Source: Streptomyces sp. SID13726 (lineage in GTDB: Bacteria; Actinomycetota; Actinomycetes; Streptomycetales; Streptomycetaceae). Taken from it: 64,000 bases of DNA. This document shows positions 1 to 64,000 of this stretch, one piece after another. Position 1 is the stretch's first letter; every line of letters begins with the position of its first letter. The notes under the pieces are model-generated. The model searched no databases. It had not been told where the DNA came from and saw only the letters and a program-made list of their open reading frames with translations. Made by a program: the position numbers and the translations under genes. The stretch spans positions 806,001-870,000 of the forward strand of contig NZ_JAAGLY010000003.1 in NCBI RefSeq assembly GCF_010548375.1. Reading direction: 5' to 3'.

Positions 1-2
1 GG

Positions 3-1328
3 TCGGTGGAAGGGGCGGAGGTTCCGGTCTTCGGGTTGTCGCCGGAGTGGCTGCTCGACGAATACGGAGAGCCGGTCGCGGACTCGCTCGTCCTCTCCCA
101 TCCCGAGCAGTACGAGCGGTTGCTCGGCATCTGTCCCGAGGCGGCTCCGACAGCCGTACTCGCCGGAGATCCCTGCTGGGACCGCATGCTGGCGGCCCGC
201 CCGTACCGCGAGCGGTTCCGACGGGCGCTCGGCGTGGGCCGGGGCCGGCGCCTGATCGTCCTCAGCTCCACCTGGAATCCCGACTCGCTCTTCGGTGACG
301 GCGGCGAGGACCTGCTGCCCTCCCTGCTGCCGCGACTCACCTCGGAGTTCCCGGCCGACGAGTACCGGCTCGCGGCCGTGCTGCACCCGAACATCTGGCA
401 CGGACACGGTCCGGGACAGATCCGCGCCTGGCTCGACCGCGCCCGGCGCGCCGGGCTCGCCCTGATCGACCCGCTGCACGGCTGGCGTCAGGCTCTGGTC
501 GCCGCCGACGCGGTGATCGGCGACCACGGCTCGGTCACCTACTACGCAGCCGCGCTCGGCACCCCGGTCCTGCTCGGCGCCGCGCCCCTCGCCGGCCTCG
601 CACCCGACGCCCCGGTCCACGACTTCGTCCGCACGGCGCCTCGACTGGATCCCGCGCTCCCGCTCCGGGCGCAGGTCGACTCCCTGCTGGCCGCGCACCA
701 ACCGCTGCCCGAACCGGCCGAGTTCACCAGCTCGATGCCCGGCGAGTCCGCGGCCAGGCTGCGCCGCCTCTTCTACGACGCCCTCGGCATTCCCGAACCC
801 GAGGAACCGGCGCGTCTCGAACCGCTCCCGCTGCCGCCGTACGAACCGCCGCTGCCCACCGCACCGCTCCAGGTACTGACCCGGCTGCTCGGCTCCGGTG
901 AGATCGCGCTCACCCGGTACGCGGGTCCGCACCAGGCGCCGTACGAGGAAGGCTGCGACGTACACATGGCAGTCCACGAGGACACCCGGGAGACGGATCA
1001 ACTGGCTCTGGCCGACGTGGTGTTCCGGTACGCCGACGCAGACGACCCGAGGTTCGGAACACCCTCCGGCTGGACGGCGGAGATCCTCGACCGGCATCCG
1101 CACTGCGCGCTCGCCGCGTACGTCACCGGACCGACCTCGTGTCTGATCCGAACCCGGGCCGGTACTGAACTGCGCCTTACGGCAGGGCCGGACGCCGATC
1201 CCGCCGCCGACGCCTCGGCCGTGCACGCGTGGCTCGCGGCAGGCAAGTCGCCGCACGAACTGGTCGAGCTGGGCCTGATCGTGCACACGGGCGCGACCGC
1301 GCATTCGGTGACCGTCACTCCGGTGTGA
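3..1328 (+). CDS. glycosyltransferase-fold conserved protein (5' truncated by window)
   Basis: The reading frame is open to the left edge. A GTG at 6 exists but no ribosome site can be seen, so the true start is probably outside the window. Residues 1-250 look like a GT-B / CDP-glycerol glycerophosphotransferase-type fold: the segment VIGDHGSVTYYAAALGTPVL resembles the conserved donor-site loop of such enzymes. The last ~170 residues are a separate acidic C-terminal region with no motif I recognise. Homologues in Streptomyces are usually annotated hypothetical or, wrongly, as IF-2-like. No signal peptide or membrane segment is visible. It converges on the NB-ARC gene and their 3' ends overlap by 14 bp. 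A function beyond a possible glycosyl or glycerol-phosphate transfer is inference. Confidence 0.75.
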   Translation, partial: SVEGAEVPVFGLSPEWLLDEYGEPVADSLVLSHPEQYERLLGICPEAAPTAVLAGDPCWDRMLAARPYRERFRRALGVGRGRRLIVLSSTWNPDSLFGDGGEDLLPSLLPRLTSEFPADEYRLAAVLHPNIWHGHGPGQIRAWLDRARRAGLALIDPLHGWRQALVAADAVIGDHGSVTYYAAALGTPVLLGAAPLAGLAPDAPVHDFVRTAPRLDPALPLRAQVDSLLAAHQPLPEPAEFTSSMPGESAARLRRLFYDALGIPEPEEPARLEPLPLPPYEPPLPTAPLQVLTRLLGSGEIALTRYAGPHQAPYEEGCDVHMAVHEDTRETDQLALADVVFRYADADDPRFGTPSGWTAEILDRHPHCALAAYVTGPTSCLIRTRAGTELRLTAGPDADPAADASAVHAWLAAGKSPHELVELGLIVHTGATAHSVTVTPV

Positions 1329-3420
1329 CGCAGCGCTCCCTGAGCGTGCGCAGGAGCGCCACCTGGTACTCGGCCTCTTCGCTCTCCAGCGCGGTGAGCG
1401 CCTCGTCGACGAGGGGCAGCGCCGTGCCGGTGTCGCTGGCGACGAGGTGGACCTCGGCGAGGTCGGTGAGGGCCCGAGCGGTGTTGTAGGGCTCGGGTGT
1501 GCTGTTCCCGGGGGTTCGGCCCCGGAAGAATTCCAGCGCTGTGGCGAGGTGCGCCACAGCCTCCTGCCGCCGGTCCAGCCGGCCGAGCGCACGTCCCTTG
1601 TGGCGCTCCAACAGGGCGCGGGCACGCGGGAGATCGGCGGCGCCCTCATCCTGCGGGCCGATCCCGTCGAGAATCGCGGACGCCTCCTCGAAGCAGTCGT
1701 ACGCGTCCGGGAACCGCCACTGCCGCAGTCGCAGCAACCCCAGGAACTCCACGGCGGAGGCCTGCCCGCGGAGGTGTCCGGCCGCCCGTTCGTCGCGCGC
1801 GGCAGCGAGCGCTTCGCCCTCGGCCTCGTCCCAGTGGCGCAACTCAGTGAGGCTGTGGGCGAGTTGAGCGTGGAGCGCGCCGGAGGTGCGGGTCCCCGGG
1901 AAGTGTTCGTCGGCGACGCGTGCGCCGATGCGCAGGGCGGGCAGCAGGACGTCGTGCCGGCCGGCCTTGAGTTGCAGCGGCCACAGGGAACGGCACAGCA
2001 GGACGACGGTGTCCCGGTCCCCGAACTCCTCGGCCGCGCGCACCGCTTCGACAAAGGCCGGTGCCTCGGCGGCGAGCGCGGCGACGGCTGCTCCTTTGGT
2101 GGGGAAGGTGACCGCCGAGTGCTCGGTGGGCGTCCGCCAGCTCTCCGGCAGAGCGGCCCGCGCCGCGCCCACGGCGAGGTCGCGGTAGTGTCCGACGGCT
2201 CTGGCGACCGCGGCGGAGCAGGCGGCGATCCCGTCGACCGCGCCCGCCGTCCGCTCGGCATGGCCCCGTACCGAGGGACGTTGGCGGTAGCGGCCGGGGG
2301 CCGTCTGGTCGAGGAGCACCGCCTCGGCGAGCTGTTCCAGGAGCCGGGACGCCTCAGCTTCATGGGTCTCCACGATGCGCGCGGCCAAGGCGGCGTCCAG
2401 GGCGGGCCAGTTCCGCAGCCCGGCGAGACGGTGGAGGCGGGCCGCGCCGGGGGCGAGGAGGCGGTAGGAGTCCTCGATGGCTGCCTGGACGGGGGCGTCG
2501 GTGCGCTGTGTGCCGGAGGGCCGGGTCGCGAGACGGGGCGCCGCCGCGCGCAGGGCGTACGGCGAGCCGGCGCAACGGTCCAGGACCGCGGGCAGAGTGG
2601 CGCGAGCGACGGAGACCGCCGGTTCACCGACGAGCCGTTCCAGCATCCGCACCGAGTCCCGCCTGGCCAGCGGTCCGACCGGGATGCGCAACGCTCCGAG
2701 TCCGGCGAGCGGTTGCCCGGCGACGACGACGGTGAAGACTCCGGGCGCCGTGCTGAGCAAGGGCTCGACCTGGGCGTGGGAGCGGGCGTGGTCAAGGACC
2801 ACGAGGAGTCGGCGGTCGGCCGCGCAGTCCCGGAAGAGGGCCTGGCGGTCCTGTGCGGAGTGGGGTATCTCCGCTTCTTCCAGACCGAGTTGGCGCAGCA
2901 GTTCGCCGAGGGCCGCCTCAGGTGTGAGAGCGCGCAGGTCCACATACGGCTGGCCGTCGGGGAAGCGGGCGAGCTGCCGCCAGCCCCAGTGGAAGGCGAG
3001 GGTGCTGGTGCCGATTCCCTCGGGGCCGTGGAGGAGGGCGACGCGCGGGCGTCCGTCGAAGGGGCGCGCCACCTCCTTGTCCAGCAGCTTGATCACCTTG
3101 TCGCGGTCGGTGAAGCAGCTCGGGGCCTCCGGCAGTCGGGCGCGCCGACGTGTTCCGAGTGCGGCCGTGGTGGGTACGTGGCGGGCGAACCGGAGCCAGG
3201 GCTCGGCCAGTCGCGGGTCGGCGCGGAGACGCTCGTGCATCAGCAGGGCGACATCCTCCAGCTGACCCGGTGTGTTGGGGGCGGGCACCTCTCGTCCGGC
3301 CACGCGCCGTACCACTCCGCCTGCGGATTCCCAGACCCATCTTCCGGCCTCGGTCGCCATGCCGCCGCCGATGGCGGTGAGCACGGCGCTGATCGCGCCC
3401 GCCGAAAGAAGATCCATCAT
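1315..3420 (-). CDS. NB-ARC/TPR-type STAND protein with degenerate P-loop
   Basis: A 701-aa protein, start chosen at the first Met of MMDLL because a G-rich stretch (GGGGG) lies ~9 nt upstream; a longer frame to 3513 adds a basic non-conserved tail. Residues 1-30 are a short hydrophobic N-terminus. An NTPase domain follows with the P-loop GPEGIGTST (132-140), in which the usual Walker A lysine is Thr, and the Walker B-like LLVVLDHA ending near residue 212. The C-terminal ~300 residues are helical, TPR-like repeats (AEGEALAAARDERAAGH, LLERHKGRALGRL). The architecture matches STAND regulators, which sense a ligand through the repeats. With the lysine missing, nucleotide hydrolysis is doubtful, so it may be a binding or scaffold protein. 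No partner gene is coupled to it. Confidence 0.8.
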   Translation of the reverse strand: MMDLLSAGAISAVLTAIGGGMATEAGRWVWESAGGVVRRVAGREVPAPNTPGQLEDVALLMHERLRADPRLAEPWLRFARHVPTTAALGTRRRARLPEAPSCFTDRDKVIKLLDKEVARPFDGRPRVALLHGPEGIGTSTLAFHWGWRQLARFPDGQPYVDLRALTPEAALGELLRQLGLEEAEIPHSAQDRQALFRDCAADRRLLVVLDHARSHAQVEPLLSTAPGVFTVVVAGQPLAGLGALRIPVGPLARRDSVRMLERLVGEPAVSVARATLPAVLDRCAGSPYALRAAAPRLATRPSGTQRTDAPVQAAIEDSYRLLAPGAARLHRLAGLRNWPALDAALAARIVETHEAEASRLLEQLAEAVLLDQTAPGRYRQRPSVRGHAERTAGAVDGIAACSAAVARAVGHYRDLAVGAARAALPESWRTPTEHSAVTFPTKGAAVAALAAEAPAFVEAVRAAEEFGDRDTVVLLCRSLWPLQLKAGRHDVLLPALRIGARVADEHFPGTRTSGALHAQLAHSLTELRHWDEAEGEALAAARDERAAGHLRGQASAVEFLGLLRLRQWRFPDAYDCFEEASAILDGIGPQDEGAADLPRARALLERHKGRALGRLDRRQEAVAHLATALEFFRGRTPGNSTPEPYNTARALTDLAEVHLVASDTGTALPLVDEALTALESEEAEYQVALLRTLRERCVTPE

Positions 3421-3571
3421 GCCGCGTGTCCCCCCGCCTCGTACCACAGCCCGTAGTGGATCAACCCTAGCCGGAACGGCGGGAGATGACGGTTCCTCAA
3501 GAGGACGGCGCAAATCCTGGCCCAGCTCCGGAACGCCGGGGCGGGCAGGAACGGCGTGTCCGTGCTCGGTA

Positions 3572-4021
3572 TCAGCCCCGGCCGGCGCCGCCGGGAATGC
3601 CGTACGCCCGCTCCACCCGCAGCCTCAGCACCAGTCGGCGGTCCCGGACCATCGCCGCGCGGAAGTCGTCCCAGTCGGGGTGTTCGCCCTGGACTGCGCG
3701 GTAGAGGCGGACGAGTTCCTCGACGGTCTCGTCGTAGGGGTCCTTCGCGACCGGTGTGAGGTCGGCCGTGCCCTCGGCGACCGTGTAGGCGCGCCGGTCC
3801 GGCGTGGTCACGTGGTAGGACGCGCGGGGGTCGCGGCGCAGGTTGCGGGTCTTGGCGCGGTCGTCCGTGAGGGAGACACGGATGGTCCGCTCGTCGGGGA
3901 AGTAGGCGTGGCTGACGTTCGACAGCTGGGGCCGGCCGTCGCGTTTGAGGGTGGTGAGCACTCCGCCGTGGCCCTCTGAGAGCAGCCCGAGCAGTGCGTC
4001 CTGCGTCGCGTCCTGAGTCAT
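3572..4021 (-). CDS. PPOX-class F420/FMN-dependent oxidoreductase
   Basis: A 149-aa protein of the split beta-barrel flavin/deazaflavin family (pyridoxamine 5'-phosphate oxidase-like, FDOR-B type). The N-terminal pattern GHGGVLTTLKRDGRPQLSNV, the middle strand RTIRVSLTDDRAKTRNLRRD and the C-terminal RRLVLRLRVERAYG are family signatures for binding the cofactor phosphate and ring. The start at MTQDATQDA is preferred; an upstream extension to 4186 is rich in Trp/Arg/Gly and unlike the family. The protein is cytoplasmic and probably a homodimer that reduces a small substrate with reduced F420. It is transcribed alone, divergent from the serine hydrolase at 4180. The substrate cannot be predicted. 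Confidence 0.85.
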   Translation of the reverse strand: MTQDATQDALLGLLSEGHGGVLTTLKRDGRPQLSNVSHAYFPDERTIRVSLTDDRAKTRNLRRDPRASYHVTTPDRRAYTVAEGTADLTPVAKDPYDETVEELVRLYRAVQGEHPDWDDFRAAMVRDRRLVLRLRVERAYGIPGGAGRG

Positions 4022-4179
4022 GTCACGATCAACCGGCCCTACCGCGCCCCGCATTCCCGCGACGGCTGTTACCGGCCAACCCGTCCACCACCACGGCATT
4101 CCTGAGCGACGATGATGTCTGAGGTGGTCAGGGCCGGGTATACCGGTCCGCACCTCGACGGACGCGAAAGAGGAGAGCG

Positions 4180-5406
4180 ATGGCACAGCTTCGACAAGAG
4201 GTCGACCCCGCCGAGGTGGGGCTGGACGCGAAGGCGCTCGACCGCCTCGACCAGCACTTCGCCCACTACGTCGACGAGGGCCGGATCCCCGGCTTCCTGG
4301 TGTCCGTCTCCCGGGGCGGACGCGTCGCCCACCTCACCACGCAGGGCCACCGCGACCTCGCGGCCGGGCTCCCCGTCGAGACCGACACCCTGTGGCGGAT
4401 CTACTCGATGACCAAACCGGTCACCGCGGTGGCCGCGTTGCTGCTGGTGGAGGAGGGGCGGCTGTCGCTGGACGACCCGATCGCCGACTACCTGCCGGAG
4501 TTCGCCGAGCCACGCGTGTACGTGGACGGCTCCGGCGACAGCCTGACGACCCGTCCGGCGCACGGTCCCATACTGGTCCGGCATCTGATGACCCACACCG
4601 CGGGTCTGACCTTCGCCTTCTACCACTCCCACCCGGTGGACGCCCTCTACCGCGAGGCGGGACTGGAGTCCTCGGTGCTGCCGGGCTCGGACCTCGCCGG
4701 GACGGTCGCCGTGTACGCGCGCCAGCCCCTCCAGTTCGAGCCGGGTACCCAGTGGAACTACTCGGTCGCCTCCAACGTGCTGGGCCGGGTCATCGAGATC
4801 GCGTCCGGCCAGACGCTGGACGTCTTCTTCGCCGAGCGCGTCTTCGGCCCCCTCGGGATGCCCGACGCCGGATTCTGGGTGACGGACCGCCAGGCCGAGC
4901 GGCTCTCGGAGCTGTACGGCGAGAAGGACGACGGCACGATCGAGCCGGTCCCGGGACTGCCGCTGCGCGGACGCCCCCGGCTGCTTTCCGGCAGCGGCGG
5001 CATGGCGGCCTCCGCCTACGACGTGCACCGCTTCACCGAACTGCTGCGCCGGCGCGGCGAACTGGACGGCACCCGGCTGCTGTCCGCCGAGACCGTCGAC
5101 CTGATGACGTCCAACCACCTCCCGGGCGGCGCCGACCTGCGGGCCTTCGGCGCCAAGCCCGCCCACGACGAGCGCGGCAACGACGGCGTCGGCTTCGGCT
5201 TCGGCGTCTCGGTGGTGATCGACCCGTCCCGCACCCTGGCGCCCACGGGCCCCGGCGCGTACGGCTGGAGCGGCGCCGCCTCCACGACGTTCTGGGTCGA
5301 CCCGAGCCGCGATCTGACCGTGCAGTTCTTCACCCAGGTGCGCCCGAAGACGCTGAAGCTCTTCCCCGACCTGAAGCGGCTGGTCCAGGAGTCGGTCGTC
5401 GACTAG
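4180..5406 (+). CDS. beta-lactamase-fold serine hydrolase (class C-like esterase)
   Basis: A 408-aa cytoplasmic-looking serine hydrolase; no signal peptide is visible. The catalytic SxxK is S76-M-T-K79 and the Tyr motif is Y194-S-V, as in the EstB/penicillin-binding-like esterases rather than true AmpC (Y-x-N). A Gly-rich C-terminal element (GPGAYGWSGAASTTFWVDP) supplies the third active-site strand. A good ribosome site (AGGAGAG) precedes the ATG. Family members cleave short-chain esters, beta-lactams or D-peptides, and the substrate here is unknown. A second, only distantly similar enzyme is encoded at 33822-34922. A hairpin follows the stop codon. Confidence 0.88.
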   Translation: MAQLRQEVDPAEVGLDAKALDRLDQHFAHYVDEGRIPGFLVSVSRGGRVAHLTTQGHRDLAAGLPVETDTLWRIYSMTKPVTAVAALLLVEEGRLSLDDPIADYLPEFAEPRVYVDGSGDSLTTRPAHGPILVRHLMTHTAGLTFAFYHSHPVDALYREAGLESSVLPGSDLAGTVAVYARQPLQFEPGTQWNYSVASNVLGRVIEIASGQTLDVFFAERVFGPLGMPDAGFWVTDRQAERLSELYGEKDDGTIEPVPGLPLRGRPRLLSGSGGMAASAYDVHRFTELLRRRGELDGTRLLSAETVDLMTSNHLPGGADLRAFGAKPAHDERGNDGVGFGFGVSVVIDPSRTLAPTGPGAYGWSGAASTTFWVDPSRDLTVQFFTQVRPKTLKLFPDLKRLVQESVVD

Positions 5407-5407
5407 G

Positions 5408-5458
5408 CGCCCCGGACCGGGAGTTGCGCCCGGCCCCTGCGGGGTGATCTCCGGGGCG
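5408..5458 (+). terminator. possible terminator after serine hydrolase
   Basis: CGCCCCGGA at 5408-5416 pairs with TCCGGGGCG at 5450-5458, and a second G/C stem lies inside the loop. There is no T-tract. It begins 2 bp after the serine hydrolase stop. Confidence 0.4.
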
Positions 5459-5558
5459 TCTCAGGGTTGTCCCCGATCACCCGCGCTTTCCCGCGGTGCC
5501 AGTCTGGAAGGTGAACGCGGGCGACCACCCGCGGGGCGGGGGACGTCAGGGGGAGATC

Positions 5559-6599
5559 ATGGGAAGCGGGGGACGACTCGTCGGGGCCACCGGGGCGGCC
5601 GGGCGGCTGCGGCTGTTCGCGCTGTCCGGCATCGTCACCGTCCTCGTCACCCGCGCGTTCCTCGCGCTGACGGGCTATCCCCGGCTGGGCGGCGCGGGCG
5701 GCCGGCTGCACATCGCGCACATGCTGTGGGGTGGTCTGCTGATGATGGCCGCGACCCTCCTCGCGCTCGGACTGCTCGGGCGCCCGGTCCGGTCGGCCTG
5801 CGCGGTCGTGGGAGGCGTGGGCTTCGGGCTCTTCATCGACGAGGTCGGCAAGCAGGTCACCGACGAGCCCGGGTACTTCTACCGCCCGGCCGCGGGCATC
5901 ATCTACGCCACCTTCGCCGCGCTCCTGGTCCTGACCCGCCTGCTGCGCCACCGTGCCCCGCTCACCGCGGAGCAGCGCAGCGCCCGCGCCGCCGACCTGG
6001 CGCTCACCGGAGTCACCTCGGGACTCGACGAAGAGCGGCGACAGGCGGCCCTGAGGCTGGTCGAGGGCTCGGAGCGGCCGGTCGACGAGGCGCTGGTCCG
6101 GCTGCTGAGGACCCTGCCCGAGCGGCGCCCGAGTGCCGTGCGGCGCCGCCGTGCCGGGATCGACCGGGTCACCGCGCTGCTCCGACGCGCCGCGCGGCAC
6201 CGGCTGGTGCTCGCGCTGAGCGTGCTGTGCGTCCTGACCGAGGCGGTTCTGTTCACGCTGTGGCTAACCCTGGGCGCGCTGGACGGCGAGCTGGCGCGGG
6301 AACCGCAGCGCGGGGCCCTGGTCGGTGTCCTGGTGAGCTCCCTCGTCGCGACCGTCCTCGGGGCCGCCGGGCTGGTGAGGCTGCGCACCGACCGGGCGGC
6401 CGCTCTCCGGCTGGTGCGGGCGGCGCTGCTGGCGGACATCCTGGTCGGCCAGATATTCAAGTTCACGATCAACCAGTTCGCCTCGGTGACCGAGCTGGCC
6501 TTCGACCTGTGCGTGCTGTGGGTGATCTCCGTCTCCGCGACCGGCCCGGCCCCGGCGGGGCGAGACCGGCGCGGAGACCCCCTCATACCGGCCTACTGA
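5559..6599 (+). CDS. multi-pass membrane protein, function unknown
   Basis: A 346-aa protein; the ATG is chosen for the GGGAG site 5 nt upstream (a longer frame from 5496 lacks one). The N-terminal half has about four membrane helices, with the conserved-looking stretches FLALTGYPRLGG, HIAHMLWGGLLMMAA and GFGLFIDEVGKQVT. A soluble, charged segment (roughly residues 140-205) is followed by three or more further helices. The family occurs widely in actinobacteria without an assigned role. The His/Trp/Asp-Glu-containing helices could form an ion or proton path, but this is conjecture. It converges on the saccharopine dehydrogenase gene and overlaps it by 7 bp. Confidence 0.75.
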   Translation: MGSGGRLVGATGAAGRLRLFALSGIVTVLVTRAFLALTGYPRLGGAGGRLHIAHMLWGGLLMMAATLLALGLLGRPVRSACAVVGGVGFGLFIDEVGKQVTDEPGYFYRPAAGIIYATFAALLVLTRLLRHRAPLTAEQRSARAADLALTGVTSGLDEERRQAALRLVEGSERPVDEALVRLLRTLPERRPSAVRRRRAGIDRVTALLRRAARHRLVLALSVLCVLTEAVLFTLWLTLGALDGELAREPQRGALVGVLVSSLVATVLGAAGLVRLRTDRAAALRLVRAALLADILVGQIFKFTINQFASVTELAFDLCVLWVISVSATGPAPAGRDRRGDPLIPAY

Positions 6600-7759
6600 T
6601 CGATCCGGAGGGTGAAGTGCAGGCCGTCCCGGGCGAGTTCGCCCAGCCACTGCTCGGAGCGGGCGGCGGTCTCGGCGGCGCGGTTCAGGCCCGCCGGGAG
6701 GGAGCCGTCCAGGATGTGCCCGATGCCGAGGGCGAGGGTGCGGGAGACACAGCGGGCCATGGCGCTGTCCTCGTCGTCGCCCACCAGGTCCAGGAGGTAG
6801 CCGCCCGACCAGGTCCGGCCGTCCTGCGCGCGCACGTCGAGGGAGACGGCGAGGACGACCCGGTCGCGGTCGGACTCCGTCGTCGGATACCTGGCCGCCA
6901 ACTCCTGGGCCAGGGCGGCGATCCGGGTGTCGTCGCCGTTCCTCAGCTCCTCGAAGACCGGCTCCCAGGCCCGCAGCCAGCCGTCCAGGCGCAGGGTGCC
7001 GCGGACGAAGGTCTGCGGGGTCCAGGCGGGCGGCAGTCCGTACTGCTCGACGAAGGGGACGCTGTCGCGGTTGGGGTAGGCCTCGAAGGTCTCGCCGTCC
7101 ACGTCGTGGCGCCGGGTCGCCTCCCAGGGGCGGTCGGCGGTGGTGGGGGTGCCGCCCTCAAGGTAACGGGCGGGTGAGCGCAGGGCGTTGAGGACCCCGA
7201 GCGGGGCCCAGCTGAAGCGGTACCTGAAGTCGTTCGGCACGGCGGGGACTCCGCCGCAGTAGGAGGTGAGACGGTACGACGCCGGTGCGGCCTCGCCGAT
7301 CGCCGCGCGGGCCCTGGCCACCAGGCTGTGGGCGAAGAGGTGGTCGATGCCCGGGTCGAGACCGGCCTCGGTGAGGACGACGATCCCGGCCTTCTGGGCC
7401 TCGGGGACCTGCTCGACGACCGCGTCGGACACATAGCTGGAGCAGGCGAAGTGGGCCTGCTCCCGTACGCAGGCGGCGAGGATCCCGGCGTGCTCGGGTG
7501 CGGGCAGCATCGACACGACGACGTCGCCGGGCGCGAGTTCGGCGGCGAGCGCGGACAGTGTGTAGGCGCGGGGCTCGGCCCGGCCGGTGAGTCCCAGTGC
7601 GGCGAGGGCCTGTGCCGCGCGCTCCTCGGTGCGGTGCCACAGCCGTACCCGGTCGGCGGTGTCGCACAGCCGCTCCAGGCCGGTGCCGGTGGAGAGTCCG
7701 GCGCCGATCCAGTGGACGGTCCCGGTCGCGGGTACGGCGTCGGGCGTGACGTCAGACAT
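6593..7759 (-). CDS. saccharopine dehydrogenase, glutamate-forming type (Lys9-like)
   Basis: A 388-aa NAD(P)-dependent enzyme. Residues ~13-25 (VHWIGAGLSTGTG) form the Rossmann loop, and LTEAGLDPGIDHLFAH is the family's substrate-domain signature. Lys9-type enzymes interconvert saccharopine with alpha-aminoadipate semialdehyde plus glutamate. The ATG at 7759 starts MSDVTPD and overlaps the upstream gene's stop by 8 bp, so the two are translationally coupled. It is the last gene of the run 11628-6593. Next to a Lys1-like partner it probably acts in the saccharopine route of lysine metabolism. The direction (degradation or synthesis) and the exact substrate (an opine is possible) are inference. 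Confidence 0.85.
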   Translation of the reverse strand: MSDVTPDAVPATGTVHWIGAGLSTGTGLERLCDTADRVRLWHRTEERAAQALAALGLTGRAEPRAYTLSALAAELAPGDVVVSMLPAPEHAGILAACVREQAHFACSSYVSDAVVEQVPEAQKAGIVVLTEAGLDPGIDHLFAHSLVARARAAIGEAAPASYRLTSYCGGVPAVPNDFRYRFSWAPLGVLNALRSPARYLEGGTPTTADRPWEATRRHDVDGETFEAYPNRDSVPFVEQYGLPPAWTPQTFVRGTLRLDGWLRAWEPVFEELRNGDDTRIAALAQELAARYPTTESDRDRVVLAVSLDVRAQDGRTWSGGYLLDLVGDDEDSAMARCVSRTLALGIGHILDGSLPAGLNRAAETAARSEQWLGELARDGLHFTLRIDQ

Positions 7760-8813
7760 GGCGGAACTCCCCTTCCTCGATGCCGAGTTCACGGCAGGCC
7801 TGGCGGTACCGGTCCAGGCAGCGCCCCCAGGCCCCGGCGATCCCGAACTCCAGCAGCTGGGGCAGCAGCGCCGCCGAGAAGTCGGTGCTGGACTCGAGGG
7901 GCAGCAGGGACGGCAGGTTGTCGATGGCGATGAGGTCGAGAGGGGGTTCCTTGTGCAGCCGGCGTACGGGGTCGGTCCACTCGGTGGTGCGGTCGTAGAC
8001 CGGCAGGACGTTCAGCGGGGAGCCGACGTCGCAGGTGACGTCGGAGAGGGTGCGCAGCCGGCGGGCGGGGACGTCCAGGTCCTCGTCGCGGACGAAGGGC
8101 GGGACGGGGGTGGTGGCCAGGACGCAGTTCACCAGCAGGTCGTGGGCGAGCAGTGCGGGGCGGTCCAGGTCGCGGGTCTCCGCCAGGTCCCAGCACGTGG
8201 GCTCGCCCCCGGCGGCGTGCAGCGCGACGCGGGCGCCGCGACCGCTGCGGCCCAGGGCCCCGATCACCAGCGCCGTGAAGTCCTCGTCCCCGGCGACGGG
8301 CCGCAGCAGGGCCTCCAGTTCCTTCTGCGAGGTGGGGGTGAGCGGCGCGTCCAGCCTGCCCCGGTGCTGGAGGACGGCGAGGGCCGCGCCCAGATAGCCG
8401 GCCCAGTACCCGAACGCGGCGAGCCTGCGGCCCTGGTCGTCCACCAGGTACTCCAGGTCGAGGAGGGCTCCTCCCCCGGCGGCGAACCGGCCCAGCAGGG
8501 CGCGGGCGCCGGGCTGCTCCTTGTAGGCGTGCCCGAAGAAGACATGACGGTTCGTCAGGGTCGCGGGGGCGTCGGGGAGTTCCTTCAGACCGACGATCAC
8601 GGCGTCCCGCGGCGCCGACACCCAGGAACGTCCGGGTGCGACCGCGCAGCCGACCGTCTCGTACTCCTCGATCGGGAAGATCCGCTGTGGGGACTCCTCG
8701 ACGGTCAGCCGCACCCCGCTGTCGACGAGCCGCCGGGCGTCGGACGGCACGATCGGGGTGCGTCGTTCGGTGGAGCGGACCTCGTGGCGCAGCCACAGAT
8801 GGAGTTCGGTCAT
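7752..8813 (-). CDS. saccharopine dehydrogenase, lysine-forming type (Lys1-like)
   Basis: A 353-aa member of the alanine dehydrogenase/PNT-like family of Lys1 enzymes, which join lysine and 2-oxoglutarate into saccharopine or the reverse. Family signatures are clear: LRHEVRSTERRTPIVP at the N-terminus, the catalytic lysine in VGLKELPD, the catalytic His in FFGHAYKEQ, then GGGALLDLEYLVDDQGRR and AFGYWAGYLG. The start MTELHLW at 8813 gives an ATGA overlap with the FAD oxidase stop. The length fits the fungal and bacterial Lys1 family (~350-370). Bacterial Lys1 plus Lys9 pairs are uncommon; the alpha-aminoadipate route is best known from fungi. No TM or secretion signal. Confidence 0.88.
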   Translation of the reverse strand: MTELHLWLRHEVRSTERRTPIVPSDARRLVDSGVRLTVEESPQRIFPIEEYETVGCAVAPGRSWVSAPRDAVIVGLKELPDAPATLTNRHVFFGHAYKEQPGARALLGRFAAGGGALLDLEYLVDDQGRRLAAFGYWAGYLGAALAVLQHRGRLDAPLTPTSQKELEALLRPVAGDEDFTALVIGALGRSGRGARVALHAAGGEPTCWDLAETRDLDRPALLAHDLLVNCVLATTPVPPFVRDEDLDVPARRLRTLSDVTCDVGSPLNVLPVYDRTTEWTDPVRRLHKEPPLDLIAIDNLPSLLPLESSTDFSAALLPQLLEFGIAGAWGRCLDRYRQACRELGIEEGEFRHV

Positions 8814-9955
8814 ACGCGGTTGGCCTCCGGGCGCGGGGCGTCGGCCGCGAACCGGCCGGCGCTCAAGGGGCTGACGTCCACGAAGGGTACGCGGCCCAGG
8901 TAGAGGTCGCGGACGACTTCGCCGACGGCCGGGCCCTGGAGGAAACCATGGCCGGAAAAGCCGGTGGCGTAGAGGAAGCGGGAGACCGAAGTGGCCTCGC
9001 CGATCAGGGCGTTGTGGTCGGGGGTGTTCTCGTACAGGCCGGCCCAGCCGCCGGTGCGGCGCAGGTCGAGGAGGCCGGGGGCGCGGTGCCGCATGGCCTC
9101 GGCGAGGCGGGGGATCCAGCGGTCGTGGGTGTCGGTGGCGAAGCCGGGCCGTTCGTCGGGGTCGGACATGCCGACGAGGAGTCCGGGGCCCTCGGCGTGG
9201 AAGTAGAGGCTGGTGGTGAAGTCGATGGTCATGGGCAGGTCCGGTGGCAGTCCGTGGACCGGTTCGGTGACCGCGATCTGGCGGCGCAGCGGCGACACCG
9301 GCAGGTCCACGCCGACCATCGCGCCGACAGCCTTCGACCAGGCGCCGGCCGCGCAGATCACCGTGTCGGTGGCGATCCGGCCGATGGTGGTCGCCACGGC
9401 GGTGATGCGGTCGCCGTGCAGTTCGATGCCGGTGACGTCGGTGTGGCGTAATATCCGCGCGCCGTGGGCACGGGCGGCGCTCGCGTAGCCCTGGACGACG
9501 GACTCGGGGGTGCAGTGGCCGTCGTCCGGCGAGTAGGCGGCGGCGAGCAGCCCGTCGGTGCTGATGAGCGGGGAGAGCGTGCGGGCCTCGGCCGGGTCGA
9601 TCATGCGGCTGGGTACGCCGAGGGCGTTCTGGACCCGCACGCTCCGCTCGAAGGAGGCCACCTCCTCCGGCGTCGACAGGAGGAACAGATAGCCGACCCG
9701 GTGCAGTCCGATGTCGTGTCCGGTCTCCTCCTGGAACCGGGCGAAGGCCTCCAGACTGCGGGCCCCGAGCTGGATGTTGACCTCGTCGGAGAACTGCGCG
9801 CGCACCCCGCCCGCGGCCTTGGAGGTGGATCCCGAGGCGAGTTCGTCCCGCTCGACCAGTACGACGTCTCTCACCCCGGCCCGCGCCAGGTGGAAGGCGA
9901 TGCTGGTGCCCATGACCCCGCCACCGATCACGACGGCTCCGGCCTGGTTGTTCAT
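8810..9955 (-). CDS. FAD-dependent amine/imino-acid oxidase (DAO / sarcosine oxidase beta-like)
   Basis: A 381-aa flavoprotein of the D-amino-acid oxidase superfamily. The dinucleotide fold AVVIGGGVMGTSIAFHLARA starts at residue ~7, VVLVERDELASGSTSKAAGG is the typical second loop, and the C-terminal YATGFSGHGFLQGPAVGEVV is the FAD/substrate signature seen in sarcosine and pipecolate oxidases. It overlaps both neighbours by 4 bp (ATGA), which points to one transcript. Beside two saccharopine dehydrogenases and a ketimine-reductase-like protein, an L-pipecolate, saccharopine or other secondary-amine substrate is likely. That is inference from context, since the family covers glycine, sarcosine, proline and opine oxidation. 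Confidence 0.85.
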   Translation of the reverse strand: MNNQAGAVVIGGGVMGTSIAFHLARAGVRDVVLVERDELASGSTSKAAGGVRAQFSDEVNIQLGARSLEAFARFQEETGHDIGLHRVGYLFLLSTPEEVASFERSVRVQNALGVPSRMIDPAEARTLSPLISTDGLLAAAYSPDDGHCTPESVVQGYASAARAHGARILRHTDVTGIELHGDRITAVATTIGRIATDTVICAAGAWSKAVGAMVGVDLPVSPLRRQIAVTEPVHGLPPDLPMTIDFTTSLYFHAEGPGLLVGMSDPDERPGFATDTHDRWIPRLAEAMRHRAPGLLDLRRTGGWAGLYENTPDHNALIGEATSVSRFLYATGFSGHGFLQGPAVGEVVRDLYLGRVPFVDVSPLSAGRFAADAPRPEANRV

Positions 9956-10923
9956 CTGCGTTCCTCCTGGGCTGCCCGGACCGCGGCCCAGGCCGCTGCC
10001 GCGTCCTGGATGCCGAGGCCGACGCTGTTGTAGTGGACGATGTCGCCGGGTCCGGTCCGTGCCGTGGCCCGCCCGGTGAGTACGGCGCCGAGCCCGACGA
10101 GGTCGGATTCGGCCAGCACTCCGGCCGCGAGCGCGTCCACGACCGGCCCGGCGTGTGCGGCGGCGGCAACGGGATCGTCGACGACGACGGCCGCGGACCG
10201 CCGCAGGACCTCGGGGTCCACCTCTCGGCGGGTGGGCTCGAAGGACCCCACGCTCACCACCGTGCACCCCGGGGCCAACCACCGGCCCCGCAGCACCGGC
10301 GTCGCGCTGAGCGTGCAGGTCGCGACGAGGGTGGCCCCGGTCACCGCCGACTCGGCACTGTCGGCCGCCTCGACGGCCAGGTCCAGTTCGGCCGCGAGGG
10401 TCCGGGCGGCACGGGCCCGGTGCTCGGGGGCCGGGCTCCACAGCCGTACGGACTTCAGGTCGCGCACCCGGGCGACGGCCCGCACATGGGCCAGGGCCTG
10501 GACGCCCGAGCCCAGGACGGCCAGGTCGGTGCTGTCGGGCGTGGCCAGGGCGTCGACGGCGACGGCGCTGGCGGCGGCCGTGCGCAGGGTGGTCACCGCG
10601 GTGCCGTCCATGACGGCGGACAGGCGGCCGGTCACCGGGTCGAGGACCGACACCACGGCGTGGACCGTGGGCAGCCCGGCCGCCGCGTTGCCCGGGTTGA
10701 CGCTGCCGAACTTCGCGACGGCCCCGGAGTCGGCGGAGAGCCGGGAGACGTACGCGAAGACCACACTGTCGTCGAAGCGGCTCGGGTGCATGATCTTCGC
10801 CGGCCGGTCGGCCGTACCGGAGCCGAGGGCGGTGAAGGCGGCGCGCTGCGAGGCGATGGCCGTGTCCACGTCGAGCAGACGCGTGACCTGCTGCCCGGAG
10901 AGGAAGAGGACGTCGTCGGTCAT
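9952..10923 (-). CDS. ornithine cyclodeaminase / mu-crystallin family reductase
   Basis: A 323-aa NAD(P)-binding protein: VLGSGVQALAHVRAVARVRD is the Rossmann nucleotide loop and ADRPAKIMHP holds the substrate-carboxylate lysine. The catalytic Asp of true ornithine cyclodeaminases lies in a GDxPGKxEL-type motif. Here the equivalent is VGSFEPTRREVD, which is closer to mu-crystallin/ketimine reductases and archaeal alanine dehydrogenase. Reduction of a cyclic ketimine such as piperideine-2-carboxylate therefore seems more likely than ornithine deamination. It starts 45 bp downstream of the cyclohydrolase gene and overlaps the FAD oxidase by 4 bp, so it probably shares their transcript. Confidence 0.85.
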   Translation of the reverse strand: MTDDVLFLSGQQVTRLLDVDTAIASQRAAFTALGSGTADRPAKIMHPSRFDDSVVFAYVSRLSADSGAVAKFGSVNPGNAAAGLPTVHAVVSVLDPVTGRLSAVMDGTAVTTLRTAAASAVAVDALATPDSTDLAVLGSGVQALAHVRAVARVRDLKSVRLWSPAPEHRARAARTLAAELDLAVEAADSAESAVTGATLVATCTLSATPVLRGRWLAPGCTVVSVGSFEPTRREVDPEVLRRSAAVVVDDPVAAAAHAGPVVDALAAGVLAESDLVGLGAVLTGRATARTGPGDIVHYNSVGLGIQDAAAAWAAVRAAQEERR

Positions 10924-10968
10924 TCCCTCTTCCTGTCCGGATTTCCCGTGCCGGAACCCGTCCGGCGA

Positions 10969-11628
10969 TCAGGACAGGTGGGCCACCGCGTCCAGGTGGG
11001 GCAGGTGGTGGTCCAGCCGCTCCCGCTTGGTGCGCAGATAGGTGATGTTGTTCTCGCACGGCGGTATCAGCAGCGGTACGGTCTCGGCGACCTCGATGCC
11101 GTGGCGGACCAGCGCCTCGCGCTTGCGCGGGTTGTTGGACATCAGACGCACCGAGTTCACGCCCAGGTCGTGGAAGATCCCGGCGGCGACGCCGTAGTCG
11201 CGGGAGTCCACGGGCAGGCCGAGCGCGAGGTTCGCCTCGACGGTGTCCAGGCCCTCCGCCTGGAGCGCCATCGCGCGCAGCTTGGCGAGCAGTCCGATGC
11301 CGCGGCCCTCGTGGCCCCGCAGGTAGACGACGATGCCGCTGCCCTCCTTGACCACGGCCCGCAGGGCGGCGTCGAGCTGGTCGCCGCACTCGCAGTGCTG
11401 GGAGCCGAACGCGTCACCGGTCAGGCACTCGGAATGCAGCCGGACGAGAACGTCTTCCGAGCCGATGTCACCGTAGACCAGGGCGACTTGTTCGTCACCG
11501 CGGTCGTGATCCAGGTATCCGACCGCCTGGAATTTGCCGTACACGGTGGGCAGCGGGGCATTCACCACGCGCTCCACACCCGTACGCTGTGGTGCCTTCT
11601 TGCCGAGTACGCCAACTTTATCTGTCAT
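10969..11628 (-). CDS. ribA: GTP cyclohydrolase II paralogue with Met120 (FAPy-forming type)
   Basis: A 219-aa stand-alone GTP cyclohydrolase II. The zinc ligands C68, C79 and C81 sit in the usual Cx10CxC, and RGHEGRGIGLL (104-114) holds the catalytic region. At residue 120 the sequence reads KLRAMALQ, where canonical enzymes (E. coli KIRAYALQ) have Tyr. From memory, the S. coelicolor paralogue SCO6655 has this same Met120 and releases the formylated pyrimidine FAPy instead of deformylating it. This gene is therefore likely dedicated to a secondary pathway, not riboflavin. It is separated by only 38 bp from the divergent creatininase-family gene and is followed at 45 bp by the mu-crystallin gene. 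An AGGAA ribosome site precedes the ATG. Confidence 0.93.
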   Translation of the reverse strand: MTDKVGVLGKKAPQRTGVERVVNAPLPTVYGKFQAVGYLDHDRGDEQVALVYGDIGSEDVLVRLHSECLTGDAFGSQHCECGDQLDAALRAVVKEGSGIVVYLRGHEGRGIGLLAKLRAMALQAEGLDTVEANLALGLPVDSRDYGVAAGIFHDLGVNSVRLMSNNPRKREALVRHGIEVAETVPLLIPPCENNITYLRTKRERLDHHLPHLDAVAHLS

Positions 11629-11666
11629 GATCTGGTTCCTAAGCAGAGACGAAAGGCCGTGAAAAG

Positions 11667-12419
11667 ATGAGTGGTTCGGGAATACGGTCGGCGGCGTACG
11701 GTCTGTTGCCGACGGACACTACGGAAGACGTACGGACCCGGGGCGCGGGCGTCTCAACACAGGTCGCCGTCCTTCCGGTCGGGAGCTTCGAACAGCACGG
11801 CCCGTACCTCCCGTTGGCGACCGACACACTCGTCGCCTGTGCCGTCGCGCGTGAGATCGCCGCGGCGTACCCGGTGCACCTCCTCCCCCCGGTGACGATC
11901 TCCTGTTCGCACGAGCACGCGGCCTGGGCGGGGACCGTCAGCATCTCCTCCGTCACCCTTCACTCGGTGGTACGGGACATTGCGGCCTCGCTGCGCCGCT
12001 CGGGCGTCGAGGCCCTGGTGGTGGTCAACGGACACGGCGGGAACTACGTGCTGGGCAACGTCGTCCAGGAGGCCTCCGCCCGCGGTGAGCGGATGGCGCT
12101 CTTCCCGGCCGCGGAGGACTGGGAGGCCGCCCGTACGGAGGCCGGGGTGGCCACCTCGCTGCTCACCGACATGCATGCGGGAGAAATCGAGACCTCCATT
12201 CTTCTGCACGCCCACCCGGAATACGTCCGGCCCGGTTACGAGACCTCCGATTTCGTCGCGGACGACCGTCGTCATCTCCTCACCCTCGGTATGTCCGGTT
12301 ACACCGATTCCGGTGTCATCGGGCGCCCTTCGCTGGGCTCTGCGGAAAAAGGGAAAGCGTTGCTGGAGAGCCTCTCGGCTTCCTTCGGAGCGTATTTCTC
12401 GATGCTCACGGAAGGGTAG
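11667..12419 (+). CDS. creatininase-family amidohydrolase, candidate FAPy deformylase
   Basis: A 250-aa metal-dependent hydrolase of the creatininase family. Metal ligands are visible at E42 and H44 (SFEQHGPYLPL), D53 (ATDT), H123 (NGHGGN) and E173 (DMHAGEIE). The same family includes archaeal ArfB, which removes the formyl group from FAPy, and mycofactocin MftE. Because the divergent neighbour is a FAPy-type GTP cyclohydrolase, deformylation of FAPy or of a later intermediate is the leading hypothesis. The intergenic gap of 38 bp leaves no room for a riboswitch. The last 121 bp overlap, in antisense, the coding end of the membrane protein gene at 12299-13783. No secretion signal. Confidence 0.88.
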   Translation: MSGSGIRSAAYGLLPTDTTEDVRTRGAGVSTQVAVLPVGSFEQHGPYLPLATDTLVACAVAREIAAAYPVHLLPPVTISCSHEHAAWAGTVSISSVTLHSVVRDIAASLRRSGVEALVVVNGHGGNYVLGNVVQEASARGERMALFPAAEDWEAARTEAGVATSLLTDMHAGEIETSILLHAHPEYVRPGYETSDFVADDRRHLLTLGMSGYTDSGVIGRPSLGSAEKGKALLESLSASFGAYFSMLTEG

Positions 12420-13783
12420 GACTTCGCCGGGCGCAGTCCCTGGTACCAGCGCACGACCAGGACGACCGCGCCCGGCAGGCTCGCCACGAAGCTGAGCACG
12501 CCGTAGACGATCGCGGTCGCGAGACCGGCCTCGGCGCCGAGGCCCATCGCGGCGAACGCCCAGGCGGTGACGCCCTCCCGGGGGCCGAACCCGCCGATGT
12601 TCAGGGGCAGTCCCATGGCGAGCAGGGCGAGCACCGCGAGCGGCAGCAGTACGGCGACGGAGGCGCCGGAGCCCGCGATGCGGGCGGCGAGGACGAACAT
12701 CCCGAGGTGGCCGGCGAGGACGAGGGCCGAGGAGAGCGTGACGCCGGGCCAGTTGCGGCGGGACAGCAGCGCCTCGCGGGCCTCGGCGAGTGTCGAGCGC
12801 AGGGCCCGGCCGCGGCGGGAGGGGGCCCGGTTCATGCGCAGGGCGACGACGACGGCGAGGGCGCCCAGGGCCGCGAGGCCGACGAGGGGTGCCAGGTGGC
12901 GGGCCTCGGTCAGCACCGGGGACGGCATGGTGAGCAGCACGGCACCGCCGACGATCGCCAACGCGATCTGTCCGGCGGCGCGTTCGAGGACGACGGCCCG
13001 GACACCGCGGCCCATGTCACCGGCGCTCTGTCCGTGCCGCACCGCGCGGTGCACGTCGCCGAGGACGCCGCCGGGCAGGGCCGCGTTCAGGAACAGGGCG
13101 CGGTAGTAGTCGGCCACGGCGGCGCCGAGCGGCAGCCGGATGCGCAGGCCGCGGGCCACCAACTGCCAGCGCCAGGCGCTGAACACGGTGGTCAGCACGC
13201 CGATCGCGAGCGACGCGAGCAGGGCGGTCCCGTCGATCCTGCGCAGGCCGTCCAGGAAGACGCCGGTGCCGAGCCGCCACAGCAGGACGGCGAGGATGGT
13301 GACGCCGGCGACGGTGCCGAAGTGGGTGCGCAGGGCGCGGGAGTTGAGGATCGCGCGCAGGGCGGTGCGCCCGCGGGGCGGTCGTGCGGGGCCGGGCCTG
13401 ACCGTGGTCACGATGACGCCGATCCGGTCGTGGGAGACGGCGGCCTCGGTGAGGTCGAGGACGGGGTGTCCGGCGGCTTCCAGCACCTCGGCCCGGGCGA
13501 CGATGGCGTCGGTCCGTGCCGTGAGCACGTCGTCCCGGGTCCGGACCACCTCGGCCTGGAGCGCGAGGGCCCGGTGGGTGACCAGGACCGGTCGCGCCGG
13601 GTCCGCGGGGCGCCGTACGGGCAGGTTCGCCCGGCCGCGCTCGACGCTCCGGACGGGCAGCAGCGCCCGCTCGCCCGGCTCGGCGTCACCGTTCTCCGCG
13701 AGGCCGTCACGCCGCTCGGTACCGGACCGCGACCCGGTGCCGGGCCGCAGCCCGGTGTCGGACCGCACCGTCTCCACGCTCAT
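12299..13783 (-). CDS. UPF0104/AglD-like membrane protein (LPG-synthase transmembrane family)
   Basis: A 494-aa protein. Residues 1-150 are polar and Arg/Asp-rich (cytoplasmic). Then come about eight helices, e.g. VAGVTILAVLLWRLG, LLASLAIGVLTTVFSAWRW and VAVLLPLAVLALLAMGLPLN. The motifs SAWRWQLVARGL and LPLNIGGFGPREG are typical of the MprF/AglD transmembrane domain, which flips lipids or lipid-linked sugars. The aminoacyl-transferase half of MprF is absent. It is coupled (ATGA) to the methyltransferase upstream. In this cluster it may translocate the lipid- or sugar-linked product. The final 40 codons run antisense to the creatininase gene; the tail after WYQGLRPAK has no clear family match and may be dispensable. 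Confidence 0.82.
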   Translation of the reverse strand: MSVETVRSDTGLRPGTGSRSGTERRDGLAENGDAEPGERALLPVRSVERGRANLPVRRPADPARPVLVTHRALALQAEVVRTRDDVLTARTDAIVARAEVLEAAGHPVLDLTEAAVSHDRIGVIVTTVRPGPARPPRGRTALRAILNSRALRTHFGTVAGVTILAVLLWRLGTGVFLDGLRRIDGTALLASLAIGVLTTVFSAWRWQLVARGLRIRLPLGAAVADYYRALFLNAALPGGVLGDVHRAVRHGQSAGDMGRGVRAVVLERAAGQIALAIVGGAVLLTMPSPVLTEARHLAPLVGLAALGALAVVVALRMNRAPSRRGRALRSTLAEAREALLSRRNWPGVTLSSALVLAGHLGMFVLAARIAGSGASVAVLLPLAVLALLAMGLPLNIGGFGPREGVTAWAFAAMGLGAEAGLATAIVYGVLSFVASLPGAVVLVVRWYQGLRPAKSYPSVSIEKYAPKEAERLSSNAFPFSAEPSEGRPMTPESV

Positions 13784-14864
13784 GACGCCCCGCCCGTCGG
13801 CCGGGACAGCGCCAGCAGGTCGCTGTGGTGGACGACCACCTTCAGCTCGCCCGCGCGGCAGGCCTCCAGCCGGTCCTGGAGGTAGCGCTCGGCGCGCTCC
13901 TTCAGCTCGGGGCGCTCCTCGACGGCCGCGCCGACCCAGCCGCGCAGCCACTGGGCGGTGAGCGCGGACTCGGCGGGGCCCAGGCGCCAGGCGCTCGGGT
14001 GCAGCCGTACCGTCGCGCCGCGCTCCGAGAACGCCTCGCAGGCGACGGTGACGGCGTCCGGGCCGAGCAGTCCGCCGCGCCGCTGGTGGGCGTTGAAGGC
14101 GTCGGCGATCTCGTCGTCCAGCGGGTCGGCCGGGGTGAGTTCGACGCGTCCGGCGACCGACAGCGTGAGCAGGGCCGGGCAGCCGGCCCCGGTGCAGGCG
14201 GCGGCGAGGGTGTCGATCTCCTCGCGGGTGAGGACGTCCAGGAGCGCGGAGGCCGTCACCAGCGAGGCGCCGGCGAGGGCGTCCGGGGTGAGCAGGCCGA
14301 CGTCGCCGCGGCGGGTCTCGACGGTGACGCGGCTGCCGTCGGCGGCGGAGCGCGGGGAGGCGACGGCCGCGAAGTGCAGGAGGTAGGGGTCCCGGTCGTG
14401 CAGGATCCAGTGCTGGGGGCCGTCCAGGCGGGGCGCGAGCCAGCGGCCCATGGAGCCGGTGCCGCAGCCCAGGTCGTGGATGACGAGTCCGGCCTTGCCG
14501 GGCAGGTTGGCCAGCCGGATGCGCAGCGGGTCGATCAGATCGCCGGCCCGCGCCGCCGCGTCGGGCCCCTCGCGCAGCTCCAGCCACTCGGGGGCGTACC
14601 GGGGAGCGTCGTCGGGGCCTGCGTCCCTGAGGCGTACGGTGGGCCGCTCGCCGGGGCGGGCACTGGGGCCGGCACCGGGAATGACCGATTCTGCATCGGC
14701 GCCCGCGGCTGAGGTCGTCACCAACTGAGCCTCACCCGCGACCGCCGCCTTCGCACCCTGGGCCTCCGCCAACGTGGTCACCACTTTCTGTGCCCCGGCC
14801 GACGGCACCTCCCGCGGCCCCGGCTGGGCCGGGATCTTCCCGCTCTGCTTGGTCGCCGTCTTCC

Positions 14865-14868
<4 letters not shown>
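13780..14868 (-). CDS. class I SAM-dependent methyltransferase
   Basis: A 362-aa protein. The first ~95 residues are low-complexity (Ala/Gly/Pro) and probably disordered. The Rossmann core begins with the SAM loop VIHDLGCGTGSMGRWLAP (motif I at 132-138), followed by the acidic residue in ILHDRDPYLL and LVTASALLDVLT. The start (ATG 14868) gives an ATGA overlap with the glycosyltransferase stop, and the stop overlaps the membrane protein start. Acceptor substrate unknown. Its place between a glycosyltransferase and a flippase-like protein suggests methylation of a sugar or lipid-linked intermediate, which is inference. Confidence 0.85.
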
Positions 14869-16555
<1,687 letters not shown>

Positions 16556-16560
16556 TCAGG

Positions 16561-17541
16561 TCAGGCGCTCTTGTCGTACCTCACGCGGTGACAGAGGGCC
16601 GCGATCTCCCCACTGGCGAGCTGTGGCATCACCTTCGGCAGTTCCTCGAACGCGCTTTCCCCCGTGACGAGGGCGTCGAGCGCCGGGTCGGCGAGCAGCT
16701 TCAGTGCGAGGGCCAGCCGGTCGCCGTAGCCGCGGCTCGCGCGGGCCGGGGAGACGGTGCCGACCTGGCTGCTGCGGATCGTCAGGCGCCGGGAGTGGAA
16801 GGCCTCGCCGAGCGGCAGGGCGACACGGCGGTCGCCGTACCAGCTCAGTTCGACGACCGTGCCCTCGGCCCTGAGGAGTTCCAGGGAGCGGGTGAGGCCC
16901 TGTTCGGTGGCGCTGGCGTGGACGACGAGGTCGCAGTCGCCGAGGGCGTCCGCGGGGGAAGCGAAGTCGACGCCGAGCGCCTCGGCGGTCGTGGCGCGGG
17001 CCGGGTCGGCGTCCACCAGCTGGACCCGCACACCGGGGAAGCGGGCGAGGAGCGCGGCGACCGAGCTGCCGACCATGCCGCCGCCGACCACCGCGATCCG
17101 GTCGCCGATCAGCGGGGCGGCGTCCCAGAGGGCGTTGACGGCGGTCTCGACGGTGCCGGCGAGGACGGCCCGGGCGGCGGGCACGTCGTCCGGTACGACC
17201 GTCACGGCGCTCGCCGGGACTACGTACCGCGTCTGATGCGGGTACAGACAGAAGACGGTCCTGCCCTTCAGCGCGGCGGGGCCCTCCTCGACCAGCCCCA
17301 CGCTGAGGTAGCCGTACTTCACCGGCGCCGGGAAGTCGCCCTGCTGGAAGGGGGCCCGCATGACGGAGTGCTGGTTCTCGGGCACCCCGCCGCGGAACAC
17401 GAGTGTCTCCGTGCCACGGCTGACCCCGGAGTACAGCGAACGGACCAGGACCTCGTCCTCGCGGGGGGCCGGAAGGGTGACGTCCCGTATCTCTCCTTCA
17501 CCCGGAGAGCGGAGCCAGAACGCACGTGCGGCGGGCTTCAT
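16561..17541 (-). CDS. MDR-family zinc-type alcohol dehydrogenase-like protein
   Basis: A 326-aa medium-chain dehydrogenase/reductase. The N-terminal barrel has the family's [21 protein letters not shown] and a Rossmann loop [21 protein letters not shown] at about 147-167. The structural-zinc Cys cluster is absent, and the catalytic Cys position reads YSGVSRG rather than C-G-x-C. A strong AGGAGGT ribosome site precedes the ATG. It lies 116 bp upstream of the PTPS homologue on the same strand and divergent from the CDP-alcohol phosphatidyltransferase. Likely an NAD(P)H-dependent oxidation or reduction step on a sugar-like or alcohol intermediate in this cluster. Substrate unknown. Confidence 0.85.
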
Positions 17542-17649
17542 CGAGAACCTCCTGAACGATCGGGAACTCGTTCACGTACCGAGATGTGCACAGGTCGCGC
17601 ACAGTACGCGGCCTTGATCGACTCTGTCATCTGGCCGGAGGAATGTGCG

Positions 17650-18426
17650 GTGGCCCTGAACAACACTTACGAAGCAAGGCTGGTCCAGCAGGAGACCGCG
17701 GTGGGAGCGGGTCTGCAGATCCTGTTGCTGGCCCTGCTCGGCACGGCGATCGGCATGGGGCCGGCGGGGTGGCTGACCGGCCTCGCCTTCGCCGTCGCCA
17801 CGTGGGCGGTGCTCTCCCGGGCGCTGCACCGCACCCGGCCGCGCTCCTTCGGCCCGGCCAACCGGGTGACCCTCGGCCGGGCGACCCTGGTCGGCGGAGT
17901 GACGGCCCTGGTGGCGGACTCCTTCCAGGACTCCCCGCCGGTGACGCTGTTCGTGGGTCTGACGGCGGTGGCGCTGATCCTCGACGGCGTGGACGGCAAG
18001 GTCGCCCGCGCCACCAACACCTCGACCCCGCTGGGCGCGCGGTTCGACATGGAGGTCGACGCGTTCCTGATCCTGGTGCTCAGCGTGTACGTGTCGATGT
18101 CGCAGGGCCCGTGGGTGCTGCTGATCGGCGCGATGCGCTACGGCTTCGTCGCCGCAGCCCGCGTCTGGAACTGGCTCAACGCCCCGCTGCCGCCGAGCAT
18201 GGCCCGCAAGACGGTGGCCGCGCTCCAGGGCATCCTGCTGCTGGTGGCCGCGTCCGGGTACCTGCCGCACACGGCGACCTTCGGGGTGGTGGCCCTGGCC
18301 CTGGCCACGCTGGTCTGGTCGTTCGGCCGGGACATCCTGTGGCTGTGGCGCACGCACCGGGCCGACCAGGCGGCGGTGGAGGAGCTGCTGGAGCTGATGC
18401 CGGCACCGCAGGCGGTGGCTTCCTGA
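17650..18426 (+). CDS. CDP-alcohol phosphatidyltransferase family membrane enzyme
   Basis: A 258-aa integral membrane protein. The GTG at 17650 is chosen for the GGAGG site 8 nt upstream; no ATG is better placed. The CDP-OH-P motif is complete, reading DG-x2-AR-x8-G-x3-D-x3-D inside DGKVARATNTSTPLGARFD plus the following MEVD. These residues bind CDP-lipid and two metal ions. About six helices surround it. The family moves a phosphatidyl or similar phosphoryl-alcohol group from CDP-activated donors to alcohols (inositol phosphate, glycerol-P and others). Divergent from the MDR dehydrogenase and probably part of the same pathway, where it would attach or build a phospho-alcohol moiety. The acceptor is unknown. 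Confidence 0.88.
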   Translation: MALNNTYEARLVQQETAVGAGLQILLLALLGTAIGMGPAGWLTGLAFAVATWAVLSRALHRTRPRSFGPANRVTLGRATLVGGVTALVADSFQDSPPVTLFVGLTAVALILDGVDGKVARATNTSTPLGARFDMEVDAFLILVLSVYVSMSQGPWVLLIGAMRYGFVAAARVWNWLNAPLPPSMARKTVAALQGILLLVAASGYLPHTATFGVVALALATLVWSFGRDILWLWRTHRADQAAVEELLELMPAPQAVAS

Positions 18427-18474
18427 CGGAGGCCCGCCCGCGCAGGGCTCGTCTCCGCGAGGCGTGAAGGGGGC

Positions 18475-18939
18475 TCAGCCCTTCAACGGCACCCGGTACA
18501 CCGTCGACTCCCGCTGCCGGAACCCCTGGCGTTCGTACACCCGGTTGGCCGCCGCCCGGTCCGGGCGGGAGGTGAGGTCGACGGTACGGGCGCCGGCCTC
18601 CCGGGCGAGCCGGATGGCCTCCCGGATCAGCAGGCCCGCGATGCCCTGGCCGCGCGCCGCGTGATCGACGATCACGTCCTCGATTCGGGCCCGCAGTCCG
18701 GCGGGCGCCGGGAACATCACCAGGGTGAGGGTGCCGACCACCGTCCCGGCGGCCGACCTGGCGACGAGCATGGTGTTGGCGTCGCAGGCCAGGATGCGGC
18801 CGAGCGCGGTGAGGTCGAGCGCCTCGGCCGTCGAGGACAGCTGCGGCAGCATCCGCGCGAAGGCGTCGACGAGTTCCTGGTCCGCCGCGCCGACGGTCTC
18901 CACCCGGATCTCCCGGGTCTGGTTCTCCTGGGTCTCCAT
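18475..18939 (-). CDS. GNAT-family N-acetyltransferase
   Basis: A 154-aa acetyltransferase. The acetyl-CoA motif A is VDHAARGQGIAGLLIREAIR, and the C-terminal ANRVYERQGFRQRE is the classic GNAT beta6/alpha4 end. Likely acetylates a small amine or a protein N-terminus; the substrate cannot be read from sequence. It lies 124 bp downstream of the MFS gene on the same strand, so it could be the last gene of the 24130-18475 group, but the gap leaves this open. Confidence 0.85.
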   Translation of the reverse strand: METQENQTREIRVETVGAADQELVDAFARMLPQLSSTAEALDLTALGRILACDANTMLVARSAAGTVVGTLTLVMFPAPAGLRARIEDVIVDHAARGQGIAGLLIREAIRLAREAGARTVDLTSRPDRAAANRVYERQGFRQRESTVYRVPLKG

Positions 18940-19063
18940 GCGCTGGACCCTATCGCCGGAGGCTCCAGGTCCTGTGGCTGTTCACGTCGTACGGCGGTCG
19001 CAGCCCGCCTCGGTGCCAGGCCTCCGGCGGGTGGGGAGCGGGGGAATCGGGCCCACCGGGTTC

Positions 19064-20275
19064 CTACCGCCGCGGCAGCAGTCCGATCGCTGCGACGGGC
19101 ACGGCGGCCAGCACCAGCCAGGGCACCGCGGCCGGCAGTCCGGCGTCGAGGAGCGAGCCGGTGACGGAGCTGCCGGCCAGCACGATCAGTCCGGACACCG
19201 AGGACAGTGCCCCGGTGTACAGACCGAGCCGCCCCTCCTCCGCGAGATCCGGCACCCAGGCGCGGGCCACGGGCGCGACGAGCATCTGCCCGAAGGTGAG
19301 CAGCACGACGAACCCGGCCGCGGGCAACAGCCCCGCCGTTCCGGTCCGTTCGGCGGGCAGCGCCACGGCGACGACCGCGAACCCCGCGCCGATCAGCGAC
19401 AGACCGGCCACCATGGACCGGCGCGTCGAGAGCCTGGTGCCGGCCCAGCGGGTGACGGGGAGTTGGGCGGTCACCACGAGCAGCGAGGACAGCGCGAAGA
19501 GCCAGGCCAGCGCCGACTGCGAACCGGTCGCACGCTCCACCTCGGCGGGCAGGGCGAGGTAGAGCTGGTTGTAGGCGAGCAGGTAGGCGCCGTACGCGCA
19601 GCACAGCGCGAGGAACCGGCGGTTGCGGACCAACGCCCCGATCCCGCCCTTGAGTTGCACCTGCCGGCGCCCCGGGATGCGCTGCGGCAGCAGCCACGCG
19701 TGCCCGGCGAGGACGAGCACGAAGATCCCGGCGCCCGCCAGACACACCGTGCGGAAGTCCACCGACAGCAGCAGCGCGCCGAGCAACGGGCCCACGAACG
19801 CGCCCGCCTGCCCGGCCACGGTGAACAGCGCGAGCACCTGGGTACGGGAGCCGCCCCGCTCCTCGTGGACGACCGCCTGCCGGGCGACCTCGGACTCGAC
19901 GGCCGGCGAGAACAGGGCGGCCGCGAACCCGATGAGCAGCACGGCCCCGATCACCGCCCCCGTCCGCTCGGCGTACCCGAGCCAGGCGAACCCGGCGATC
20001 CGCAGCGCGCATCCGGCGAGGACGACCGGCCGGATGCCGTACCGGTCGGCGAGCGCCCCGCCCACCACGAACAGCCCCTGCTGGCTGAAGGTCCGCAGCC
20101 CGAGCACGAAGCCGACCAGCCACCCGGCCATCCCGACGGCCTGTCCCAGGTGCTCGGAGAGGAAGGGCAGCACGGCGAAGAAGCCGATGTTGAAGGCGAG
20201 TTGAGTGAGGATCAGCAGCCGCAGCAACGGCGAGAGCCTGCTGTCCTTCCGCAGGTCCGCGGGGGTCGAGGTCAT
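19064..20275 (-). CDS. MFS transporter (MdtH-like exporter)
   Basis: A 403-aa major facilitator with about 12 helices. The loop 2-3 signature is GGALADRYGIRPVVLAG, and the second-half copy is less conserved (TRWAGTRLSTRRSMV). The first helix starts after a 20-residue cytoplasmic tail. Resembles drug- and metallophore-type exporters of the MdtH/CntE group. It overlaps the fused ABC permease stop by 4 bp (ATGA), so import and export functions are co-translated: a high-affinity importer paired with an exporter. Such a pairing occurs in metallophore systems, but no synthase for one is present here. Confidence 0.88.
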   Translation of the reverse strand: MTSTPADLRKDSRLSPLLRLLILTQLAFNIGFFAVLPFLSEHLGQAVGMAGWLVGFVLGLRTFSQQGLFVVGGALADRYGIRPVVLAGCALRIAGFAWLGYAERTGAVIGAVLLIGFAAALFSPAVESEVARQAVVHEERGGSRTQVLALFTVAGQAGAFVGPLLGALLLSVDFRTVCLAGAGIFVLVLAGHAWLLPQRIPGRRQVQLKGGIGALVRNRRFLALCCAYGAYLLAYNQLYLALPAEVERATGSQSALAWLFALSSLLVVTAQLPVTRWAGTRLSTRRSMVAGLSLIGAGFAVVAVALPAERTGTAGLLPAAGFVVLLTFGQMLVAPVARAWVPDLAEEGRLGLYTGALSSVSGLIVLAGSSVTGSLLDAGLPAAVPWLVLAAVPVAAIGLLPRR

Positions 20276-22065
20276 CCGATCTGCACCAACTCCCGGGCGC
20301 GCGTGGCCTCATCGGGCCGGGTCGCGGTCGTACGAGGATCTCGGCGCCGTCGCGGCCACCGCACCCCGCCCGCCGCGCTGACCGCCAGCGCTCCGAGCAG
20401 GGCGAGTACGGCGGCGGGGGCGAGGACGGCCCAGGGGGCGCGCTCGGCGTAGGGCTGGTTCTCGGCGAGGAGCAACCCCCATTCCGGGGAGGGGGGTTGG
20501 GCGCCGAGGCCGAGGAAGGCGAGCGAGGCGAGGGCCAGGGCGGTGCCGGGAAGCCGGAGCAGGGCGTGCCGGGTGACGGGCGGGAGGACGGCGGGGAGCA
20601 GTTCGTGGCGCAGGAGGTAGCGGCGTCCGGCGCCGAGGCCACGGGTGGCGGTGATGTGCAGGGCGGCGCGTTCCTGGCGCAGGAGTGCGGAGGTGTGGGT
20701 GGCCAGGGGCGCCCAGGCGACGGCGCCGACGGCGAGCGCGGGGGTCCATGGTCCGGTGCCGGCGACCGCGGTGACCAGGAGGGCGCCGAGGACGGGCGGT
20801 ACAGCGTTCACGGTGTCCGCGAGGGGGCCCGAGACCCGGGGTGCCAGCCCGAGGAGGACCCCGGCGACCAGGGCGGCCGCTCCGATGCCGAGGGCGAGGA
20901 GCAGGGTGTCGAGGGCGCCGTGCGCGACGCGGGCGAGGAGGTCCCGGCCGAGGGCGTCGGTGCCGAACGGGTGGGCCCAGGTGGGTGCTTGGAGTCGCCG
21001 GGTGGTGTCGAGGGCGAGCGGGTCGCGGGGCAGGCCGAGCGCGATGACGCCGAGGAGGAGACCGCCGTACACGAAAGGCTGGAGGCCGCGGGCGGGGGGC
21101 TGCTTGCGGTGCGGGGACGACAGGGAGCCGTCGCGCAGCGCGGGGCCGGCGAGGCGGCGGGTGGTGAGGGCGGCGAGTCCGGAGGCCGCCGCGGCGAGCA
21201 GGAGGAGGGCGAGGGTGCCGGCCTGGAGGACGGGGAGGTCCTGGGCGAGCGCGGCCTGGAGGGTGGTGCGGCCGAGGCCGGGGATGTCGTAGATCTGCTC
21301 CACCGCGACGGAGCCGCCGGTGAGGCCGACGACGAACAGGCCGGTGTTGGGGAGCAGTCCGGGCAGACAGCGGCGGACGGCCTGGCGGGCGATGGTGCGG
21401 GCGGGCAGTCCGCGCGCTGCTGCGGCCAGCGCCCAGGGTTCGGCGAAGGCGCCGGGGAGGAGGTCGTCGAGGAGTCTGCCGAGCACGGCTCCGGCGGGCA
21501 GGCCGAGGGCGAGGGCGGGCAGGATCGTCCACTGGGGTCCGTACCAGCCGAGGGCGGGGAGCCAGCCGAGCTGCACGCCGACGACGGTGGCGAGGACGGA
21601 GGCGGTGAGGAACTCGGGGAGCGCAGCCAGCATCGCGGACCCGCCGCCGGGGGCCTTCGTGTCGTCGAGCCGCCGGTGTGCGCCGAGTCGCAGGGTGCGG
21701 GCGCAGATCAGGGCGGCGGTGACAGCCGCGACGACGAGGGCCGCGGCCATCAACAGCAGGGACGCGCCCAGGGCTTGGAGCACCGCGGGGGTGACGTCGT
21801 CACCGGAGAGCCAGGACTGTCCGGCGTCCCCGTGCGCGAGTCCGCCGAGCCACTCCCCCAGGAGCTTGAACGGGCGTTTTTCCAGGCCGAGTTGGGCCCT
21901 GATGTCCGCCAGTACCCGAGGGGTGGGGTCACGGTCGGCCGAGCGTGCCTTCAGAACCGTCAGCGCCGGGTCGGTGCGGGTCAGCCAGGGCAGCAGGCCG
22001 ATCCCGCACACCAGGGCGGCCGCGAGCACGGCACGCCAGACCAGGGCGGACAGCTGGGGTCGCAC
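20272..22065 (-). CDS. fused DppB-DppC-type ABC transporter permease
   Basis: A 597-aa protein that joins two peptide/nickel-type permeases normally encoded separately. The first half (about 1-300) ends with VAVEQIYDIPGLGRTTLQAAL, the DppB signature. The second half has HPFGTDALGRDLLARV, the DppC start signature, and ITATRGLGAGRRYLLRHELLP, its ATPase-coupling EAA loop. About 11-12 helices in total. It lies 3 bp downstream of the binding-protein stop and overlaps the MFS gene. No ATPase gene is linked, so the energy must come from an ATPase encoded elsewhere. Fusion of DppB and DppC fixes a heterodimer as a single chain. Confidence 0.9.
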   Translation of the reverse strand: MRPQLSALVWRAVLAAALVCGIGLLPWLTRTDPALTVLKARSADRDPTPRVLADIRAQLGLEKRPFKLLGEWLGGLAHGDAGQSWLSGDDVTPAVLQALGASLLLMAAALVVAAVTAALICARTLRLGAHRRLDDTKAPGGGSAMLAALPEFLTASVLATVVGVQLGWLPALGWYGPQWTILPALALGLPAGAVLGRLLDDLLPGAFAEPWALAAAARGLPARTIARQAVRRCLPGLLPNTGLFVVGLTGGSVAVEQIYDIPGLGRTTLQAALAQDLPVLQAGTLALLLLAAAASGLAALTTRRLAGPALRDGSLSSPHRKQPPARGLQPFVYGGLLLGVIALGLPRDPLALDTTRRLQAPTWAHPFGTDALGRDLLARVAHGALDTLLLALGIGAAALVAGVLLGLAPRVSGPLADTVNAVPPVLGALLVTAVAGTGPWTPALAVGAVAWAPLATHTSALLRQERAALHITATRGLGAGRRYLLRHELLPAVLPPVTRHALLRLPGTALALASLAFLGLGAQPPSPEWGLLLAENQPYAERAPWAVLAPAAVLALLGALAVSAAGGVRWPRRRRDPRTTATRPDEATRARELVQIG

Positions 22066-22068
22066 GGA

Positions 22069-23556
22069 TCAGCGCCGGGTTCCGGTGCCGACGAGGGTGC
22101 GCTCGTAGGGGTCGAGGAGGACACCGCGCACGGAGGTGGCGACTCCGGTGATGATCCGCTGGTGGACCAGGGGGACGACGGCGTCCGTGCCGAGGATCCG
22201 GGCCTCGGCGGCCATGGCCAGGTCCTGGCGCCGGTCGGGGTCGGCCTCGGACTCGGCCTTCGCCACGGCCTTGTCGGCGTCCCGGTCGCAGAGTTGGGCG
22301 ATGTTGTAGCCGCCGTCGCAGCTGTAGTCACTGGCGAGGACGGCCACGGGGTCGCCGGTGTCGACGAGGGTGTTGCGGGCGAGGACGAACGCGTCGAACT
22401 TCCCCGCCAGCGCGTCGCTCTCCAGCCGGGAGTACTCGCGCACCTCCAGAGCGACCTCGAACCCGGCCTTCTCCAGCTGCTGCTTCAACACCTGGGCGGC
22501 TTCGGGGAGTTCGGGGCGGTTGTCGTAGGTGGCGAGGGTGATCCGCGTACCGTCGGGGGTTTTGGCCTTCGCCCTTCCGACGGGCTGCTGCCGCTTGCCC
22601 TCGGCCCAGGTGACGGCGGGGCCGTAGATGCCGGCGCCGGGGTCGGCGTACCCCTCGTAGACGCCCTTGGCGAGCGCGGAGGTGTCGACGGCCGCGCGGG
22701 CGGCGGCGCGGAGTCCCGGGTCCTTGAGAGGGCCGGACTTCGCGTTGAGGAGGAGGCTGGTGGTGCGGGTCGTGGCCGTCTCCTCGCGGGTCGCCTCGTC
22801 GAGTGTGGCGGCCTGCGCGACCGGGACCGCCTCGGCGATGTCGAGTTCTCCGGTGCGCAGGGCACTGGCCCGGGCGGTGCCGTCCGCGATGAAGCGGGCG
22901 TCGATGCCGGAGGCCTGGGCCCGGCCGCCCCAGTAGTCGTCGAAGCGGTCGAGGGTGGCGGAGGTGGAGCCGTTGACCTCGGTGAGCTCGAAGGGTCCGG
23001 TGGCGGTGCCGACCGGGTCGACGCCGTCCTTGTAGGCCTTCGGGGAGAGGACGGCGAGGCTGGGGCTGGACAGGCGCAGGGGCAGGATCGGGTCGGGGGC
23101 CGTGGTGCTGACCCGTACGGCCTCGCCCTGCGCCTTCGCCGTGAGGGTGACGCCGGAGAGGGCGGCCGGGGCGGGCTTCGCCTCGGTGGCGTGGGTGAGG
23201 GCGCCGGCGACCGTGGCCGGGGTGACCTCGGAGCCGTCCTGGAAGGTGGCCTCGCGGAGGGTGAACAGCCAGGTGCGGTCGTTCTCCCGGCGCCAGGACT
23301 CGGCGAGTGCGGGGGCGGCGGCGCCGTTGGCGTCGAGGGCGGTCAGGCCCTCGGTGACACCGAGGCGGCTGAGGATCGTGGCGTCGGCGCCGTACGGCGA
23401 GAGCTTCTCGGCGGGTGGGAAGGCGAGGGCGACGCGGAGGCGGGAGCCGTCGCGCGAGGCGCCTTCTCCGTCGCCGTCTCCGGAGCCCGCGGAGGAGAAG
23501 CAGGCGGTGAGGACGGGGGTGAGCAGCAGGGAGCCCAGCAGGTGACGGCGTCGCAT
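22069..23556 (-). CDS. family 5 ABC substrate-binding lipoprotein (NikA/CntA-like)
   Basis: A 495-aa extracellular solute-binding protein. Lipoprotein signal: basic MRRRH, a hydrophobic core, then a lipobox ending at C19 (VLTAC). Family 5 features follow: LAESWRRENDRTWLFTLREA, FQDGSEVTPATVAGAL, GTATGPFELTE and YWGG. Closest in style to nickel/metallophore binders rather than oligopeptide binders, judged by the short N-terminal region. It is first in a tight run with the fused permease and the MFS exporter, 7 bp after the GNAT stop. Upstream Zur-box-like sequences suggest control by metal. The ligand is not proven and could be a peptide, a free metal chelate or a metallophore. Confidence 0.88.
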   Translation of the reverse strand: MRRRHLLGSLLLTPVLTACFSSAGSGDGDGEGASRDGSRLRVALAFPPAEKLSPYGADATILSRLGVTEGLTALDANGAAAPALAESWRRENDRTWLFTLREATFQDGSEVTPATVAGALTHATEAKPAPAALSGVTLTAKAQGEAVRVSTTAPDPILPLRLSSPSLAVLSPKAYKDGVDPVGTATGPFELTEVNGSTSATLDRFDDYWGGRAQASGIDARFIADGTARASALRTGELDIAEAVPVAQAATLDEATREETATTRTTSLLLNAKSGPLKDPGLRAAARAAVDTSALAKGVYEGYADPGAGIYGPAVTWAEGKRQQPVGRAKAKTPDGTRITLATYDNRPELPEAAQVLKQQLEKAGFEVALEVREYSRLESDALAGKFDAFVLARNTLVDTGDPVAVLASDYSCDGGYNIAQLCDRDADKAVAKAESEADPDRRQDLAMAAEARILGTDAVVPLVHQRIITGVATSVRGVLLDPYERTLVGTGTRR

Positions 23557-23563
23557 GGTGTCT

Positions 23564-24130
23564 CTATCGCCCCATCGCTATCGGGAACTCGGGTATGCCG
23601 GACATCGGTATCTCGAAGTGCACGACGTTGCTCGCGCCGCCCGTGGTCTCGCGTTCGTCGTGCACGATCTTGCCGAGGGAGCGCCAGAAGGGTTCGGCGC
23701 CCGGGACCGCGGGGTCGGTGTGCAGATAGACGGAGCGGTAGCCGCCGTCCGCGGCCGCGAAGGCGAGCAGCTCGGTGACCAGGCGGCGGGCGAGACCGCG
23801 CCTGCGGTGCTCGGGGCGGACGTAGATCCGGCGCAGCTGCGCGGTCTCGCCGGAGGGGTAGCGCTCGGCCAGTTCACGCGGGTTCGGCGGGTGGGCGGGG
23901 CCGCGGGAGTCGAGGGCGCCGGTGGCCACGACGGCCCGGTCGTCCGGGTCGAGGGCGACGAGCAGGGTGTGGCGGGCCGGGGCGAGATAGGCGGCGGCCG
24001 GGTCGATGATGTCGCCGTGCCAGCGGGGCACGTATCCGGTCCCGAAGTCGCGGTAGACGGTGTCGAGCATCACGGCTCGCGCACCTTCGAGGTCGTCCGG
24101 GCTCGCCGCCCTGATGCTGTAGTCACGCAC
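23564..24130 (-). CDS. GNAT-family N-acetyltransferase
   Basis: An acetyltransferase of 188 aa from the GTG at 24130 (VRDYSIRAASPDD). Longer frames reach GTG 24136 or 24196, but the latter would include the predicted promoter region and an operator-like palindrome. Motif A is RRIYVRPEHRRRGLARRLV, and YLHTDPAVPGAEPFWRSLG is the C-terminal arm. It is the first gene of the run GNAT, binding lipoprotein, permease, MFS. The last residues (GIPEFPIAMGR) lie 7 bp before the lipoprotein start. It might modify the transported ligand or protect against a toxic one. Start uncertain. Confidence 0.78.
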   Translation of the reverse strand: MRDYSIRAASPDDLEGARAVMLDTVYRDFGTGYVPRWHGDIIDPAAAYLAPARHTLLVALDPDDRAVVATGALDSRGPAHPPNPRELAERYPSGETAQLRRIYVRPEHRRRGLARRLVTELLAFAAADGGYRSVYLHTDPAVPGAEPFWRSLGKIVHDERETTGGASNVVHFEIPMSGIPEFPIAMGR

Positions 24131-24131
24131 T

Positions 24132-24146
24132 TGCACATCATATGCA
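24132..24146. promoter_or_regulatory. 15-bp palindrome, Zur-box-like
   Basis: TGCACATCATATGCA (reverse strand TGCATATGATGTGCA) pairs in six of its seven symmetric positions. It keeps the ATGAT centre and TG...CA ends of the actinobacterial Zur box (TGAAAATGATTTTCA, recalled) with 11 of 15 matches. It sits directly over the candidate GNAT starts, where a bound repressor would block the 5' end of the metal-importer-like run. Confidence 0.45.
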
Positions 24147-24176
24147 TTTAGTGGTGCGGGGTGATCGCGGGGCGAT

Positions 24177-24206
24177 TTGACAGTGATCGAATCCACGCCA
24201 TAGAAC
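24177..24206 (+). promoter_or_regulatory. candidate sigma70-type promoter for CooC-like ATPase gene
   Basis: TTGACA (24177-24182), an 18-bp spacer and TAGAAC (24201-24206), 41 bp before the GTG. On the opposite strand TTGAAA and TAGGTT about 16 bp apart overlap it, so two divergent promoters may share this stretch. Confidence 0.45.
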
Positions 24207-24215
24207 CTACCGACA

Positions 24216-24230
24216 TGACATCCATTTTCA
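24216..24230. promoter_or_regulatory. Zur-box-like operator between divergent promoters
   Basis: The reverse strand reads TGAAAATGGATGTCA, 12 of 15 matches to the recalled Zur consensus TGAAAATGATTTTCA with the left half perfect. It lies just downstream of the forward -10 and within the reverse -35 to -10 spacer, so one bound Zur dimer could repress both directions. Confidence 0.5.
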
Positions 24231-24246
24231 AAAAGATGGAGCGGTA

Positions 24247-25242
24247 GTGCGGATCGCGTTCGTCGGCAAGGGCGGCAGCGGCAAGACCACCCTGTCGGCG
24301 CTCTTCTCCCGCCATCTGGCCCGGTCCGGGGTGCCGGTACTGGCCGTGGACGGGGATATCAATCAGCACTTGGCTGAGGCGCTGGGGGACGGGTTCCTGG
24401 GGGACGGGTCCCTGGGACACGCGGATGGAGACCTGGGGGCTTCGCCGCTGGGTGCTCATGTGGCCGAGATCAAGGACTTCCTGCGGGGCACCAACCCGCG
24501 CATCGCCTCCCGCGAGGCGATGATCAAGACGACACCGCCGGGCCGGGGGTCGCGGCTGCTGCGGTTGCTGGGCGACGACGAACTGCATGCTCGCCATGTC
24601 CGGCGCGTGGGTGACGTACCGCTGATGGTGACGGGCGAGTTCGACGAGAACGACCTCGGCGTGGCCTGCTACCACTCCAAGCTCGGCGGGGTGGAGTTGT
24701 ACCTCAACCACCTGGTCGACGGCCCATGCGAGTACGTCGTGGTCGACATGACGGCCGGCGCGGACGCCTTCGCCTCGGGCCTGTTCACCCGCTTCGACAT
24801 GACCTTCCTGGTGGCCGAACCCACCCGCAAGGGCGTCTCGGTCTACCGCCAGTACCGGGACCACGCACGGGAGTTCGGGATCCGGATCGCCGTGATCGGC
24901 AACAAGGTGACCGGCGAGGACGACGTGCTCTTCCTCAAGGAGCACGTGGGGGACGACCTGTTGACGTACCTGGTCCACTCACCGTGGGTGCGCGCCGCCG
25001 AACAGGGCCGTACGGAGAGCGACTCGGAGTCCTTGGACGCGCTGGAACCGCACAACCGGCACGCCCTGACGATCCTGCGCGAGGCGGTCGACGCCCACCC
25101 CCGCGACTGGGCCGCCCTCCACCGCCACGCGGTCGAGTTCCATCTGCGCAACGCCCGCTCCTGGGCCAACGAGGCGACGGGCCTCGACCTGGCGGCCCAG
25201 ATCGACCCGGACTTCGTCCCGGGCCCGACGTCCCTCGACTGA
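24247..25242 (+). CDS. CooC/MinD-like P-loop ATPase
   Basis: A 331-aa SIMIBI-class ATPase. The deviant Walker A is GKGGSGKTT (7-15) with both signature lysines (K8, K13), then VLAVDGDINQHLAEAL (switch I, Asp) and YVVVDMTAGADAFASGL (Walker B/switch II). GNKVTGEDDVLFL marks nucleotide-base recognition. CooC-type members insert nickel or supply energy for metal-centre maturation; MinD-type ones locate proteins. Residues ~55-75 are a low-complexity Gly/Asp insertion. GTG start with GGAG upstream. A Zur-box-like site precedes it, and the gene is divergent from a metal-importer-like operon, so a metal-handling role is the leading guess. It is followed at 59 bp by a 130-aa hypothetical gene. Confidence 0.82.
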   Translation: MRIAFVGKGGSGKTTLSALFSRHLARSGVPVLAVDGDINQHLAEALGDGFLGDGSLGHADGDLGASPLGAHVAEIKDFLRGTNPRIASREAMIKTTPPGRGSRLLRLLGDDELHARHVRRVGDVPLMVTGEFDENDLGVACYHSKLGGVELYLNHLVDGPCEYVVVDMTAGADAFASGLFTRFDMTFLVAEPTRKGVSVYRQYRDHAREFGIRIAVIGNKVTGEDDVLFLKEHVGDDLLTYLVHSPWVRAAEQGRTESDSESLDALEPHNRHALTILREAVDAHPRDWAALHRHAVEFHLRNARSWANEATGLDLAAQIDPDFVPGPTSLD

Positions 25243-25301
25243 CCCCCACTCCACAACCGTTCGACGGCTCGACAGTTCGACAACAGACAGGAACAGCACA
25301 C

Positions 25302-25694
25302 ATGTCTCTCGACGTCTCCCCGGAACTCCTCGCCGAGGCCGAGCAGGGCGACATCCGCGAGGAGGACTTCGTGGACACGGTCCGCACGTCCCTCCCCTAC
25401 GCCTACGACCTCATCGCCGACCTCACCACCCAACTCAAGGGCGGAATCGCCGAGTTCACCGACAACCAGACCCCTCCCCCGTCCGAACGGGAACGCGGCC
25501 AACTCCTCCGAGCCCTCGCCAGCGACGCCATCCGCACCAGCCTCGAACGCCACTTCGGCGTGGCCCTGGCCTTCCAGAACTGCCACCGGGTGGCGGCGTT
25601 CCGACCGGAGTCGGTGACGGGTGAGACGTACGCACGGTTCACGTCGGTGCGCTCTCAGGTGTTGAACCAGTCGCCGGAGTTCAGGGACTGCTGA
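25302..25694 (+). CDS. conserved hypothetical protein, likely partner of CooC-like ATPase
   Basis: A 130-aa soluble, mostly helical protein with an AGGAA site upstream of the ATG. Notable are the stretch PYAYDLIADLTTQLKGG, a Pro/Ser/Glu linker and the C-terminal ends SLERHFGVALAFQNCHRVAAF and SPEFRDC. Cys and His at the QNCHR turn and the final Cys could bind a metal, but this is speculative. I do not recognise the family. Its spacing behind the ATPase gene suggests co-transcription and a shared task. Confidence 0.7.
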   Translation: MSLDVSPELLAEAEQGDIREEDFVDTVRTSLPYAYDLIADLTTQLKGGIAEFTDNQTPPPSERERGQLLRALASDAIRTSLERHFGVALAFQNCHRVAAFRPESVTGETYARFTSVRSQVLNQSPEFRDC

Positions 25695-25885
25695 CGCCGC
25701 GTGCGACGGCTGCTCGGACACGAGATCACGGTGTCCTCGTGGTGCGATACGCTTTTCGTTCGCTGCGCACCTTCCCGGAGGGTACTAGGCGGATTTCGCG
25801 GGCCGATTGCTGGTCGTGAGTGACGAATGCGGATGCCCGGTAGGGCGGTCCTACCATTCCGACCTCACATCAGGAGTGGTCTTCC

Positions 25886-26014
25886 GTGGAGCCGATCGAG
25901 TACAAGCCTGCACGCCGTCCATGGATCCGCGAGATCCTGGTCGGTGTTGCGACGGGCGTGATCTCCAACCTCGTGTTGGACGCGCTGGCCGCAGCAGTAC
26001 GCCACCTCATCTGA
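25886..26014 (+). CDS. small hydrophobic-tailed protein (42 aa)
   Basis: A GTG start with AGGAG 9 nt upstream. It reads a charged N-terminus (MEPIEYKPARRPW) followed by a single amphipathic or membrane helix (EILVGVATGVISNLVLDALA) and a short tail AAVRHLI. The pattern of basic/aromatic head plus one helix is typical of small membrane peptides, including type I toxins and regulators of larger membrane proteins. The gene is isolated between the CooC-like pair and the nuclease-helicase genes, and converges on the latter. Function not recognised. Confidence 0.5.
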   Translation: MEPIEYKPARRPWIREILVGVATGVISNLVLDALAAAVRHLI

Positions 26015-26088
26015 GGCAGGCGAGTGGCGGGCCCGGTGAGCCCGCCACTCTTCTCCCGTAAGACACCGCCCGCCCTACCGCGCGGCTT

Positions 26089-28182
26089 TCAGAAGATGTG
26101 CCCCTGCCCAGGTGGGACGTCGTTGCCCGCTCTCTTGGGGCTGGGAAGGTGCGGGAACCACGCCTCGGGCGGAAGGTTCTCCCGGGTGGGGCGCAACCCG
26201 TGAATCTGCACCTCACCGACGCGGGATTTCAGGTAGTTCTGGGTCTCCTCGTCCGTGGAGTGGAGGACCGTGGCCCGGCTCGCCCTCGTCATCAGCACGT
26301 GGTAGGCGTGCCGGACGGATCGCTCGAAGTCCGCCGTGGTCTTTGCCTCCCTCAGCTTCATGTCGAAAGAGCCGGGGACCTTGACGCGTCTGACCTTCGT
26401 CTCCGGATCCACGGACCACTTTCCCTTGCGGTAGACCCAGCGGTCGTCGCGTCGCACCATGTCGTCACCCAGGATCACCCCGCACCAGTCCCACTCGAGA
26501 CCCTGTGCCGTGTACACGCAGCCGATCTGGTCGATACCGAAAGGGTGTACCGACCAGATGGTGGACGGTGGTACCGCGCCGTTCTCGCAGAAGTGGTCGC
26601 TCTTGGCGTTCCAGCGCCGATGCCATTCGCCTATCCGTACGTCCGTCTCCAGACGCGCGGCCCTGCCCTTACCCCGTGGGGCGGTCCACGGCCAGCAGAA
26701 GCCCGCCACCATACGGGCCGTCGCCCCAGCCTCCGCTTCGCCCTTGATGATGTGCTCGAGTTCCTCAGGGCTGTCGGCCACTTCCACGTGCATCAGCCCG
26801 TCCGGAGCCCACTTGGTCTCCCCCGCCTCGATGCCGAGCACCGCCCGCACCCAGCGGATATAGGCATCACTGCCCCCACAGCGCCATTCCTCCCTGAGCC
26901 GGTACGGGAGTGGAGTGATGCCGCGTGCCTTGGTCGCGTCCTCGATCAGGCTCACCGACCCGACTTCCTTGGGCCGCACGGACTGGCTCTCGTCGAGGAA
27001 GAACACCGTGAGCCTCGCGGCATCGAGCAGGTCGTCCACCTGCGGTTGCGTGCCCGTCCTCTCCTCCTTCCTGTATCTGTCCTCGGTCCGCTCCCGTATA
27101 CGGTGCGCCTCGTCGCAGATCAGCACGTCCAGAGCGACTTCGACAGGGCGGACGAAATCGCTGAAGTAGCCGAACCTCTTCTTGAACTCCTTCTTCGTGT
27201 AGCCCACTTGCTCCTCGAGCGCTCCATTGAAGGCACGACTGCCGCTCGCGTACATCACGCTGCGGCCGGCCGCCTCGAAGTCCGCCCTGAGTTGAAGGCC
27301 GACTGCGCTCTTCCCTGTTCCCGGACCTCCCGTCACGACGAATACCGCCCGTTCGTCGTTTCCCGTCCGGACAGGCCCGCCCGGACGGCCGAGGACCTGG
27401 TCCGCCCGTTCCAGCACACTGGTAGCCACCTTCAGTTGCTGGCGACGCAGGGTGAACACGGTGTCCTCGCCCCGGGACATGATCATCGCGTCGAGGAGGG
27501 GTGTGTTGCGCAAATCCATCCGCAGCAGGAGTTGTTCCGCTTCCGAAGCCGCTCCGTCCTCCGCGAAGTGCTCACGCAGGTCCGCCAGCATTCGGTCACG
27601 GCTGTCTTGGGTGTAGACCCGTTCGTAGGCCCCGGTCGGTGCCAAAGTGTCGAGCAGCGGCTTCACCGATTCGTCGGTGGCGTTGTGCAGATAGGCGAAA
27701 CCACCGCATTCGATGGTGACGCCCCGCAACGGTCCTTGATCCCCGGTGAACAGCTGATACGTGTTCCGAAGCTGGAGCGCGGGATGCCGCTTGGGCTTCG
27801 CGATTCCCGGGACGTTCACCAGCTCCGCGGTGGCGGCCTCCACTCGGGTCACCGTGGACCATCGTTTCAGCTCGACGAGTTGAAAGGACGGCAGGTGTGT
27901 CTCAGGATGCCGTCCCACCAGCACGGCGTCTATCAGGGGAGCCTCGCCCTTCTCCGGAGCGTCGACGGTGGCCGCGCACTCGACGATCATCTCGACGTTG
28001 CCCCGCTCCGCCGCAACCAGGTCTCTCGCCAGTTGGACCAGGCTCTCGGCCCACGCCTCGCGTTCCGACCGCGACACGTCCCGTCCGCGGAAGTACCGAT
28101 ATCTGGCGGCGAGGTGAGGCACCATCCGGCGCCTCTCGTCAAGCGTGAGAAGGTCCTGCGCGGACAGCCTCAACAGAAGCAT
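26089..28182 (-). CDS. nuclease-helicase protein, DUF2075/Schlafen-like (copy 1)
   Basis: About 697 aa from ATG 28182 (MLLLRLSAQ); a GTG start at 28209 inside a palindrome would add nine residues. The N-terminal domain ends in a PD-(D/E)xK-like core: IDAVLVGRHP, then FQLVELKRW (acidic residue, ELK). The helicase part has Walker A TGGPGTGKSAVG, Walker B VLICDEAHRIRE, a sensor-like VFFLDESQSV, and the late motif CVYTAQGLEWDWCGVILGDD. The C-terminal HVLMTRASRATV is the superfamily 1 motif VI-like end. Such proteins act on nucleic acid and several are in phage-defence loci. A paralogue of the same design lies immediately upstream. Base composition looks less GC-rich than its neighbours, which fits acquisition by transfer. 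Confidence 0.85.
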   Translation of the reverse strand: MLLLRLSAQDLLTLDERRRMVPHLAARYRYFRGRDVSRSEREAWAESLVQLARDLVAAERGNVEMIVECAATVDAPEKGEAPLIDAVLVGRHPETHLPSFQLVELKRWSTVTRVEAATAELVNVPGIAKPKRHPALQLRNTYQLFTGDQGPLRGVTIECGGFAYLHNATDESVKPLLDTLAPTGAYERVYTQDSRDRMLADLREHFAEDGAASEAEQLLLRMDLRNTPLLDAMIMSRGEDTVFTLRRQQLKVATSVLERADQVLGRPGGPVRTGNDERAVFVVTGGPGTGKSAVGLQLRADFEAAGRSVMYASGSRAFNGALEEQVGYTKKEFKKRFGYFSDFVRPVEVALDVLICDEAHRIRERTEDRYRKEERTGTQPQVDDLLDAARLTVFFLDESQSVRPKEVGSVSLIEDATKARGITPLPYRLREEWRCGGSDAYIRWVRAVLGIEAGETKWAPDGLMHVEVADSPEELEHIIKGEAEAGATARMVAGFCWPWTAPRGKGRAARLETDVRIGEWHRRWNAKSDHFCENGAVPPSTIWSVHPFGIDQIGCVYTAQGLEWDWCGVILGDDMVRRDDRWVYRKGKWSVDPETKVRRVKVPGSFDMKLREAKTTADFERSVRHAYHVLMTRASRATVLHSTDEETQNYLKSRVGEVQIHGLRPTRENLPPEAWFPHLPSPKRAGNDVPPGQGHIF

Positions 28183-28206
28183 GGACACGAAGTGGTTCCC
28201 CCAAGG

Positions 28207-28221
28207 CACGAGTGACTCGTG
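28207..28221. promoter_or_regulatory. palindrome CACGAGTGACTCGTG upstream of copy 1
   Basis: A perfect 15-bp palindrome (arms CACGAGT / ACTCGTG around one base). A weaker version (CACGAAATGACTCGTG) occurs at 30275-30290 in front of the paralogue. Both are followed by the same 20-bp run, which suggests a shared operator or recombination site. Confidence 0.5.
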
Positions 28222-28266
28222 CGGGTGGGGGCGTGTCCTCTTGTGGGAAGCCCGTCGGGCCGCAAC
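28213..28266. repeat. duplicated upstream segment (unit 1)
   Basis: Two blocks are shared with 30282-30352: 20 identical bases at 28213-28232 (tgactcgtgcgggtgggggc) and 21 identical bases at 28246-28266. The spacing between blocks differs. The duplication covers the 5' regions of both nuclease-helicase genes and so could be a co-duplicated promoter or operator. Confidence 0.6.
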
Positions 28267-28373
28267 CGGTATCGACGATCATATGGAGTGAGGGCTGTTG
28301 CTCGGTCCGGGTCACCAGGAGCAGCGTGTTGTCGGAGAGGCCGGGTGGCCAGAAAGCCACGGTCCTATTTCTC

Positions 28374-30263
28374 TCACGCGGACACGGGCACGCGCCGCAT
28401 GCCCACGAGTTCCCTCAGCTTGCGCTGGGTCTCGGGATCGGTGGAGTACACGACCGTTCCGGTCATGCCTCGGGTCAGCAGCACCTTGTAGGTGTTGCGG
28501 ATCAACCGGTCCACATCGGCGTCGGCGACCGACCGCTTGAAGACGGGGTCCTTGGACGCCGTGCGATCGGTGATCCAGCGGTCGCTCCGCCACACCAAGT
28601 CGGGGCCGATGACGACGCCGGACCAGTCGTACTCGAATCCCTGCGCCGTGTAGACACAACCGATCTGTCCGAAACCCGCCGGGTCCGTCGCCCAGAGCGC
28701 GGAGGGCGGAGCCCCCGACACCGCTCGATCGCCTCGTAGATTCCAGGGTCGGGCCCAATCACCGATCACGACGTCCGCCGGAAGCGGCTGCCCCGGTTTG
28801 GGCTCCGGAGACCACGGCCAGCAGTACCCGGCGGACATTCGGGCGCTGTAGCCCTGGGATCGCCGACCGTCCAGGAAGGACTCCATGTCCTCAGGGCTCT
28901 CGGCCAGCAGCAACCGCATACGGTCGTCCGGCTCCCACGTCACCGAACCGCCTGGTTCGAGCCCCAGCAACCGCACGACCCAGCGCAGATACGCGTCGCT
29001 GCCTCCGCATCGGAACTGGCTGTCGAGCGGCACGACATGGCAGGTGAGGTCGCGGAGTGCCGCCGCCGCTCTGATGTCGGCGACGGTGCCCATCTCGCCG
29101 GGACGCACCACTTGGTGTTCGTCGAGCAGGAAGACCGGGACCCTGGCTACGTCGAGCAGTTCGTCGATCTGTGCTCTACCGGTCCGCCGTGCCGCCGGCG
29201 TGTAGCGGTTGGCGGAGGTCTCGCGGATACGGTGCGCCTCGTCGCAGATCAGAACGTCGAGAGTGTTGTTCTCGGTCGCCATGAAGCTGTTGAAGTACTT
29301 GAAAAGGTCCTGCACTTCCCGCTTTCGGGTGCCTGCGACCTTGCGCATCGTCTTGGTGAAGGACTGCGATCCGGTCGCGTGCAGGGCCGGGACTCCCTGC
29401 CGGTAGAGCTCACCGAGCAGGGACAGTGCGATCACGCTCTTACCCGTGCCGGGACCGCCTGTGACGATCACGACCTCCTTTCGGTCGGCTCGCTTCGCCT
29501 TACGGACGGCATTGAGGACGATCCTGTAAGCGACCTGCTGCTCGTCGAGGAGCACGAACTGCTCTCGTTCACGCACTTCCTGGGCCGCGACGGCCATGAG
29601 CTGCTTCGACGGCGCGGTCCTGCCGGACAGCAGCACGTCAGCGGAGTCGGCTCCCGGATTCTCCTTGCTCAGCCGGGCTCGGAGGTACTTGATGAACTCA
29701 CCCCGCCGGTCCCCCGTGAACAACTGTCCACGCCTGTCCGACTCGATCTCACGCAGCCCGCTCACCCCGAACTCGGTGGCGTTGTGCAGGAACGCCACGC
29801 CCTGGACCCGGTCCGGGTGCGCAGCGATGGCGCCGTTGAAGTTGACGAGATACTGGCAGTAGCGGCGCACCTGCTCGATGGGGTTGAGGACCGGGTCGCC
29901 GTAGCGATCCAGACGGCACAGCAGCGGATCGTCCTCATCGGGGTAGGCCTGGCTCCACTGCTTCAGCTCCACGAGAACGTATGACGGCTCCTTCGTGTCC
30001 GGGTGTGTCCCGGCGAGCACCACGTCGACCCGCTTGCTGTTCATCGGCAAGGAGTACTCGAGCATCACTTCCACGTCGCCGAGGCCGGCGTCGTTGAGTG
30101 CGGCGGCCAGGACGGGGATGCTCTGCTCCCAGGAACGTATCTCCGACGGTCCGGGCCGGTAGCCATGCACGTGGACGAAGCGATCCGTGAGCCGGTGGAA
30201 CAGCGACGTGTCTAGCGCCATGACGGCGACCGTCCGGGCGGACGCGCGGAACAGCAAGGACAT
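28374..30263 (-). CDS. nuclease-helicase protein, DUF2075/Schlafen-like (copy 2)
   Basis: A 629-aa paralogue of the 26089-28182 protein. VDVVLAGTHPD plus YVLVELKQW form the nuclease-like core in the first 100 residues. Then come Walker A VTGGPGTGKSVIA, Walker B VLICDEAHRIRET, VFLLDEHQVVRPGE, FRCGGSDAYLRWV, and CVYTAQGFEYDWSGVVIG, which line up motif for motif with copy 1. The ATG at 30263 abuts a GGGAG with no spacer, so a start at 30221 (MALDTSLFH) or leaderless translation is possible. A gap of 191 bp separates it from copy 1, and each has its own copy of the palindromic upstream sequence. Divergence between the copies is high, so the duplication is old or they were acquired together. Confidence 0.85.
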   Translation of the reverse strand: MSLLFRASARTVAVMALDTSLFHRLTDRFVHVHGYRPGPSEIRSWEQSIPVLAAALNDAGLGDVEVMLEYSLPMNSKRVDVVLAGTHPDTKEPSYVLVELKQWSQAYPDEDDPLLCRLDRYGDPVLNPIEQVRRYCQYLVNFNGAIAAHPDRVQGVAFLHNATEFGVSGLREIESDRRGQLFTGDRRGEFIKYLRARLSKENPGADSADVLLSGRTAPSKQLMAVAAQEVREREQFVLLDEQQVAYRIVLNAVRKAKRADRKEVVIVTGGPGTGKSVIALSLLGELYRQGVPALHATGSQSFTKTMRKVAGTRKREVQDLFKYFNSFMATENNTLDVLICDEAHRIRETSANRYTPAARRTGRAQIDELLDVARVPVFLLDEHQVVRPGEMGTVADIRAAAALRDLTCHVVPLDSQFRCGGSDAYLRWVVRLLGLEPGGSVTWEPDDRMRLLLAESPEDMESFLDGRRSQGYSARMSAGYCWPWSPEPKPGQPLPADVVIGDWARPWNLRGDRAVSGAPPSALWATDPAGFGQIGCVYTAQGFEYDWSGVVIGPDLVWRSDRWITDRTASKDPVFKRSVADADVDRLIRNTYKVLLTRGMTGTVVYSTDPETQRKLRELVGMRRVPVSA

Positions 30264-30274
30264 CTCCCAGGCAG

Positions 30275-30352
30275 CACGAAATGACTCGTGCGGGTGGGGG
30301 CATGTCCTTCAGGACTCCACCTGGGTGGAGCGGAAGCCCGTCGGGCCGCAAC
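30275..30352. repeat. duplicated upstream segment (unit 2) with extra palindrome
   Basis: Carries the 20-bp block at 30282-30301 and the 21-bp block at 30332-30352 also found upstream of copy 1. Between them CTCCACC-TG-GGTGGAG (30315-30330) is a perfect inverted repeat not present in unit 1. No gene is seen between here and 30533. Confidence 0.55.
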
Positions 30353-30533
30353 AGCGAGGTGATCAAGCGTACCGGGAGCCTGCTTCGACGAGGCTCGCAG
30401 CGCGGAGCAGGCGGGGCCGGATGGTCCGGCCGCCCGGCTCCTCGTCCCCGGCCGGCCGCGGCGAAGCCGATGAAGAGCCGAAGATGCCGCCGTAGAGCCA
30501 GGTCGTCAACCAGGTGTGCTGTGCGACGGAAGA

Positions 30534-31310
30534 TCACCCGCTGTCGAGAGAAGGACGTCGGACCGACCTCAGGTGGTTCTGGCCGAACCAGGACAGTGCC
30601 GCCAAGGCGAGCACGATCGGGACCCAGACGAAGGCGGCGTTCTGGAGGTACACCGTCTCATCGGTCCGCGTGTCCGCCCGGCCGGAGCCGATCGCGATCA
30701 CCGACATGGTGATGACGCCAGGGGTCAGGAGCTGGACCGCCGAGACGCCCAGGTTGCCGAGGGCGCCGTTGACACCCGTAGCGTTGCCCTTCTCGCGCTT
30801 GGGGAAGCTGCTGTTGGCGAGGGACGAGGGGAAGTTCGCGCCGCCGATGCCGCACAGAGCCGCGATCGTGGCCATGGTGGTGAAGGACGTGGACGGGTCC
30901 TGGATCGCGAGGCCGAGCCAGATCAGCGGAACGACGAGGACGGCCGTCGACAGTGCCGTGAAGGCGCGCCGACCGATCCGCGGGCCGAGGAACGTGTAGA
31001 TCATCCGGGACGTGCCGTCGGTCAGGCCCGGGGTCGCGGTCAGCCAGAACAGCTGCGAGGTGGTGAAGGCGAAGCCGACGTCCGCGAGGTCGGTCGCGGT
31101 GACGCTCCACACCTGCCATACGACAAAGGCGACCACGAGAGCCAGTACAGCGATCCGGAGACTGCGCCGGGCAACCCGTCTGCCGACCGCGTTCCAGAAG
31201 AACTCGTTCTCCGGCTCCCAGTCGGTGATCTCCCGGCCGGGGTGGTACTGGGCGAGGTCGTAGGACCTCCCGGCGACCTCGGTCGGCGCAGTCCTATAGA
31301 GAAACGCCAG
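30534..31310 (-). pseudogene. narK: truncated NarK-type nitrate/nitrite transporter
   Basis: Only the N-terminal half of an MFS nitrate transporter remains: DWEPENEFFWNAVGRRVARR, VGFAFTTSQLFWLT, GGANFPSSLANSSFPKREKG, then WLQ-type LQNAAFVWVPIVLALAALSWFG and a stop at 30534. Full-length relatives have about 450 residues and 12 helices; here only about six are left. The signature expected as NISFFxPKREKG has lost residues, and the glycine doublet after helix 3 is shortened. No start codon with a ribosome site precedes the conserved part; the frame runs upstream through a hairpin. The break point faces the nuclease-helicase block, so insertion or deletion at that site probably destroyed it. Confidence 0.75.
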
Positions 31311-31314
31311 GCTA

Positions 31315-31351
31315 GGGTCGTAAGGCGGCAACACACGCCGCCCTACGACCC
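31315..31351 (-). terminator. strong hairpin after EF-G paralogue gene
   Basis: A 15-bp stem with one mismatch: left arm 31315-31329, loop AACACAC, right arm 31337-31351 (core GGCGGC / GCCGCC flanked by TCGTA / TACGA). It lies 73 bp past the EF-G stop in its direction of transcription, followed by a T-rich stretch. Confidence 0.65.
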
Positions 31352-31423
31352 TGCGGCCACGGGACCTCGTCCCCACCGTCACCGGACCGACGTCATCAGT
31401 CCGACGTCATCAGTCCGGCATCA

Positions 31424-33457
31424 TCACACCGACGTCACCGCCGGCGCCGCCGCATACCCCGTCGGCCGGGCCGTGAACGTCCCGCGGCCCTGTGTCCGGC
31501 TCCTCAACCGCGTCGCGTAGCCGAAGAGTTCGGCCAGGGGCACCGTCGCCGTCACGACGGCCGCGCCGCCCCGCGTGACCGACCCGGAGACCCGGCCGCG
31601 GCGGGCGGCGAGATCGCCGAGCACCGCGCCGACGGCGTCGTCGGGCACGGTGACCGTGACCTCGACGACCGGTTCCAGGAGGACCATCGCGCAGGCGCGC
31701 AACGCCTCCCGGAGGCCGAGCCGGCCCGCCGTGCGGAAGGCGGTGTCCGAGGAGTCCTTCACATGGGTCGCCCCGTCGGTGAGGGTGACGCGCAGCCCGG
31801 TCACCGGGTGCCCGCCCAGCGGACCCTCGGCCAGCGCGTCCCGGCAGCCGGCCTCGACCGCGCGGACGTACTCCTGCGGAACCCGCCCGCCGACGACCGC
31901 CGAGCGGAACTCGAAGCCCTCCTCGGCCGGTTCGACGTCGAGCACGACATGCGCGAACTGCCCTGCCCCGCCATCCTGTTTGACGTGCCGGAAGACCAGA
32001 CCGGACACTCCGAGCCCGACGGTCTCCCGGTAACTCACCCTCGGTCGGCCCACGTTGAGCGCCAGCCCGTACTCTCGCCGCACCTTCTCCACCGCGACCT
32101 CCAGATGCAGTTCGCCCATGCCCGAGAGCAGGGTCTGGCCGGTCTCGGCGTCGGTGTGGACGACGAGCGACGGGTCCTCCTCGGCCAGCCGGGCGAGCGC
32201 CGAGGCCAGCCGGTCGGTGTCGGTGGACCGGCCCGCCTCGACCGCGACGGACACCACCGGCTCGGCCACGCCGGGCGGTTCGAGCACGAGCGGGGCGTCC
32301 GGCGCGCACAGGGTCGAGCCCGCGCGGGCCGACTTCAGCCCTACGACGGCGACGATGTCCCCGGCGACCGCGCGCTCCAACCGGTCGTGCCGGTCGGCCT
32401 GTACACGCAGGATCCGCCCGATGCGCTCGGTGCGGTGCGCGCCCGCGTCCCACACGGCGTCTCCTTTCTCGATCGTTCCCGAGTACACGCGTACGTACGT
32501 GAGCCGTCCCGTCGGGGTGGCGTTCACCTTGAACGCCAGTGCCGCGAAAGGCGCTTGCGGGTCGCAGGGCCGCTCCTCGCCCTGGTCACCGCGTACGGCG
32601 GGCACGTCCAACGGCGACGGCAGATACGCCAGCACCGCGTCCAGCAGCGGCTCGATCCCGCGGTTGCGGTAGGCCGAGCCGCACAGGACGACCACGCCGT
32701 CGCCACTGTGCGTGAGGTCGCGCAGGGCGGCGGTCAGGGTGTCGGCGGAGAGGGTCTCCCGGTCGCAGAACTCCTCCAGCGCGGCCGGGTGCCGTTCGGC
32801 GACGGCCTCCTCCAGGAGCCGGCGCCGCCTGAGCGCCTCCTCTCGCAGAGCGGCGGGCACCGGGGCGTCCGCCGCCCTCTCGCCGGAGTCCGTCCAGGTC
32901 AGCGCCCGCATCCGGATCAGGTCGACGACGCCGGTGAAGCCGTCCTCGCTGCCGATGGGCAACTGCACGACCAGCGGCGCCGGATGGAGCCGCCGCCGGA
33001 TCGACTCGACGGCGGTGTCCAGGTCGGCGCCCGCGCGGTCCAGCTTGTTGACGAACGCGATCCTGGGCACGCCGTGCCGGTCGGCCTGCCGCCACACCGA
33101 CTCGCTCTGCGGCTCCACGCCCGCCACCGCGTCGAACACGGCGACCGCCCCGTCGAGCACCCGCAGCGCGCGCTCCACCTCGTCGGCGAAGTCGACGTGC
33201 CCGGGGGTGTCGATCAGGTTGACGCGGTGCCCGGCCCACGCGCAGCTGACGGCCGCCGCGAAGATGGTGATCCCGCGGTCCCGCTCCTGCGGGTCGAAGT
33301 CGGTGACGGTCGTGCCGTCGTGGACCTCGCCGCGCTTGTGCGTGGTCCCGGTGGCGAACAGGATCCGCTCGGTGACGGTGGTCTTGCCCGCGTCGACGTG
33401 GGCGAGGATGCCGAGGTTGCGGACGACGGCGAGCGGTTCGAGGTGGCTGGTGCGCAC
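31424..33457 (-). CDS. elongation factor G paralogue (translational GTPase)
   Basis: A 677-aa EF-G/ribosomal-protection-type GTPase. G1 is AHVDAGKT (19-26), G2 includes RGITI (62-66), G3 DTPGH (84-88) and G4 NKLD (138-141). Domain III has [17 protein letters not shown], domain [18 protein letters not shown], and domain [21 protein letters not shown]. It is shorter than the housekeeping EF-G (~700-708) and lacks its usual rpsL-rpsG-tuf neighbours. It resembles the second EF-G of S. coelicolor (SCO6589, recalled). It may act in stress, ribosome recycling or ribosome protection against an antibiotic. A leader ORF and hairpins upstream suggest expression tuned by translation. Confidence 0.92.
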
Positions 33458-33512
33458 GGCCCATGGCCTTTCGGTGCTGTGGTGACAGGGCTGCGCGATG
33501 TCCCGTACGACA

Positions 33513-33605
33513 TGACGGCACGTCAGAAGTGCGTGCTACGGCGGTACTCGGCCGCTCAGACAGTCGTGACGGGCATCCGGTGCCGGCCGCGCAGCGGGCA
33601 CCGGA
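33513..33605 (-). promoter_or_regulatory. hairpin-rich leader of EF-G paralogue (possible attenuator)
   Basis: Contains TGACG-TGC-CGTCA (33513-33525) and a perfect 9-bp inverted repeat TCCGGTGCC / GGCACCGGA (33576-33584 / 33597-33605). The second lies inside the 3' part of the leader ORF and the first between its stop and the EF-G start, an arrangement in which ribosome position could choose between folds. Confidence 0.45.
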
Positions 33606-33672
33606 CGTCCGAGGACACGAGGATCACGTCGTACGACGTCCGGGGAACGGCGACAACTGTGCGCACGCACAT
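33556..33672 (-). CDS. 38-aa leader peptide upstream of EF-G paralogue
   Basis: An ATG with a good GAGGGGAG site 8 nt upstream, reading MCVRTVVAVPRTSYDVILVS and then SDVRCPLRGRHRMPVTTV. It is rich in Val and Arg and ends 98 bp before the EF-G ATG. Hairpins overlap its end. A short translated ORF ahead of a ribosome-acting GTPase is reminiscent of attenuation of resistance genes by ribosome stalling. No homologue is known to me, and whether the peptide itself or only its translation matters is unknown. Confidence 0.5.
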   Translation of the reverse strand: MCVRTVVAVPRTSYDVILVSSDVRCPLRGRHRMPVTTV

Positions 33673-33763
33673 GGCCGTACTCCCCTCACTCGTCGTCCTG
33701 GTCCTGGCACGCGCCGCCCGATGCTGTGGGCGGGCGCCGCGTGGTGAGTGTAGGGAAACGGAA

Positions 33764-33801
33764 CAGGGCGGGGCACGGGATTTTTTCCGTGCCCCGCCCT
33801 G
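33764..33801 (-). terminator. hairpin terminator of serine hydrolase gene
   Basis: A perfect 15-bp stem: CAGGGCGGGGCACGG (33764-33778) and CCGTGCCCCGCCCTG (33787-33801) with an 8-nt loop containing six A on the transcribed strand. It lies 21 bp past the hydrolase stop. Confidence 0.8.
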
Positions 33802-33821
33802 CGGCGGGTGCCGAGTCGGCG

Positions 33822-34922
33822 CTAGAGGCCCTGGAGCCCGTCGTAGGCGGACATCACGAGGTCCAACCCCCGGGTGTCCTGGCCGGGTTCGCGCATCTGG
33901 TTGGTCGCGTACGCCACCACCATGCGGGCGTCGGGTTCGATCATGACGAGGGAGCCGCCCCAGCCGCCCCACCCGAAGGTGGTGCCGAAGAGGCCGAAGC
34001 CCAGGCCGTAGCGCTGTGCCATGCCGATCACGCGGTCCTCGCCGCTGAACTGCTCCTCGCGCGCCCGCTCGGCGCCCGCCGCCGACAGCAGCCGTACGCC
34101 CCGGACGGTCCCTCCGCAGGCGAGCGCGGACTGGACGAGGGCGATCGAACGGGCGTTGCCGAACCCACTGGCCGCCGGTATCTGGGCACGCCGCCAGGCC
34201 ACGCTGTTGCCGTCCCTGACGTGGAACGCGGTGCCGGTGGAGGGGGTGGATTCGGCGCCGGGGGCGCTCGCGGTGTACTCCTCGTCCCGGCCGGGCGGCG
34301 GGACCGTACGGGCGACGCGGTGGTCGTGCTCGGCGGCGAGCCCGATGTGGAAGTCGGCGCCGAGCGGACCGGTCACCTCCTGGGCGAGGAACTCGCCGAC
34401 CGTGCGGCCGGTGATCCTGCACAGCACCTCGCCGACGAGGAATCCCTGGGTGAGCGAGTGGTAGCCGGCCGCGGTCCCGGGTTCCCAGAGCGGTGCCTGG
34501 GCGGCGAGCCGCGCGGTGGCGGCCGGCCAGTCGTAGAGCTCCTCGACCGGCCCCTCCCAGTGCGGCAGGCCCGCGGTGTGCGACAGCACGTGCCGTACGA
34601 GCACCTTCTCCTTGCCCGCCGCGGCGAACTCCGGCCAGTAGCGGGCGACCGGGGCGTCGAGGTCGAGTTCGCCGCGGTCGGCCAGGATCAGCGCGCACAG
34701 CGCGGTCATCGTCTTGGTCGTGGAGAAGACGTTGGTGAGCGTGTCCCGCTCCCACGGCTCGCCCCGCTCGACGTCGGCGAGACCGCCCCAGACGTCCACC
34801 ACCGGTTCGCCGTCCACGAAGACGGCCACGGAGGCCCCCACGTCCCCGGCGTCCAGCAGCGCCGCCAGCGTGGTGGGGACCGCGGAGAACAGTTCGTCGT
34901 ACGAGCCCTGAATGTCGGCCAT
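33822..34922 (-). CDS. beta-lactamase-fold serine hydrolase (EstB-like esterase)
   Basis: A 366-aa cytoplasmic serine hydrolase. The catalytic SxxK is S67-T-T-K70 (NVFSTTKTMTA), the Tyr element is Y154-H-S (AAGYHSLTQGFL), and the C-terminal WGGWGGSLVMIEPDARMVVAY... supplies the third strand. VRHVLSHTAGLPHW is also typical of EstB-like esterases. It is monocistronic: a strong hairpin lies downstream, and the start is 186 bp from the divergent ROK regulator. It is only distantly similar to the hydrolase at 4180-5406. Substrate unknown; esters or D-amino-acid amides are usual for the family. Confidence 0.88.
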   Translation of the reverse strand: MADIQGSYDELFSAVPTTLAALLDAGDVGASVAVFVDGEPVVDVWGGLADVERGEPWERDTLTNVFSTTKTMTALCALILADRGELDLDAPVARYWPEFAAAGKEKVLVRHVLSHTAGLPHWEGPVEELYDWPAATARLAAQAPLWEPGTAAGYHSLTQGFLVGEVLCRITGRTVGEFLAQEVTGPLGADFHIGLAAEHDHRVARTVPPPGRDEEYTASAPGAESTPSTGTAFHVRDGNSVAWRRAQIPAASGFGNARSIALVQSALACGGTVRGVRLLSAAGAERAREEQFSGEDRVIGMAQRYGLGFGLFGTTFGWGGWGGSLVMIEPDARMVVAYATNQMREPGQDTRGLDLVMSAYDGLQGL

Positions 34923-35108
34923 GCCGGGTATTCAGCCCGCGCCGGACGGGTGGAGTCAAACCGATTTCGCCCCCGGGCGCTTCCGTTCGCCACGGCCGAC
35001 TGCCGGCGGGAAGTCGAACGCGTCCCGACGGTTGCTTCCGGTCACACCCGAGCGTATAAATAAGCAACTTTCTTTCTTACAGGCTCCCGATGGCGAGATG
35101 AGGGCCCC

Positions 35109-36317
35109 GTGACCCGCCGTTATCCAGCAGGCCCGCAGCGACTGCTGCGTTCGCTCAACGGCCGTGCCGTTCTGGAGGCGATCGACGAGGCGGGTCCGGT
35201 CACGACCACCGATCTGGCCGGGCGGATCCCCCTGTCACGGCCCACCGTGGCGGCCGCGGTCGGGCTGCTGCTGGAGCGCGGAGTGATCACCGAGGTGGGT
35301 CCCGCGACCGGCCGCAAGGGCCCGGCGCCGGCGCAGTACCGGGTCAACGCCGAGTGCGCCTTCGCGATCGGCCTCGACGTCGGGCACCGCAGGATCCGCG
35401 CCGCCGTCGCCGACGTCACCGGCCGGGTGCGGGCGCGGGCCGAGGCCGAGCAGCACGGCGATCAGGGTGCCGAGGTGTTCGTCGGACAGATCCTCGACAT
35501 GTGCGTGGACCTGGCCGGACAGGTCGGCCGGGAACTCGGCGAGATCACCCAGGTCGTCGCCGGACTGCCGGCCGCGGTCGGCCCGGACGGGCGGCAGCTG
35601 TCGTACACCACCGGGCTGCCCGGCGCGGGAAAGGGGCTGGGCGAGGCGCTCGGGCGCGCGATCCCCGTGCCCCTGGTGCTGGAGAACGACGTGAACCTCG
35701 CGGCCCTGGCCGAGCGCACCCACGGCCTCGGCGCCGAGACCGACGACTTCGTCCTGGTCAGCCTGGGCGTCGGACTCGGACTCGGGCTCGTGGTGGACGG
35801 GCGGGTCCGGCGCGGTGCCACCGGGGTCGCCGGTGAGGCCGGCTATCTGCCCAGCGACCGCATGATCGCGCCGGTCGGGCAGCGCCGGGATCTCGTGCAG
35901 GACCACCTGGGCGCCCGCTACATCGGTGCCGAGGCCCGCCGACTCGGACTGCCCGGTGACGGCAGTCCGCGTGCCGTCTTCGACCTCGCCCGCGCCGGTG
36001 ATCCCGGTGCACTGGAGATCGTCGACGACACCGCGCGCAGCGTCGCCTATGTGGTGGCCTGCGTCGTCCCCCTGATCGACCCGGCGCTCATCGTGCTGGG
36101 GGGCGCCATCGGCGCCAACGGCGATCTGCTGCTCGAACCGGTCGCCCGTCATCTGGCCGATTTCAGTACGTTCCGGCCGCCCGTCGTCGCCTCCGCGCTC
36201 GGCCAGGACGCCGTGCTCTCCGGAGCGACCACCATGTCGGCGGAGCTGGCCCGCGAGGCCGCCTTCGCCGCCGCCACCACCCCTGTCCCCCGGGCGGAGC
36301 CCTCGGCCCTGTCCTGA
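35109..36317 (+). CDS. ROK-family transcriptional regulator
   Basis: A 402-aa protein from a GTG. The N-terminal winged helix (about 10-75, DLAGRIPLSRPTVAAAVGLL) is followed by a ROK sugar-kinase-like fold: IGLDVGHRRIRAAVADVTGR, LENDVNLAALAE and LGGAIGANGDLLLEPV. The zinc-binding Cys motif (CxCGxxGC) of ROK kinases is missing; the region reads GEAGYLPSDRMIAPVG, so the protein is a regulator without the usual zinc site. It sits 127 bp upstream of the sugar ABC importer and probably represses it until a sugar binds. An AT-rich stretch near 35057-35085 (TATAAATAAGCAACTTTC) may be its promoter or operator. Confidence 0.88.
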   Translation: MTRRYPAGPQRLLRSLNGRAVLEAIDEAGPVTTTDLAGRIPLSRPTVAAAVGLLLERGVITEVGPATGRKGPAPAQYRVNAECAFAIGLDVGHRRIRAAVADVTGRVRARAEAEQHGDQGAEVFVGQILDMCVDLAGQVGRELGEITQVVAGLPAAVGPDGRQLSYTTGLPGAGKGLGEALGRAIPVPLVLENDVNLAALAERTHGLGAETDDFVLVSLGVGLGLGLVVDGRVRRGATGVAGEAGYLPSDRMIAPVGQRRDLVQDHLGARYIGAEARRLGLPGDGSPRAVFDLARAGDPGALEIVDDTARSVAYVVACVVPLIDPALIVLGGAIGANGDLLLEPVARHLADFSTFRPPVVASALGQDAVLSGATTMSAELAREAAFAAATTPVPRAEPSALS

Positions 36318-36444
36318 GAGACACCGCGGCGACGCCGTCTTGCCGGACAGCGCCGCCGCTCCTGGTCACCGGGCATTGCCGTGCCCGTCGACCCACGACC
36401 GATCCGTCACCCAGGGAATTCCCGTCTCCGAGGAAGGACGATCA

Positions 36445-37791
36445 GTGTTCAAACGTATCACCGGGGCCGTCTCCGTCACGGCCGCCGGAGTGCTGCTCGC
36501 GGGCTGCACCTCCGCCGGACCCTCTTCCGACCAGCCCGGCACCGCGATATCGGCGGGCGCCTCGCACGCGCCGACCACGGTCACCGTCTGGACGTTCAAC
36601 CATCTCCCCAACGAGGTGGCCGCGTTCAAGGCGACCCTGGCCCGGCTGCACGCCAAGTACCCCTGGCTGACCGTGAAGTTCGTCCCCAACAAGGACGACG
36701 CGGCCTACACCAAGGCGGTCGCCGCGGGTGATCCGCCGGACGTCTTCATCAGCTCGGCACCCGACAACGTGGCGAAGTTCTGCTACAACGGCACGGTCGC
36801 CGACATCGGCCCCTACCTGGCCTCCGCGAAGATCGACACGGCGAAGACCTTCCCGGCGGCGACCCTCGCCTACACCCGCTACCAGGACAAGCAGTGCGCA
36901 CTGCCGCTGCTGACCGACGCCTTCGCGCTCTACTACAACAAGCAGATGTTCAAGGCGGCCGGCATCACGAAGCCGCCCACCACCCTCGCCGAACTGACCG
37001 CCGACGCCAAGAAGTTGACCGTCCGGAACGCCGACGGCTCCATCAAGACGTACGGCTTCGTGCCGCGTTCCGACTACGACGTCAACCGGTACCTGTTCAC
37101 CGGCGCGCACAGCGGCACCGAGTTCTACGACAAGGACGGGAGGACCACCTTCGGCTCGGACGCCAAGTGGCAGCAACTCCTCAAGTGGGACCAGGAGTTG
37201 ATCGACTACTACGGCGAGGCCGACGTGCAGGGGTTCGTGGGCCGTTACCAGCCGCACGCCGACGACTCCGGCAACCCGCTGCTGACCGGGGCCGCGGCCA
37301 TGGAGTACGACGGCGAGTGGCACGTCGGCGAGATCGCCTCGGAGAAGAAGGACTTCGACTACGGCGTCGTACCGATGCCGGTCCTCGACGGGTCGTCGGG
37401 CACCTACGGCGCGGGCAGCACCCTGGGCACCGTCGCCTATCTGTCGGCGGGTTCGAAGCACAAGCAGGAGGCGTTCTTCGCGCTCCAGCAGCTCACCACC
37501 GACACCACGTTCCTCAACACCCTCGCGGACACGGTCTACAACATCCCGACCACGTTCGCCGCGCTCAAGGCCTGGGACAAGCGGGACGACCCGCACTGGA
37601 AGCCGTTCGTCGACATCTTCGAGAACGAGAACTCCACCTACAAGACGCTCACCCCGGCGGGCATCGAGGACATGGACACCTGGCGGGCGTTCCTCCTCGA
37701 CTTCGAGCAGGGCAAGGTGAAGAGCGCCGCGAGCGGACTGGCCGGGGTCGGGAAGAAGATCGACGACCTCAACTCCGAGAGCGGGCAGTAG
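36445..37791 (+). CDS. sugar ABC transporter substrate-binding lipoprotein
   Basis: A 448-aa family 1 extracellular sugar binder. The GTG start is preceded by AGGAAGGA; the signal peptide ends in the lipobox LLAG-C21. TVTVWTFNHLPNEVAAFKATLA opens the mature domain. PLLTDAFALYYNKQMFKAAGI is the classic sugar-binder hinge region, and GAAAMEYDGEW plus DYGVVPMPVLDG follow. A perfect GGGAATTCCC palindrome at 36414-36423 lies just upstream and may be an operator. It begins the importer operon: 2 bp separate its stop from the first permease start. The ligand is likely a beta-glucoside or oligosaccharide, given the glycosidase downstream. Confidence 0.92.
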   Translation: MFKRITGAVSVTAAGVLLAGCTSAGPSSDQPGTAISAGASHAPTTVTVWTFNHLPNEVAAFKATLARLHAKYPWLTVKFVPNKDDAAYTKAVAAGDPPDVFISSAPDNVAKFCYNGTVADIGPYLASAKIDTAKTFPAATLAYTRYQDKQCALPLLTDAFALYYNKQMFKAAGITKPPTTLAELTADAKKLTVRNADGSIKTYGFVPRSDYDVNRYLFTGAHSGTEFYDKDGRTTFGSDAKWQQLLKWDQELIDYYGEADVQGFVGRYQPHADDSGNPLLTGAAAMEYDGEWHVGEIASEKKDFDYGVVPMPVLDGSSGTYGAGSTLGTVAYLSAGSKHKQEAFFALQQLTTDTTFLNTLADTVYNIPTTFAALKAWDKRDDPHWKPFVDIFENENSTYKTLTPAGIEDMDTWRAFLLDFEQGKVKSAASGLAGVGKKIDDLNSESGQ

Positions 37792-37793
37792 GG

Positions 37794-38792
37794 ATGACGA
37801 CCGTTCTCGCCCCTGTCGGCGACGCCCCGGGCACGGCGCACCAGCGCCCCGCCCGGGGCGGGCGGCGCCGTCCGAGCCGGGCCCGCTGGTGGGTCGTGCT
37901 CGCCTTCCTGTCCCCGTTCGTCATCGGGTTCTGCGTCTTCGTGCTCTACCCGGTGGCCGCCACGCTCTACTACTCGCTGACCGACTTCCAGGCCGGCTCC
38001 TACCGTCCGGTGCGGTTCGTCGGACTGCGCAACTACCGCACGCTGTTCACCCAGTCCGACACGTTCTGGGTGGCCGTGCGCAACACGCTGTGGATGGTCG
38101 TCGTCATGGTGCCGCTGCGCACCGCGTGGGCCATGCTCACGGCCTGGGTGATCATCCGCGTCAAGCGCGGCCGGGCGGTGTACCGCACGCTGTTCTTCCT
38201 GCCGTCGATGGTGCCGGTGGTGGCCGCGGCCCTGTCGTTCATCGTGCTGCTCAACCCGGTCGGCCCGCTCAACCGGCTGCTGGGCCTGGTGGGCGTCGAC
38301 GGTCCGGGCTGGTTCTCCGACCCCGCCTGGTCCAAGCCGAGCCTGGTGATGATGGCCCTGTGGGCGAGCGGCAACGTGATGGTGATCTTCTCCGCCGCCA
38401 TGCTCGACGTACCGCGTGAGCTGTACGAGGCGGCCGAACTCGACGGCGCGGGCACGCTCCAGAAGTTCCGCAGCGTCACGCTCCCGGTGATCTCCCCCGT
38501 GATCTTCTTCGCGCTGCTCACCGGGATGATCTACACGTTCCAGTACTTCACCGAGGCGTTCGTCGCCTCCAGTTCCGCGAACGCCACCTCCTCCAGCAAC
38601 GACCTGATCGGCTATCCGGCCAACTCGCTGCTGTTCTACTCGACCGAGCTGTACCGGCAGGGCTTCGCGTACTTCAAGACCGGCTACGCCTCCGCCATGG
38701 CCTGGTTGCTGTTCCTGGTCATCTTCGCGGCGACCGTGGTCTTCATCCGCGCCTCGCGCCGCTTCGTGCACTACTCGGGCGGTGGCCGATGA
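37794..38792 (+). CDS. sugar ABC transporter permease (MalF-type)
   Basis: A 332-aa inner-membrane permease. A 30-residue Arg-rich cytoplasmic start precedes about six helices (VVLAFLSPFVIGFCVFVLYP is the first). The ATPase-coupling EAA loop reads YEAAELDGAGTLQKFRSVTLP. Large periplasmic loop with PAWSKPSLVMMALWASGN. It pairs with the next gene, which it overlaps by 4 bp. The ATPase is absent, as is usual in Streptomyces where a shared MsiK-type ATPase energises many sugar importers. Confidence 0.92.
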   Translation: MTTVLAPVGDAPGTAHQRPARGGRRRPSRARWWVVLAFLSPFVIGFCVFVLYPVAATLYYSLTDFQAGSYRPVRFVGLRNYRTLFTQSDTFWVAVRNTLWMVVVMVPLRTAWAMLTAWVIIRVKRGRAVYRTLFFLPSMVPVVAAALSFIVLLNPVGPLNRLLGLVGVDGPGWFSDPAWSKPSLVMMALWASGNVMVIFSAAMLDVPRELYEAAELDGAGTLQKFRSVTLPVISPVIFFALLTGMIYTFQYFTEAFVASSSANATSSSNDLIGYPANSLLFYSTELYRQGFAYFKTGYASAMAWLLFLVIFAATVVFIRASRRFVHYSGGGR

Positions 38793-39646
38793 GCACTGTG
38801 CCCCTGACGAAGCCGCGTGCCGGGCGCCGCGTGCTGTACGTGATCGCGGAGCACGCGCCCGCCATCGCCGTCGCGCTCTGCTTCCTGCTGCCGCTGACGA
38901 TCGGCGTGCTCACCGCGTTCATGACCCAACACCAGGCCGGTACCGGCTCGTTGTGGCCCTCGCCCTGGGAGTTCGGAAACTTCGGCGAGGTCTTCAAGGC
39001 CATGCCGTTCGGCCGCGACCTGCTCAACACCATGCTGTACGCCGGGCTGTCCACGATCGGCGTCGTCGTCTCCTCGGTGCCCGTGGCCTACGCGCTGGCC
39101 CGGCTGAAGTGGCGCGGCCGGGAGGCGGTCTTCCTGGTGGTGCTCGCCGCGATGATGATCCCGGCGCAGGTCACCAGCCTGCCGCTGTACGTGATGTACG
39201 CGCACGTCGGCTGGGTGGGCACGCTCAAGCCGCTCATCGTGCCGTCGTTCTTCGGCGACGCGTTCAGCATCTTCCTGCTGCGCCAGTTCTTCCTGACCAT
39301 CCCGGAGGAGTTCACCGAGGCGGCCCGGGTGGACGGCGCGGGCGAACTGCGCATCCTGTGGCGGGTGTTGATCCCGATGGCCCGTCCGGCGATCGCCGCG
39401 GTCGGCCTGTTCGCCTTCCTCTACGCGTGGAACGACTTCTACAACCCGCTGCTCTACACCGGCAACAGCGACACCGGCCAGACCCTCGCGGTGGCCCTCA
39501 GCCAGCTCGCCAAGAACGGGCACCAGAACGCCTACCAGCTCCAGATGGCCGCCTCGCTGATGTTCCTGCTGCCGGTCCTGGTGCTGTTCTTCCTGGCGCA
39601 GAAGGTCTTCGTCGAGGGCATCGCGCTGACCGGCGTCAAGGGCTGA
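38789..39646 (+). CDS. sugar ABC transporter permease (MalG-type)
   Basis: A 285-aa partner permease with six helices. The EAA loop is FTEAARVDGAGELRILWRVLIP, and the C-terminal VLFFLAQKVFVEGIALTGVKG is the conserved MalG end. Starts within the previous stop (ATGA). Together with the MalF-type gene it forms the channel for the binding protein at 36445. Confidence 0.93.
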   Translation: MSTVPLTKPRAGRRVLYVIAEHAPAIAVALCFLLPLTIGVLTAFMTQHQAGTGSLWPSPWEFGNFGEVFKAMPFGRDLLNTMLYAGLSTIGVVVSSVPVAYALARLKWRGREAVFLVVLAAMMIPAQVTSLPLYVMYAHVGWVGTLKPLIVPSFFGDAFSIFLLRQFFLTIPEEFTEAARVDGAGELRILWRVLIPMARPAIAAVGLFAFLYAWNDFYNPLLYTGNSDTGQTLAVALSQLAKNGHQNAYQLQMAASLMFLLPVLVLFFLAQKVFVEGIALTGVKG

Positions 39647-39689
39647 CCGGCCGCAACGGCCGTACCCCGCACACCTCTTGGGAGCACGA

Positions 39690-40973
39690 GTGAAGATCAC
39701 CGTTGTCGGCGGTGGCAGTACCTACACGCCCGAACTGGTCGAGGGCTTCGCCCGGCGCGCCGGCGTGCTGCCGGTCGACGAACTCGTCCTGCACGACATC
39801 GACGCCGGGCGCTTGGAGGTGATCGGCGGTCTGTCCCGCCGTATCCTCGCCCGGCACGGCTTCCCCGGCCGGCTGACCACCACGACCGATCTCGCCGAGG
39901 CCGTGGACGGGGCCGCCGCGGTCCTCGTCCAGCTCCGGGTGGGCGGCCAGGCGGCCCGCCTGGTCGACGAGACCCTGCCGAACAGGTTCGGCCTGCTCGG
40001 GCAGGAGACCACGGGCCCCGGCGGCTTCGCCAAGGCGCTGCGCACGGTGCCGGTGGTGCTCGACATCGCGGAGGAGGTACGGCGCCGGGCCCGGCCCGGC
40101 GCCTGGATCGTCGACTTCACCAACCCGGTCGGCATCGTCACCCGCGCCCTGCTGGACGCCGGACACCGTGCGGTCGGCCTGTGCAACGTGGCGATCAAGC
40201 TCCAGCGGCAGCTGGCCGACCGCCTCGGCACCGGCCCCGAGCGGGTCCGGCTCGGCCACGCCGGACTCAACCACCTGTCCTGGGTGCGCTCGGTCACCGT
40301 CGACGGGGTGGACCGTCTGCCGGAGCTGCTGTCCGGGAGCGCCCTCGACGAACTCGCCGCCGAGATCCGCGTCCCCGCCGGGGCACTGCGCGACCTCGGG
40401 GCCATCCCCTCGTACTACCTGCACTACTTCTACTGCACCCGGGAGGAGGTCCGGGCCCAGCGGGCCGGAGCGCACCGGGCCGAGCAAGTCCTGGCCATTG
40501 AGCGGGAGTTGCTCACGCTCTACGCCGATCCCGCGCTGGACCGCAAGCCGGAGCTGCTGGATCGGCGGGGCGGCGCGTACTACAGCGAGGCCGCGGCGGC
40601 CCTCGTCACCAGCCTGCTGACCGGCGACGGCGCGCACCACTACGTGAACGTCCGCAACGACGGTCTGCTGGCCGGGCTCCCGGACGAGGCGGTGGTCGAG
40701 GTGGCCGCCGACGTCGACGCCACCGGCCCGCACCCGGTGCCCGTGCCGCCGCTGCCGCCCGAGATGCTCGGGCTAGTCCAGGCGGTCACCGCGTACGAGA
40801 CCCTCACCGTCGAGGCCGCGCTGACCGGGGACCGGACGGTGGCCCGGCGCGCCCTCATGGCCAACCCGCTGGTGCGGGAATGGGCGGTGGCGGACGAGCT
40901 GCTGAACGCCCTCCTGGCGGCCAACCGCGACCGGCTGCCCCGGTTCTTCGCGAGCGAGGCCGCCGATGCCTGA
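39690..40973 (+). CDS. GH4-family NAD-dependent glycosidase (6-phospho-beta-glucosidase-like)
   Basis: A 427-aa GH4 enzyme; the GTG is chosen for the GGGAG site 5 nt upstream. It starts with the NAD-binding strand MKITVVGGGSTYTPELVEG. The metal ligands are C165 (VGLCNVAIK) and H195 (GLNHLSW), with FTNPVG (143-148) nearby. GH4 enzymes cleave by NAD-mediated oxidation at C3 and elimination, needing Mn2+. Most beta-members act on sugar 6-phosphates made by PTS uptake, yet here uptake is by ABC importer. The kinase encoded next (8-bp overlap) could phosphorylate the sugar, or this member may use unphosphorylated substrate. Confidence 0.9.
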   Translation: MKITVVGGGSTYTPELVEGFARRAGVLPVDELVLHDIDAGRLEVIGGLSRRILARHGFPGRLTTTTDLAEAVDGAAAVLVQLRVGGQAARLVDETLPNRFGLLGQETTGPGGFAKALRTVPVVLDIAEEVRRRARPGAWIVDFTNPVGIVTRALLDAGHRAVGLCNVAIKLQRQLADRLGTGPERVRLGHAGLNHLSWVRSVTVDGVDRLPELLSGSALDELAAEIRVPAGALRDLGAIPSYYLHYFYCTREEVRAQRAGAHRAEQVLAIERELLTLYADPALDRKPELLDRRGGAYYSEAAAALVTSLLTGDGAHHYVNVRNDGLLAGLPDEAVVEVAADVDATGPHPVPVPPLPPEMLGLVQAVTAYETLTVEAALTGDRTVARRALMANPLVREWAVADELLNALLAANRDRLPRFFASEAADA

Positions 40974-41976
40974 CCTCGTGGTGGGCGTCGACGGGGGGAA
41001 CTCCAAGACCGACCTCGTCCTCGCGGACACCGAGGGACGGCTGCTGTCCTGGGTGCGCGGCGCGGGCACCCGCCCGCACACCGAGGGGATGGAGACCACC
41101 ACCGAGCGGCTCGCCCGCCTCGGCCGGCACGCGCTGGCGCAGGCGGGCCTGCCCGCGACGACGCCGGTGTCGGTAGGCGCGTACTTCCTCGCGAACGTCG
41201 ACCGCCGAGCCGAGGAGCAGCAGGCCGAGCGACTGCTGACCGCGTCGGAGGTGGCCGCGCGGGTCGTCGTGCACAACGACACCCTCGCCGTGCTGCGGGC
41301 CGGCGCACCGGACGGCTGGGGGGTGGCCGTGGTGTCCGGCGCCGGCATCAACGCGGCCGCCGTCCATCCCTCCGGCCGCTCCGCCCGCTTCCTCTCCCTC
41401 GGCGACATCACCGGCGACTGGGGCGGCGGGCTCGCCGTGGCCCGGGCCGGGCTGGGCGCCGCCGTCCGGGCGGGCGACGGGCGGGGACCGGCGACCCGGC
41501 TGCGCCAGGAGCTGCCGGTGCACTTCGGGCTGGCCAGCGTGGAGTCCGTGGCGCTGGCCGTCGGCGCCGGACGCATCCCGGTGACCGCACTGCACGGACT
41601 GACGCCCCTGGTCTTCGGGGCCGCCGAGAGCGGTGACGCGGTGGCGCGGGGCATCGTGGAGCGGCTCGGCGACGAGATCGTCAGCATGGTGACGGCCCTG
41701 CTGCGCCGACTGCGCCTGCTGCGTACGCCGACCCCGGTGGTCCTGGGTGGCGGCACACTGCAGAACGCTCACCTGCTGCTGCGTGACCACATCGGCGCCC
41801 GCCTGAGCGCCGAGGCCCCGCTGGCCCGGCCCCGCGTCCTCGACGTGGCGCCGGTCGCGGGCGCGGTGGCGCAGGCCCTGGAAACGGCGGGCGCCGCCAT
41901 CGACGTACAGGACCGGCTGCGGAAGTCCATCGCCGACCGGCGGCCTCCCGAGACGGTCGCCGGAGCACTGCTGTGA
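40966..41976 (+). CDS. BadF/BadG-family sugar kinase (N-acetylglucosamine kinase-like)
   Basis: A 336-aa ASKHA-fold kinase. The phosphate-1 loop is VVGVDGGNSKTDLVLADTEG, phosphate-2 lies near AVVSGAGINAAAV, and SLGDITGDWGGG is the sugar-kinase signature shared with GlcNAc kinase. PVVLGGGTLQNAHLLL is the adenosine loop. It overlaps the GH4 gene by 8 bp and is the last gene of the ROK-SBP-permease-glycosidase-kinase run. It probably phosphorylates the imported sugar or the released monosaccharide. Confidence 0.88.
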   Translation: MPDLVVGVDGGNSKTDLVLADTEGRLLSWVRGAGTRPHTEGMETTTERLARLGRHALAQAGLPATTPVSVGAYFLANVDRRAEEQQAERLLTASEVAARVVVHNDTLAVLRAGAPDGWGVAVVSGAGINAAAVHPSGRSARFLSLGDITGDWGGGLAVARAGLGAAVRAGDGRGPATRLRQELPVHFGLASVESVALAVGAGRIPVTALHGLTPLVFGAAESGDAVARGIVERLGDEIVSMVTALLRRLRLLRTPTPVVLGGGTLQNAHLLLRDHIGARLSAEAPLARPRVLDVAPVAGAVAQALETAGAAIDVQDRLRKSIADRRPPETVAGALL

Positions 41977-42040
41977 GGGGAGGAGAATGTACGGCACATA
42001 GCCGCTGTGGCTGTTTCGGCTGTTCTCGGATGGGGAGTTC

Positions 42041-42613
42041 ATGGACACGCAGACCTGGGACGCGCTGACGGAGTCGATGAAGAACGCGTACGTCACGGGT
42101 CTGAAGGAGGGTGCCGTGCCCCGGCCGGTCATCATGCCGCTCGTGCGGGGCCAGTTGGTCGGTCTGATCTGGCTGCGTCCGGTCGAGAACGGCCCTGACG
42201 CCCTCACCGGTATCGCGTCGCTCTCGAACATCGCCGCGGCCGCCGGTGCCGACGAGGTCGTCCTCGCCTGGGAGACCCACGACGTCGCCGGCGTCTGCGA
42301 ACTGCCCGCCACGGGACCGGCGCCCTGCCTCAACATGGTGCACGCGACGAAGGACGGCCACACCCTCCACCAGTTCCCGTACACCGAGAACGTCCTGGAC
42401 CAGGGCACCGACGGCCGGCCCTCGACCGAGCCGCACTGGCAGCCCGCCCCGGCCCCCGCGCCCGGCGGCGCCCTGGTCCCGCCGGTCCACGCGGCCGTCG
42501 ACTACGCGTTCACCCCGCTCGACCTGGACCACCCCTCGCCGTTCGGCGTCACGGTGGTGCTGATGGAGGAGGACGGTTACACGCTGCATCTGACGGAGGC
42601 GTTCGCGGTCTGA
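42041..42613 (+). CDS. conserved hypothetical protein
   Basis: A 190-aa soluble protein. I recognise no domain. It has an N-terminal helical part (MDTQTWDALTESMKNAYVTG), a beta-rich middle (GADEVVLAWETHDVAG), a Pro/Ala-rich linker (QPAPAPAPGGALVPP) and a C-terminal strand pair (FGVTVVLMEEDGYTLHL). GGGGAG precedes the ATG. Located 64 bp after the kinase operon but without obvious link to sugar use. Confidence 0.7.
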   Translation: MDTQTWDALTESMKNAYVTGLKEGAVPRPVIMPLVRGQLVGLIWLRPVENGPDALTGIASLSNIAAAAGADEVVLAWETHDVAGVCELPATGPAPCLNMVHATKDGHTLHQFPYTENVLDQGTDGRPSTEPHWQPAPAPAPGGALVPPVHAAVDYAFTPLDLDHPSPFGVTVVLMEEDGYTLHLTEAFAV

Positions 42614-42664
42614 ACGGCGGGCGGGCTCGGGGACTCCGGACGTTCCTGGCTTGCCCACGCCGAC

Positions 42665-43002
42665 GTGCGGTGGGGAACGCCGAGCGCGTCTCACCGTGCG
42701 GTCGCCGTGCCGGGTGGCGGTGAGGACGGGCGGGCGGCGAAGCGGGGCACGGGCGCGCTGCTCGTCCTCTGCTCGCTGGTCGGGCGCGGCGGCGGGGACG
42801 GGAAGGCGGCGGCCCACACCGCGGCAACGGCGACGGCGGACGCCGGACCGACGAACGGGCCCGGCTACTGGTCCGGGACAGCAACCTGGAGTGCGAGGTC
42901 GAGGTGCAGAGCCTGGTGCCTCTGACGGCCCGACAGGTCACGGCTGCCTGGCCGGCCATGGCGGACACCGTCCGGACGCTGCTGCCCGAGTTGCGTTCCT
43001 GA
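42665..43002 (+). pseudogene. decayed small lipoprotein gene
   Basis: A lipoprotein-like start in one frame (AAKRGTGALLVLCSLVGRGG) has Arg (CGC 42785-42787) where the lipobox Cys (TGC) would be, a single-base difference. After about 40 residues the natural-looking protein continues in another frame, ending ECEVEVQSLVPLTARQVTAA, then WPAMADTVRTLLPELRS and a TGA at 43000. A frameshift plus loss of the lipid-attachment Cys argues for a dead gene. It fills most of the 416-bp space before the LuxR gene. Confidence 0.45.
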
Positions 43003-43029
43003 CCCTCGGCCAGGCGTCGGAGCGACCGG

Positions 43030-45984
43030 TCAGACGGTCGGCTGCCGAGGCTCTCGGTCGAGGGCGCGCGCCAGTGCCGCTCGGGAGGAGATGTCGAGCT
43101 TGCGGTAGATGCGACCGAGGTGGGACTCGACCGTCCTGGTGCTGATGAAGAGCCGCTCCGCGATGTCCTTGGTGCGCCTGCCCTCCGCCGCGAGCTTCGC
43201 GATCTCCCGCTCCCGCTCGGTGAGGGTGGCCGACGCGGTCCAGCCGCCCAGCCCCTCCACCGTCGCAACCTCCGCATCGGCAGTAGTAGTTGGGGTGGCC
43301 GGCGGCAGCAGCGCCCTGACCTTGGCGGCCTCGTCGTGGATCCGCTGCGCGCCGCGGGCACGGGCGACCCGTCCCGCCGTGTCGAGCCAGTCCAGCGCCC
43401 GTTGGGGGCCATGGGTCGCGCAAACCGAGGGCGCCCCGGTCACCAGGGTCCAGGCGTGCTCCACCGGCAGGCCCTCGCGGCGGAACGACTCCGCGCTCTC
43501 GTGGAACAGCCTTGCCGCCAGGCCGTGTTCGCCCTCGGCGGCAAGAAGCGCGGCCCGGGCCCTGCGTACGTACTGGTGCTGCACGGGCAGCCCCAACTGC
43601 TCGGCCACCGTCTCCCCCGCCACCGCCCAGCCGCGCGCGGCGTCGATGTCCCCGCACCGCAGAGCCGCTTCGCAGGCGAGGGCGAGCAAGGAGGGCTGCC
43701 AGACCGGCAGCAGCCGCTGCAACCGCGGGCCGCCCTGCTCGACGAGGGTGCGCAGACAGCCGGCCGGGTCGCCGCCGAGGAACTGGGCGCAGGCGCGCAG
43801 CCCGACCGCGACGGCCGCGCGCCAACCCCGCTTGCGCGAGGCGAGGGAGAACCCTTCCTCGGCGAGTTCGAGCAGCTTTTCGGTGTCCCGGCGTGGACGC
43901 GTCCAGAGCAGCCCGGTGGCCCGCAGGGTCATGGCGATCCCGGCGGCTTCGTCGGCGCCGCTCATCCTCGCGAGCAGTTCGGCCTCGGCGGCCCGGTGGC
44001 AGAGCGACTCCAACCGCCCTGTCATCTGGTCGAGATGACACAGGGCCACCAGTTGGTTGACCCGGATGAGCCTCCGGGTGGCGCCTGTGGTCGCCTGGAG
44101 TCCTCGTTCCAGATGCCGGTAGGAGTCGTGGAACCGTTCCTGGAACAACTCCGCGCAGCCCAGCATCGCCAGGACGTCGGGCAGGGTGACGGCGGCCGCG
44201 TCAGGCAGGGCGTCCACGATCCGCGCGCACTCGGTGACTTCAGCGACGGCCTCCGGCAGCAGGCCGAGCTGGGTGTCGCCGAGTGCGCCCAGGGCCCGGA
44301 GGTAGGGCACCGTCGGGTCCGCGTCCCCGGCGGCCTCCGCCGCCTCGCGAACGACGTCACGGGCCTCGCCGTAGGCGCCTCGGAACAGCTGAACACGCCC
44401 GTACGCGGTGACCAGTTCGGCCACCGACGCCGGCAGCGGAACCGGCAGCGGACGGGGTACGAGGTCGAGCTCCGTCCGGACCACGGCCTCGGCCTCCTGG
44501 TGGCGACCCAGCAGCCGCTCCAGCTCCCCGCAGACGGCGTAGGCGCTCTGCCGCAGCTCCTCGGAGAGATCCGACCGGTAGCGGAGCAGGTCGTGCACCA
44601 GTGAACGGGCCTCCTGGAGACGGCCCACGGCGCTGAGGGCGCGGCAGCAGTCGAGCACGAGAACGACCCGGGGAGCACTGATCCTGTCCCCCGCGGGCAG
44701 GCTGTCGAGCGCCAGGCGCAGCCAACGGGCGGCGACGGCCGGGGAATGGGCCATCGCCTCTGCCGCGCCCTCGACGAGAACCTGCCGCGCCTCCGAACTC
44801 CCCGCGCCCACCAGGTACTCGGCCTGCCGGGCGCGTCGGAGCGCCGGTGCTCCTCGCGTGGTGAGCAACTCCAGTGCCTGTCCATGGGAGTTGGCGCGCA
44901 GGGCGGGCGAAGCGTGGGCCAGCGTGACATGGCCGAGGACCGGGTGCCGGAAGACGTAGCCACCGCCTCGGGGCAGTGCCCGTATCAAGTCCGCTTCGAC
45001 GAGTTCGGTGAACGCTGCGACGGTCCGCTCCGGGCCCAGACCGGAGACCGCGGCGACGTCGTCCCACAGGAAGGGATCCCCGAGTACGGCGGCGGCCTGG
45101 GCGGAGCGCGCGGCGTCAGCCGTGAGGGCGTCCAGCTCGGTGATGACGGAGGTGGCCTCCCGGAGCATGCCGTCCTGGTCCGGGCCTGCGCTCAGCGGCC
45201 ACTCGTCCGGGTCCCACTTCGCCGCGACCAGGATCCGCAGCATCCGCGGGTTGCCGCCGCAGGCCGCGTGCAGTTGCTCGGTGTACGTGCCGTCGATCAC
45301 GGGTGCGGTGGAGTCGCGCCACTGGGTGTACGCGTGGTCGCGAGCGGACGGGGAGACGGCGTCGGCGTGGGACCTTCCGGACCTTCCTCGGCCGAGGTGG
45401 GCGGATATCGCCCGGAGGTCCAACGGGGCCGGAGCGAGGCGGATCACCGAACCGGTCTCGGCTCCGTGGTCGAGCGCTTCCCTCAGTACCGGGCGGGACT
45501 GGCGTGGGCGGTGCGCCAACGCCAGCACGAACGGGCCGGGTGGGGGCGTCCGCACGAGCCGGGCCATCAGACGCGCGGACTGGTCGTCGTACAGATGGAC
45601 GTTGTCGAGGACCAGGACGCCTCCGTGCCGCGCCGCCCAGCGCGTGAGCACGTCCCGCAGTTCGGCGTCCGTCTCGGGGCCGAGCGCCCGCGCAGTCGGG
45701 GCATCCCGCGCGTCCAGGGCGTCCCACACGTCCTCGACGACCTGGCCGGGCGGTGCGGAACCGTGCGCGGCGTGGGCTCGCGCCACGAGTGCCCCTGCTC
45801 GGGCCGCCCGCTCGGCGAGCTGCCCGAGCAGCGTGGTCTTTCCGATGCCCGGCTCACCGGTGATCTCCAGGACTGATCCACGGCCGTCGGCGAGTTCCCC
45901 CACGACCGCGGTGAGACGCTCGGTCTGCGTCTGCGCGACGCCGAGTACGGCGCCGCTCTCCTGGACCGGATCCTTCAGGGCCAA
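43030..45984 (-). CDS. LuxR-family regulator of the LAL type
   Basis: A 984-aa regulator. The N-terminal AAA/STAND ATPase has Walker A ITGEPGIGKTTLLG (41-54) and Walker B GGVLVLDNVHLYD. The long middle region (about 350-900) is helical and TPR-like. The C-terminal HTH reads LTEREREIAKLAAEGRRTKD, then IAERLFISTRTVESHLGRIY, then RKLDISSRAALARAL. The length fits LAL activators (~900-1000 aa), which often switch on catabolic or antibiotic genes. No clear target is adjacent; the PLP decarboxylase lies 486 bp upstream on the same strand, separated by a gene remnant. Confidence 0.92.
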   Translation of the reverse strand: MALKDPVQESGAVLGVAQTQTERLTAVVGELADGRGSVLEITGEPGIGKTTLLGQLAERAARAGALVARAHAAHGSAPPGQVVEDVWDALDARDAPTARALGPETDAELRDVLTRWAARHGGVLVLDNVHLYDDQSARLMARLVRTPPPGPFVLALAHRPRQSRPVLREALDHGAETGSVIRLAPAPLDLRAISAHLGRGRSGRSHADAVSPSARDHAYTQWRDSTAPVIDGTYTEQLHAACGGNPRMLRILVAAKWDPDEWPLSAGPDQDGMLREATSVITELDALTADAARSAQAAAVLGDPFLWDDVAAVSGLGPERTVAAFTELVEADLIRALPRGGGYVFRHPVLGHVTLAHASPALRANSHGQALELLTTRGAPALRRARQAEYLVGAGSSEARQVLVEGAAEAMAHSPAVAARWLRLALDSLPAGDRISAPRVVLVLDCCRALSAVGRLQEARSLVHDLLRYRSDLSEELRQSAYAVCGELERLLGRHQEAEAVVRTELDLVPRPLPVPLPASVAELVTAYGRVQLFRGAYGEARDVVREAAEAAGDADPTVPYLRALGALGDTQLGLLPEAVAEVTECARIVDALPDAAAVTLPDVLAMLGCAELFQERFHDSYRHLERGLQATTGATRRLIRVNQLVALCHLDQMTGRLESLCHRAAEAELLARMSGADEAAGIAMTLRATGLLWTRPRRDTEKLLELAEEGFSLASRKRGWRAAVAVGLRACAQFLGGDPAGCLRTLVEQGGPRLQRLLPVWQPSLLALACEAALRCGDIDAARGWAVAGETVAEQLGLPVQHQYVRRARAALLAAEGEHGLAARLFHESAESFRREGLPVEHAWTLVTGAPSVCATHGPQRALDWLDTAGRVARARGAQRIHDEAAKVRALLPPATPTTTADAEVATVEGLGGWTASATLTEREREIAKLAAEGRRTKDIAERLFISTRTVESHLGRIYRKLDISSRAALARALDREPRQPTV

Positions 45985-46078
45985 GCGATCCTCCAGCCTC
46001 CACCCTCTGTCGTCGATTCGGATATTAAGCCATCACATCAGCCGACTTGAGGCTTGAAACCGTGGTCCCGCCTGTGAA

Positions 46079-46470
46079 GTGACGGCGGCCAGCGGGCGGT
46101 TGACCGACCCTGCGTGGCTGGTGCACGGCGACCCGGAGGCGGTCCTCGCGGGCCTGGACGGTGCTGCCGGACAGATGGAGGCGCTGGCGGTGCTGCTCGA
46201 TGGGCGACCGGTCGTGGTCGGCTCCTGTGTCGACGACGATGGTGAACAGACGTCACCTCGTAGCCACCGGCGACGGCGACTGCCTTGGTTTTCAAGCCGG
46301 CCTTCAGGGCGGGACGGCGACGGAGATCACCTTCGCCGCCCGCGGCCACGGGGCACCTCGCCCGAACGGCCACGGTCCCGCGCGGGCCGCTCCGAACGTC
46401 TCGCCCTTTCGGCTGACCCGCCGGGACCCGCTGTACGACCCAGCGGACCCGCGGGACACCCCGTACCGGA
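46079..46470 (+). pseudogene. possible frameshifted gene remnant
   Basis: This 486-bp gap between the LuxR and decarboxylase genes has protein-like sequence broken over two plus frames: TDPAWLVHGDPEAVLAGLDG and ALAVLLDGRPVVVGSCVDDD in the first, then HLVATGDGDCLGFQAG, TATEITFAARGHGAP and DPLYDPADPRDTPYRI in the next. The switch is near 46232. The family is not recognised. No intact ORF with a ribosome site. Confidence 0.3.
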
Positions 46471-47847
46471 TCAGCGCGCCCGCACAAGCTCCTCGACCCG
46501 TGCGTGGAGATGCTCCACATGGTCTTCGGACTCCGGCTTCATCAGAACGCTGCGCAGGATCCGCGCCCCGTCGCCATCGGCGTCCGCGTCCGCGGTGACC
46601 TTCGGATGGCGTGCCGAGAACGCCGTACGGTCCGCCTTGAGCGTGCTCAGGAACACCGGGTCGTCGCTGTCCATCCCGGCCCTCAGGACATCCGCCGAGG
46701 CCGTGTCGATCGCGCTCAGCGTGGTGGGTTCGACCAGCGGGAAGTAGCTGACGATGTCCAACTCGGGCCGCTGGTACAGCTCCAGGAAGTTGGACGACGT
46801 GATCAGGTCGGACCAGCGCAGGGCGGCGCGTCGGCCCGCGGCCAGCACCTGGCCGAGGCCGGCGGGTGTGGGCGGGAGGAGTTGGAAGGTGAGCCACAGG
46901 GCGGCGGCCGAGGCACCGGCCCGTGAGCACTCCAGGCTGATCTCGCCGAGGTGGAGCTCGCTGGACGTGAAATAGGTGTACGGAGAGTCGTGGAGGTAGA
47001 AGCGGCCCACCCCGGGGTCGCGGAAGAGTACGGCGCCGCAGCCGTAGGGCTGGAGTCCGTGCTTGTGCGGGTCGATCACGACCGAGTCGCACTCGGCGAT
47101 CGCACGCCAGGGCCCGGCGGGGATGCCTTCGGGGCCCTCGGCACCGGCCAGCAGGGTGAAGAAGCCTCCGTAGGCGGCGTCGACGTGGAGCCGGACGCCG
47201 TGGCGCTCGCGCAGGGCGAGGGCCTGGTCGACGGGGTCGACGGCGCCGAGGCCGGTGGTGCCCGCGGTGAGCACCACCGTGCCCACCTCGCCGCCGCGCA
47301 GGATGTCCTCCAGGGCGTCGAGGCTCATGCGGCCGCGGTCGTCGGTGGGGACCGGATAGCCCTTCATGCCGAGGACGCGGCACATCCGGCCGTGGGTGTA
47401 GTGGGCGTCGGCGCTGTAGGCGATCCCCTGGCCGGGGTGCAGTTCCCGGGCGATGAACAGTGCTTCCAGGTTGGCGATGGTGCCGCTGGTGGTGAGGTGG
47501 CCGAGGTGGGTGTCGTAGCCGAACATCGTGGCCAGTCGCGCGACGACCTCGCGCTCCATCCGGGCGGTGGCGGGGCCGCCGTCGAGGGCGTGGTTGTTGG
47601 GGTTGATCAGCATGGCGGTGAGGTAGCCGACCACGGCCGCGGGGTGCGGGGGCTTGAGCATCTGGCCCGCGTAGTGCGGGTGGAAGAAGGGGTAGTTGTC
47701 GCCCAGGCGTCCCGTGAACTCCTGGAAGGCGGCGGCGAAGCGGTCGTCGTCGACGTGGAGTGACGGGTGGGGCCGGTAGGGGCCGTATCCGTCGGCCCAC
47801 TCCTGTATCGCTTCGGTGGCTCGGCCCAGCCAGTGCTGTAGGTCCAT
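46471..47847 (-). CDS. PLP-dependent group II amino acid decarboxylase
   Basis: A 458-aa fold-type I decarboxylase. The PLP lysine is K262 in SVVIDPHKHGLQPYG; HVDAAYGG (D223) binds the pyridine nitrogen. HLTTSGTIANLEALF and YSADAHYTHGRM form the cofactor phosphate and ring-stacking regions. Resembles aromatic-amino-acid/tyrosine decarboxylases more than GadB. It produces an amine and CO2; the substrate is likely aromatic (Tyr, Phe, Trp) or glutamate-like, not resolved. Divergent from a MarR regulator, with a palindrome between them, so induction by a phenolic or amine ligand of MarR is plausible. Confidence 0.9.
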   Translation of the reverse strand: MDLQHWLGRATEAIQEWADGYGPYRPHPSLHVDDDRFAAAFQEFTGRLGDNYPFFHPHYAGQMLKPPHPAAVVGYLTAMLINPNNHALDGGPATARMEREVVARLATMFGYDTHLGHLTTSGTIANLEALFIARELHPGQGIAYSADAHYTHGRMCRVLGMKGYPVPTDDRGRMSLDALEDILRGGEVGTVVLTAGTTGLGAVDPVDQALALRERHGVRLHVDAAYGGFFTLLAGAEGPEGIPAGPWRAIAECDSVVIDPHKHGLQPYGCGAVLFRDPGVGRFYLHDSPYTYFTSSELHLGEISLECSRAGASAAALWLTFQLLPPTPAGLGQVLAAGRRAALRWSDLITSSNFLELYQRPELDIVSYFPLVEPTTLSAIDTASADVLRAGMDSDDPVFLSTLKADRTAFSARHPKVTADADADGDGARILRSVLMKPESEDHVEHLHARVEELVRAR

Positions 47848-47910
47848 GGGTCTTCCCTTCCACGCGGCTCCCTCAGAGGGAGACAGCGTAGAACTTCATT
47901 GACCACTCAG

Positions 47911-47931
47911 CAATTGACTAGTCAGTAATTG
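47911..47931. promoter_or_regulatory. MarR-type operator between decarboxylase and marR
   Basis: An AT-rich inverted repeat with CAATTGAC at 47911-47918 and AGTAATTG at 47924-47931 around the palindromic ACTAGT core (TTGACTAGTCAG). It is 64 bp from the decarboxylase start and 38 bp from the marR start, fitting autoregulation and control of the decarboxylase. Confidence 0.55.
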
Positions 47932-47968
47932 AGACGGCAGTAGGTGAGGAGGCAGTAAAGTCGGATGA

Positions 47969-48451
47969 ATGAACGCCCGCAACCCACAGAGCGACGAAGC
48001 GGCCCTCGCCGCCAACAGCCCGCGCGTGCACGACTTCGGGCTGCTGATCAAGGCCGCCACCCGCCTGGAACAGCGGATCGACACCGCTCTGCGGCGCGAG
48101 TGCGGGATCGGCCACACCATGTTCGAGGTCCTCATCCGGCTCGGCCGACAGCCGGGCGAAGAGGTCTCGCAGCGCGAACTCGCCGACGACCTCACCCTGA
48201 CCAGCAGCGGCATCACCCGCCTGATCGACCGCATGGAGGAGGCAGGCCTGGTGTCCCGCGTGCCGTCACCCGGGGACCGCCGAAGCGTCCTGGTGGAACC
48301 GACCGACCACGGCCACACCGTGTTCCTCCGGGCCGCCGCCGTGCACGCGCAGGTCATCGAGCGGTTCTTCATCGCACCCGTGAGCGGGGAGGACTACGGG
48401 CGGCTGACGAAGTCGCTGGGCGAGATCAACAGGGCGCTGCGGGAGTCGTAG
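47969..48451 (+). CDS. MarR-family transcriptional regulator
   Basis: A 160-aa winged-helix protein. EVSQRELADDLTLTSSGITR and LIDRMEEAGLVSRVPSPGDR form the recognition helix and wing, with the family's D-R-R-S (DRRSVLVEPTDHG) next. The N-terminal helix (HDFGLLIKAATRLEQRIDTA) and the C-terminal helix make the dimer. It probably represses the divergent PLP decarboxylase via the palindrome at 47911-47931. Its 3' end overlaps the convergent GT87 gene by 26 bp. Confidence 0.88.
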   Translation: MNARNPQSDEAALAANSPRVHDFGLLIKAATRLEQRIDTALRRECGIGHTMFEVLIRLGRQPGEEVSQRELADDLTLTSSGITRLIDRMEEAGLVSRVPSPGDRRSVLVEPTDHGHTVFLRAAAVHAQVIERFFIAPVSGEDYGRLTKSLGEINRALRES

Positions 48452-49868
48452 GGCGGCTCCCGCCGAAGTGCCTCCACCTCACCCTCGACCGCACGCAGGC
48501 ACCGACGCCGACCACGACCGCCGCGGCGCCGTACGCCCAGGCCTGCACGGGAAAGCCGGGCAGGAGACCGCCGCCCAGGTACAGCGCGGTGCCGGCGAGG
48601 GTGATGGTGAGCCATTCCCAGCGGCCGTCCAGGGCCACGAGAGCGATCACGAGCAGGGAGTACCAGGGGTAGCTCGGGGAGAAGAGGAGCAGCGCCGTGC
48701 CGGTGAGCAGCAGGGCGCCGCGCCAGGGACGGTCCGGGTCCCCGCGCCGCCACACGTACACGCCGATCACCACCAGGACGACGGCCGCGGCCACTCCCGC
48801 GGCGGCGTCCGGCAGCAGGAGCCGCAGCAGGGCGAAACGGCGTACGTGGCCGGGCTCGTACCCCTCTTCATGGAGATAGCCGGGGAGGTAGCCGAGCACG
48901 CCGGGTCCGGACATCGCGACGTACGGCAGGTAGGCGAGTACGACCGTGGCGATCAGCGCCCCTGTCACCCGCAGGACGCGGGCCGGGCCGCGCTGTCCGG
49001 ACAGGGCCCCGGGCAGGGCCAGAACGGGCAGGAGTTTTACGGCGATCGCGGCGCCGAGCAGCGCGCCGCGGCGGGCCCCCGCGGTGGCCGTGCCCATGGC
49101 GAGCACGAGGAACAGGACGCCGAGGGTGTCGATGTGGGCGTTGTTCACCGCCTCCAGGGCGATCGCCGGGCACCATGCCCACAGGGCGGCCCGGGCCGGA
49201 GCCCGCCGTGGGTCACCTCGGCGGCGCAGAACGCGGAGCAGGGCCAGGGTCGTACCGAAGGCCAGGACCGCGCCGCCGACCTGGAGCGGCTTGTGACGGC
49301 TGTCCGGTGGGGACAGCGCGTGCACGGCGAGGTACCAGCCCTCGGCGACCGGTGGATAGATGGTGGGGACGGTGGGCCGGTTGATGCGGACGCACAGGCC
49401 GGTGCCGGTCCGGGTGAGCCCCCATCCCTCGCACTTGTCCAGGGTGGGGAACAGCCACTGGTCGCGCAGGCGGGCGAGTTCGGGTGCGGCGGGCGGATGC
49501 GCGTAGGGGGAGATTCCGGCGGCCTGGACCCGACCGTCCCAGGCGTAGCGGTACATGTCGTTGCTGGTGCGTGGCTGCGCGGTGAGCCCGGCCAGGGCGA
49601 CGGCGGCCGAGCCGATCAGGACGAGGACGGTCGCGGCACGGGCCGGAAGCCTGCGTACGGTCCGCACGGCGGCGGCGAACAGGGCCCAGGCCACGGCGTA
49701 TCCGGCCAGCAGCCAGCCGGACTCGCCCTTGTTGTCGCCGGCCTGGAGGGTCACGACGATCACCGCGGTCAGGGCCGCGAGGAGGAGCGCGGTTCCGGCG
49801 ATCCGCACGGGCGCGGTGGGGTGCGTGGACGGGGGTGCAGGGCGCTGTCGGGACAAGGTGGTGGTCAT
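48426..49868 (-). CDS. GT87/DUF2029-type membrane mannosyltransferase
   Basis: A 480-aa polytopic protein with about ten helices. The loop after helix 2-3, SNDMYRYAWDGRVQAAGISP, has the acidic pair and Arg typical of GT-C enzymes using polyprenyl-phosphate sugars. NRPTVPTIYPPVAEGWYLAV and ALLGAAIAVKLLPVLALPGA are further family patterns (GT87, PimE-like). Start (ATG 49868) overlaps the methyltransferase stop (ATGA). Last gene of the run 52094-48426. With a GT2 dolichol-phosphate-mannose-synthase-like gene at the head of the run, it probably glycosylates an extracytoplasmic lipid, protein or polymer. Confidence 0.88.
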   Translation of the reverse strand: MTTTLSRQRPAPPSTHPTAPVRIAGTALLLAALTAVIVVTLQAGDNKGESGWLLAGYAVAWALFAAAVRTVRRLPARAATVLVLIGSAAVALAGLTAQPRTSNDMYRYAWDGRVQAAGISPYAHPPAAPELARLRDQWLFPTLDKCEGWGLTRTGTGLCVRINRPTVPTIYPPVAEGWYLAVHALSPPDSRHKPLQVGGAVLAFGTTLALLRVLRRRGDPRRAPARAALWAWCPAIALEAVNNAHIDTLGVLFLVLAMGTATAGARRGALLGAAIAVKLLPVLALPGALSGQRGPARVLRVTGALIATVVLAYLPYVAMSGPGVLGYLPGYLHEEGYEPGHVRRFALLRLLLPDAAAGVAAAVVLVVIGVYVWRRGDPDRPWRGALLLTGTALLLFSPSYPWYSLLVIALVALDGRWEWLTITLAGTALYLGGGLLPGFPVQAWAYGAAAVVVGVGACVRSRVRWRHFGGSRPTTPAAPC

Positions 49869-50674
49869 GGGCGGATGTGGCCTTCGTGCGGTACGGGGGC
49901 GGGTAGGGCGTGGAGGCCCGTGTGCGGTACGGGCGCGGGTACGGCGTGGAGGCCCGTGTGCGGGCGGCGGAGTTCCAGGAAAGCGCGGCCGTCGGTGGTC
50001 CAACTGCCGGTGGAGAGCCATCCGTTGGCGTCGGCGGCGCGCAGGAGGGCGGTGGTGCCGACGCGGGCCCACGGGAAGGGGCGCCCGTGTCGGCCGTCGC
50101 CGTCCTCAACGCGGACGACGAGGCGTTCGTCCACGTCCTGCGGGGTGGCTTCGGCCAGCAGGCGGCCTCCCGGTCGGAGCAGGTCGTACAGGCGGGCGAG
50201 CAGTGCCGTCGGATCGCCGCCGATGCCGACGTTGCCGTCCATCAGCAGGGCCGTGGTCCAGCGGCCCTCCCTGGGCAGCCGGTCGAAGACGGACCGGCGC
50301 AGAGCGGTTCCGCCGTGCCGGCGGGTGCGCGCGACGGCGGCCGGGCTGACGTCCACGCCGAGTGCCGGTACGCCCACGGCGGCGAGCGCGGCCACCAGGC
50401 GTCCCGGGCCGCAGCCGACGTCCAGGACGGGTCCCCGGCAGCGGTGCAGTACGGCCATGTCGGCGGCGTCGGGTGCGGCGCAGAAGCGCTCCACGTCCAG
50501 GGGCAGCAGTGCGGTCGCCGCGTCGGGACCCGGTGTGACGCGGCGCAGGAACAGCGGGCCACGGCCGGTGTGCAGTGCGCGACCGTAGAGGTCGTCCGAC
50601 CAGGGCTCCCCTGGTTCGGCGTGCCCCAGAGGGTACGGACCGGCCACGGCCGTCCCCGCAGCCGTAGCGCTCAT
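49865..50674 (-). CDS. class I SAM-dependent methyltransferase with C-terminal tandem repeat
   Basis: A 269-aa protein. SAM motif I is VLDVGCGPGRLVAAL (83-97); VDVSPAAVARTRRHGG gives the acidic residue and DLLRPGGRLLAEA is motif III. After the fold, two copies of PHTGLHA(V/L)PAPV make a repeated tail encoded by the 36-bp direct repeats at 49886-49957. The tail length may vary between strains. It overlaps both neighbours by 4 bp. Acceptor unknown; a sugar or lipid made by the surrounding glycosyltransferases is a fair guess. Confidence 0.88.
   Translation of the reverse strand: MSATAAGTAVAGPYPLGHAEPGEPWSDDLYGRALHTGRGPLFLRRVTPGPDAATALLPLDVERFCAAPDAADMAVLHRCRGPVLDVGCGPGRLVAALAAVGVPALGVDVSPAAVARTRRHGGTALRRSVFDRLPREGRWTTALLMDGNVGIGGDPTALLARLYDLLRPGGRLLAEATPQDVDERLVVRVEDGDGRHGRPFPWARVGTTALLRAADANGWLSTGSWTTDGRAFLELRRPHTGLHAVPAPVPHTGLHALPAPVPHEGHIRP
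49886..49957. repeat. two 36-bp in-frame direct repeats
   Basis: Copies at 49886-49921 and 49922-49957 differ at two or three bases. Each encodes 12 residues of the methyltransferase tail; a third partial copy may follow. Confidence 0.8.
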
Positions 50675-51336
50675 CGGACCGTCTCCGCCGGCAGGGCGAG
50701 GGAAGCGAGTGCGGCGGCGAAGCGGGAGCCGGGCGCACAGGAGGTGACGACCGAGGCCGCGTCGGCGGCGGTGTCCACGTCACGGAGCGTCGGCAGGTCA
50801 CCGACGGTCAGTCCCGCCGCCACGAGCCTGCGGCGCTGAACGGCTCCGGTGCGCTCGGTGGACATCGGGACGCCCCGGACGAGGGCGCCGCCGCGGACCG
50901 GGTCGGCGAAGCCCAGGGCCCAGAACCCGCCGTCGGCCGCCGGGCCGAACCACGCGTCGTGCCCGTCGCGGCCGACGCCGGCCAGCAGGTCCGGGCTGAG
51001 CTGCGGGGTGTCCATGCCGACCAGGAGCGCCGGGCCGCTGTCGCACTGTTCGAAGGCGGCGGCGAGGCGTTCGTCGAGGCCGCCGTCCGTCTGAGGCACG
51101 ACCTCGAATCCGGGCGGGAGCCAGTGGCCGGGCGCTCCGTCGAGGACGAGAACCCGGCGCCGCGCGGGGACTTGGAGGATCGTGTGGAGCGTGTCGGTCA
51201 GCGCGGCCTCGGCCAGGACGGCCGCCTCCTCGGGGCTGTAGGGAGGGGTGAGACGGGTCTTGACCCGTCCCGGCACCGGCTCCTTCGCGATGACCAGCAA
51301 GGTGGCCGAACCTCCGGCCCTCGAAAGGGAGTTCAT
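50671..51336 (-). CDS. DUF2064/TIGR04282-family glycosyltransferase-like protein
   Basis: A 221-aa GT-A-like protein. LLVIAKEPVPGRVKTRLTPP is the nucleotide-sugar loop of the CofC/IspD-like family, PALLVGMDTPQLSPDLL carries the metal-binding Asp, and FGPAADGGFWALGF the substrate loop. Members are labelled arsenosugar biosynthesis glycosyltransferases by domain models, but in Streptomyces they usually accompany GT2 enzymes. It overlaps the GT2 stop and the methyltransferase start by 4 bp each, a fully coupled operon. Probably transfers or activates a sugar for the pathway. Confidence 0.87.
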   Translation of the reverse strand: MNSLSRAGGSATLLVIAKEPVPGRVKTRLTPPYSPEEAAVLAEAALTDTLHTILQVPARRRVLVLDGAPGHWLPPGFEVVPQTDGGLDERLAAAFEQCDSGPALLVGMDTPQLSPDLLAGVGRDGHDAWFGPAADGGFWALGFADPVRGGALVRGVPMSTERTGAVQRRRLVAAGLTVGDLPTLRDVDTAADAASVVTSCAPGSRFAAALASLALPAETVR

Positions 51337-52094
51337 CGGACGGCTCCCGTAACTCGCGTGCCCGACGCCGGAGTCGGGGTGGCGGCCGGCCGCTCGGCGA
51401 GAACCGCCCGCATGTCGCGTACGGCCTGCCAGGTGCCGCGCCAGGTGCCGGTGACCTTCGAGCGGCCCGTACGCGGGTGGTAGGGCGTGTCGGTCTCCGT
51501 CACCCGCCAGCCGGCGTCGGCGGCGCGGACGACCATCTGGAGCGGGTAGCCGGAGCGCCGGTCGGTCAGCCCGAGGCCCAGCAGCGCCTCCCTGCGGGCC
51601 GCGCGCATCGGGCCCAGGTCGTGCAGGCGCAGTCCGGTGCGGCGGCGGACCAGTCGGGCGAGTTCCAGGTTGGCCAGGCGGGCATGCAGGGGCCAGGCGC
51701 CCAGGGCTGTGGGCCTGCGGCGGCCGAGGACCAGGTCGGCGGTTCCGTCGAGGACGGGGGCGGCGACGGCGGGCAGCAGGGCGGGGTCAAGGGAGGCGTC
51801 GCAGTCGCAGAAGCAGACCGTGTCGGCGGTGGCGGCGGCCAGGCCCGCGTGGCAGGCGGCGCCGAAGCCGCGCCGGGGTTCGTGGACGACGTACGCGCCC
51901 AACTGCCGTGCGATGTCGGGCGATCCGTCGGTGGAACCGTTGTCGACGACGATGGCCCGCCAGCCGGGCGGGATGCGTTCCAGTACCCAGGGCAGGGCCT
52001 CGGCCTCGTCGAGGCAGGGCAGCACGACGTCCACGGAAAAAGGGGGCGTCACGAGGGAAGGGGGAGTTTCGAGGGAAGGGGAAGTCTCGATCAC
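51333..52094 (-). CDS. GT2-family glycosyltransferase (dolichol-phosphate-mannose synthase-like)
   Basis: A 253-aa GT-A enzyme. Start GTG 52094 (VIETSPSLE) is chosen because the protein-like sequence begins there; the ribosome site is weak. SVDVVLPCLDEAEALPWVLE opens the fold, AIVVDNGSTDGSPDIA follows, and FCDCDASLDPALLP holds the D-x-D metal site. RRSGYPLQMVVRAADAGWRV is the acceptor-side region. Family members make polyprenyl-phosphate sugars used by GT-C enzymes such as the GT87 gene at the end of this operon. Divergent from the response regulator at 52207, 112 bp apart. Confidence 0.87.
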   Translation of the reverse strand: MIETSPSLETPPSLVTPPFSVDVVLPCLDEAEALPWVLERIPPGWRAIVVDNGSTDGSPDIARQLGAYVVHEPRRGFGAACHAGLAAATADTVCFCDCDASLDPALLPAVAAPVLDGTADLVLGRRRPTALGAWPLHARLANLELARLVRRRTGLRLHDLGPMRAARREALLGLGLTDRRSGYPLQMVVRAADAGWRVTETDTPYHPRTGRSKVTGTWRGTWQAVRDMRAVLAERPAATPTPASGTRVTGAVR

Positions 52095-52140
52095 GCAACT
52101 CACCCTACGGACGCAAAATGGGCATAAGGGATTCAGCGTC

Positions 52141-52158
52141 CTTACGGAACTCTGACGT
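52141..52158 (+). promoter_or_regulatory. direct-repeat element site 1 (upstream of response regulator)
   Basis: CTTACGG-aact-CTGACGT: two 7-mers at 11-bp spacing, the usual arrangement for OmpR/PhoB-family regulators. It ends 49 bp before the GTG of the response regulator, suggesting autoregulation. Confidence 0.6.
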
Positions 52159-52206
52159 CGACCCCGGCCTCCGCCTGCGGCGCTCTCCCGGTGTGAGACT
52201 CGTGGG

Positions 52207-52932
52207 GTGAAACACGTACTCGTCGTGGACGACGACCCCACGGTCTCCGAGGTCGTCGCCGGATATCTGGGCCGGGCGGGATTCGCCGTCGACGTGGCCG
52301 ACGACGGCCCCGCCGCCGTGGCCCGGGCCGCGGTCCGGACGCCGGATCTCGTGGTGCTGGATCTGATGCTGCCCGGTATGGACGGGCTGGAGGTCTGCCG
52401 TCGTATCCGCGCGACCGGACCCGTGCCGGTGATCATGCTGACCGCGCGCGGCGACGAGGAGGACCGTGTCCTCGGCCTGGAGGTCGGCGCGGACGACTAC
52501 GTCACCAAGCCGTTCAGCCCCCGGGAGCTGGTGTTGCGCGTGGAGTCCGTGCTCCGCCGGGCCGGTGCGCCGCCGACTCCTCGCCCCGGGGCGTCGGAGC
52601 CCTGGTTGCGGGCCGGCCCGCTCGCGCTGGACCCCACCGCCCGGCGCGCCACCCGGTACGGCGTCGAACTGGCCCTCACCATCAGGGAGTTCGACCTGCT
52701 GGAGTACTTCCTGCGGCACCCGGGACAGGCCACCAGCAGGGAGCAGCTGATGCAGCGGGTCTGGGGCTGGGAGTTCGGCGATCTGTCGACTGTCACCGTG
52801 CATGTGCGGCGACTGCGCGAGAAGATCGAGGAGGACCCGGCAGGCCCCCTGCTGATCAGCACGGTGTGGGGGATCGGCTACCGGTTCGACGCTCCCCGCG
52901 CGCAGGAGGACGAGGTGGGTCGTGCTCGGTGA
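52207..52932 (+). CDS. OmpR/PhoB-family response regulator
   Basis: A 241-aa regulator from a GTG. The receiver has the acidic pocket D8-D10 and phosphoacceptor D52 (LVVLDLMLPGMDGLEV), and KPF (DDYVTKPFSP). The C-terminal winged helix contains ALTIREFDLLEYFLRHPGQA and TVTVHVRRLREKIEEDP. It overlaps the kinase gene by 11 bp. A direct-repeat element in front of its own gene recurs upstream of the epimerase, membrane protein and beta-propeller genes nearby, so these are its likely targets. Signal unknown; the surrounding genes point to the cell surface. Confidence 0.92.
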   Translation: MKHVLVVDDDPTVSEVVAGYLGRAGFAVDVADDGPAAVARAAVRTPDLVVLDLMLPGMDGLEVCRRIRATGPVPVIMLTARGDEEDRVLGLEVGADDYVTKPFSPRELVLRVESVLRRAGAPPTPRPGASEPWLRAGPLALDPTARRATRYGVELALTIREFDLLEYFLRHPGQATSREQLMQRVWGWEFGDLSTVTVHVRRLREKIEEDPAGPLLISTVWGIGYRFDAPRAQEDEVGRAR

Positions 52933-54034
52933 CACGCTGCTCATAGCGCTCTACGCGGCGATCGGCGCGGCAGGTGCCGGACTCGTCGGAGTGGCCGCCC
53001 TGCGGGTGCTGCGGCACCGGTCCGTGGCCGCGTCGCTGGCCGTGGTCGCCGCCGTCACCGTGGCGGCGATGCTCGCCGGGACCATGCTCGTGTCGTGGGC
53101 GATGTTCCTGTCCGACCACGACCTGTGGGTGGTGACCATGGTGTGCGCCATGGCCACGGTCGTCTCGCTCGTCGTGGCCCTCCTGCTGGGGCGCAGTGTG
53201 GTGCGCGGCAGCCGGGAGCTGACCGAGGCCACCCGCGCCCTGGGCGACGACGGCAGTTTCACCCCGCCCGTCGCCGCACCCACCGCCGAACTCGCCGATC
53301 TGAGCCGCCAGTTGGCCGCCACCAGCGCCAGACTCGCCGCGTCCAGGGAACGCGAGCGGACCCTGGAGGCATCCCGGCGCGAGCTGGTCGCCTGGATCTC
53401 CCACGATCTGCGCACTCCGCTGGCGGGCCTCCAGGCGATGACGGAGGCCCTGGAGGACGGCATGGTCGACGACCCGCGCGTCTACCACACCCGTATCCGC
53501 ACGGAGGTGGGCCGCATGACCTCCATGGTCAGCGACCTGTTCGAACTCTCCCGCATCCAGGCGGGCGTGCTCACCCTCACCCCGGCCCGGATGTCGGTCT
53601 ACGACCTGGTCGGCGACGCCATCGCCGGCGTCGACGCGCTGGCCAGGGAGCACGGGGTACGGCTCGTGGGCCACGGCGTCGAACCCGTACCGGTGGAGGT
53701 CGACGGCCGTGAGATGTCCCGCGTCCTCGCCAACCTGCTGGTCAACGCGATCCGCCGGACTCCGGCCGACGGCACGGTCGCGGTCGCGGCCCACCGGGAG
53801 GCGGACCGGGTGGTGCTCTCGGTGACCGACGGCTGCGGCGGCATCCGCCCCGAGGATCTCCCCCGCGTCTTCGACACCGGCTGGCGCGGAACCGACGCCC
53901 GCACCCCGCCGGCCGGGGCGGGGCTCGGGCTGGCCATCGTGCGGGGCATCGTGGAGGCCCATCAGGGACGGGCGGCCGTGAGCAATGTGCCGGGCGGGTG
54001 CCGGTTCGAGGTGCATCTGCCGGCGGCGGGGTGA
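52922..54034 (+). CDS. sensor histidine kinase
   Basis: A 370-aa kinase, GTG start. Two helices near the N-terminus (about 3-30, 37-62) and a third at 69-91 give an unusually short extracytoplasmic part, so the signal may be sensed within the membrane. A HAMP-like linker follows. H-box with H161 (AWISHDLRTPLAG), N-box (LANLLVNAIRRTP), G-boxes (VTDGCGGIRPEDL, GAGLGLAIVRGIV). It partners the response regulator immediately upstream and shares its transcript. Confidence 0.92.
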   Translation: MLGDTLLIALYAAIGAAGAGLVGVAALRVLRHRSVAASLAVVAAVTVAAMLAGTMLVSWAMFLSDHDLWVVTMVCAMATVVSLVVALLLGRSVVRGSRELTEATRALGDDGSFTPPVAAPTAELADLSRQLAATSARLAASRERERTLEASRRELVAWISHDLRTPLAGLQAMTEALEDGMVDDPRVYHTRIRTEVGRMTSMVSDLFELSRIQAGVLTLTPARMSVYDLVGDAIAGVDALAREHGVRLVGHGVEPVPVEVDGREMSRVLANLLVNAIRRTPADGTVAVAAHREADRVVLSVTDGCGGIRPEDLPRVFDTGWRGTDARTPPAGAGLGLAIVRGIVEAHQGRAAVSNVPGGCRFEVHLPAAG

Positions 54035-54072
54035 GGTGGGGGTGCTCTGAGGTGGGGGTGCTGTGAGGTGGG
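54035..54072. repeat. short GAGGTGGGGGT tandem repeats
   Basis: Three near-copies of a ~16-bp unit (gtgaggtgggggtgct-type) directly after the histidine kinase stop. Probably slippage products in the space between convergent genes; no promoter or hairpin seen. Confidence 0.5.
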
Positions 54073-54148
54073 GGTCAGGAGGAGTGCGAGGCGCTGCGGG
54101 GCGAGACAGGGCGGGCCGAGGATGAGCCCCCTGCGGAACCCCTCCGCC

Positions 54149-55201
54149 TCACCCGGCCCGCAGCTCCGCCGTAGCGAACTCCCCCATGCCGTCCTCGAAT
54201 TCGACCCGCGGCTTCCAGCCGAGTTCGTCGCGCAGCCGTTGCGAGGAGGCGGTGATGTGGCGGACGTCGCCGAGCCGGTACTCCCCCGTCACGACCGGTT
54301 CGGGGCCGCCGTACGCCAGGGCCAGCGCGGCTGCCATCTCGCCCACGGTGTGGGGTAGTCCGCTGCCCGCGTTGTAGGCCCGCAGCGCGCCCTCGGGAAG
54401 TCCGCGGGTTCCGTCCAGCGCCGCGAGGTTGGCGCCCGCGATGTCCCGTACGTGGACGAAGTCCCGCCGCTGCCCGCCGTCCTCGAAGACGCGCGGTGCC
54501 GCACCGCGGGCGAGCGCGGACCGGAACAGGGAGGCGACACCGGCGTAGGGGGTGTCGCGCGGCATGCCCGGGCCGTACACGTTGTGGTAGCGAAGGGCGG
54601 CGACCCGGCCGCCGGTGGCCCGCGCCCACGCGGCGGCGAGGTGCTCCTGGGCCAGCTTGGTGGCCGCGTACACGTTGCGCGGATCGGCCGGGGCGTCCTC
54701 CCCCACCAGGCCGGAGGCCAGCGCCTCACCGCAGTGCGGGCACGGCGGCTCGAAGTCGCCGGCCTCCAGAGCGGCGGGCCGGCGCGGACCGGGCCGTACG
54801 ACTCCGTGCCGCACGCAGACGTAGCGCCCCTCGCCGTAGACCACCATCGAACTCGCCAGCACCAGACGCCGTACGCCGGCCCCGGCCATGCCCGCCAGGA
54901 GCACGGCGGTACCGAGGTCGTTGCAGCTCACGTAGTCGGGCGCGTCGGCGAAGTCCTTGCCGAGACCGACCATGGCGGCCTGGTGGCAGACGGCGTCCAC
55001 GCCTCGCAGGGCGTCGGCAACCGCCCCCTTGTCCCGGACGTCGGCGTGCCGCCAGTCCACCTCTTCGGGGATCGCCGGGGGCGTGCGGTGGGCGGTGGGC
55101 AGGAGGGCGTCGAGGACCCTCACCTCGTGCCCGGCGTCGACAAGAGCGGTGACGATGTGCGAGCCGATGAAGCCCGCACCTCCGGTGACCAGGATCAACA
55201 T
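54149..55201 (-). CDS. NAD-dependent sugar epimerase/dehydratase with Cys-rich insertion
   Basis: A 350-aa extended short-chain dehydrogenase. NAD loop GGAGFIGSH (7-15), catalytic YxxxK Y178-A-A-T-K182, and SSMVVYGEG (118-126). Between residues 126 and 165 is an insertion containing C129, H132 and the pair C154-P-H-C157, resembling a zinc-ribbon knuckle not seen in ordinary UDP-sugar epimerases. Probable substrate: nucleotide sugar for the surface-glycosylation genes. A direct-repeat element lies 51 bp upstream of the ATG, linking it to the neighbouring two-component system. Confidence 0.88.
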   Translation of the reverse strand: MLILVTGGAGFIGSHIVTALVDAGHEVRVLDALLPTAHRTPPAIPEEVDWRHADVRDKGAVADALRGVDAVCHQAAMVGLGKDFADAPDYVSCNDLGTAVLLAGMAGAGVRRLVLASSMVVYGEGRYVCVRHGVVRPGPRRPAALEAGDFEPPCPHCGEALASGLVGEDAPADPRNVYAATKLAQEHLAAAWARATGGRVAALRYHNVYGPGMPRDTPYAGVASLFRSALARGAAPRVFEDGGQRRDFVHVRDIAGANLAALDGTRGLPEGALRAYNAGSGLPHTVGEMAAALALAYGGPEPVVTGEYRLGDVRHITASSQRLRDELGWKPRVEFEDGMGEFATAELRAG

Positions 55202-55251
55202 GGCTACGACGGTAGGACCTTACAGCCAGTCGCGGACCGTACGAGCCGGGA

Positions 55252-55269
55252 ACGTCAGGGGTTCGTAAG
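55252..55269 (-). promoter_or_regulatory. direct-repeat element site 2 (upstream of epimerase)
   Basis: On the minus strand CTTACGA-accc-CTGACGT, 16 of 18 bases like site 1 outside the spacer. It sits 51 bp before the epimerase ATG and overlaps the 3' end of the membrane protein gene. Confidence 0.6.
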
Positions 55270-55857
55270 GCTTATGGTCGGCCGGAAAGCGACCGTCGTC
55301 AGCAGAGCGAACGCCACGGCGAAGCCGATCATCGTCATCACTCCCCTGGGCCAGAAGATGTGGCTGTCCACGAACGACCAGCACGCGACGGCCAGAACGG
55401 AGGCGCCCGGCAACACCCGCGCACCGTGCCGTCGCCACAGCACCACACACGTGGCGAGCGAGGCGACAGCCAGTCCGTACACCCCGGCCCGCCCCAACTG
55501 GTCCCCCATGGCGAAGAGTTGACCTGCGGCCCCATGGACACCGTGATCCACGACGGCGCCCGCGGAGATGCCCGCCACCGCGTCCAGGCCGGAGTAGTAG
55601 GCGGCGAAGAAGAGACATCCCGCCCAGGACACCACCGTCAACGCCCCGTCGACGTCGCGGCGCGGCCTGCCCCACACGGGGACCAGCAGTCCGAGGACGA
55701 GGAGCGGGAAGACCGGGAGCAGGACGACGTGCAGCCCGGCCCACCGGCCCGCCGTGGTCGTCGTCAGATGCAGTGGATGCACTACACCGGCGGCGGCCAG
55801 GAGGAGCGGTGGGGCGGTCACGAGAAGCAGCACACACACGGTGCGGAAGGGGCGCAT
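55255..55857 (-). CDS. multi-pass membrane protein, unknown function
   Basis: A 200-aa protein with about six helices: VCVLLLVTAPPLLLAAAGVV, LHVVLLPVFPLLVLGLLVPV, then two His/Asp-containing segments (YYSGLDAVAGISAGAV, DHGVHGAAGQLFAMG) and three further helices (AGVYGLAVASLATCVVLW, VLPGASVLAVACWSFV, GVMTMIGFAVAFALLTTVAF). HPLHL and DSHIFWP flank membrane segments, so a heme or metal site is possible but unproven. It lies upstream of the epimerase on the same strand with 53 bp between. A near-perfect direct-repeat element is 51 bp ahead of its ATG. Confidence 0.78.
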   Translation of the reverse strand: MRPFRTVCVLLLVTAPPLLLAAAGVVHPLHLTTTTAGRWAGLHVVLLPVFPLLVLGLLVPVWGRPRRDVDGALTVVSWAGCLFFAAYYSGLDAVAGISAGAVVDHGVHGAAGQLFAMGDQLGRAGVYGLAVASLATCVVLWRRHGARVLPGASVLAVACWSFVDSHIFWPRGVMTMIGFAVAFALLTTVAFRPTISLTNP

Positions 55858-55907
55858 GTCGTGACGCTAGGCCGCGGCCCGCCGCCCCGACCCGGCTTGC
55901 CCCCGCG

Positions 55908-55925
55908 CCGTAAGGCACCCGTAAG
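55908..55925 (-). promoter_or_regulatory. direct-repeat element site 3 (upstream of membrane protein)
   Basis: The minus strand reads CTTACGG-gtgc-CTTACGG, two identical 7-mers 11 bp apart, the best copy in the window. It is 51 bp from the ATG at 55857. Confidence 0.65.
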
Positions 55926-55939
55926 ACGCCCGGCCGGGA

Positions 55940-56344
55940 TCAGCCATCAGGGCGGCCACGCCCCCGCGCGAGCCTCCGCCCCAGCCTCCACAGGGCGGTC
56001 ACCGCAGCCACCACCCCCAGCGCGATCAGCCAGTTGCGCGGATAGTCCAGCGGCAGCACCGACGGGTTCGCCGGCCGCCCCGGCCGCAGCAGCACCGGCA
56101 GGGCCACCGCCGTCAGCGCGCCCGCGACCAGCAGGCTGCCGCGGACCGGCCCTCGCGCGCCTCCGCGCACCAGCAGCAGCCCGGCCAGCAGCACCAAGGG
56201 GGCGATCACCGCGTCGTGGAGGAGTACCGCCCCGGCCAGCCACACGAGTACGTCCGGGACGTCACCGGCCTCGACCAGCAGGAGCGCCCCGACTCCCATG
56301 AGCGCCACGCCCACCGCGCCCACGGCCACGCGCGGCGCGCTCAT
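55940..56344 (-). CDS. small membrane protein coupled to molybdopterin oxidoreductase
   Basis: A 134-aa protein with three to four helices (VAVGAVGVALMGVGALLLVE, LVWLAGAVLLHDAVIAPLVL, SLLVAGALTAVALPVLL, WLIALGVVAAVTALW). It starts inside the stop of the oxidoreductase gene (ATGA), so the two proteins are probably made in equal amount and may form one complex. The His-Asp in LLHDAVIAP could face the membrane centre. No domain recognised. Confidence 0.75.
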   Translation of the reverse strand: MSAPRVAVGAVGVALMGVGALLLVEAGDVPDVLVWLAGAVLLHDAVIAPLVLLAGLLLVRGGARGPVRGSLLVAGALTAVALPVLLRPGRPANPSVLPLDYPRNWLIALGVVAAVTALWRLGRRLARGRGRPDG

Positions 56345-57477
56345 GCCACCACCTCCAGGCGGCCGACCCACTTGGTCTGGAGCACACCCGGCCGGTCGGG
56401 CGCGATGAGCCGCGCGGGATAGCCGTGGTCGGGGTCGAGTTCCTCGCCGTTCAGCCGCAGCGCGAGCAGCGTCAGCGGGTCCCGAGCATGCCGGTGCCCC
56501 ATCTCCGACACCCGGTAGCCACCCCTCAGCTGCAACGACACCACCCGTACCCGCGCCTGTTCGGGTACGCCCGCGCGCTCCAGGAGATCCGCGACGCGTA
56601 CGCCGGTCCAGCGCGCCGACCTGCTCCAGCCCTCCACGCAGGCGATCGGCAGCTCCACCTCGTGCTGGGGCAGCGCGCGCAGTTCGTCCAGCGTCAGGGT
56701 GTACGGCCGCGGGCCGGCCACCGTCAGGCGGTACTCCTCGTGGGCGATCCGGCCGACTCCGGCCGCGGCGGCGGTGCGGTTGACGGGCAGGGTCTGTGGA
56801 CCTTTGTCCGGGTGCCGGGGAGCGAAGAGGATGAAGCCCTTCAGAGGCGTGAACGACTGGCCGACGGTCGTGAGCGTGACGGCTCCGACCGCCGCGGTCA
56901 GCGCGGCCAGCAGCGAGCGCCGGTCGGGTTCGTCCACGGCCGGCAGGGCGAGGGTGCCCGGTGAACGGCGGGTCCAATGGGCCCTGATTTCCGGGGACTT
57001 CACCGCGATGTGCAGCAGCAGCGCCCCGACGACCAGCCACCCCACCGCGTAGTGCACCGGCACGAACGAGAACGGCCACGGGTACCACTGCGCCGTGTTG
57101 AGCAGCCCGGTCGCGAGCTCGAAGACGGCACCGGCGACGAGTACGGCGACCGACAGTCGCTCCAGGGCGTGCCGGACCGAGCGCAGCGCGGGCCACTCGA
57201 ACAACCGCGGGTACACGGTCCACAACTTCGCGAGCAGCAGCGGGATCGCCGCGATGCCGGAGGCGACGTGCAGGCCCTGAGTGAGCCGGTATCCCCAGAC
57301 GGGTCGGCTCGGGAGGTCGTCGGCGAGCCATCCTGGCGGGTGCTGCATGAAGTGGCTGACGAGACCGGTGAGGAAGCAGACGGCGAAGGCCGGGCCCAGC
57401 CATCGGCCGATCACCGTCGCGGTCCGGGCGTCGTGCAGTCCGCCCTTGAACACCGGTGGAGTGACGCGTGGTTTCAT
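56341..57477 (-). CDS. membrane-anchored molybdopterin-dependent oxidoreductase (SUOX-like)
   Basis: A 378-aa protein from the ATG of MKPRVTPP (an upstream ATG at 57486 or 57543 is possible). The N-terminal ~190 residues have four to five helices with His-bearing segments (LVSHFMQHPP, GLHVASGIAAIPL, VPVHYAVGWLVVGALLLHI), like a cytochrome b561-type electron carrier. The C-terminal sulfite-oxidase-fold domain has the Mo-ligand Cys C280 in IACVEGWSRSARWTG, and VSLQLRGGYRVSEM, then PARLIAPDRPGVLQTKWVG. This is a fused membrane cytochrome plus Mo enzyme, probably facing outside. Substrate unknown (sulfoxide or similar). A CTTACGG element in reversed orientation lies 47 bp upstream. Confidence 0.85.
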   Translation of the reverse strand: MKPRVTPPVFKGGLHDARTATVIGRWLGPAFAVCFLTGLVSHFMQHPPGWLADDLPSRPVWGYRLTQGLHVASGIAAIPLLLAKLWTVYPRLFEWPALRSVRHALERLSVAVLVAGAVFELATGLLNTAQWYPWPFSFVPVHYAVGWLVVGALLLHIAVKSPEIRAHWTRRSPGTLALPAVDEPDRRSLLAALTAAVGAVTLTTVGQSFTPLKGFILFAPRHPDKGPQTLPVNRTAAAAGVGRIAHEEYRLTVAGPRPYTLTLDELRALPQHEVELPIACVEGWSRSARWTGVRVADLLERAGVPEQARVRVVSLQLRGGYRVSEMGHRHARDPLTLLALRLNGEELDPDHGYPARLIAPDRPGVLQTKWVGRLEVVA

Positions 57478-57546
57478 GCCTCCCATCCCACCGGCCGCAC
57501 GGCCTTTCCGGAACAAAGGAACTCTTACGGAACAAGGACGCATAAC

Positions 57547-57578
57547 GGCGCCCCGGAGGAAGTCCCCTCCGGGGCGCC
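57547..57578 (-). terminator. hairpin terminator of beta-propeller gene
   Basis: GGCGCCCCGGAGG (57547-57559) pairs perfectly with CCTCCGGGGCGCC (57566-57578), loop AAGTCC. It lies 22 bp past the stop codon at 57601, between that gene and the oxidoreductase. Confidence 0.75.
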
Positions 57579-57600
57579 GTGTGTCGCGGCGGCCGCTTTC

Positions 57601-58797
57601 TTACACCGCGACGATGCCCTCCATGCCGGACTCGGCGAAGGGGGGCAGTCCTGTGAGGGTGGTGACCTTGGTGAGCGAGCCGTTCCTGCCGACCCTGAAC
57701 CCGTCGACCGTGCCCGAGGTGGCGTTCTGCACGTACAGGAACCTCTCGTCCCGTGTCACCGCCAGGTCGATGACACCCTGCGACTTCCCGGAGGGCGGCG
57801 TGGCGATGCCGACGCGGTCGGTGAGGGCCAGCTTCCCGTGCCGGTCGGTGCGGTAGCCAGTGACCGTGGAGTTGCCGGTGTTCCCGCCGAAGAAGAAGTC
57901 ACCCGCGCGCTCCAGCCAGCAGAGCGTCTCCTGGCCGTTGGGCAGGGGCTTCTGGAGGACCTTGAGGGTGCCGTCGCGGCGCACGGCGTACGTGGTCACG
58001 GTGGACTTCTCCGCCTCGGCCACCAGCATGCGGCCCGACTTGTCGAAGGTGATCGCGAACGGCACACCGCCGGCCGACTTGTTGACCACAGCGCGGGGTG
58101 CGGGCCGCCCGTCGCGCCCTATCGGGAAGACCTCGACGGTGTTGGCGGACTTGGTGGTGACCACCAGGTCCCGCCCGTCCGGCGTGAACGCGACCTGACC
58201 GGGCGAACTGCTGAACAACGGGACCTTCTTGTTGTGCAGCCCCAGCGAACGGTACGAGCCGCCGAGCGGCTTCAGTCCCCCGGCAGTGACACGGAACCCC
58301 TGGACGCTTCCGCTGCCGCCCGCGTTCATCACGTACGCGAGGTCGCCGGACACGGCGATCGACGACGGGAAGTCCCCGCCGGAGCGCACCACTTGACGGT
58401 CCGTCAACTCACTTCCCCGCACCCGGAACGAAGTCACCGTGCCACTGCCCGCGTTGACCGCCAGGAGCCGCTGGGACCGGTCGTCGTAGACGAGCGAACC
58501 CTGTGAGGCGAGGGAGTCGGTGGGCGCGTCCACCTGGTCACCGCCCTTGCCTCCGGTCGCGTAGGTGCCCGCGGCGGACAGTACGCCGTCGTCGCCCCGC
58601 GCGAAGACGTGGACGGTGTTGCCGGCCAGCTCGTTGCCCTGCACGAACACGGCGTGGTCGGCGCCGTTCCGGTGTGCGGGCTCGTTCGCCGAGGCGATGG
58701 TCACCGCCCCCACCACGGCGGCCGCCCCGAGGATCCCGGCTCCGGCGACGCCCAACCGGACCTTCATCGGCGACCTGCGCCTGGTGTGCCTGCTCAT
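57601..58797 (-). CDS. secreted seven-bladed beta-propeller (lactonase-like) protein
   Basis: A 398-aa exported protein. A twin-basic N-terminus (MSRHTRRRSPMKVRLG) and hydrophobic core (AGAGILGAAAVVGAVTIASA) precede cleavage near residue 38. The rest is repeated ~45-residue blades: VNAGSGTVTSFRVRGSEL, VMNAGGSGSVQGFRV, VTTKSANTVEVFPIGRDG, VQNATSGTVDGFRVGRNG share a strand-turn pattern like 6-phosphogluconolactonase/YncE proteins. Enzymatic residues are not evident; it may bind a ligand at the cell surface. Two direct-repeat elements lie 77-115 bp upstream, suggesting control by the two-component system. Confidence 0.85.
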   Translation of the reverse strand: MSRHTRRRSPMKVRLGVAGAGILGAAAVVGAVTIASANEPAHRNGADHAVFVQGNELAGNTVHVFARGDDGVLSAAGTYATGGKGGDQVDAPTDSLASQGSLVYDDRSQRLLAVNAGSGTVTSFRVRGSELTDRQVVRSGGDFPSSIAVSGDLAYVMNAGGSGSVQGFRVTAGGLKPLGGSYRSLGLHNKKVPLFSSSPGQVAFTPDGRDLVVTTKSANTVEVFPIGRDGRPAPRAVVNKSAGGVPFAITFDKSGRMLVAEAEKSTVTTYAVRRDGTLKVLQKPLPNGQETLCWLERAGDFFFGGNTGNSTVTGYRTDRHGKLALTDRVGIATPPSGKSQGVIDLAVTRDERFLYVQNATSGTVDGFRVGRNGSLTKVTTLTGLPPFAESGMEGIVAV

Positions 58798-58873
58798 GCG
58801 GTAGTCCTCCTGTACTCACCAGCCACCCGCTGCGGCTGACCGACGGAGCCAGAGTGGTCCGTGGGACGGGAAG

Positions 58874-58911
58874 ACATCAGGGGTTCGGCCGCCACGTCAC
58901 CGTCTCGTAAG
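58874..58911 (-). promoter_or_regulatory. direct-repeat element site 4, tandem pair (upstream of beta-propeller)
   Basis: On the minus strand CTTACGA-gacg-GTGACGT (58911-58894) and a weaker copy CGGCCGA-accc-CTGATGT (58891-58874). The element is 77-97 bp from the ATG at 58797. Confidence 0.5.
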
Positions 58912-58932
58912 AACCTCCCGCTCCCCGTCGCC

Positions 58933-58958
58933 GCGCCTACTGCGCCCGCAGTAGGCGC
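58933..58958. terminator. perfect inverted repeat, possible terminator
   Basis: GCGCCTACTGC (58933-58943) and GCAGTAGGCGC (58948-58958) around GCCC. It lies between two minus-strand genes, so it could terminate the binding-protein transcript before the beta-propeller promoter. Confidence 0.5.
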
Positions 58959-59127
58959 GAGGGACTGCGACCGCCCGACGACGAGAGATCGGCCTCGGCG
59001 CCGGGGTCGGCGCGGCCGACAGCGCCTTCAGCAACAGCTCGACCTCACAGGACACCGACTCCACGAAGACGACGGCCCTGTTCCAGGGGGCACCGCGGGC
59101 GCGACCGGCGCGGTGGTGCGCTTCTCG

Positions 59128-59210
59128 GCACCCACTCACCTCGCACCCACTCACCCCGCACGTCGCACCCCGCACCCCGCACCCCGCACGTCGCACGCCG
59201 CACGCCGCAC
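59128..59210. repeat. CGCAC-type tandem repeats
   Basis: Irregular repeats of CCCGCAC, CACCCACTCACC and CGTCGCAC units. Probably non-coding slippage; too short and uneven for a CRISPR array. Confidence 0.6.
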
Positions 59211-59238
59211 CGAGCCTGCCGACGAACCGCCGCCTCGC

Positions 59239-60348
59239 CTAACGACCTCCGGGATGCAGCCCCAGCCACCCCGGAGACGGCGCCCCCGCGACCTCTCCGA
59301 CGTACAGCGTCAGCTGCTGCCGGAAGCGCTCGGCCAGGGCCCGGTCATCCATGAACTCGGCGAAGCCGTTCAGGTGGGCGTTGGGGTAGTCCCAGATGGG
59401 CCGGTAGCCGGAGTGCGGGGCGACGTCGGTGCGGACGGACCACATGTAGAAGTCGGACTGGGTCTGCTTCGACAGCCACCAGTTCAGGTAGAGCTTGGCG
59501 GCGGCCGGGTGCCGTGCGTCCTTGAAGATGGCGGCGCGCTGGGCCCAGGCCATGAAGGGATCGTGCTTCGGGACGACGAAGCGGGTCTTCACCCCGGCGA
59601 CCGGGGTGAGCATGCCGTCCGTACCGAGGGCGACGGCCGCGGTGCCCGCCTCGACCCGGTCAGCCGGTTCCTGCGTACCCCGTACCCATGCCACGTCCTG
59701 GGCGACGAACCGCCGCAGCCAGTCCCAGCCGTACTTGTCGACGAGGGTCTTGTAGAGGTACAGGACCGCGTCGTCGTCGTTCGGATACGTCGAGACGATC
59801 CTCCCCTTCCAACGCGGGTCGAGCAGGTCCTGTGCGCCGCGGGGCGGGGTGGAGCCGGCCTTGTCGACGTTGTAGATGGTGGAGAAGGCGTCGACGAAGA
59901 TGCCGGTCCAGGCGCCGTCGGGGTCCTTGAAGGCGGGGTGCACACGGGAGAAGCCGGCCGGCTTGTAGCGCAGCAGCGCACCTTCGCGCTTCCACCGGGG
60001 GAAGTCCTGAAGGGTCTGCAACTGCACCACGTCCGGCACCAGGGTGCCCGTGGCCAGCTGGTTGTCGATGCGGGCGTCGTGGAACTTGCTGTAGTCCACG
60101 ACGATGTTCAGCGTGATCCCGGGGAAGGCCTTCTCGAACGCGGCCTTGTTGCCGTCCTGCTGGTTCGCGGTGTCACCCCCCGCGTACACGGTGAGGGTGC
60201 CGCCCTCCGCCTTCGCCTCGCGGTACAGCTGCCGCAGGCTCTTCGTCTCCTCTCCGCGCGTCACGGCGTGTCCCGTTCCGGTGCCCAGCGCGGCTCCGGC
60301 GGCCGTGAGCGAACCCGCGACGAGGACCTGACGTCGTCCCACAGGCAT
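59239..60348 (-). CDS. ABC transporter extracellular binding protein, iron-type
   Basis: A 369-aa family 1 binding protein. Start (ATG 60348, MPVGRRQVLVAG) is chosen for the AAGGGA site; a longer frame adds non-signal sequence. The RRQVLVAGSLTAAGAALG segment is a Tat-like signal. Mature features TLTVYAGGDTANQQ, FPGITLNIVVDYS, WTGIFVDAFSTIYNVDK and KLYLNWWLSKQTQ match ferric-ion or putrescine-type binders. No permease or ATPase gene is linked. Divergent from a MarR regulator with a palindromic site between them (60390-60426), so it may be MarR-controlled. Ligand unproven. Confidence 0.83.
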   Translation of the reverse strand: MPVGRRQVLVAGSLTAAGAALGTGTGHAVTRGEETKSLRQLYREAKAEGGTLTVYAGGDTANQQDGNKAAFEKAFPGITLNIVVDYSKFHDARIDNQLATGTLVPDVVQLQTLQDFPRWKREGALLRYKPAGFSRVHPAFKDPDGAWTGIFVDAFSTIYNVDKAGSTPPRGAQDLLDPRWKGRIVSTYPNDDDAVLYLYKTLVDKYGWDWLRRFVAQDVAWVRGTQEPADRVEAGTAAVALGTDGMLTPVAGVKTRFVVPKHDPFMAWAQRAAIFKDARHPAAAKLYLNWWLSKQTQSDFYMWSVRTDVAPHSGYRPIWDYPNAHLNGFAEFMDDRALAERFRQQLTLYVGEVAGAPSPGWLGLHPGGR

Positions 60349-60389
60349 GGGCCATCCCTTCGGTTCGGTGCGATGTCTGCCGTCAAAAC

Positions 60390-60426
60390 TAGCTTCCACA
60401 GAAGCTTTATTTCAAACTTCAAGCTA
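60390..60426. promoter_or_regulatory. MarR-type operator between binding protein and marR
   Basis: TAGCTT (60390-60395) and AAGCTA (60421-60426) enclose a second pair GAAG (60401-60404) / CTTC (60417-60420). The AT-rich centre lies 42 bp from the binding-protein start and 70 bp from the marR start. Confidence 0.5.
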
Positions 60427-60495
60427 ACCAACAGGCTTGACATCAGGCACCCAGCCAATCGAAAGGCCGATGAACATTGCTGTAGCGTCAGCTTT

Positions 60496-60972
60496 ATGAG
60501 TGATCTGCTGAACGATGAGGCGGTCGTCCTCTACGGCGACGTCCTGCGCCTGACGGACGCGATCGGAGGCCGCGCCGACCGCACGATCCGCGAGGCCTCC
60601 GGACTCGGCGGCTCCGAGTTCGAGGTCCTCCTGCGCCTGGCCCGGCACCCCGAGCGCCGGACCACCGGCGCCCGCCTCGCCGAGGACCTCTCGTTCACCT
60701 CGGGCGGACTCACCCGCCTGATCACGCGGATGGAGGAGGCCGGACTGATCACCCGCCGACCTCACCCGGAAGACCGCAGAGCCACACTCCTCGAAGCAAC
60801 GCCCCAGGGCTACGAAGCCCTGGAGCGCGCCCTCGCGGCCCATGTCCCGCAGATGACAGCCGACCTCATGGAGCCGCTCACCCCGGTCGAGCGACTGATC
60901 CTGCGCGAACTGGTGACCAAGCTGCTCGTCCACTCCGCGCGGGGCCCGGTACGCGTACCGGTCGAGCCGTGA
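60496..60972 (+). CDS. MarR-family transcriptional regulator
   Basis: A 158-aa winged-helix regulator. The N-terminal helix is NDEAVVLYGDVLRLTDAIGG. TGARLAEDLSFTSGGLTRLI is the recognition helix, and RRPHPEDRRATLLEATPQG the wing with the D-R-R signature. C-terminal helix LTPVERLILRELVTKLLV. No ribosome site lies close to the ATG at 60496, so translation may be leaderless. It probably controls itself and the divergent binding protein. Confidence 0.85.
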   Translation: MSDLLNDEAVVLYGDVLRLTDAIGGRADRTIREASGLGGSEFEVLLRLARHPERRTTGARLAEDLSFTSGGLTRLITRMEEAGLITRRPHPEDRRATLLEATPQGYEALERALAAHVPQMTADLMEPLTPVERLILRELVTKLLVHSARGPVRVPVEP

Positions 60973-60989
60973 CGCGCCCGCCTGACCGG

Positions 60990-61237
60990 CCCCTCAGCCG
61001 GGCGTCGCAGTCCTGGTACCGGCCTCCCGTGCAGACGATGGCCTGCACGGTCCGTCCGGTACGGGCATCCCTGACCAGGAGACCCGGGAACCACTGACGG
61101 TTGCCGATGGTGTGCCAGTTCGGCCACTGCTGCATGTCGTGCGGCGCAGGCTGCTCGTTGGCCTGACTTCCCGACACGGTCGACGGCGGGTCGTTGTTGA
61201 TCGGATTGGGACCGACGGCGGGATGAGCTGAGCCATG
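60990..61237 (-). pseudogene. gene fragment without start
   Basis: The frame reads AHPAVGPNPINNDPPSTVSG, then QQWPNWHTIGNRQWFPGLLV, RDARTGRTVQAIVCTGGRYQ and DCDARLRG, which looks like real protein (two Cys, many aromatic residues). A stop precedes it and no start codon with ribosome site exists upstream; it then runs into the antisense of marR. Family unknown. Confidence 0.3.
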
Positions 61238-61432
61238 GCCACGCCCGAGCTACCTGAGCAGGCAAATCGACATGACACCGATCAATCGCCGTATGCCTTG
61301 CGGTACGGGGCGTGGCCCATTGCGGGCGTGTGGAAGGACTCGTTGGCCACAGTCTCCGCGACCAGCGGGGGGCAGGCTCAGGGAAACACCGTGCAGCTCT
61401 CCCTCACCACCAAGAGGCCGGTACCCGCGTGA
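61235..61432 (+). CDS. small hypothetical protein (65 aa), doubtful
   Basis: ATG with a GAGC context only. Reads MATPELPEQANRHDTDQSPY, then ALRYGAWPIAGVWKDSLATV, SATSGGQAQGNTVQLSLTTK and RPVPA. No recognised domain. The gap from 60973 to 61495 holds this and the minus-strand fragment; both could be remains of larger genes. Confidence 0.3.
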   Translation: MATPELPEQANRHDTDQSPYALRYGAWPIAGVWKDSLATVSATSGGQAQGNTVQLSLTTKRPVPA

Positions 61433-61460
61433 GCCACGTCGCACAGCCCTGGATCAGACT

Positions 61461-61484
61461 TGCTATGCAACGAGTTGCATAGCA
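61461..61484. promoter_or_regulatory. perfect PadR-type operator
   Basis: Arms TGCTATGCAAC (61461-61471) and GTTGCATAGCA (61474-61484) separated by GA, a perfect 11-bp inverted repeat that contains the ATGCAAC/GTTGCAT half-sites of PadR boxes. It ends 11 bp before the padR ATG, so binding would block its own gene. Confidence 0.75.
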
Positions 61485-61495
61485 CGATCGCCGTC

Positions 61496-62071
61496 ATGGC
61501 GCTCGAACACGCGATCCTGGTGTCGCTCTTGGAGAAGCCGGGCTCCGGCTATGAGCTGGCCCGGCGTTTCGAACGGTCCATCGGCTACTTCTGGACCGCG
61601 ACCCACCAGCAGATCTATCGCGTGCTCAAGCGCATGGAGAACGACGGCTGGGTGGCCGCCCAGGACATCCCGCAGCAAGGGCGTCCGGACAAGAAGGAGT
61701 ACTCCGTCGCCGACCTCGGCCGGGCCGCGCTGTCCTCCTGGTTGCATGATCCGATCGAGCCGGACAGCGTCCGCCACGACCTGGCGGTGAAGATCCGGGG
61801 TGCCGCCTTCGACGACCCGACCGCCCTGATCCGCGAGGTGGAACGACACCGGCAGGCGCACCGGGACCGACTCGCGCACTATCTGGCGGGCGAGGAAAGG
61901 GACTTCACCGGGCCCGAAGAGGGGGATGACACCCCGCTACAAGAGCCCCTGGACGCGGAGCGCGAGCTCCAGCACGCCGTCCTGCGCGGCGGCATCGCGT
62001 ACGAGCGGATGATGATCGGCTGGCTGGACGACGTACTCGCCACGCTGGCCCGGTTCGGCCCGCGCACCTGA
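61496..62071 (+). CDS. PadR-family transcriptional regulator
   Basis: A 191-aa regulator from MALEHAILVSLLE; a frame start at 61460 would place the operator inside the gene. The winged helix is GSGYELARRFERSIGYFWTA, then THQQIYRVLKRMENDGWVAA with the wing PDKKEYSVADLGR. The C-terminal helical domain (ALIREVERHRQAHRDRLAHY) is the dimerisation part. Located just upstream of an acyl-CoA dehydrogenase, which is the likely target. Confidence 0.9.
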   Translation: MALEHAILVSLLEKPGSGYELARRFERSIGYFWTATHQQIYRVLKRMENDGWVAAQDIPQQGRPDKKEYSVADLGRAALSSWLHDPIEPDSVRHDLAVKIRGAAFDDPTALIREVERHRQAHRDRLAHYLAGEERDFTGPEEGDDTPLQEPLDAERELQHAVLRGGIAYERMMIGWLDDVLATLARFGPRT

Positions 62072-62135
62072 CCGCACTCCACCGCACTCCACCGCACCGC
62101 CCACGACCACTGCGCCCGTCCGACCGCCACACCTC

Positions 62136-62168
62136 CCGAATCCCGATTCCCGAATCCCGATTCCCACC
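62136..62168. repeat. 14-bp tandem repeat (cccgaatcccgatt)
   Basis: Two full copies and a third partial copy between the PadR and acyl-CoA dehydrogenase genes; a shorter ccgcactcca repeat lies at 62071-62100. Possible slippage tract in the mRNA leader. Confidence 0.6.
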
Positions 62169-62201
62169 CCTTCCGTCGACCAGCCGAAAGAGGCCCTCAC
62201 C

Positions 62202-63926
62202 ATGGCTGACCAGCTCCTCTTCAACCCGCGCACCTACGACCCCGCACACTTCGACCCCGAGACGCGCCGCCTGCTGCGCGCCACCGTCGACTGGTTCGAG
62301 GCGCGCGGAAAGCGGCAGCTGATCGAGGACTACCGGACCCGCGCCTGGCTCAGTGACTTCCTCGCCTTCGCCGCGAAGGAGGGCCTGTTCGCCACCTTCC
62401 TGACGCCGTCGTCCAGTGCGGGGGAAGACGAGCCGGACAAGCGGTGGGACACCGCCCGTATCGCCGCGCTCAACGAGATCCTCGGCTTCTACGGCCTGGA
62501 CTACTGGTACGCCTGGCAGGTCACCATCCTCGGCCTCGGCCCGGTCTGGCAGAGCGACAACGCCGCCGCCCGCGCCCGCGCCGCCGAACTCCTCGCCCAG
62601 GGTGAGGTGTTCGCGTTCGGCCTGTCCGAGAAGGCCCACGGCGCCGACATCTACTCCACCGACATGCTGCTCGAACCCGACGGCGACGGCGGCTTCCGCG
62701 CCACCGGCTCCAAGTACTACATCGGCAACGGCAACGCGGCCGGACTCGTCTCCGTCTTCGGCCGCCGTACCGACGTCGAAGGCCCCGACGGCTACGTGTT
62801 CTTCGCCGCCGACAGCCGCCACCCGGCCTACCACCTGGTCAAGAACGTCGTCGACTCCTCCAAGTTCGTCAGCGAGTTCCGCCTGGACGACTATCCCGTC
62901 ACGTCCGACGACGTCCTGCACACCGGCCGCGCCGCCTTCGACGCCGCCCTCAACACGGTCAACGTCGGCAAGTTCAACCTGTGCACCGCCTCGATCGGCA
63001 TCTGCGAGCACGCGATGTACGAGGCCGTCACCCACGCCCACAACCGCGTCCTCTACGGCCGTCCCGTCACCGCCTTCCCGCATGTGCGGCGGGAGTTGAC
63101 CGACGCGTACGTCCGGCTCGTCGGCATGAAGCTGTTCAGTGACCGCGCCGTCGACTACTTCCGCTCCGCCGGCCCGGACGACCGCCGCTACCTGCTCTTC
63201 AACCCGATGACGAAGATGAAGGTGACCACGGAGGGCGAGAAGGTCATCGACCTGATGTGGGACGTCGTCGCCGCCAAGGGCTTCGAGAAGGACAACTACT
63301 TCAGCCAGGCGGCCGTCGAGATCCGCGGCCTGCCGAAGCTGGAGGGCACGGTCCACGTCAACCTCGCGCTGATCCTCAAGTTCATGCGCAACCACCTCCT
63401 CGACCCGGCCGAGTACCCGAGCGTGCCGACCCGTCTCGACGCGGCCGACGACGACTTCCTGTTCCGGCAGGGACCGGCCCGGGGCCTGGGCTCGGTGCGC
63501 TTCCACGACTGGCGCCCGGCTTTCGAGTCGTACGCCCATCTGCCCAACGTCGCCCGTCTGCGCGAACAGGCCGACGCGCTCTGCGAGTTCGTCACCACGT
63601 CCGCCCCCGACGCGGAACAGAGCCGCGATCTCGACCTCGTCCTCTCGATCGGCCAGCTCTTCGCCCTCGTCGTGCACGGACAGCTCGTCCTGGAGCAGGC
63701 CGCTCTGACCGGCCTCGACGAGGACGTGCTCGACGAGCTCTTCGCCGTCCTCGTAAGGGACTTCTCCGGCCACGCCGTCGAACTCCACGGCAAGGACTCG
63801 GCGACCGAGCGGCAGCAGGAGTGGGCACTGTCCTCGGTCCGGCGTCCGGTCGTGGACGAGACGCGCACGGAGCGAGTCTGGCAGCGGGTCGAGGCGCTGT
63901 CCGGCACGTACGAGATGGCCCAGTAG
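62202..63926 (+). CDS. acyl-CoA dehydrogenase
   Basis: A 574-aa flavoprotein of the long acyl-CoA dehydrogenase type. GEVFAFGLSEKAHGADIYST and FRATGSKYYIGNGNAAGLVS match the FAD- and acyl-binding middle domain; FNLCTASIGICEHAMYEAV and YGRPVTAFPHVRRELTDAYV follow in the C-terminal helical domain. Its N-terminal ~55 residues precede the usual core. It oxidises an acyl-CoA at C2-C3 with FAD and passes electrons to ETF. The AAAGAGG ribosome site is ~9 nt upstream. The PadR gene upstream probably controls it. Confidence 0.9.
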   Translation: MADQLLFNPRTYDPAHFDPETRRLLRATVDWFEARGKRQLIEDYRTRAWLSDFLAFAAKEGLFATFLTPSSSAGEDEPDKRWDTARIAALNEILGFYGLDYWYAWQVTILGLGPVWQSDNAAARARAAELLAQGEVFAFGLSEKAHGADIYSTDMLLEPDGDGGFRATGSKYYIGNGNAAGLVSVFGRRTDVEGPDGYVFFAADSRHPAYHLVKNVVDSSKFVSEFRLDDYPVTSDDVLHTGRAAFDAALNTVNVGKFNLCTASIGICEHAMYEAVTHAHNRVLYGRPVTAFPHVRRELTDAYVRLVGMKLFSDRAVDYFRSAGPDDRRYLLFNPMTKMKVTTEGEKVIDLMWDVVAAKGFEKDNYFSQAAVEIRGLPKLEGTVHVNLALILKFMRNHLLDPAEYPSVPTRLDAADDDFLFRQGPARGLGSVRFHDWRPAFESYAHLPNVARLREQADALCEFVTTSAPDAEQSRDLDLVLSIGQLFALVVHGQLVLEQAALTGLDEDVLDELFAVLVRDFSGHAVELHGKDSATERQQEWALSSVRRPVVDETRTERVWQRVEALSGTYEMAQ

Positions 63927-64000
63927 CCGCTCAGCGCCCGCCACCGGTGGCCGAGCCTCGCGGGGCCAGGCCACCGGTCGACCGAGTGCTCGCCCTGGGC

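What the first reader, a model, noticed from the sequence alone, without database searches (positions are those of the whole stretch)
10969..18426. Uncharacterised cluster: FAPy enzyme, amidohydrolase, PTPS-like protein, GT4, methyltransferase, flippase-like protein, CDP-alcohol transferase
The genes for a pyrimidine/pterin-like precursor sit beside genes for glycosylation, methylation, a CDP-alcohol transfer and membrane translocation, with ATGA coupling in the minus-strand run. A lipid- or phospho-alcohol-linked pyrimidine/pterin-type product would use every step. No known pathway with this set is familiar to me.
Basis: inference. Interest (0 to 1): 0.8.

Follow-up and report, generated by a model that had tools for sequence, protein, structure and literature searches.

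The report
Conserved uncharacterised pyrimidine/pterin biosynthesis gene cluster
A Streptomyces genome carries an eight-gene set, conserved as a unit in many bacteria and on some plasmids, that appears to convert GTP into a modified pyrimidine or pterin compound whose structure and role are unknown.

Summary
The cluster is real. F is nearly identical to S. coelicolor SCO6650 (PDB 3d7j). F, G and H occur in the same 22 of 61 genus genomes. At least 6 of 7 core genes lie near F in 93 of 113 loci outside the Arthrobacter-like group. Similar sets lie on proteobacterial plasmids.

New evidence: in all 67 loci that hold both, the creatininase accompanies a GTP cyclohydrolase without the residue matching E. 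coli Tyr105; of 28 loci with the cyclohydrolase but no creatininase, 26 keep Tyr, and the other two have a creatininase elsewhere in the genome. On a tree this rests on only two changes. I infer GTP -> FAPy nucleotide -> diaminopyrimidine nucleotide. Many relatives add a RibD_C reductase. Later steps (oxidation/ring closure, glycosylation, methylation) are inferred. Product and role remain unknown.

The parts
10969..11628 (-). A: GTP cyclohydrolase II homologue with Met120 in place of E. coli RibA Tyr105; predicted to stop at the formylated pyrimidine (FAPy) nucleotide; by gene order the SCO6655 counterpart
   Evidence: PF00925 E 6.4e-66; alignment to 2bz0; residue 120
11667..12419 (+). B: creatininase-family amidohydrolase; predicted FAPy-nucleotide deformylase; its 3' end overlaps C convergently
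   Evidence: PF02633 E 5e-62; occurs with Tyr-less GCH; precedent BrbF in PMC9478397
12299..13783 (-). C: LPG_synthase_TM (flippase-like) membrane protein
   Evidence: PF03706 E 2.9e-32; start ATG overlaps D stop
13780..14868 (-). D: SAM methyltransferase (homologues fused to or following GT4)
   Evidence: Methyltransf_25 E 5.5e-5, below cut-off; homologues pass the cut-off in L033 and L069; D-type part fused with GT4 in L036 and L037
14865..16049 (-). E: GT4 glycosyltransferase (GTG start as listed; a later ATG at 15962 is possible)
   Evidence: PF00534 E 3.9e-30; PDB GT4 hits; start
16046..16444 (-). F: PTPS/QueD-fold (T-fold) protein without catalytic Cys and third Zn ligand; near-identical to SCO6650
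   Evidence: 3d7j E 6.4e-79; column counts
16561..17541 (-).
   Evidence: NCBIfam bchC 49.6 bits, cut-off 291; ADH_zinc_N below cut-off; motif count
17650..18426 (+). H: CDP-alcohol phosphatidyltransferase, signature residues intact
   Evidence: PF01066 E 2.3e-14; invariant D112, D115, G116, A119, R120, G129, D133, D137 across 11 homologues

Best explanation
A conserved biosynthetic cluster that turns GTP into a glycosylated, probably methylated 2-amino-pyrimidine/pterin-type metabolite. A opens GTP's imidazole ring and stops at the formylated pyrimidine nucleotide (FAPy); B removes the formyl group (inferred from the pattern in relatives; strongest step). The diaminopyrimidine nucleotide is then reworked by dehydrogenase G and T-fold protein F. 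In relatives with a RibD_C reductase this could be reduction to the ribityl form, oxidation at C2' and ring closure to a dihydroneopterin-like pterin, a redox route to the product GTP cyclohydrolase I normally makes (inference). GT4 E adds a sugar and D a methyl group (inference from family). H and C would attach and flip a phospholipid-type anchor where present (weakest step).
For: Linkage: F, G and H in the same 22 of 61 genus genomes; 93 of 113 non-Arthrobacter-like loci hold at least 6 of 7 core genes although gene order differs; similar sets on three Rhizobiaceae plasmids. Steps 1-2: of 95 loci with a GCH near F, the residue at Tyr105 is not Tyr in 67 of 67 with a creatininase and is Tyr in 26 of 28 without; the two exceptions (Leu) have an intact creatininase elsewhere in their genomes. 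Four proteobacterial plasmid GCHs without creatininase have Tyr, and S. fungicidicus p1, with creatininase, has Met. Two other GCH-like genes of the window's genome keep Tyr. A creatininase-family FAPy deformylase is proven in Sinorhizobium (PMC9478397, abstract and passages). Pyrimidine/pterin: the reductase of relatives is a RibD_C protein of 240-280 residues in the four scanned, without the deaminase part, and F keeps the C-terminal Glu in 170 of 170 rows. Coupling of E and D: 4-bp overlap and fusions in L036 and L037.
Against: The Tyr/creatininase link rests on two changes on the tree, too few for significance. One Tyr-type genome (Micromonospora andamanensis) has a 56% creatininase on another contig. 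The window's own cluster has no RibD_C and its genome no close copy at E 1e-30, so the ribityl route cannot be exactly as drawn there unless another enzyme does it. On NCBIfam the archaeal diaminopyrimidine-reductase model is the best for only one of four scanned RibD_C proteins and below its cut-off in all four. F lacks the PTPS catalytic residues, so its reaction is unknown. E matches D-inositol-3-phosphate and other GT4s better than tetrahydrobiopterin glucosyltransferase. G and F without lipid genes are seen in 36 Arthrobacter-like loci. No product was observed.
Confidence: 0.55

Rival explanations
1. The pyrimidine steps feed an N-ribityl or ribosyl diaminopyrimidine that stays a pyrimidine (no ring closure); G oxidises another alcohol and F only binds or isomerises the intermediate. 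The product is a glycosylated pyrimidine, with or without a lipid.
For: The catalytic Cys column is Ala in 165 of 170 rows and the HGH motif HGA in 157 of 170, so pterin chemistry is not assured; RibD_C-type reductases make ribityl pyrimidines (family knowledge).
Against: A pterin-binding T-fold with its Glu kept in 170 of 170 rows (the three canonical QueD rows keep it too) would be an odd choice; no direct test.
Confidence: 0.25
2. The cluster is an accessory riboflavin/F420 precursor supply that raises the diaminopyrimidine pool; the glycosyl, methyl and lipid genes are neighbours of another function.
For: GCH II and RibD_C are riboflavin-type enzymes.
Against: No deaminase, lumazine synthase or riboflavin synthase family among the window's cluster genes and scanned flanks; the genome has two other Tyr-type GCH copies; the genes keep together across families and phyla.
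Confidence: 0.07
3. A lipid or envelope modification system in which F and G make a sugar or polyol rather than a pyrimidine, and A and B serve it only indirectly.
For: GT4, CDP-alcohol transferase and flippase-like genes; GT4 resembles D-inositol-3-phosphate glycosyltransferase; sulfatase-family genes beside the cluster in L033 and three Rhizobiaceae plasmids.
Against: GCH II, with creatininase or RibD_C or both in most cases, recurs with them and shows the Tyr pattern; G and F occur without H and C nearby.
Confidence: 0.12

Closest known systems
S. coelicolor SCO6650-SCO6655 region (SCO6650 structure 3d7j; SCO6655 FAPy-forming GCH, the latter recalled)
   Same: F is nearly identical to SCO6650; counting from F, the order F-E-D-C-B-A makes A the SCO6655 counterpart, and SCO6655 is listed as GTP cyclohydrolase II in PMC2853524 (passage); Met at the Tyr105 position as recalled for SCO6655. 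The S. coelicolor locus itself was not fetched.
   Different: The listings of searches (9 and 17 capped) showed no paper treating the genes as one pathway; dehydrogenase and CDP-alcohol gene, relatives, RibD_C and the Tyr/creatininase pattern are added here.
Two-step FAPy formation and deformylation: archaeal GCH III + ArfB, and Sinorhizobium BrbF
   Same: Creatininase-family deformylase acting on the FAPy nucleotide (PMC9478397, abstract and passages).
   Different: Here the first enzyme is a GCH II without Tyr105 rather than a GCH III, and the cluster is not a riboflavin operon; B is far below the ArfB cut-off (39 against 180 bits).
Cyanobacterial pterin glycosides (tetrahydrobiopterin glucosyltransferase)
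   Same: PTPS-fold protein plus GT4; E hits 9v0l weakly (E 3.4e-4); pterin glycosides mentioned in PMC13259868 (passages).
   Different: No GTP cyclohydrolase I family found in the set; dehydrogenase of another family (recalled); membrane-lipid genes present; other GT4s score better.
Toyocamycin/queuosine-type 7-deazapurine clusters (recalled)
   Same: GTP cyclohydrolase with a PTPS/QueD homologue.
   Different: No QueE or QueC family found among the scanned cluster and flank proteins; F lacks the QueD catalytic residues.

Membership tests
FAPy-forming GTP cyclohydrolase II (SCO6655 type) | GCH II domain | tested here: met
   PF00925 E 6.4e-66
FAPy-forming GTP cyclohydrolase II (SCO6655 type) | Tyr105 equivalent replaced (Met; the link to FAPy release is recalled) | tested here: met
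   Met120
FAPy-forming GTP cyclohydrolase II (SCO6655 type) | Releases FAPy nucleotide | not testable with these tools
   needs enzyme assay
FAPy deformylase (ArfB/BrbF) | Creatininase family | tested here: met
   PF02633 E 5e-62
FAPy deformylase (ArfB) | NCBIfam ArfB equivalog cut-off | tested here: not met
   39.4 bits against 180
FAPy deformylase (BrbF) | In the BrbF clade of the creatininase tree | not tested
   BrbF sequence not fetched
Mycofactocin peptidase MftE | NCBIfam MftE equivalog cut-off | tested here: not met
   128 bits against 172
PTPS/QueD enzyme | PTPS fold family | tested here: met
   PF01242 E 8.2e-23
PTPS/QueD enzyme | Catalytic Cys and three-His zinc site (roles recalled) | tested here: not met
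   Cys column is Ala and HGH is HGA in the window; QueD-like L040, L041, L072 keep Cys and HGH
PTPS/QueD enzyme | QueD equivalog cut-off | tested here: not met
   35.6 bits against 89
CDP-alcohol phosphatidyltransferase | D-x2-D-G-x2-A-R-x8-G-x3-D-x3-D signature (pattern recalled) | tested here: met
   invariant in 11 homologues incl. window; PF01066
CDP-alcohol phosphatidyltransferase | Known acceptor subclass (PgsA, PIPS, PssA) | tested here: inconclusive
   profile hits PssA, cholinephosphotransferase and PgsA weakly; no NCBIfam hit at E 1e-5
Riboflavin operon | Deaminase, lumazine and riboflavin synthase genes | tested here: not met
   none among the scanned cluster and flank proteins
Pterin glycoside pathway | Pterin product and pterin-specific GT | not testable with these tools
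   only weak GT4 similarity

The most novel reading that the evidence does not exclude
The cluster makes a membrane-anchored glycosylated pterin (or diaminopyrimidine). The pterin would be built without GTP cyclohydrolase I, by ring opening, separate deformylation, reduction of the ribosyl chain and re-oxidation at C2' by a BchC-like dehydrogenase, with ring closure on a catalytically rewired T-fold; the phosphorylated side chain would then be joined to a phosphatidyl group and flipped. This would be a new lipid class shared by Actinomycetota and Pseudomonadota and carried on plasmids.
Probability: 0.2. Interest if true: 0.88.

Novelty: new variant of a known kind. Interest (0 to 1): 0.66.

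Why it matters
Two proteins of this region have been studied in S. coelicolor (one structure seen here in the PDB listing, one activity recalled) without, as far as I could find, a known pathway. The data here join them to six more genes, show the set keeping together across phyla and on plasmids, and give a testable first half: the GTP cyclohydrolase lacks its Tyr105 equivalent where a creatininase-family protein is present. If the later steps hold, it is a pterin or pyrimidine metabolite of unknown role in many soil actinobacteria and rhizobia, possibly a new lipid. One gene of the set by numbering, SCO6652, is raised about 17- to 20-fold at 48-72 h in the reproductive mycelium (log2 4.3 and 4.1; PMC3610822 Table 3, passage).

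Tried and rejected
Rejected: plain riboflavin or 7-deazapurine cluster (no such partner families among the scanned proteins; two other Tyr-type GCHs in the genome). Rejected: F as a working PTPS/QueD. Rejected: RibD_C supplied by a close copy elsewhere in the window's genome (none at E 1e-30; a housekeeping RibD was not excluded). Considered and dropped: the flanking amino-acid genes and the GNAT as cluster members, because they stay with the cluster only in some genus loci. Phage and virus collections were not searched, and structure prediction was not used: it would not have fixed a substrate. Whether Arthrobacter-like and f18 genomes hold C, D, H or A away from the triad was not searched. 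Literature searches found no paper; one gave mostly unrelated papers because an author name was among the terms, and 9 and 17 listed only 20 of 109 and 40 of 315.

Errors of mine: one search searched with an out-of-frame translation of H (window:17652-18426); one search repeats it in frame with the same 22 of 61 genomes. In one search protein 8 was also out of frame, so its empty result is void; one search is the valid one (no hit at E 1e-5). In one search protein 4 (7789-8796) was a shadow frame; the true gene there was scanned. One search did not scan D and G; one search does. Alignment A3 holds the wrong-frame row and was replaced by A4. In one search one handle (G089) was entered by mistake for a locus number and says nothing. 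The tally counts creatininase only above 45% identity and within 8.5 kb of F, and loci are not independent: many come from one genus, and L111 and L126 appear to be one contig fetched twice. Its 26 Tyr rows include L040 (QueD-type PTPS, not a true member) and L116 (a far row). Dropped before the tree: loci without all of A, F, G, plus L040, plus 34 near-identical Streptomyces loci (93 to 59); L095 and L165 were set to creatininase-present by hand. Dropped before the count: 11 loci (canonical QueD, solo paralogues, truncated contigs, L116); its Arthrobacter-like group of 36 also includes L034, L111 and L112.
Full report
WHAT IS THERE. Eight genes fill 10969-18426: A GTP cyclohydrolase II homologue (10969-11628, -), B creatininase-family hydrolase (11667-12419, +), C LPG_synthase_TM protein (12299-13783, -), D methyltransferase (13780-14868, -), E GT4 (14865-16049, -), F PTPS homologue (16046-16444, -), G dehydrogenase (16561-17541, -), H CDP-alcohol phosphatidyltransferase (17650-18426, +). 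F-E, E-D and D-C overlap by 4 bp. D and G reach their Pfam families only below cut-off in the window. Its PTPS matches SCO6650 of S. coelicolor (3d7j) with ten differences in 132 residues (my count on the alignment), and its eight proteins are 80-97% identical to those of the Streptomyces pseudovenezuelae locus L179, so it is a Streptomyces or very close.

LINKAGE. F is found in 22 of 61 genus genomes (E 1e-3), G (E 1e-60) and H (E 1e-40) in the same 22. In the fetched genus loci the block H-G-F-E-D-C-B-A keeps its order while flanks change; the exceptions are two lone F paralogues (L042, L051) and contigs that end inside the block (L053, L066, L067). In the wider phylum F-type hits at E 1e-8 occur in 37 of 296 genomes (at least three of them, G062, G115 and G222, are QueD-like with the Cys) and by profile at E 1e-10 in 63 of 394 class genomes. 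In 160 loci examined (L033-L072, L081-L200) gene order varies, for example A-H-G-F-E-D-C in many loci of family f84. After setting 11 loci aside, 36 Arthrobacter-like loci show only G, F and mostly E (32 of 36) within 8.5 kb, and of the other 113 loci 93 hold at least 6 of 7 core genes (A, C-H); hits to partner families fall from 409 at 0-2 kb to 3 at 8-10 kb. No partner family occurs elsewhere in the window at E 1e-5.

ACROSS PHYLA. A protein search of plasmids finds F in 20 records at E 1e-15, of which I opened 11. The three Rhizobiaceae plasmids of Peteryoungia, Agrobacterium and Rhizobium sp. SL42 carry flippase, CDP-alcohol transferase, RibA, dehydrogenase, F, GT4, methyltransferase, RibD-family protein and cytochrome b. 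Thiodictyon, Methylosinus OB3b, Rhodobacteraceae SC52, Neorhizobium, Palleronia and a Microbacterium plasmid carry subsets. S. fungicidicus plasmid p1 lists seven of the eight; no gene is listed where the flippase would lie, and that gene table is incomplete. Streptomyces sp. NBC_00019 has F alone.

FIRST STEPS. E. coli RibA Tyr105 aligns with Met120 of A. In the 95 of 160 loci with a GCH near F, 67 have a creatininase and none of these has Tyr (53 Met, 7 His, 5 Leu, 2 Gln); 28 have none within reach: 26 have Tyr and 2 (L095, L165) Leu. The genomes of those two hold an intact creatininase, 62-63% identical, about 14 kb from F in one and some 25 kb from F in the other, where a remnant is left near the cluster. 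I searched 23 of the 26 Tyr-type genomes: 22 have no close creatininase (five have 35-42% hits) and one, Micromonospora andamanensis, has a 56% copy on a short contig without a GCH. Four proteobacterial plasmid GCHs have Tyr and their loci no creatininase, while S. fungicidicus p1, with creatininase, has Met. Two other GCH-like genes of the window's genome keep Tyr. The 26 Tyr rows include L040, whose PTPS is QueD-like, so it is not a true member. On a 59-row quick tree of F+G each trait changes twice and together; two events are too few for a test. That varied residues replace Tyr fits relaxed constraint once B exists. From recall, SCO6655, which by gene order is A's counterpart, makes FAPy; PMC2853524 lists SCO6655 as GTP cyclohydrolase II (passage). 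A creatininase-family protein, BrbF, deformylates the same compound in Sinorhizobium (PMC9478397, abstract and passages).

LATER STEPS. Many relatives place a RibD_C protein in the cluster: 41 of the 113 loci; by the tally, 18 of the 26 Tyr-type loci (L040 among them) and 11 of the 67 loci with B. Pfam shows the RibD_C domain alone in L033 and L069. On NCBIfam the archaeal 2,5-diamino-6-ribosylaminopyrimidinone-phosphate reductase model is the best hit for L033 (128 bits against a cut-off of 186); L069 (153), L048 (102) and L220 (116) score higher on the general ribD_Cterm model, which only L069 passes. No deaminase part means the 2-amino group would stay, as in pterins (inference). In the genus the L048-type protein is in 4 of 61 genomes, and the window's genome lacks it. 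G matches BchC best, below cut-off, and 133 of 154 counted rows have G-x-S-x-GTE. At the catalytic Cys column F-type rows have Ala in 165 of 170 (the three QueD-like rows have Cys, L116 Glu, one gap) and HGA for HGH in 157; loci of family f18 keep HGH. My chemical proposal, that reduction by RibD_C and oxidation at C2' by G equals an Amadori shift and lets F close a pterin ring, is inference. For the window, without RibD_C, housekeeping enzymes or direct rearrangement would be needed.

GLYCOSYL, METHYL, LIPID. E's best PDB matches are two entries called predicted glycosyltransferases (recalled as MshA), with a named D-inositol 3-phosphate glycosyltransferase at E 3.9e-14 and tetrahydrobiopterin glucosyltransferase 9v0l at 3.4e-4. 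In L036 and L037 GT4 and the D-type part form one frame of 641-642 residues. H keeps the CDP-alcohol signature across phyla, but its profile finds PssA, choline enzymes and PgsA at similar weak scores, so the acceptor is open. The lipid reading rests on H and C being present in 98 and 93 of 113 loci, and is weakened by the triad-only loci.

LITERATURE. The listings of nine searches (others showed only part) held no paper that treats these genes as a pathway; the library holds open-licence papers only. SCO6652, D's counterpart by numbering, is raised in reproductive mycelium: log2 0.8, 4.3 and 4.1 at 24, 48 and 72 h (PMC3610822, passage with Table 3).

VERDICT. The cluster is real and widespread. 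The two-step opening of GTP is likely (about 0.85). A pyrimidine/pterin-type glycosylated product is probable (about 0.6), and a lipid-linked one possible (about 0.35). The function in the organism is unknown.

Noticed in passing
L042 (G000:C55:5793-6188), L051, L222: Lone paralogues of F (77-89% identical) without another cluster gene nearby; the window's own genome has one.
   Followed up: partly
window 6593-10923: Amino-acid gene run next to the cluster: saccharopine dehydrogenase-like, AlaDh/PNT N-terminal-domain protein, DAO oxidase, ornithine cyclodeaminase-like; it accompanies the cluster in only some relatives.
   Followed up: no
L036:10216-12141, L037:7894-9822: GT4 and methyltransferase fused in one frame.
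   Followed up: partly
L037, L038, L039, L069, L070, L071: In these loci of family f18 a FolB (dihydroneopterin aldolase) gene (Pfam on L071's copy) and an acyltransferase gene (Pfam on L069's copy) lie near the dehydrogenase-PTPS-GT4 triad.
   Followed up: no
L033:6027-7811, L220:2472-4115, L224, L228: A sulfatase-family gene recurs near the cluster in an actinobacterium and in Rhizobiaceae; a cytochrome b gene recurs in four of the proteobacterial versions.
   Followed up: no
L165 / L217 (Nocardiopsis quinghaiensis): A creatininase remnant near the cluster and an intact copy about 22 kb from the remnant.
   Followed up: partly
L215 (Micromonospora andamanensis, short contig): A 56% identical creatininase in a genome whose cluster has a Tyr-type cyclohydrolase; no cyclohydrolase on its 5.5-kb contig.
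   Followed up: partly
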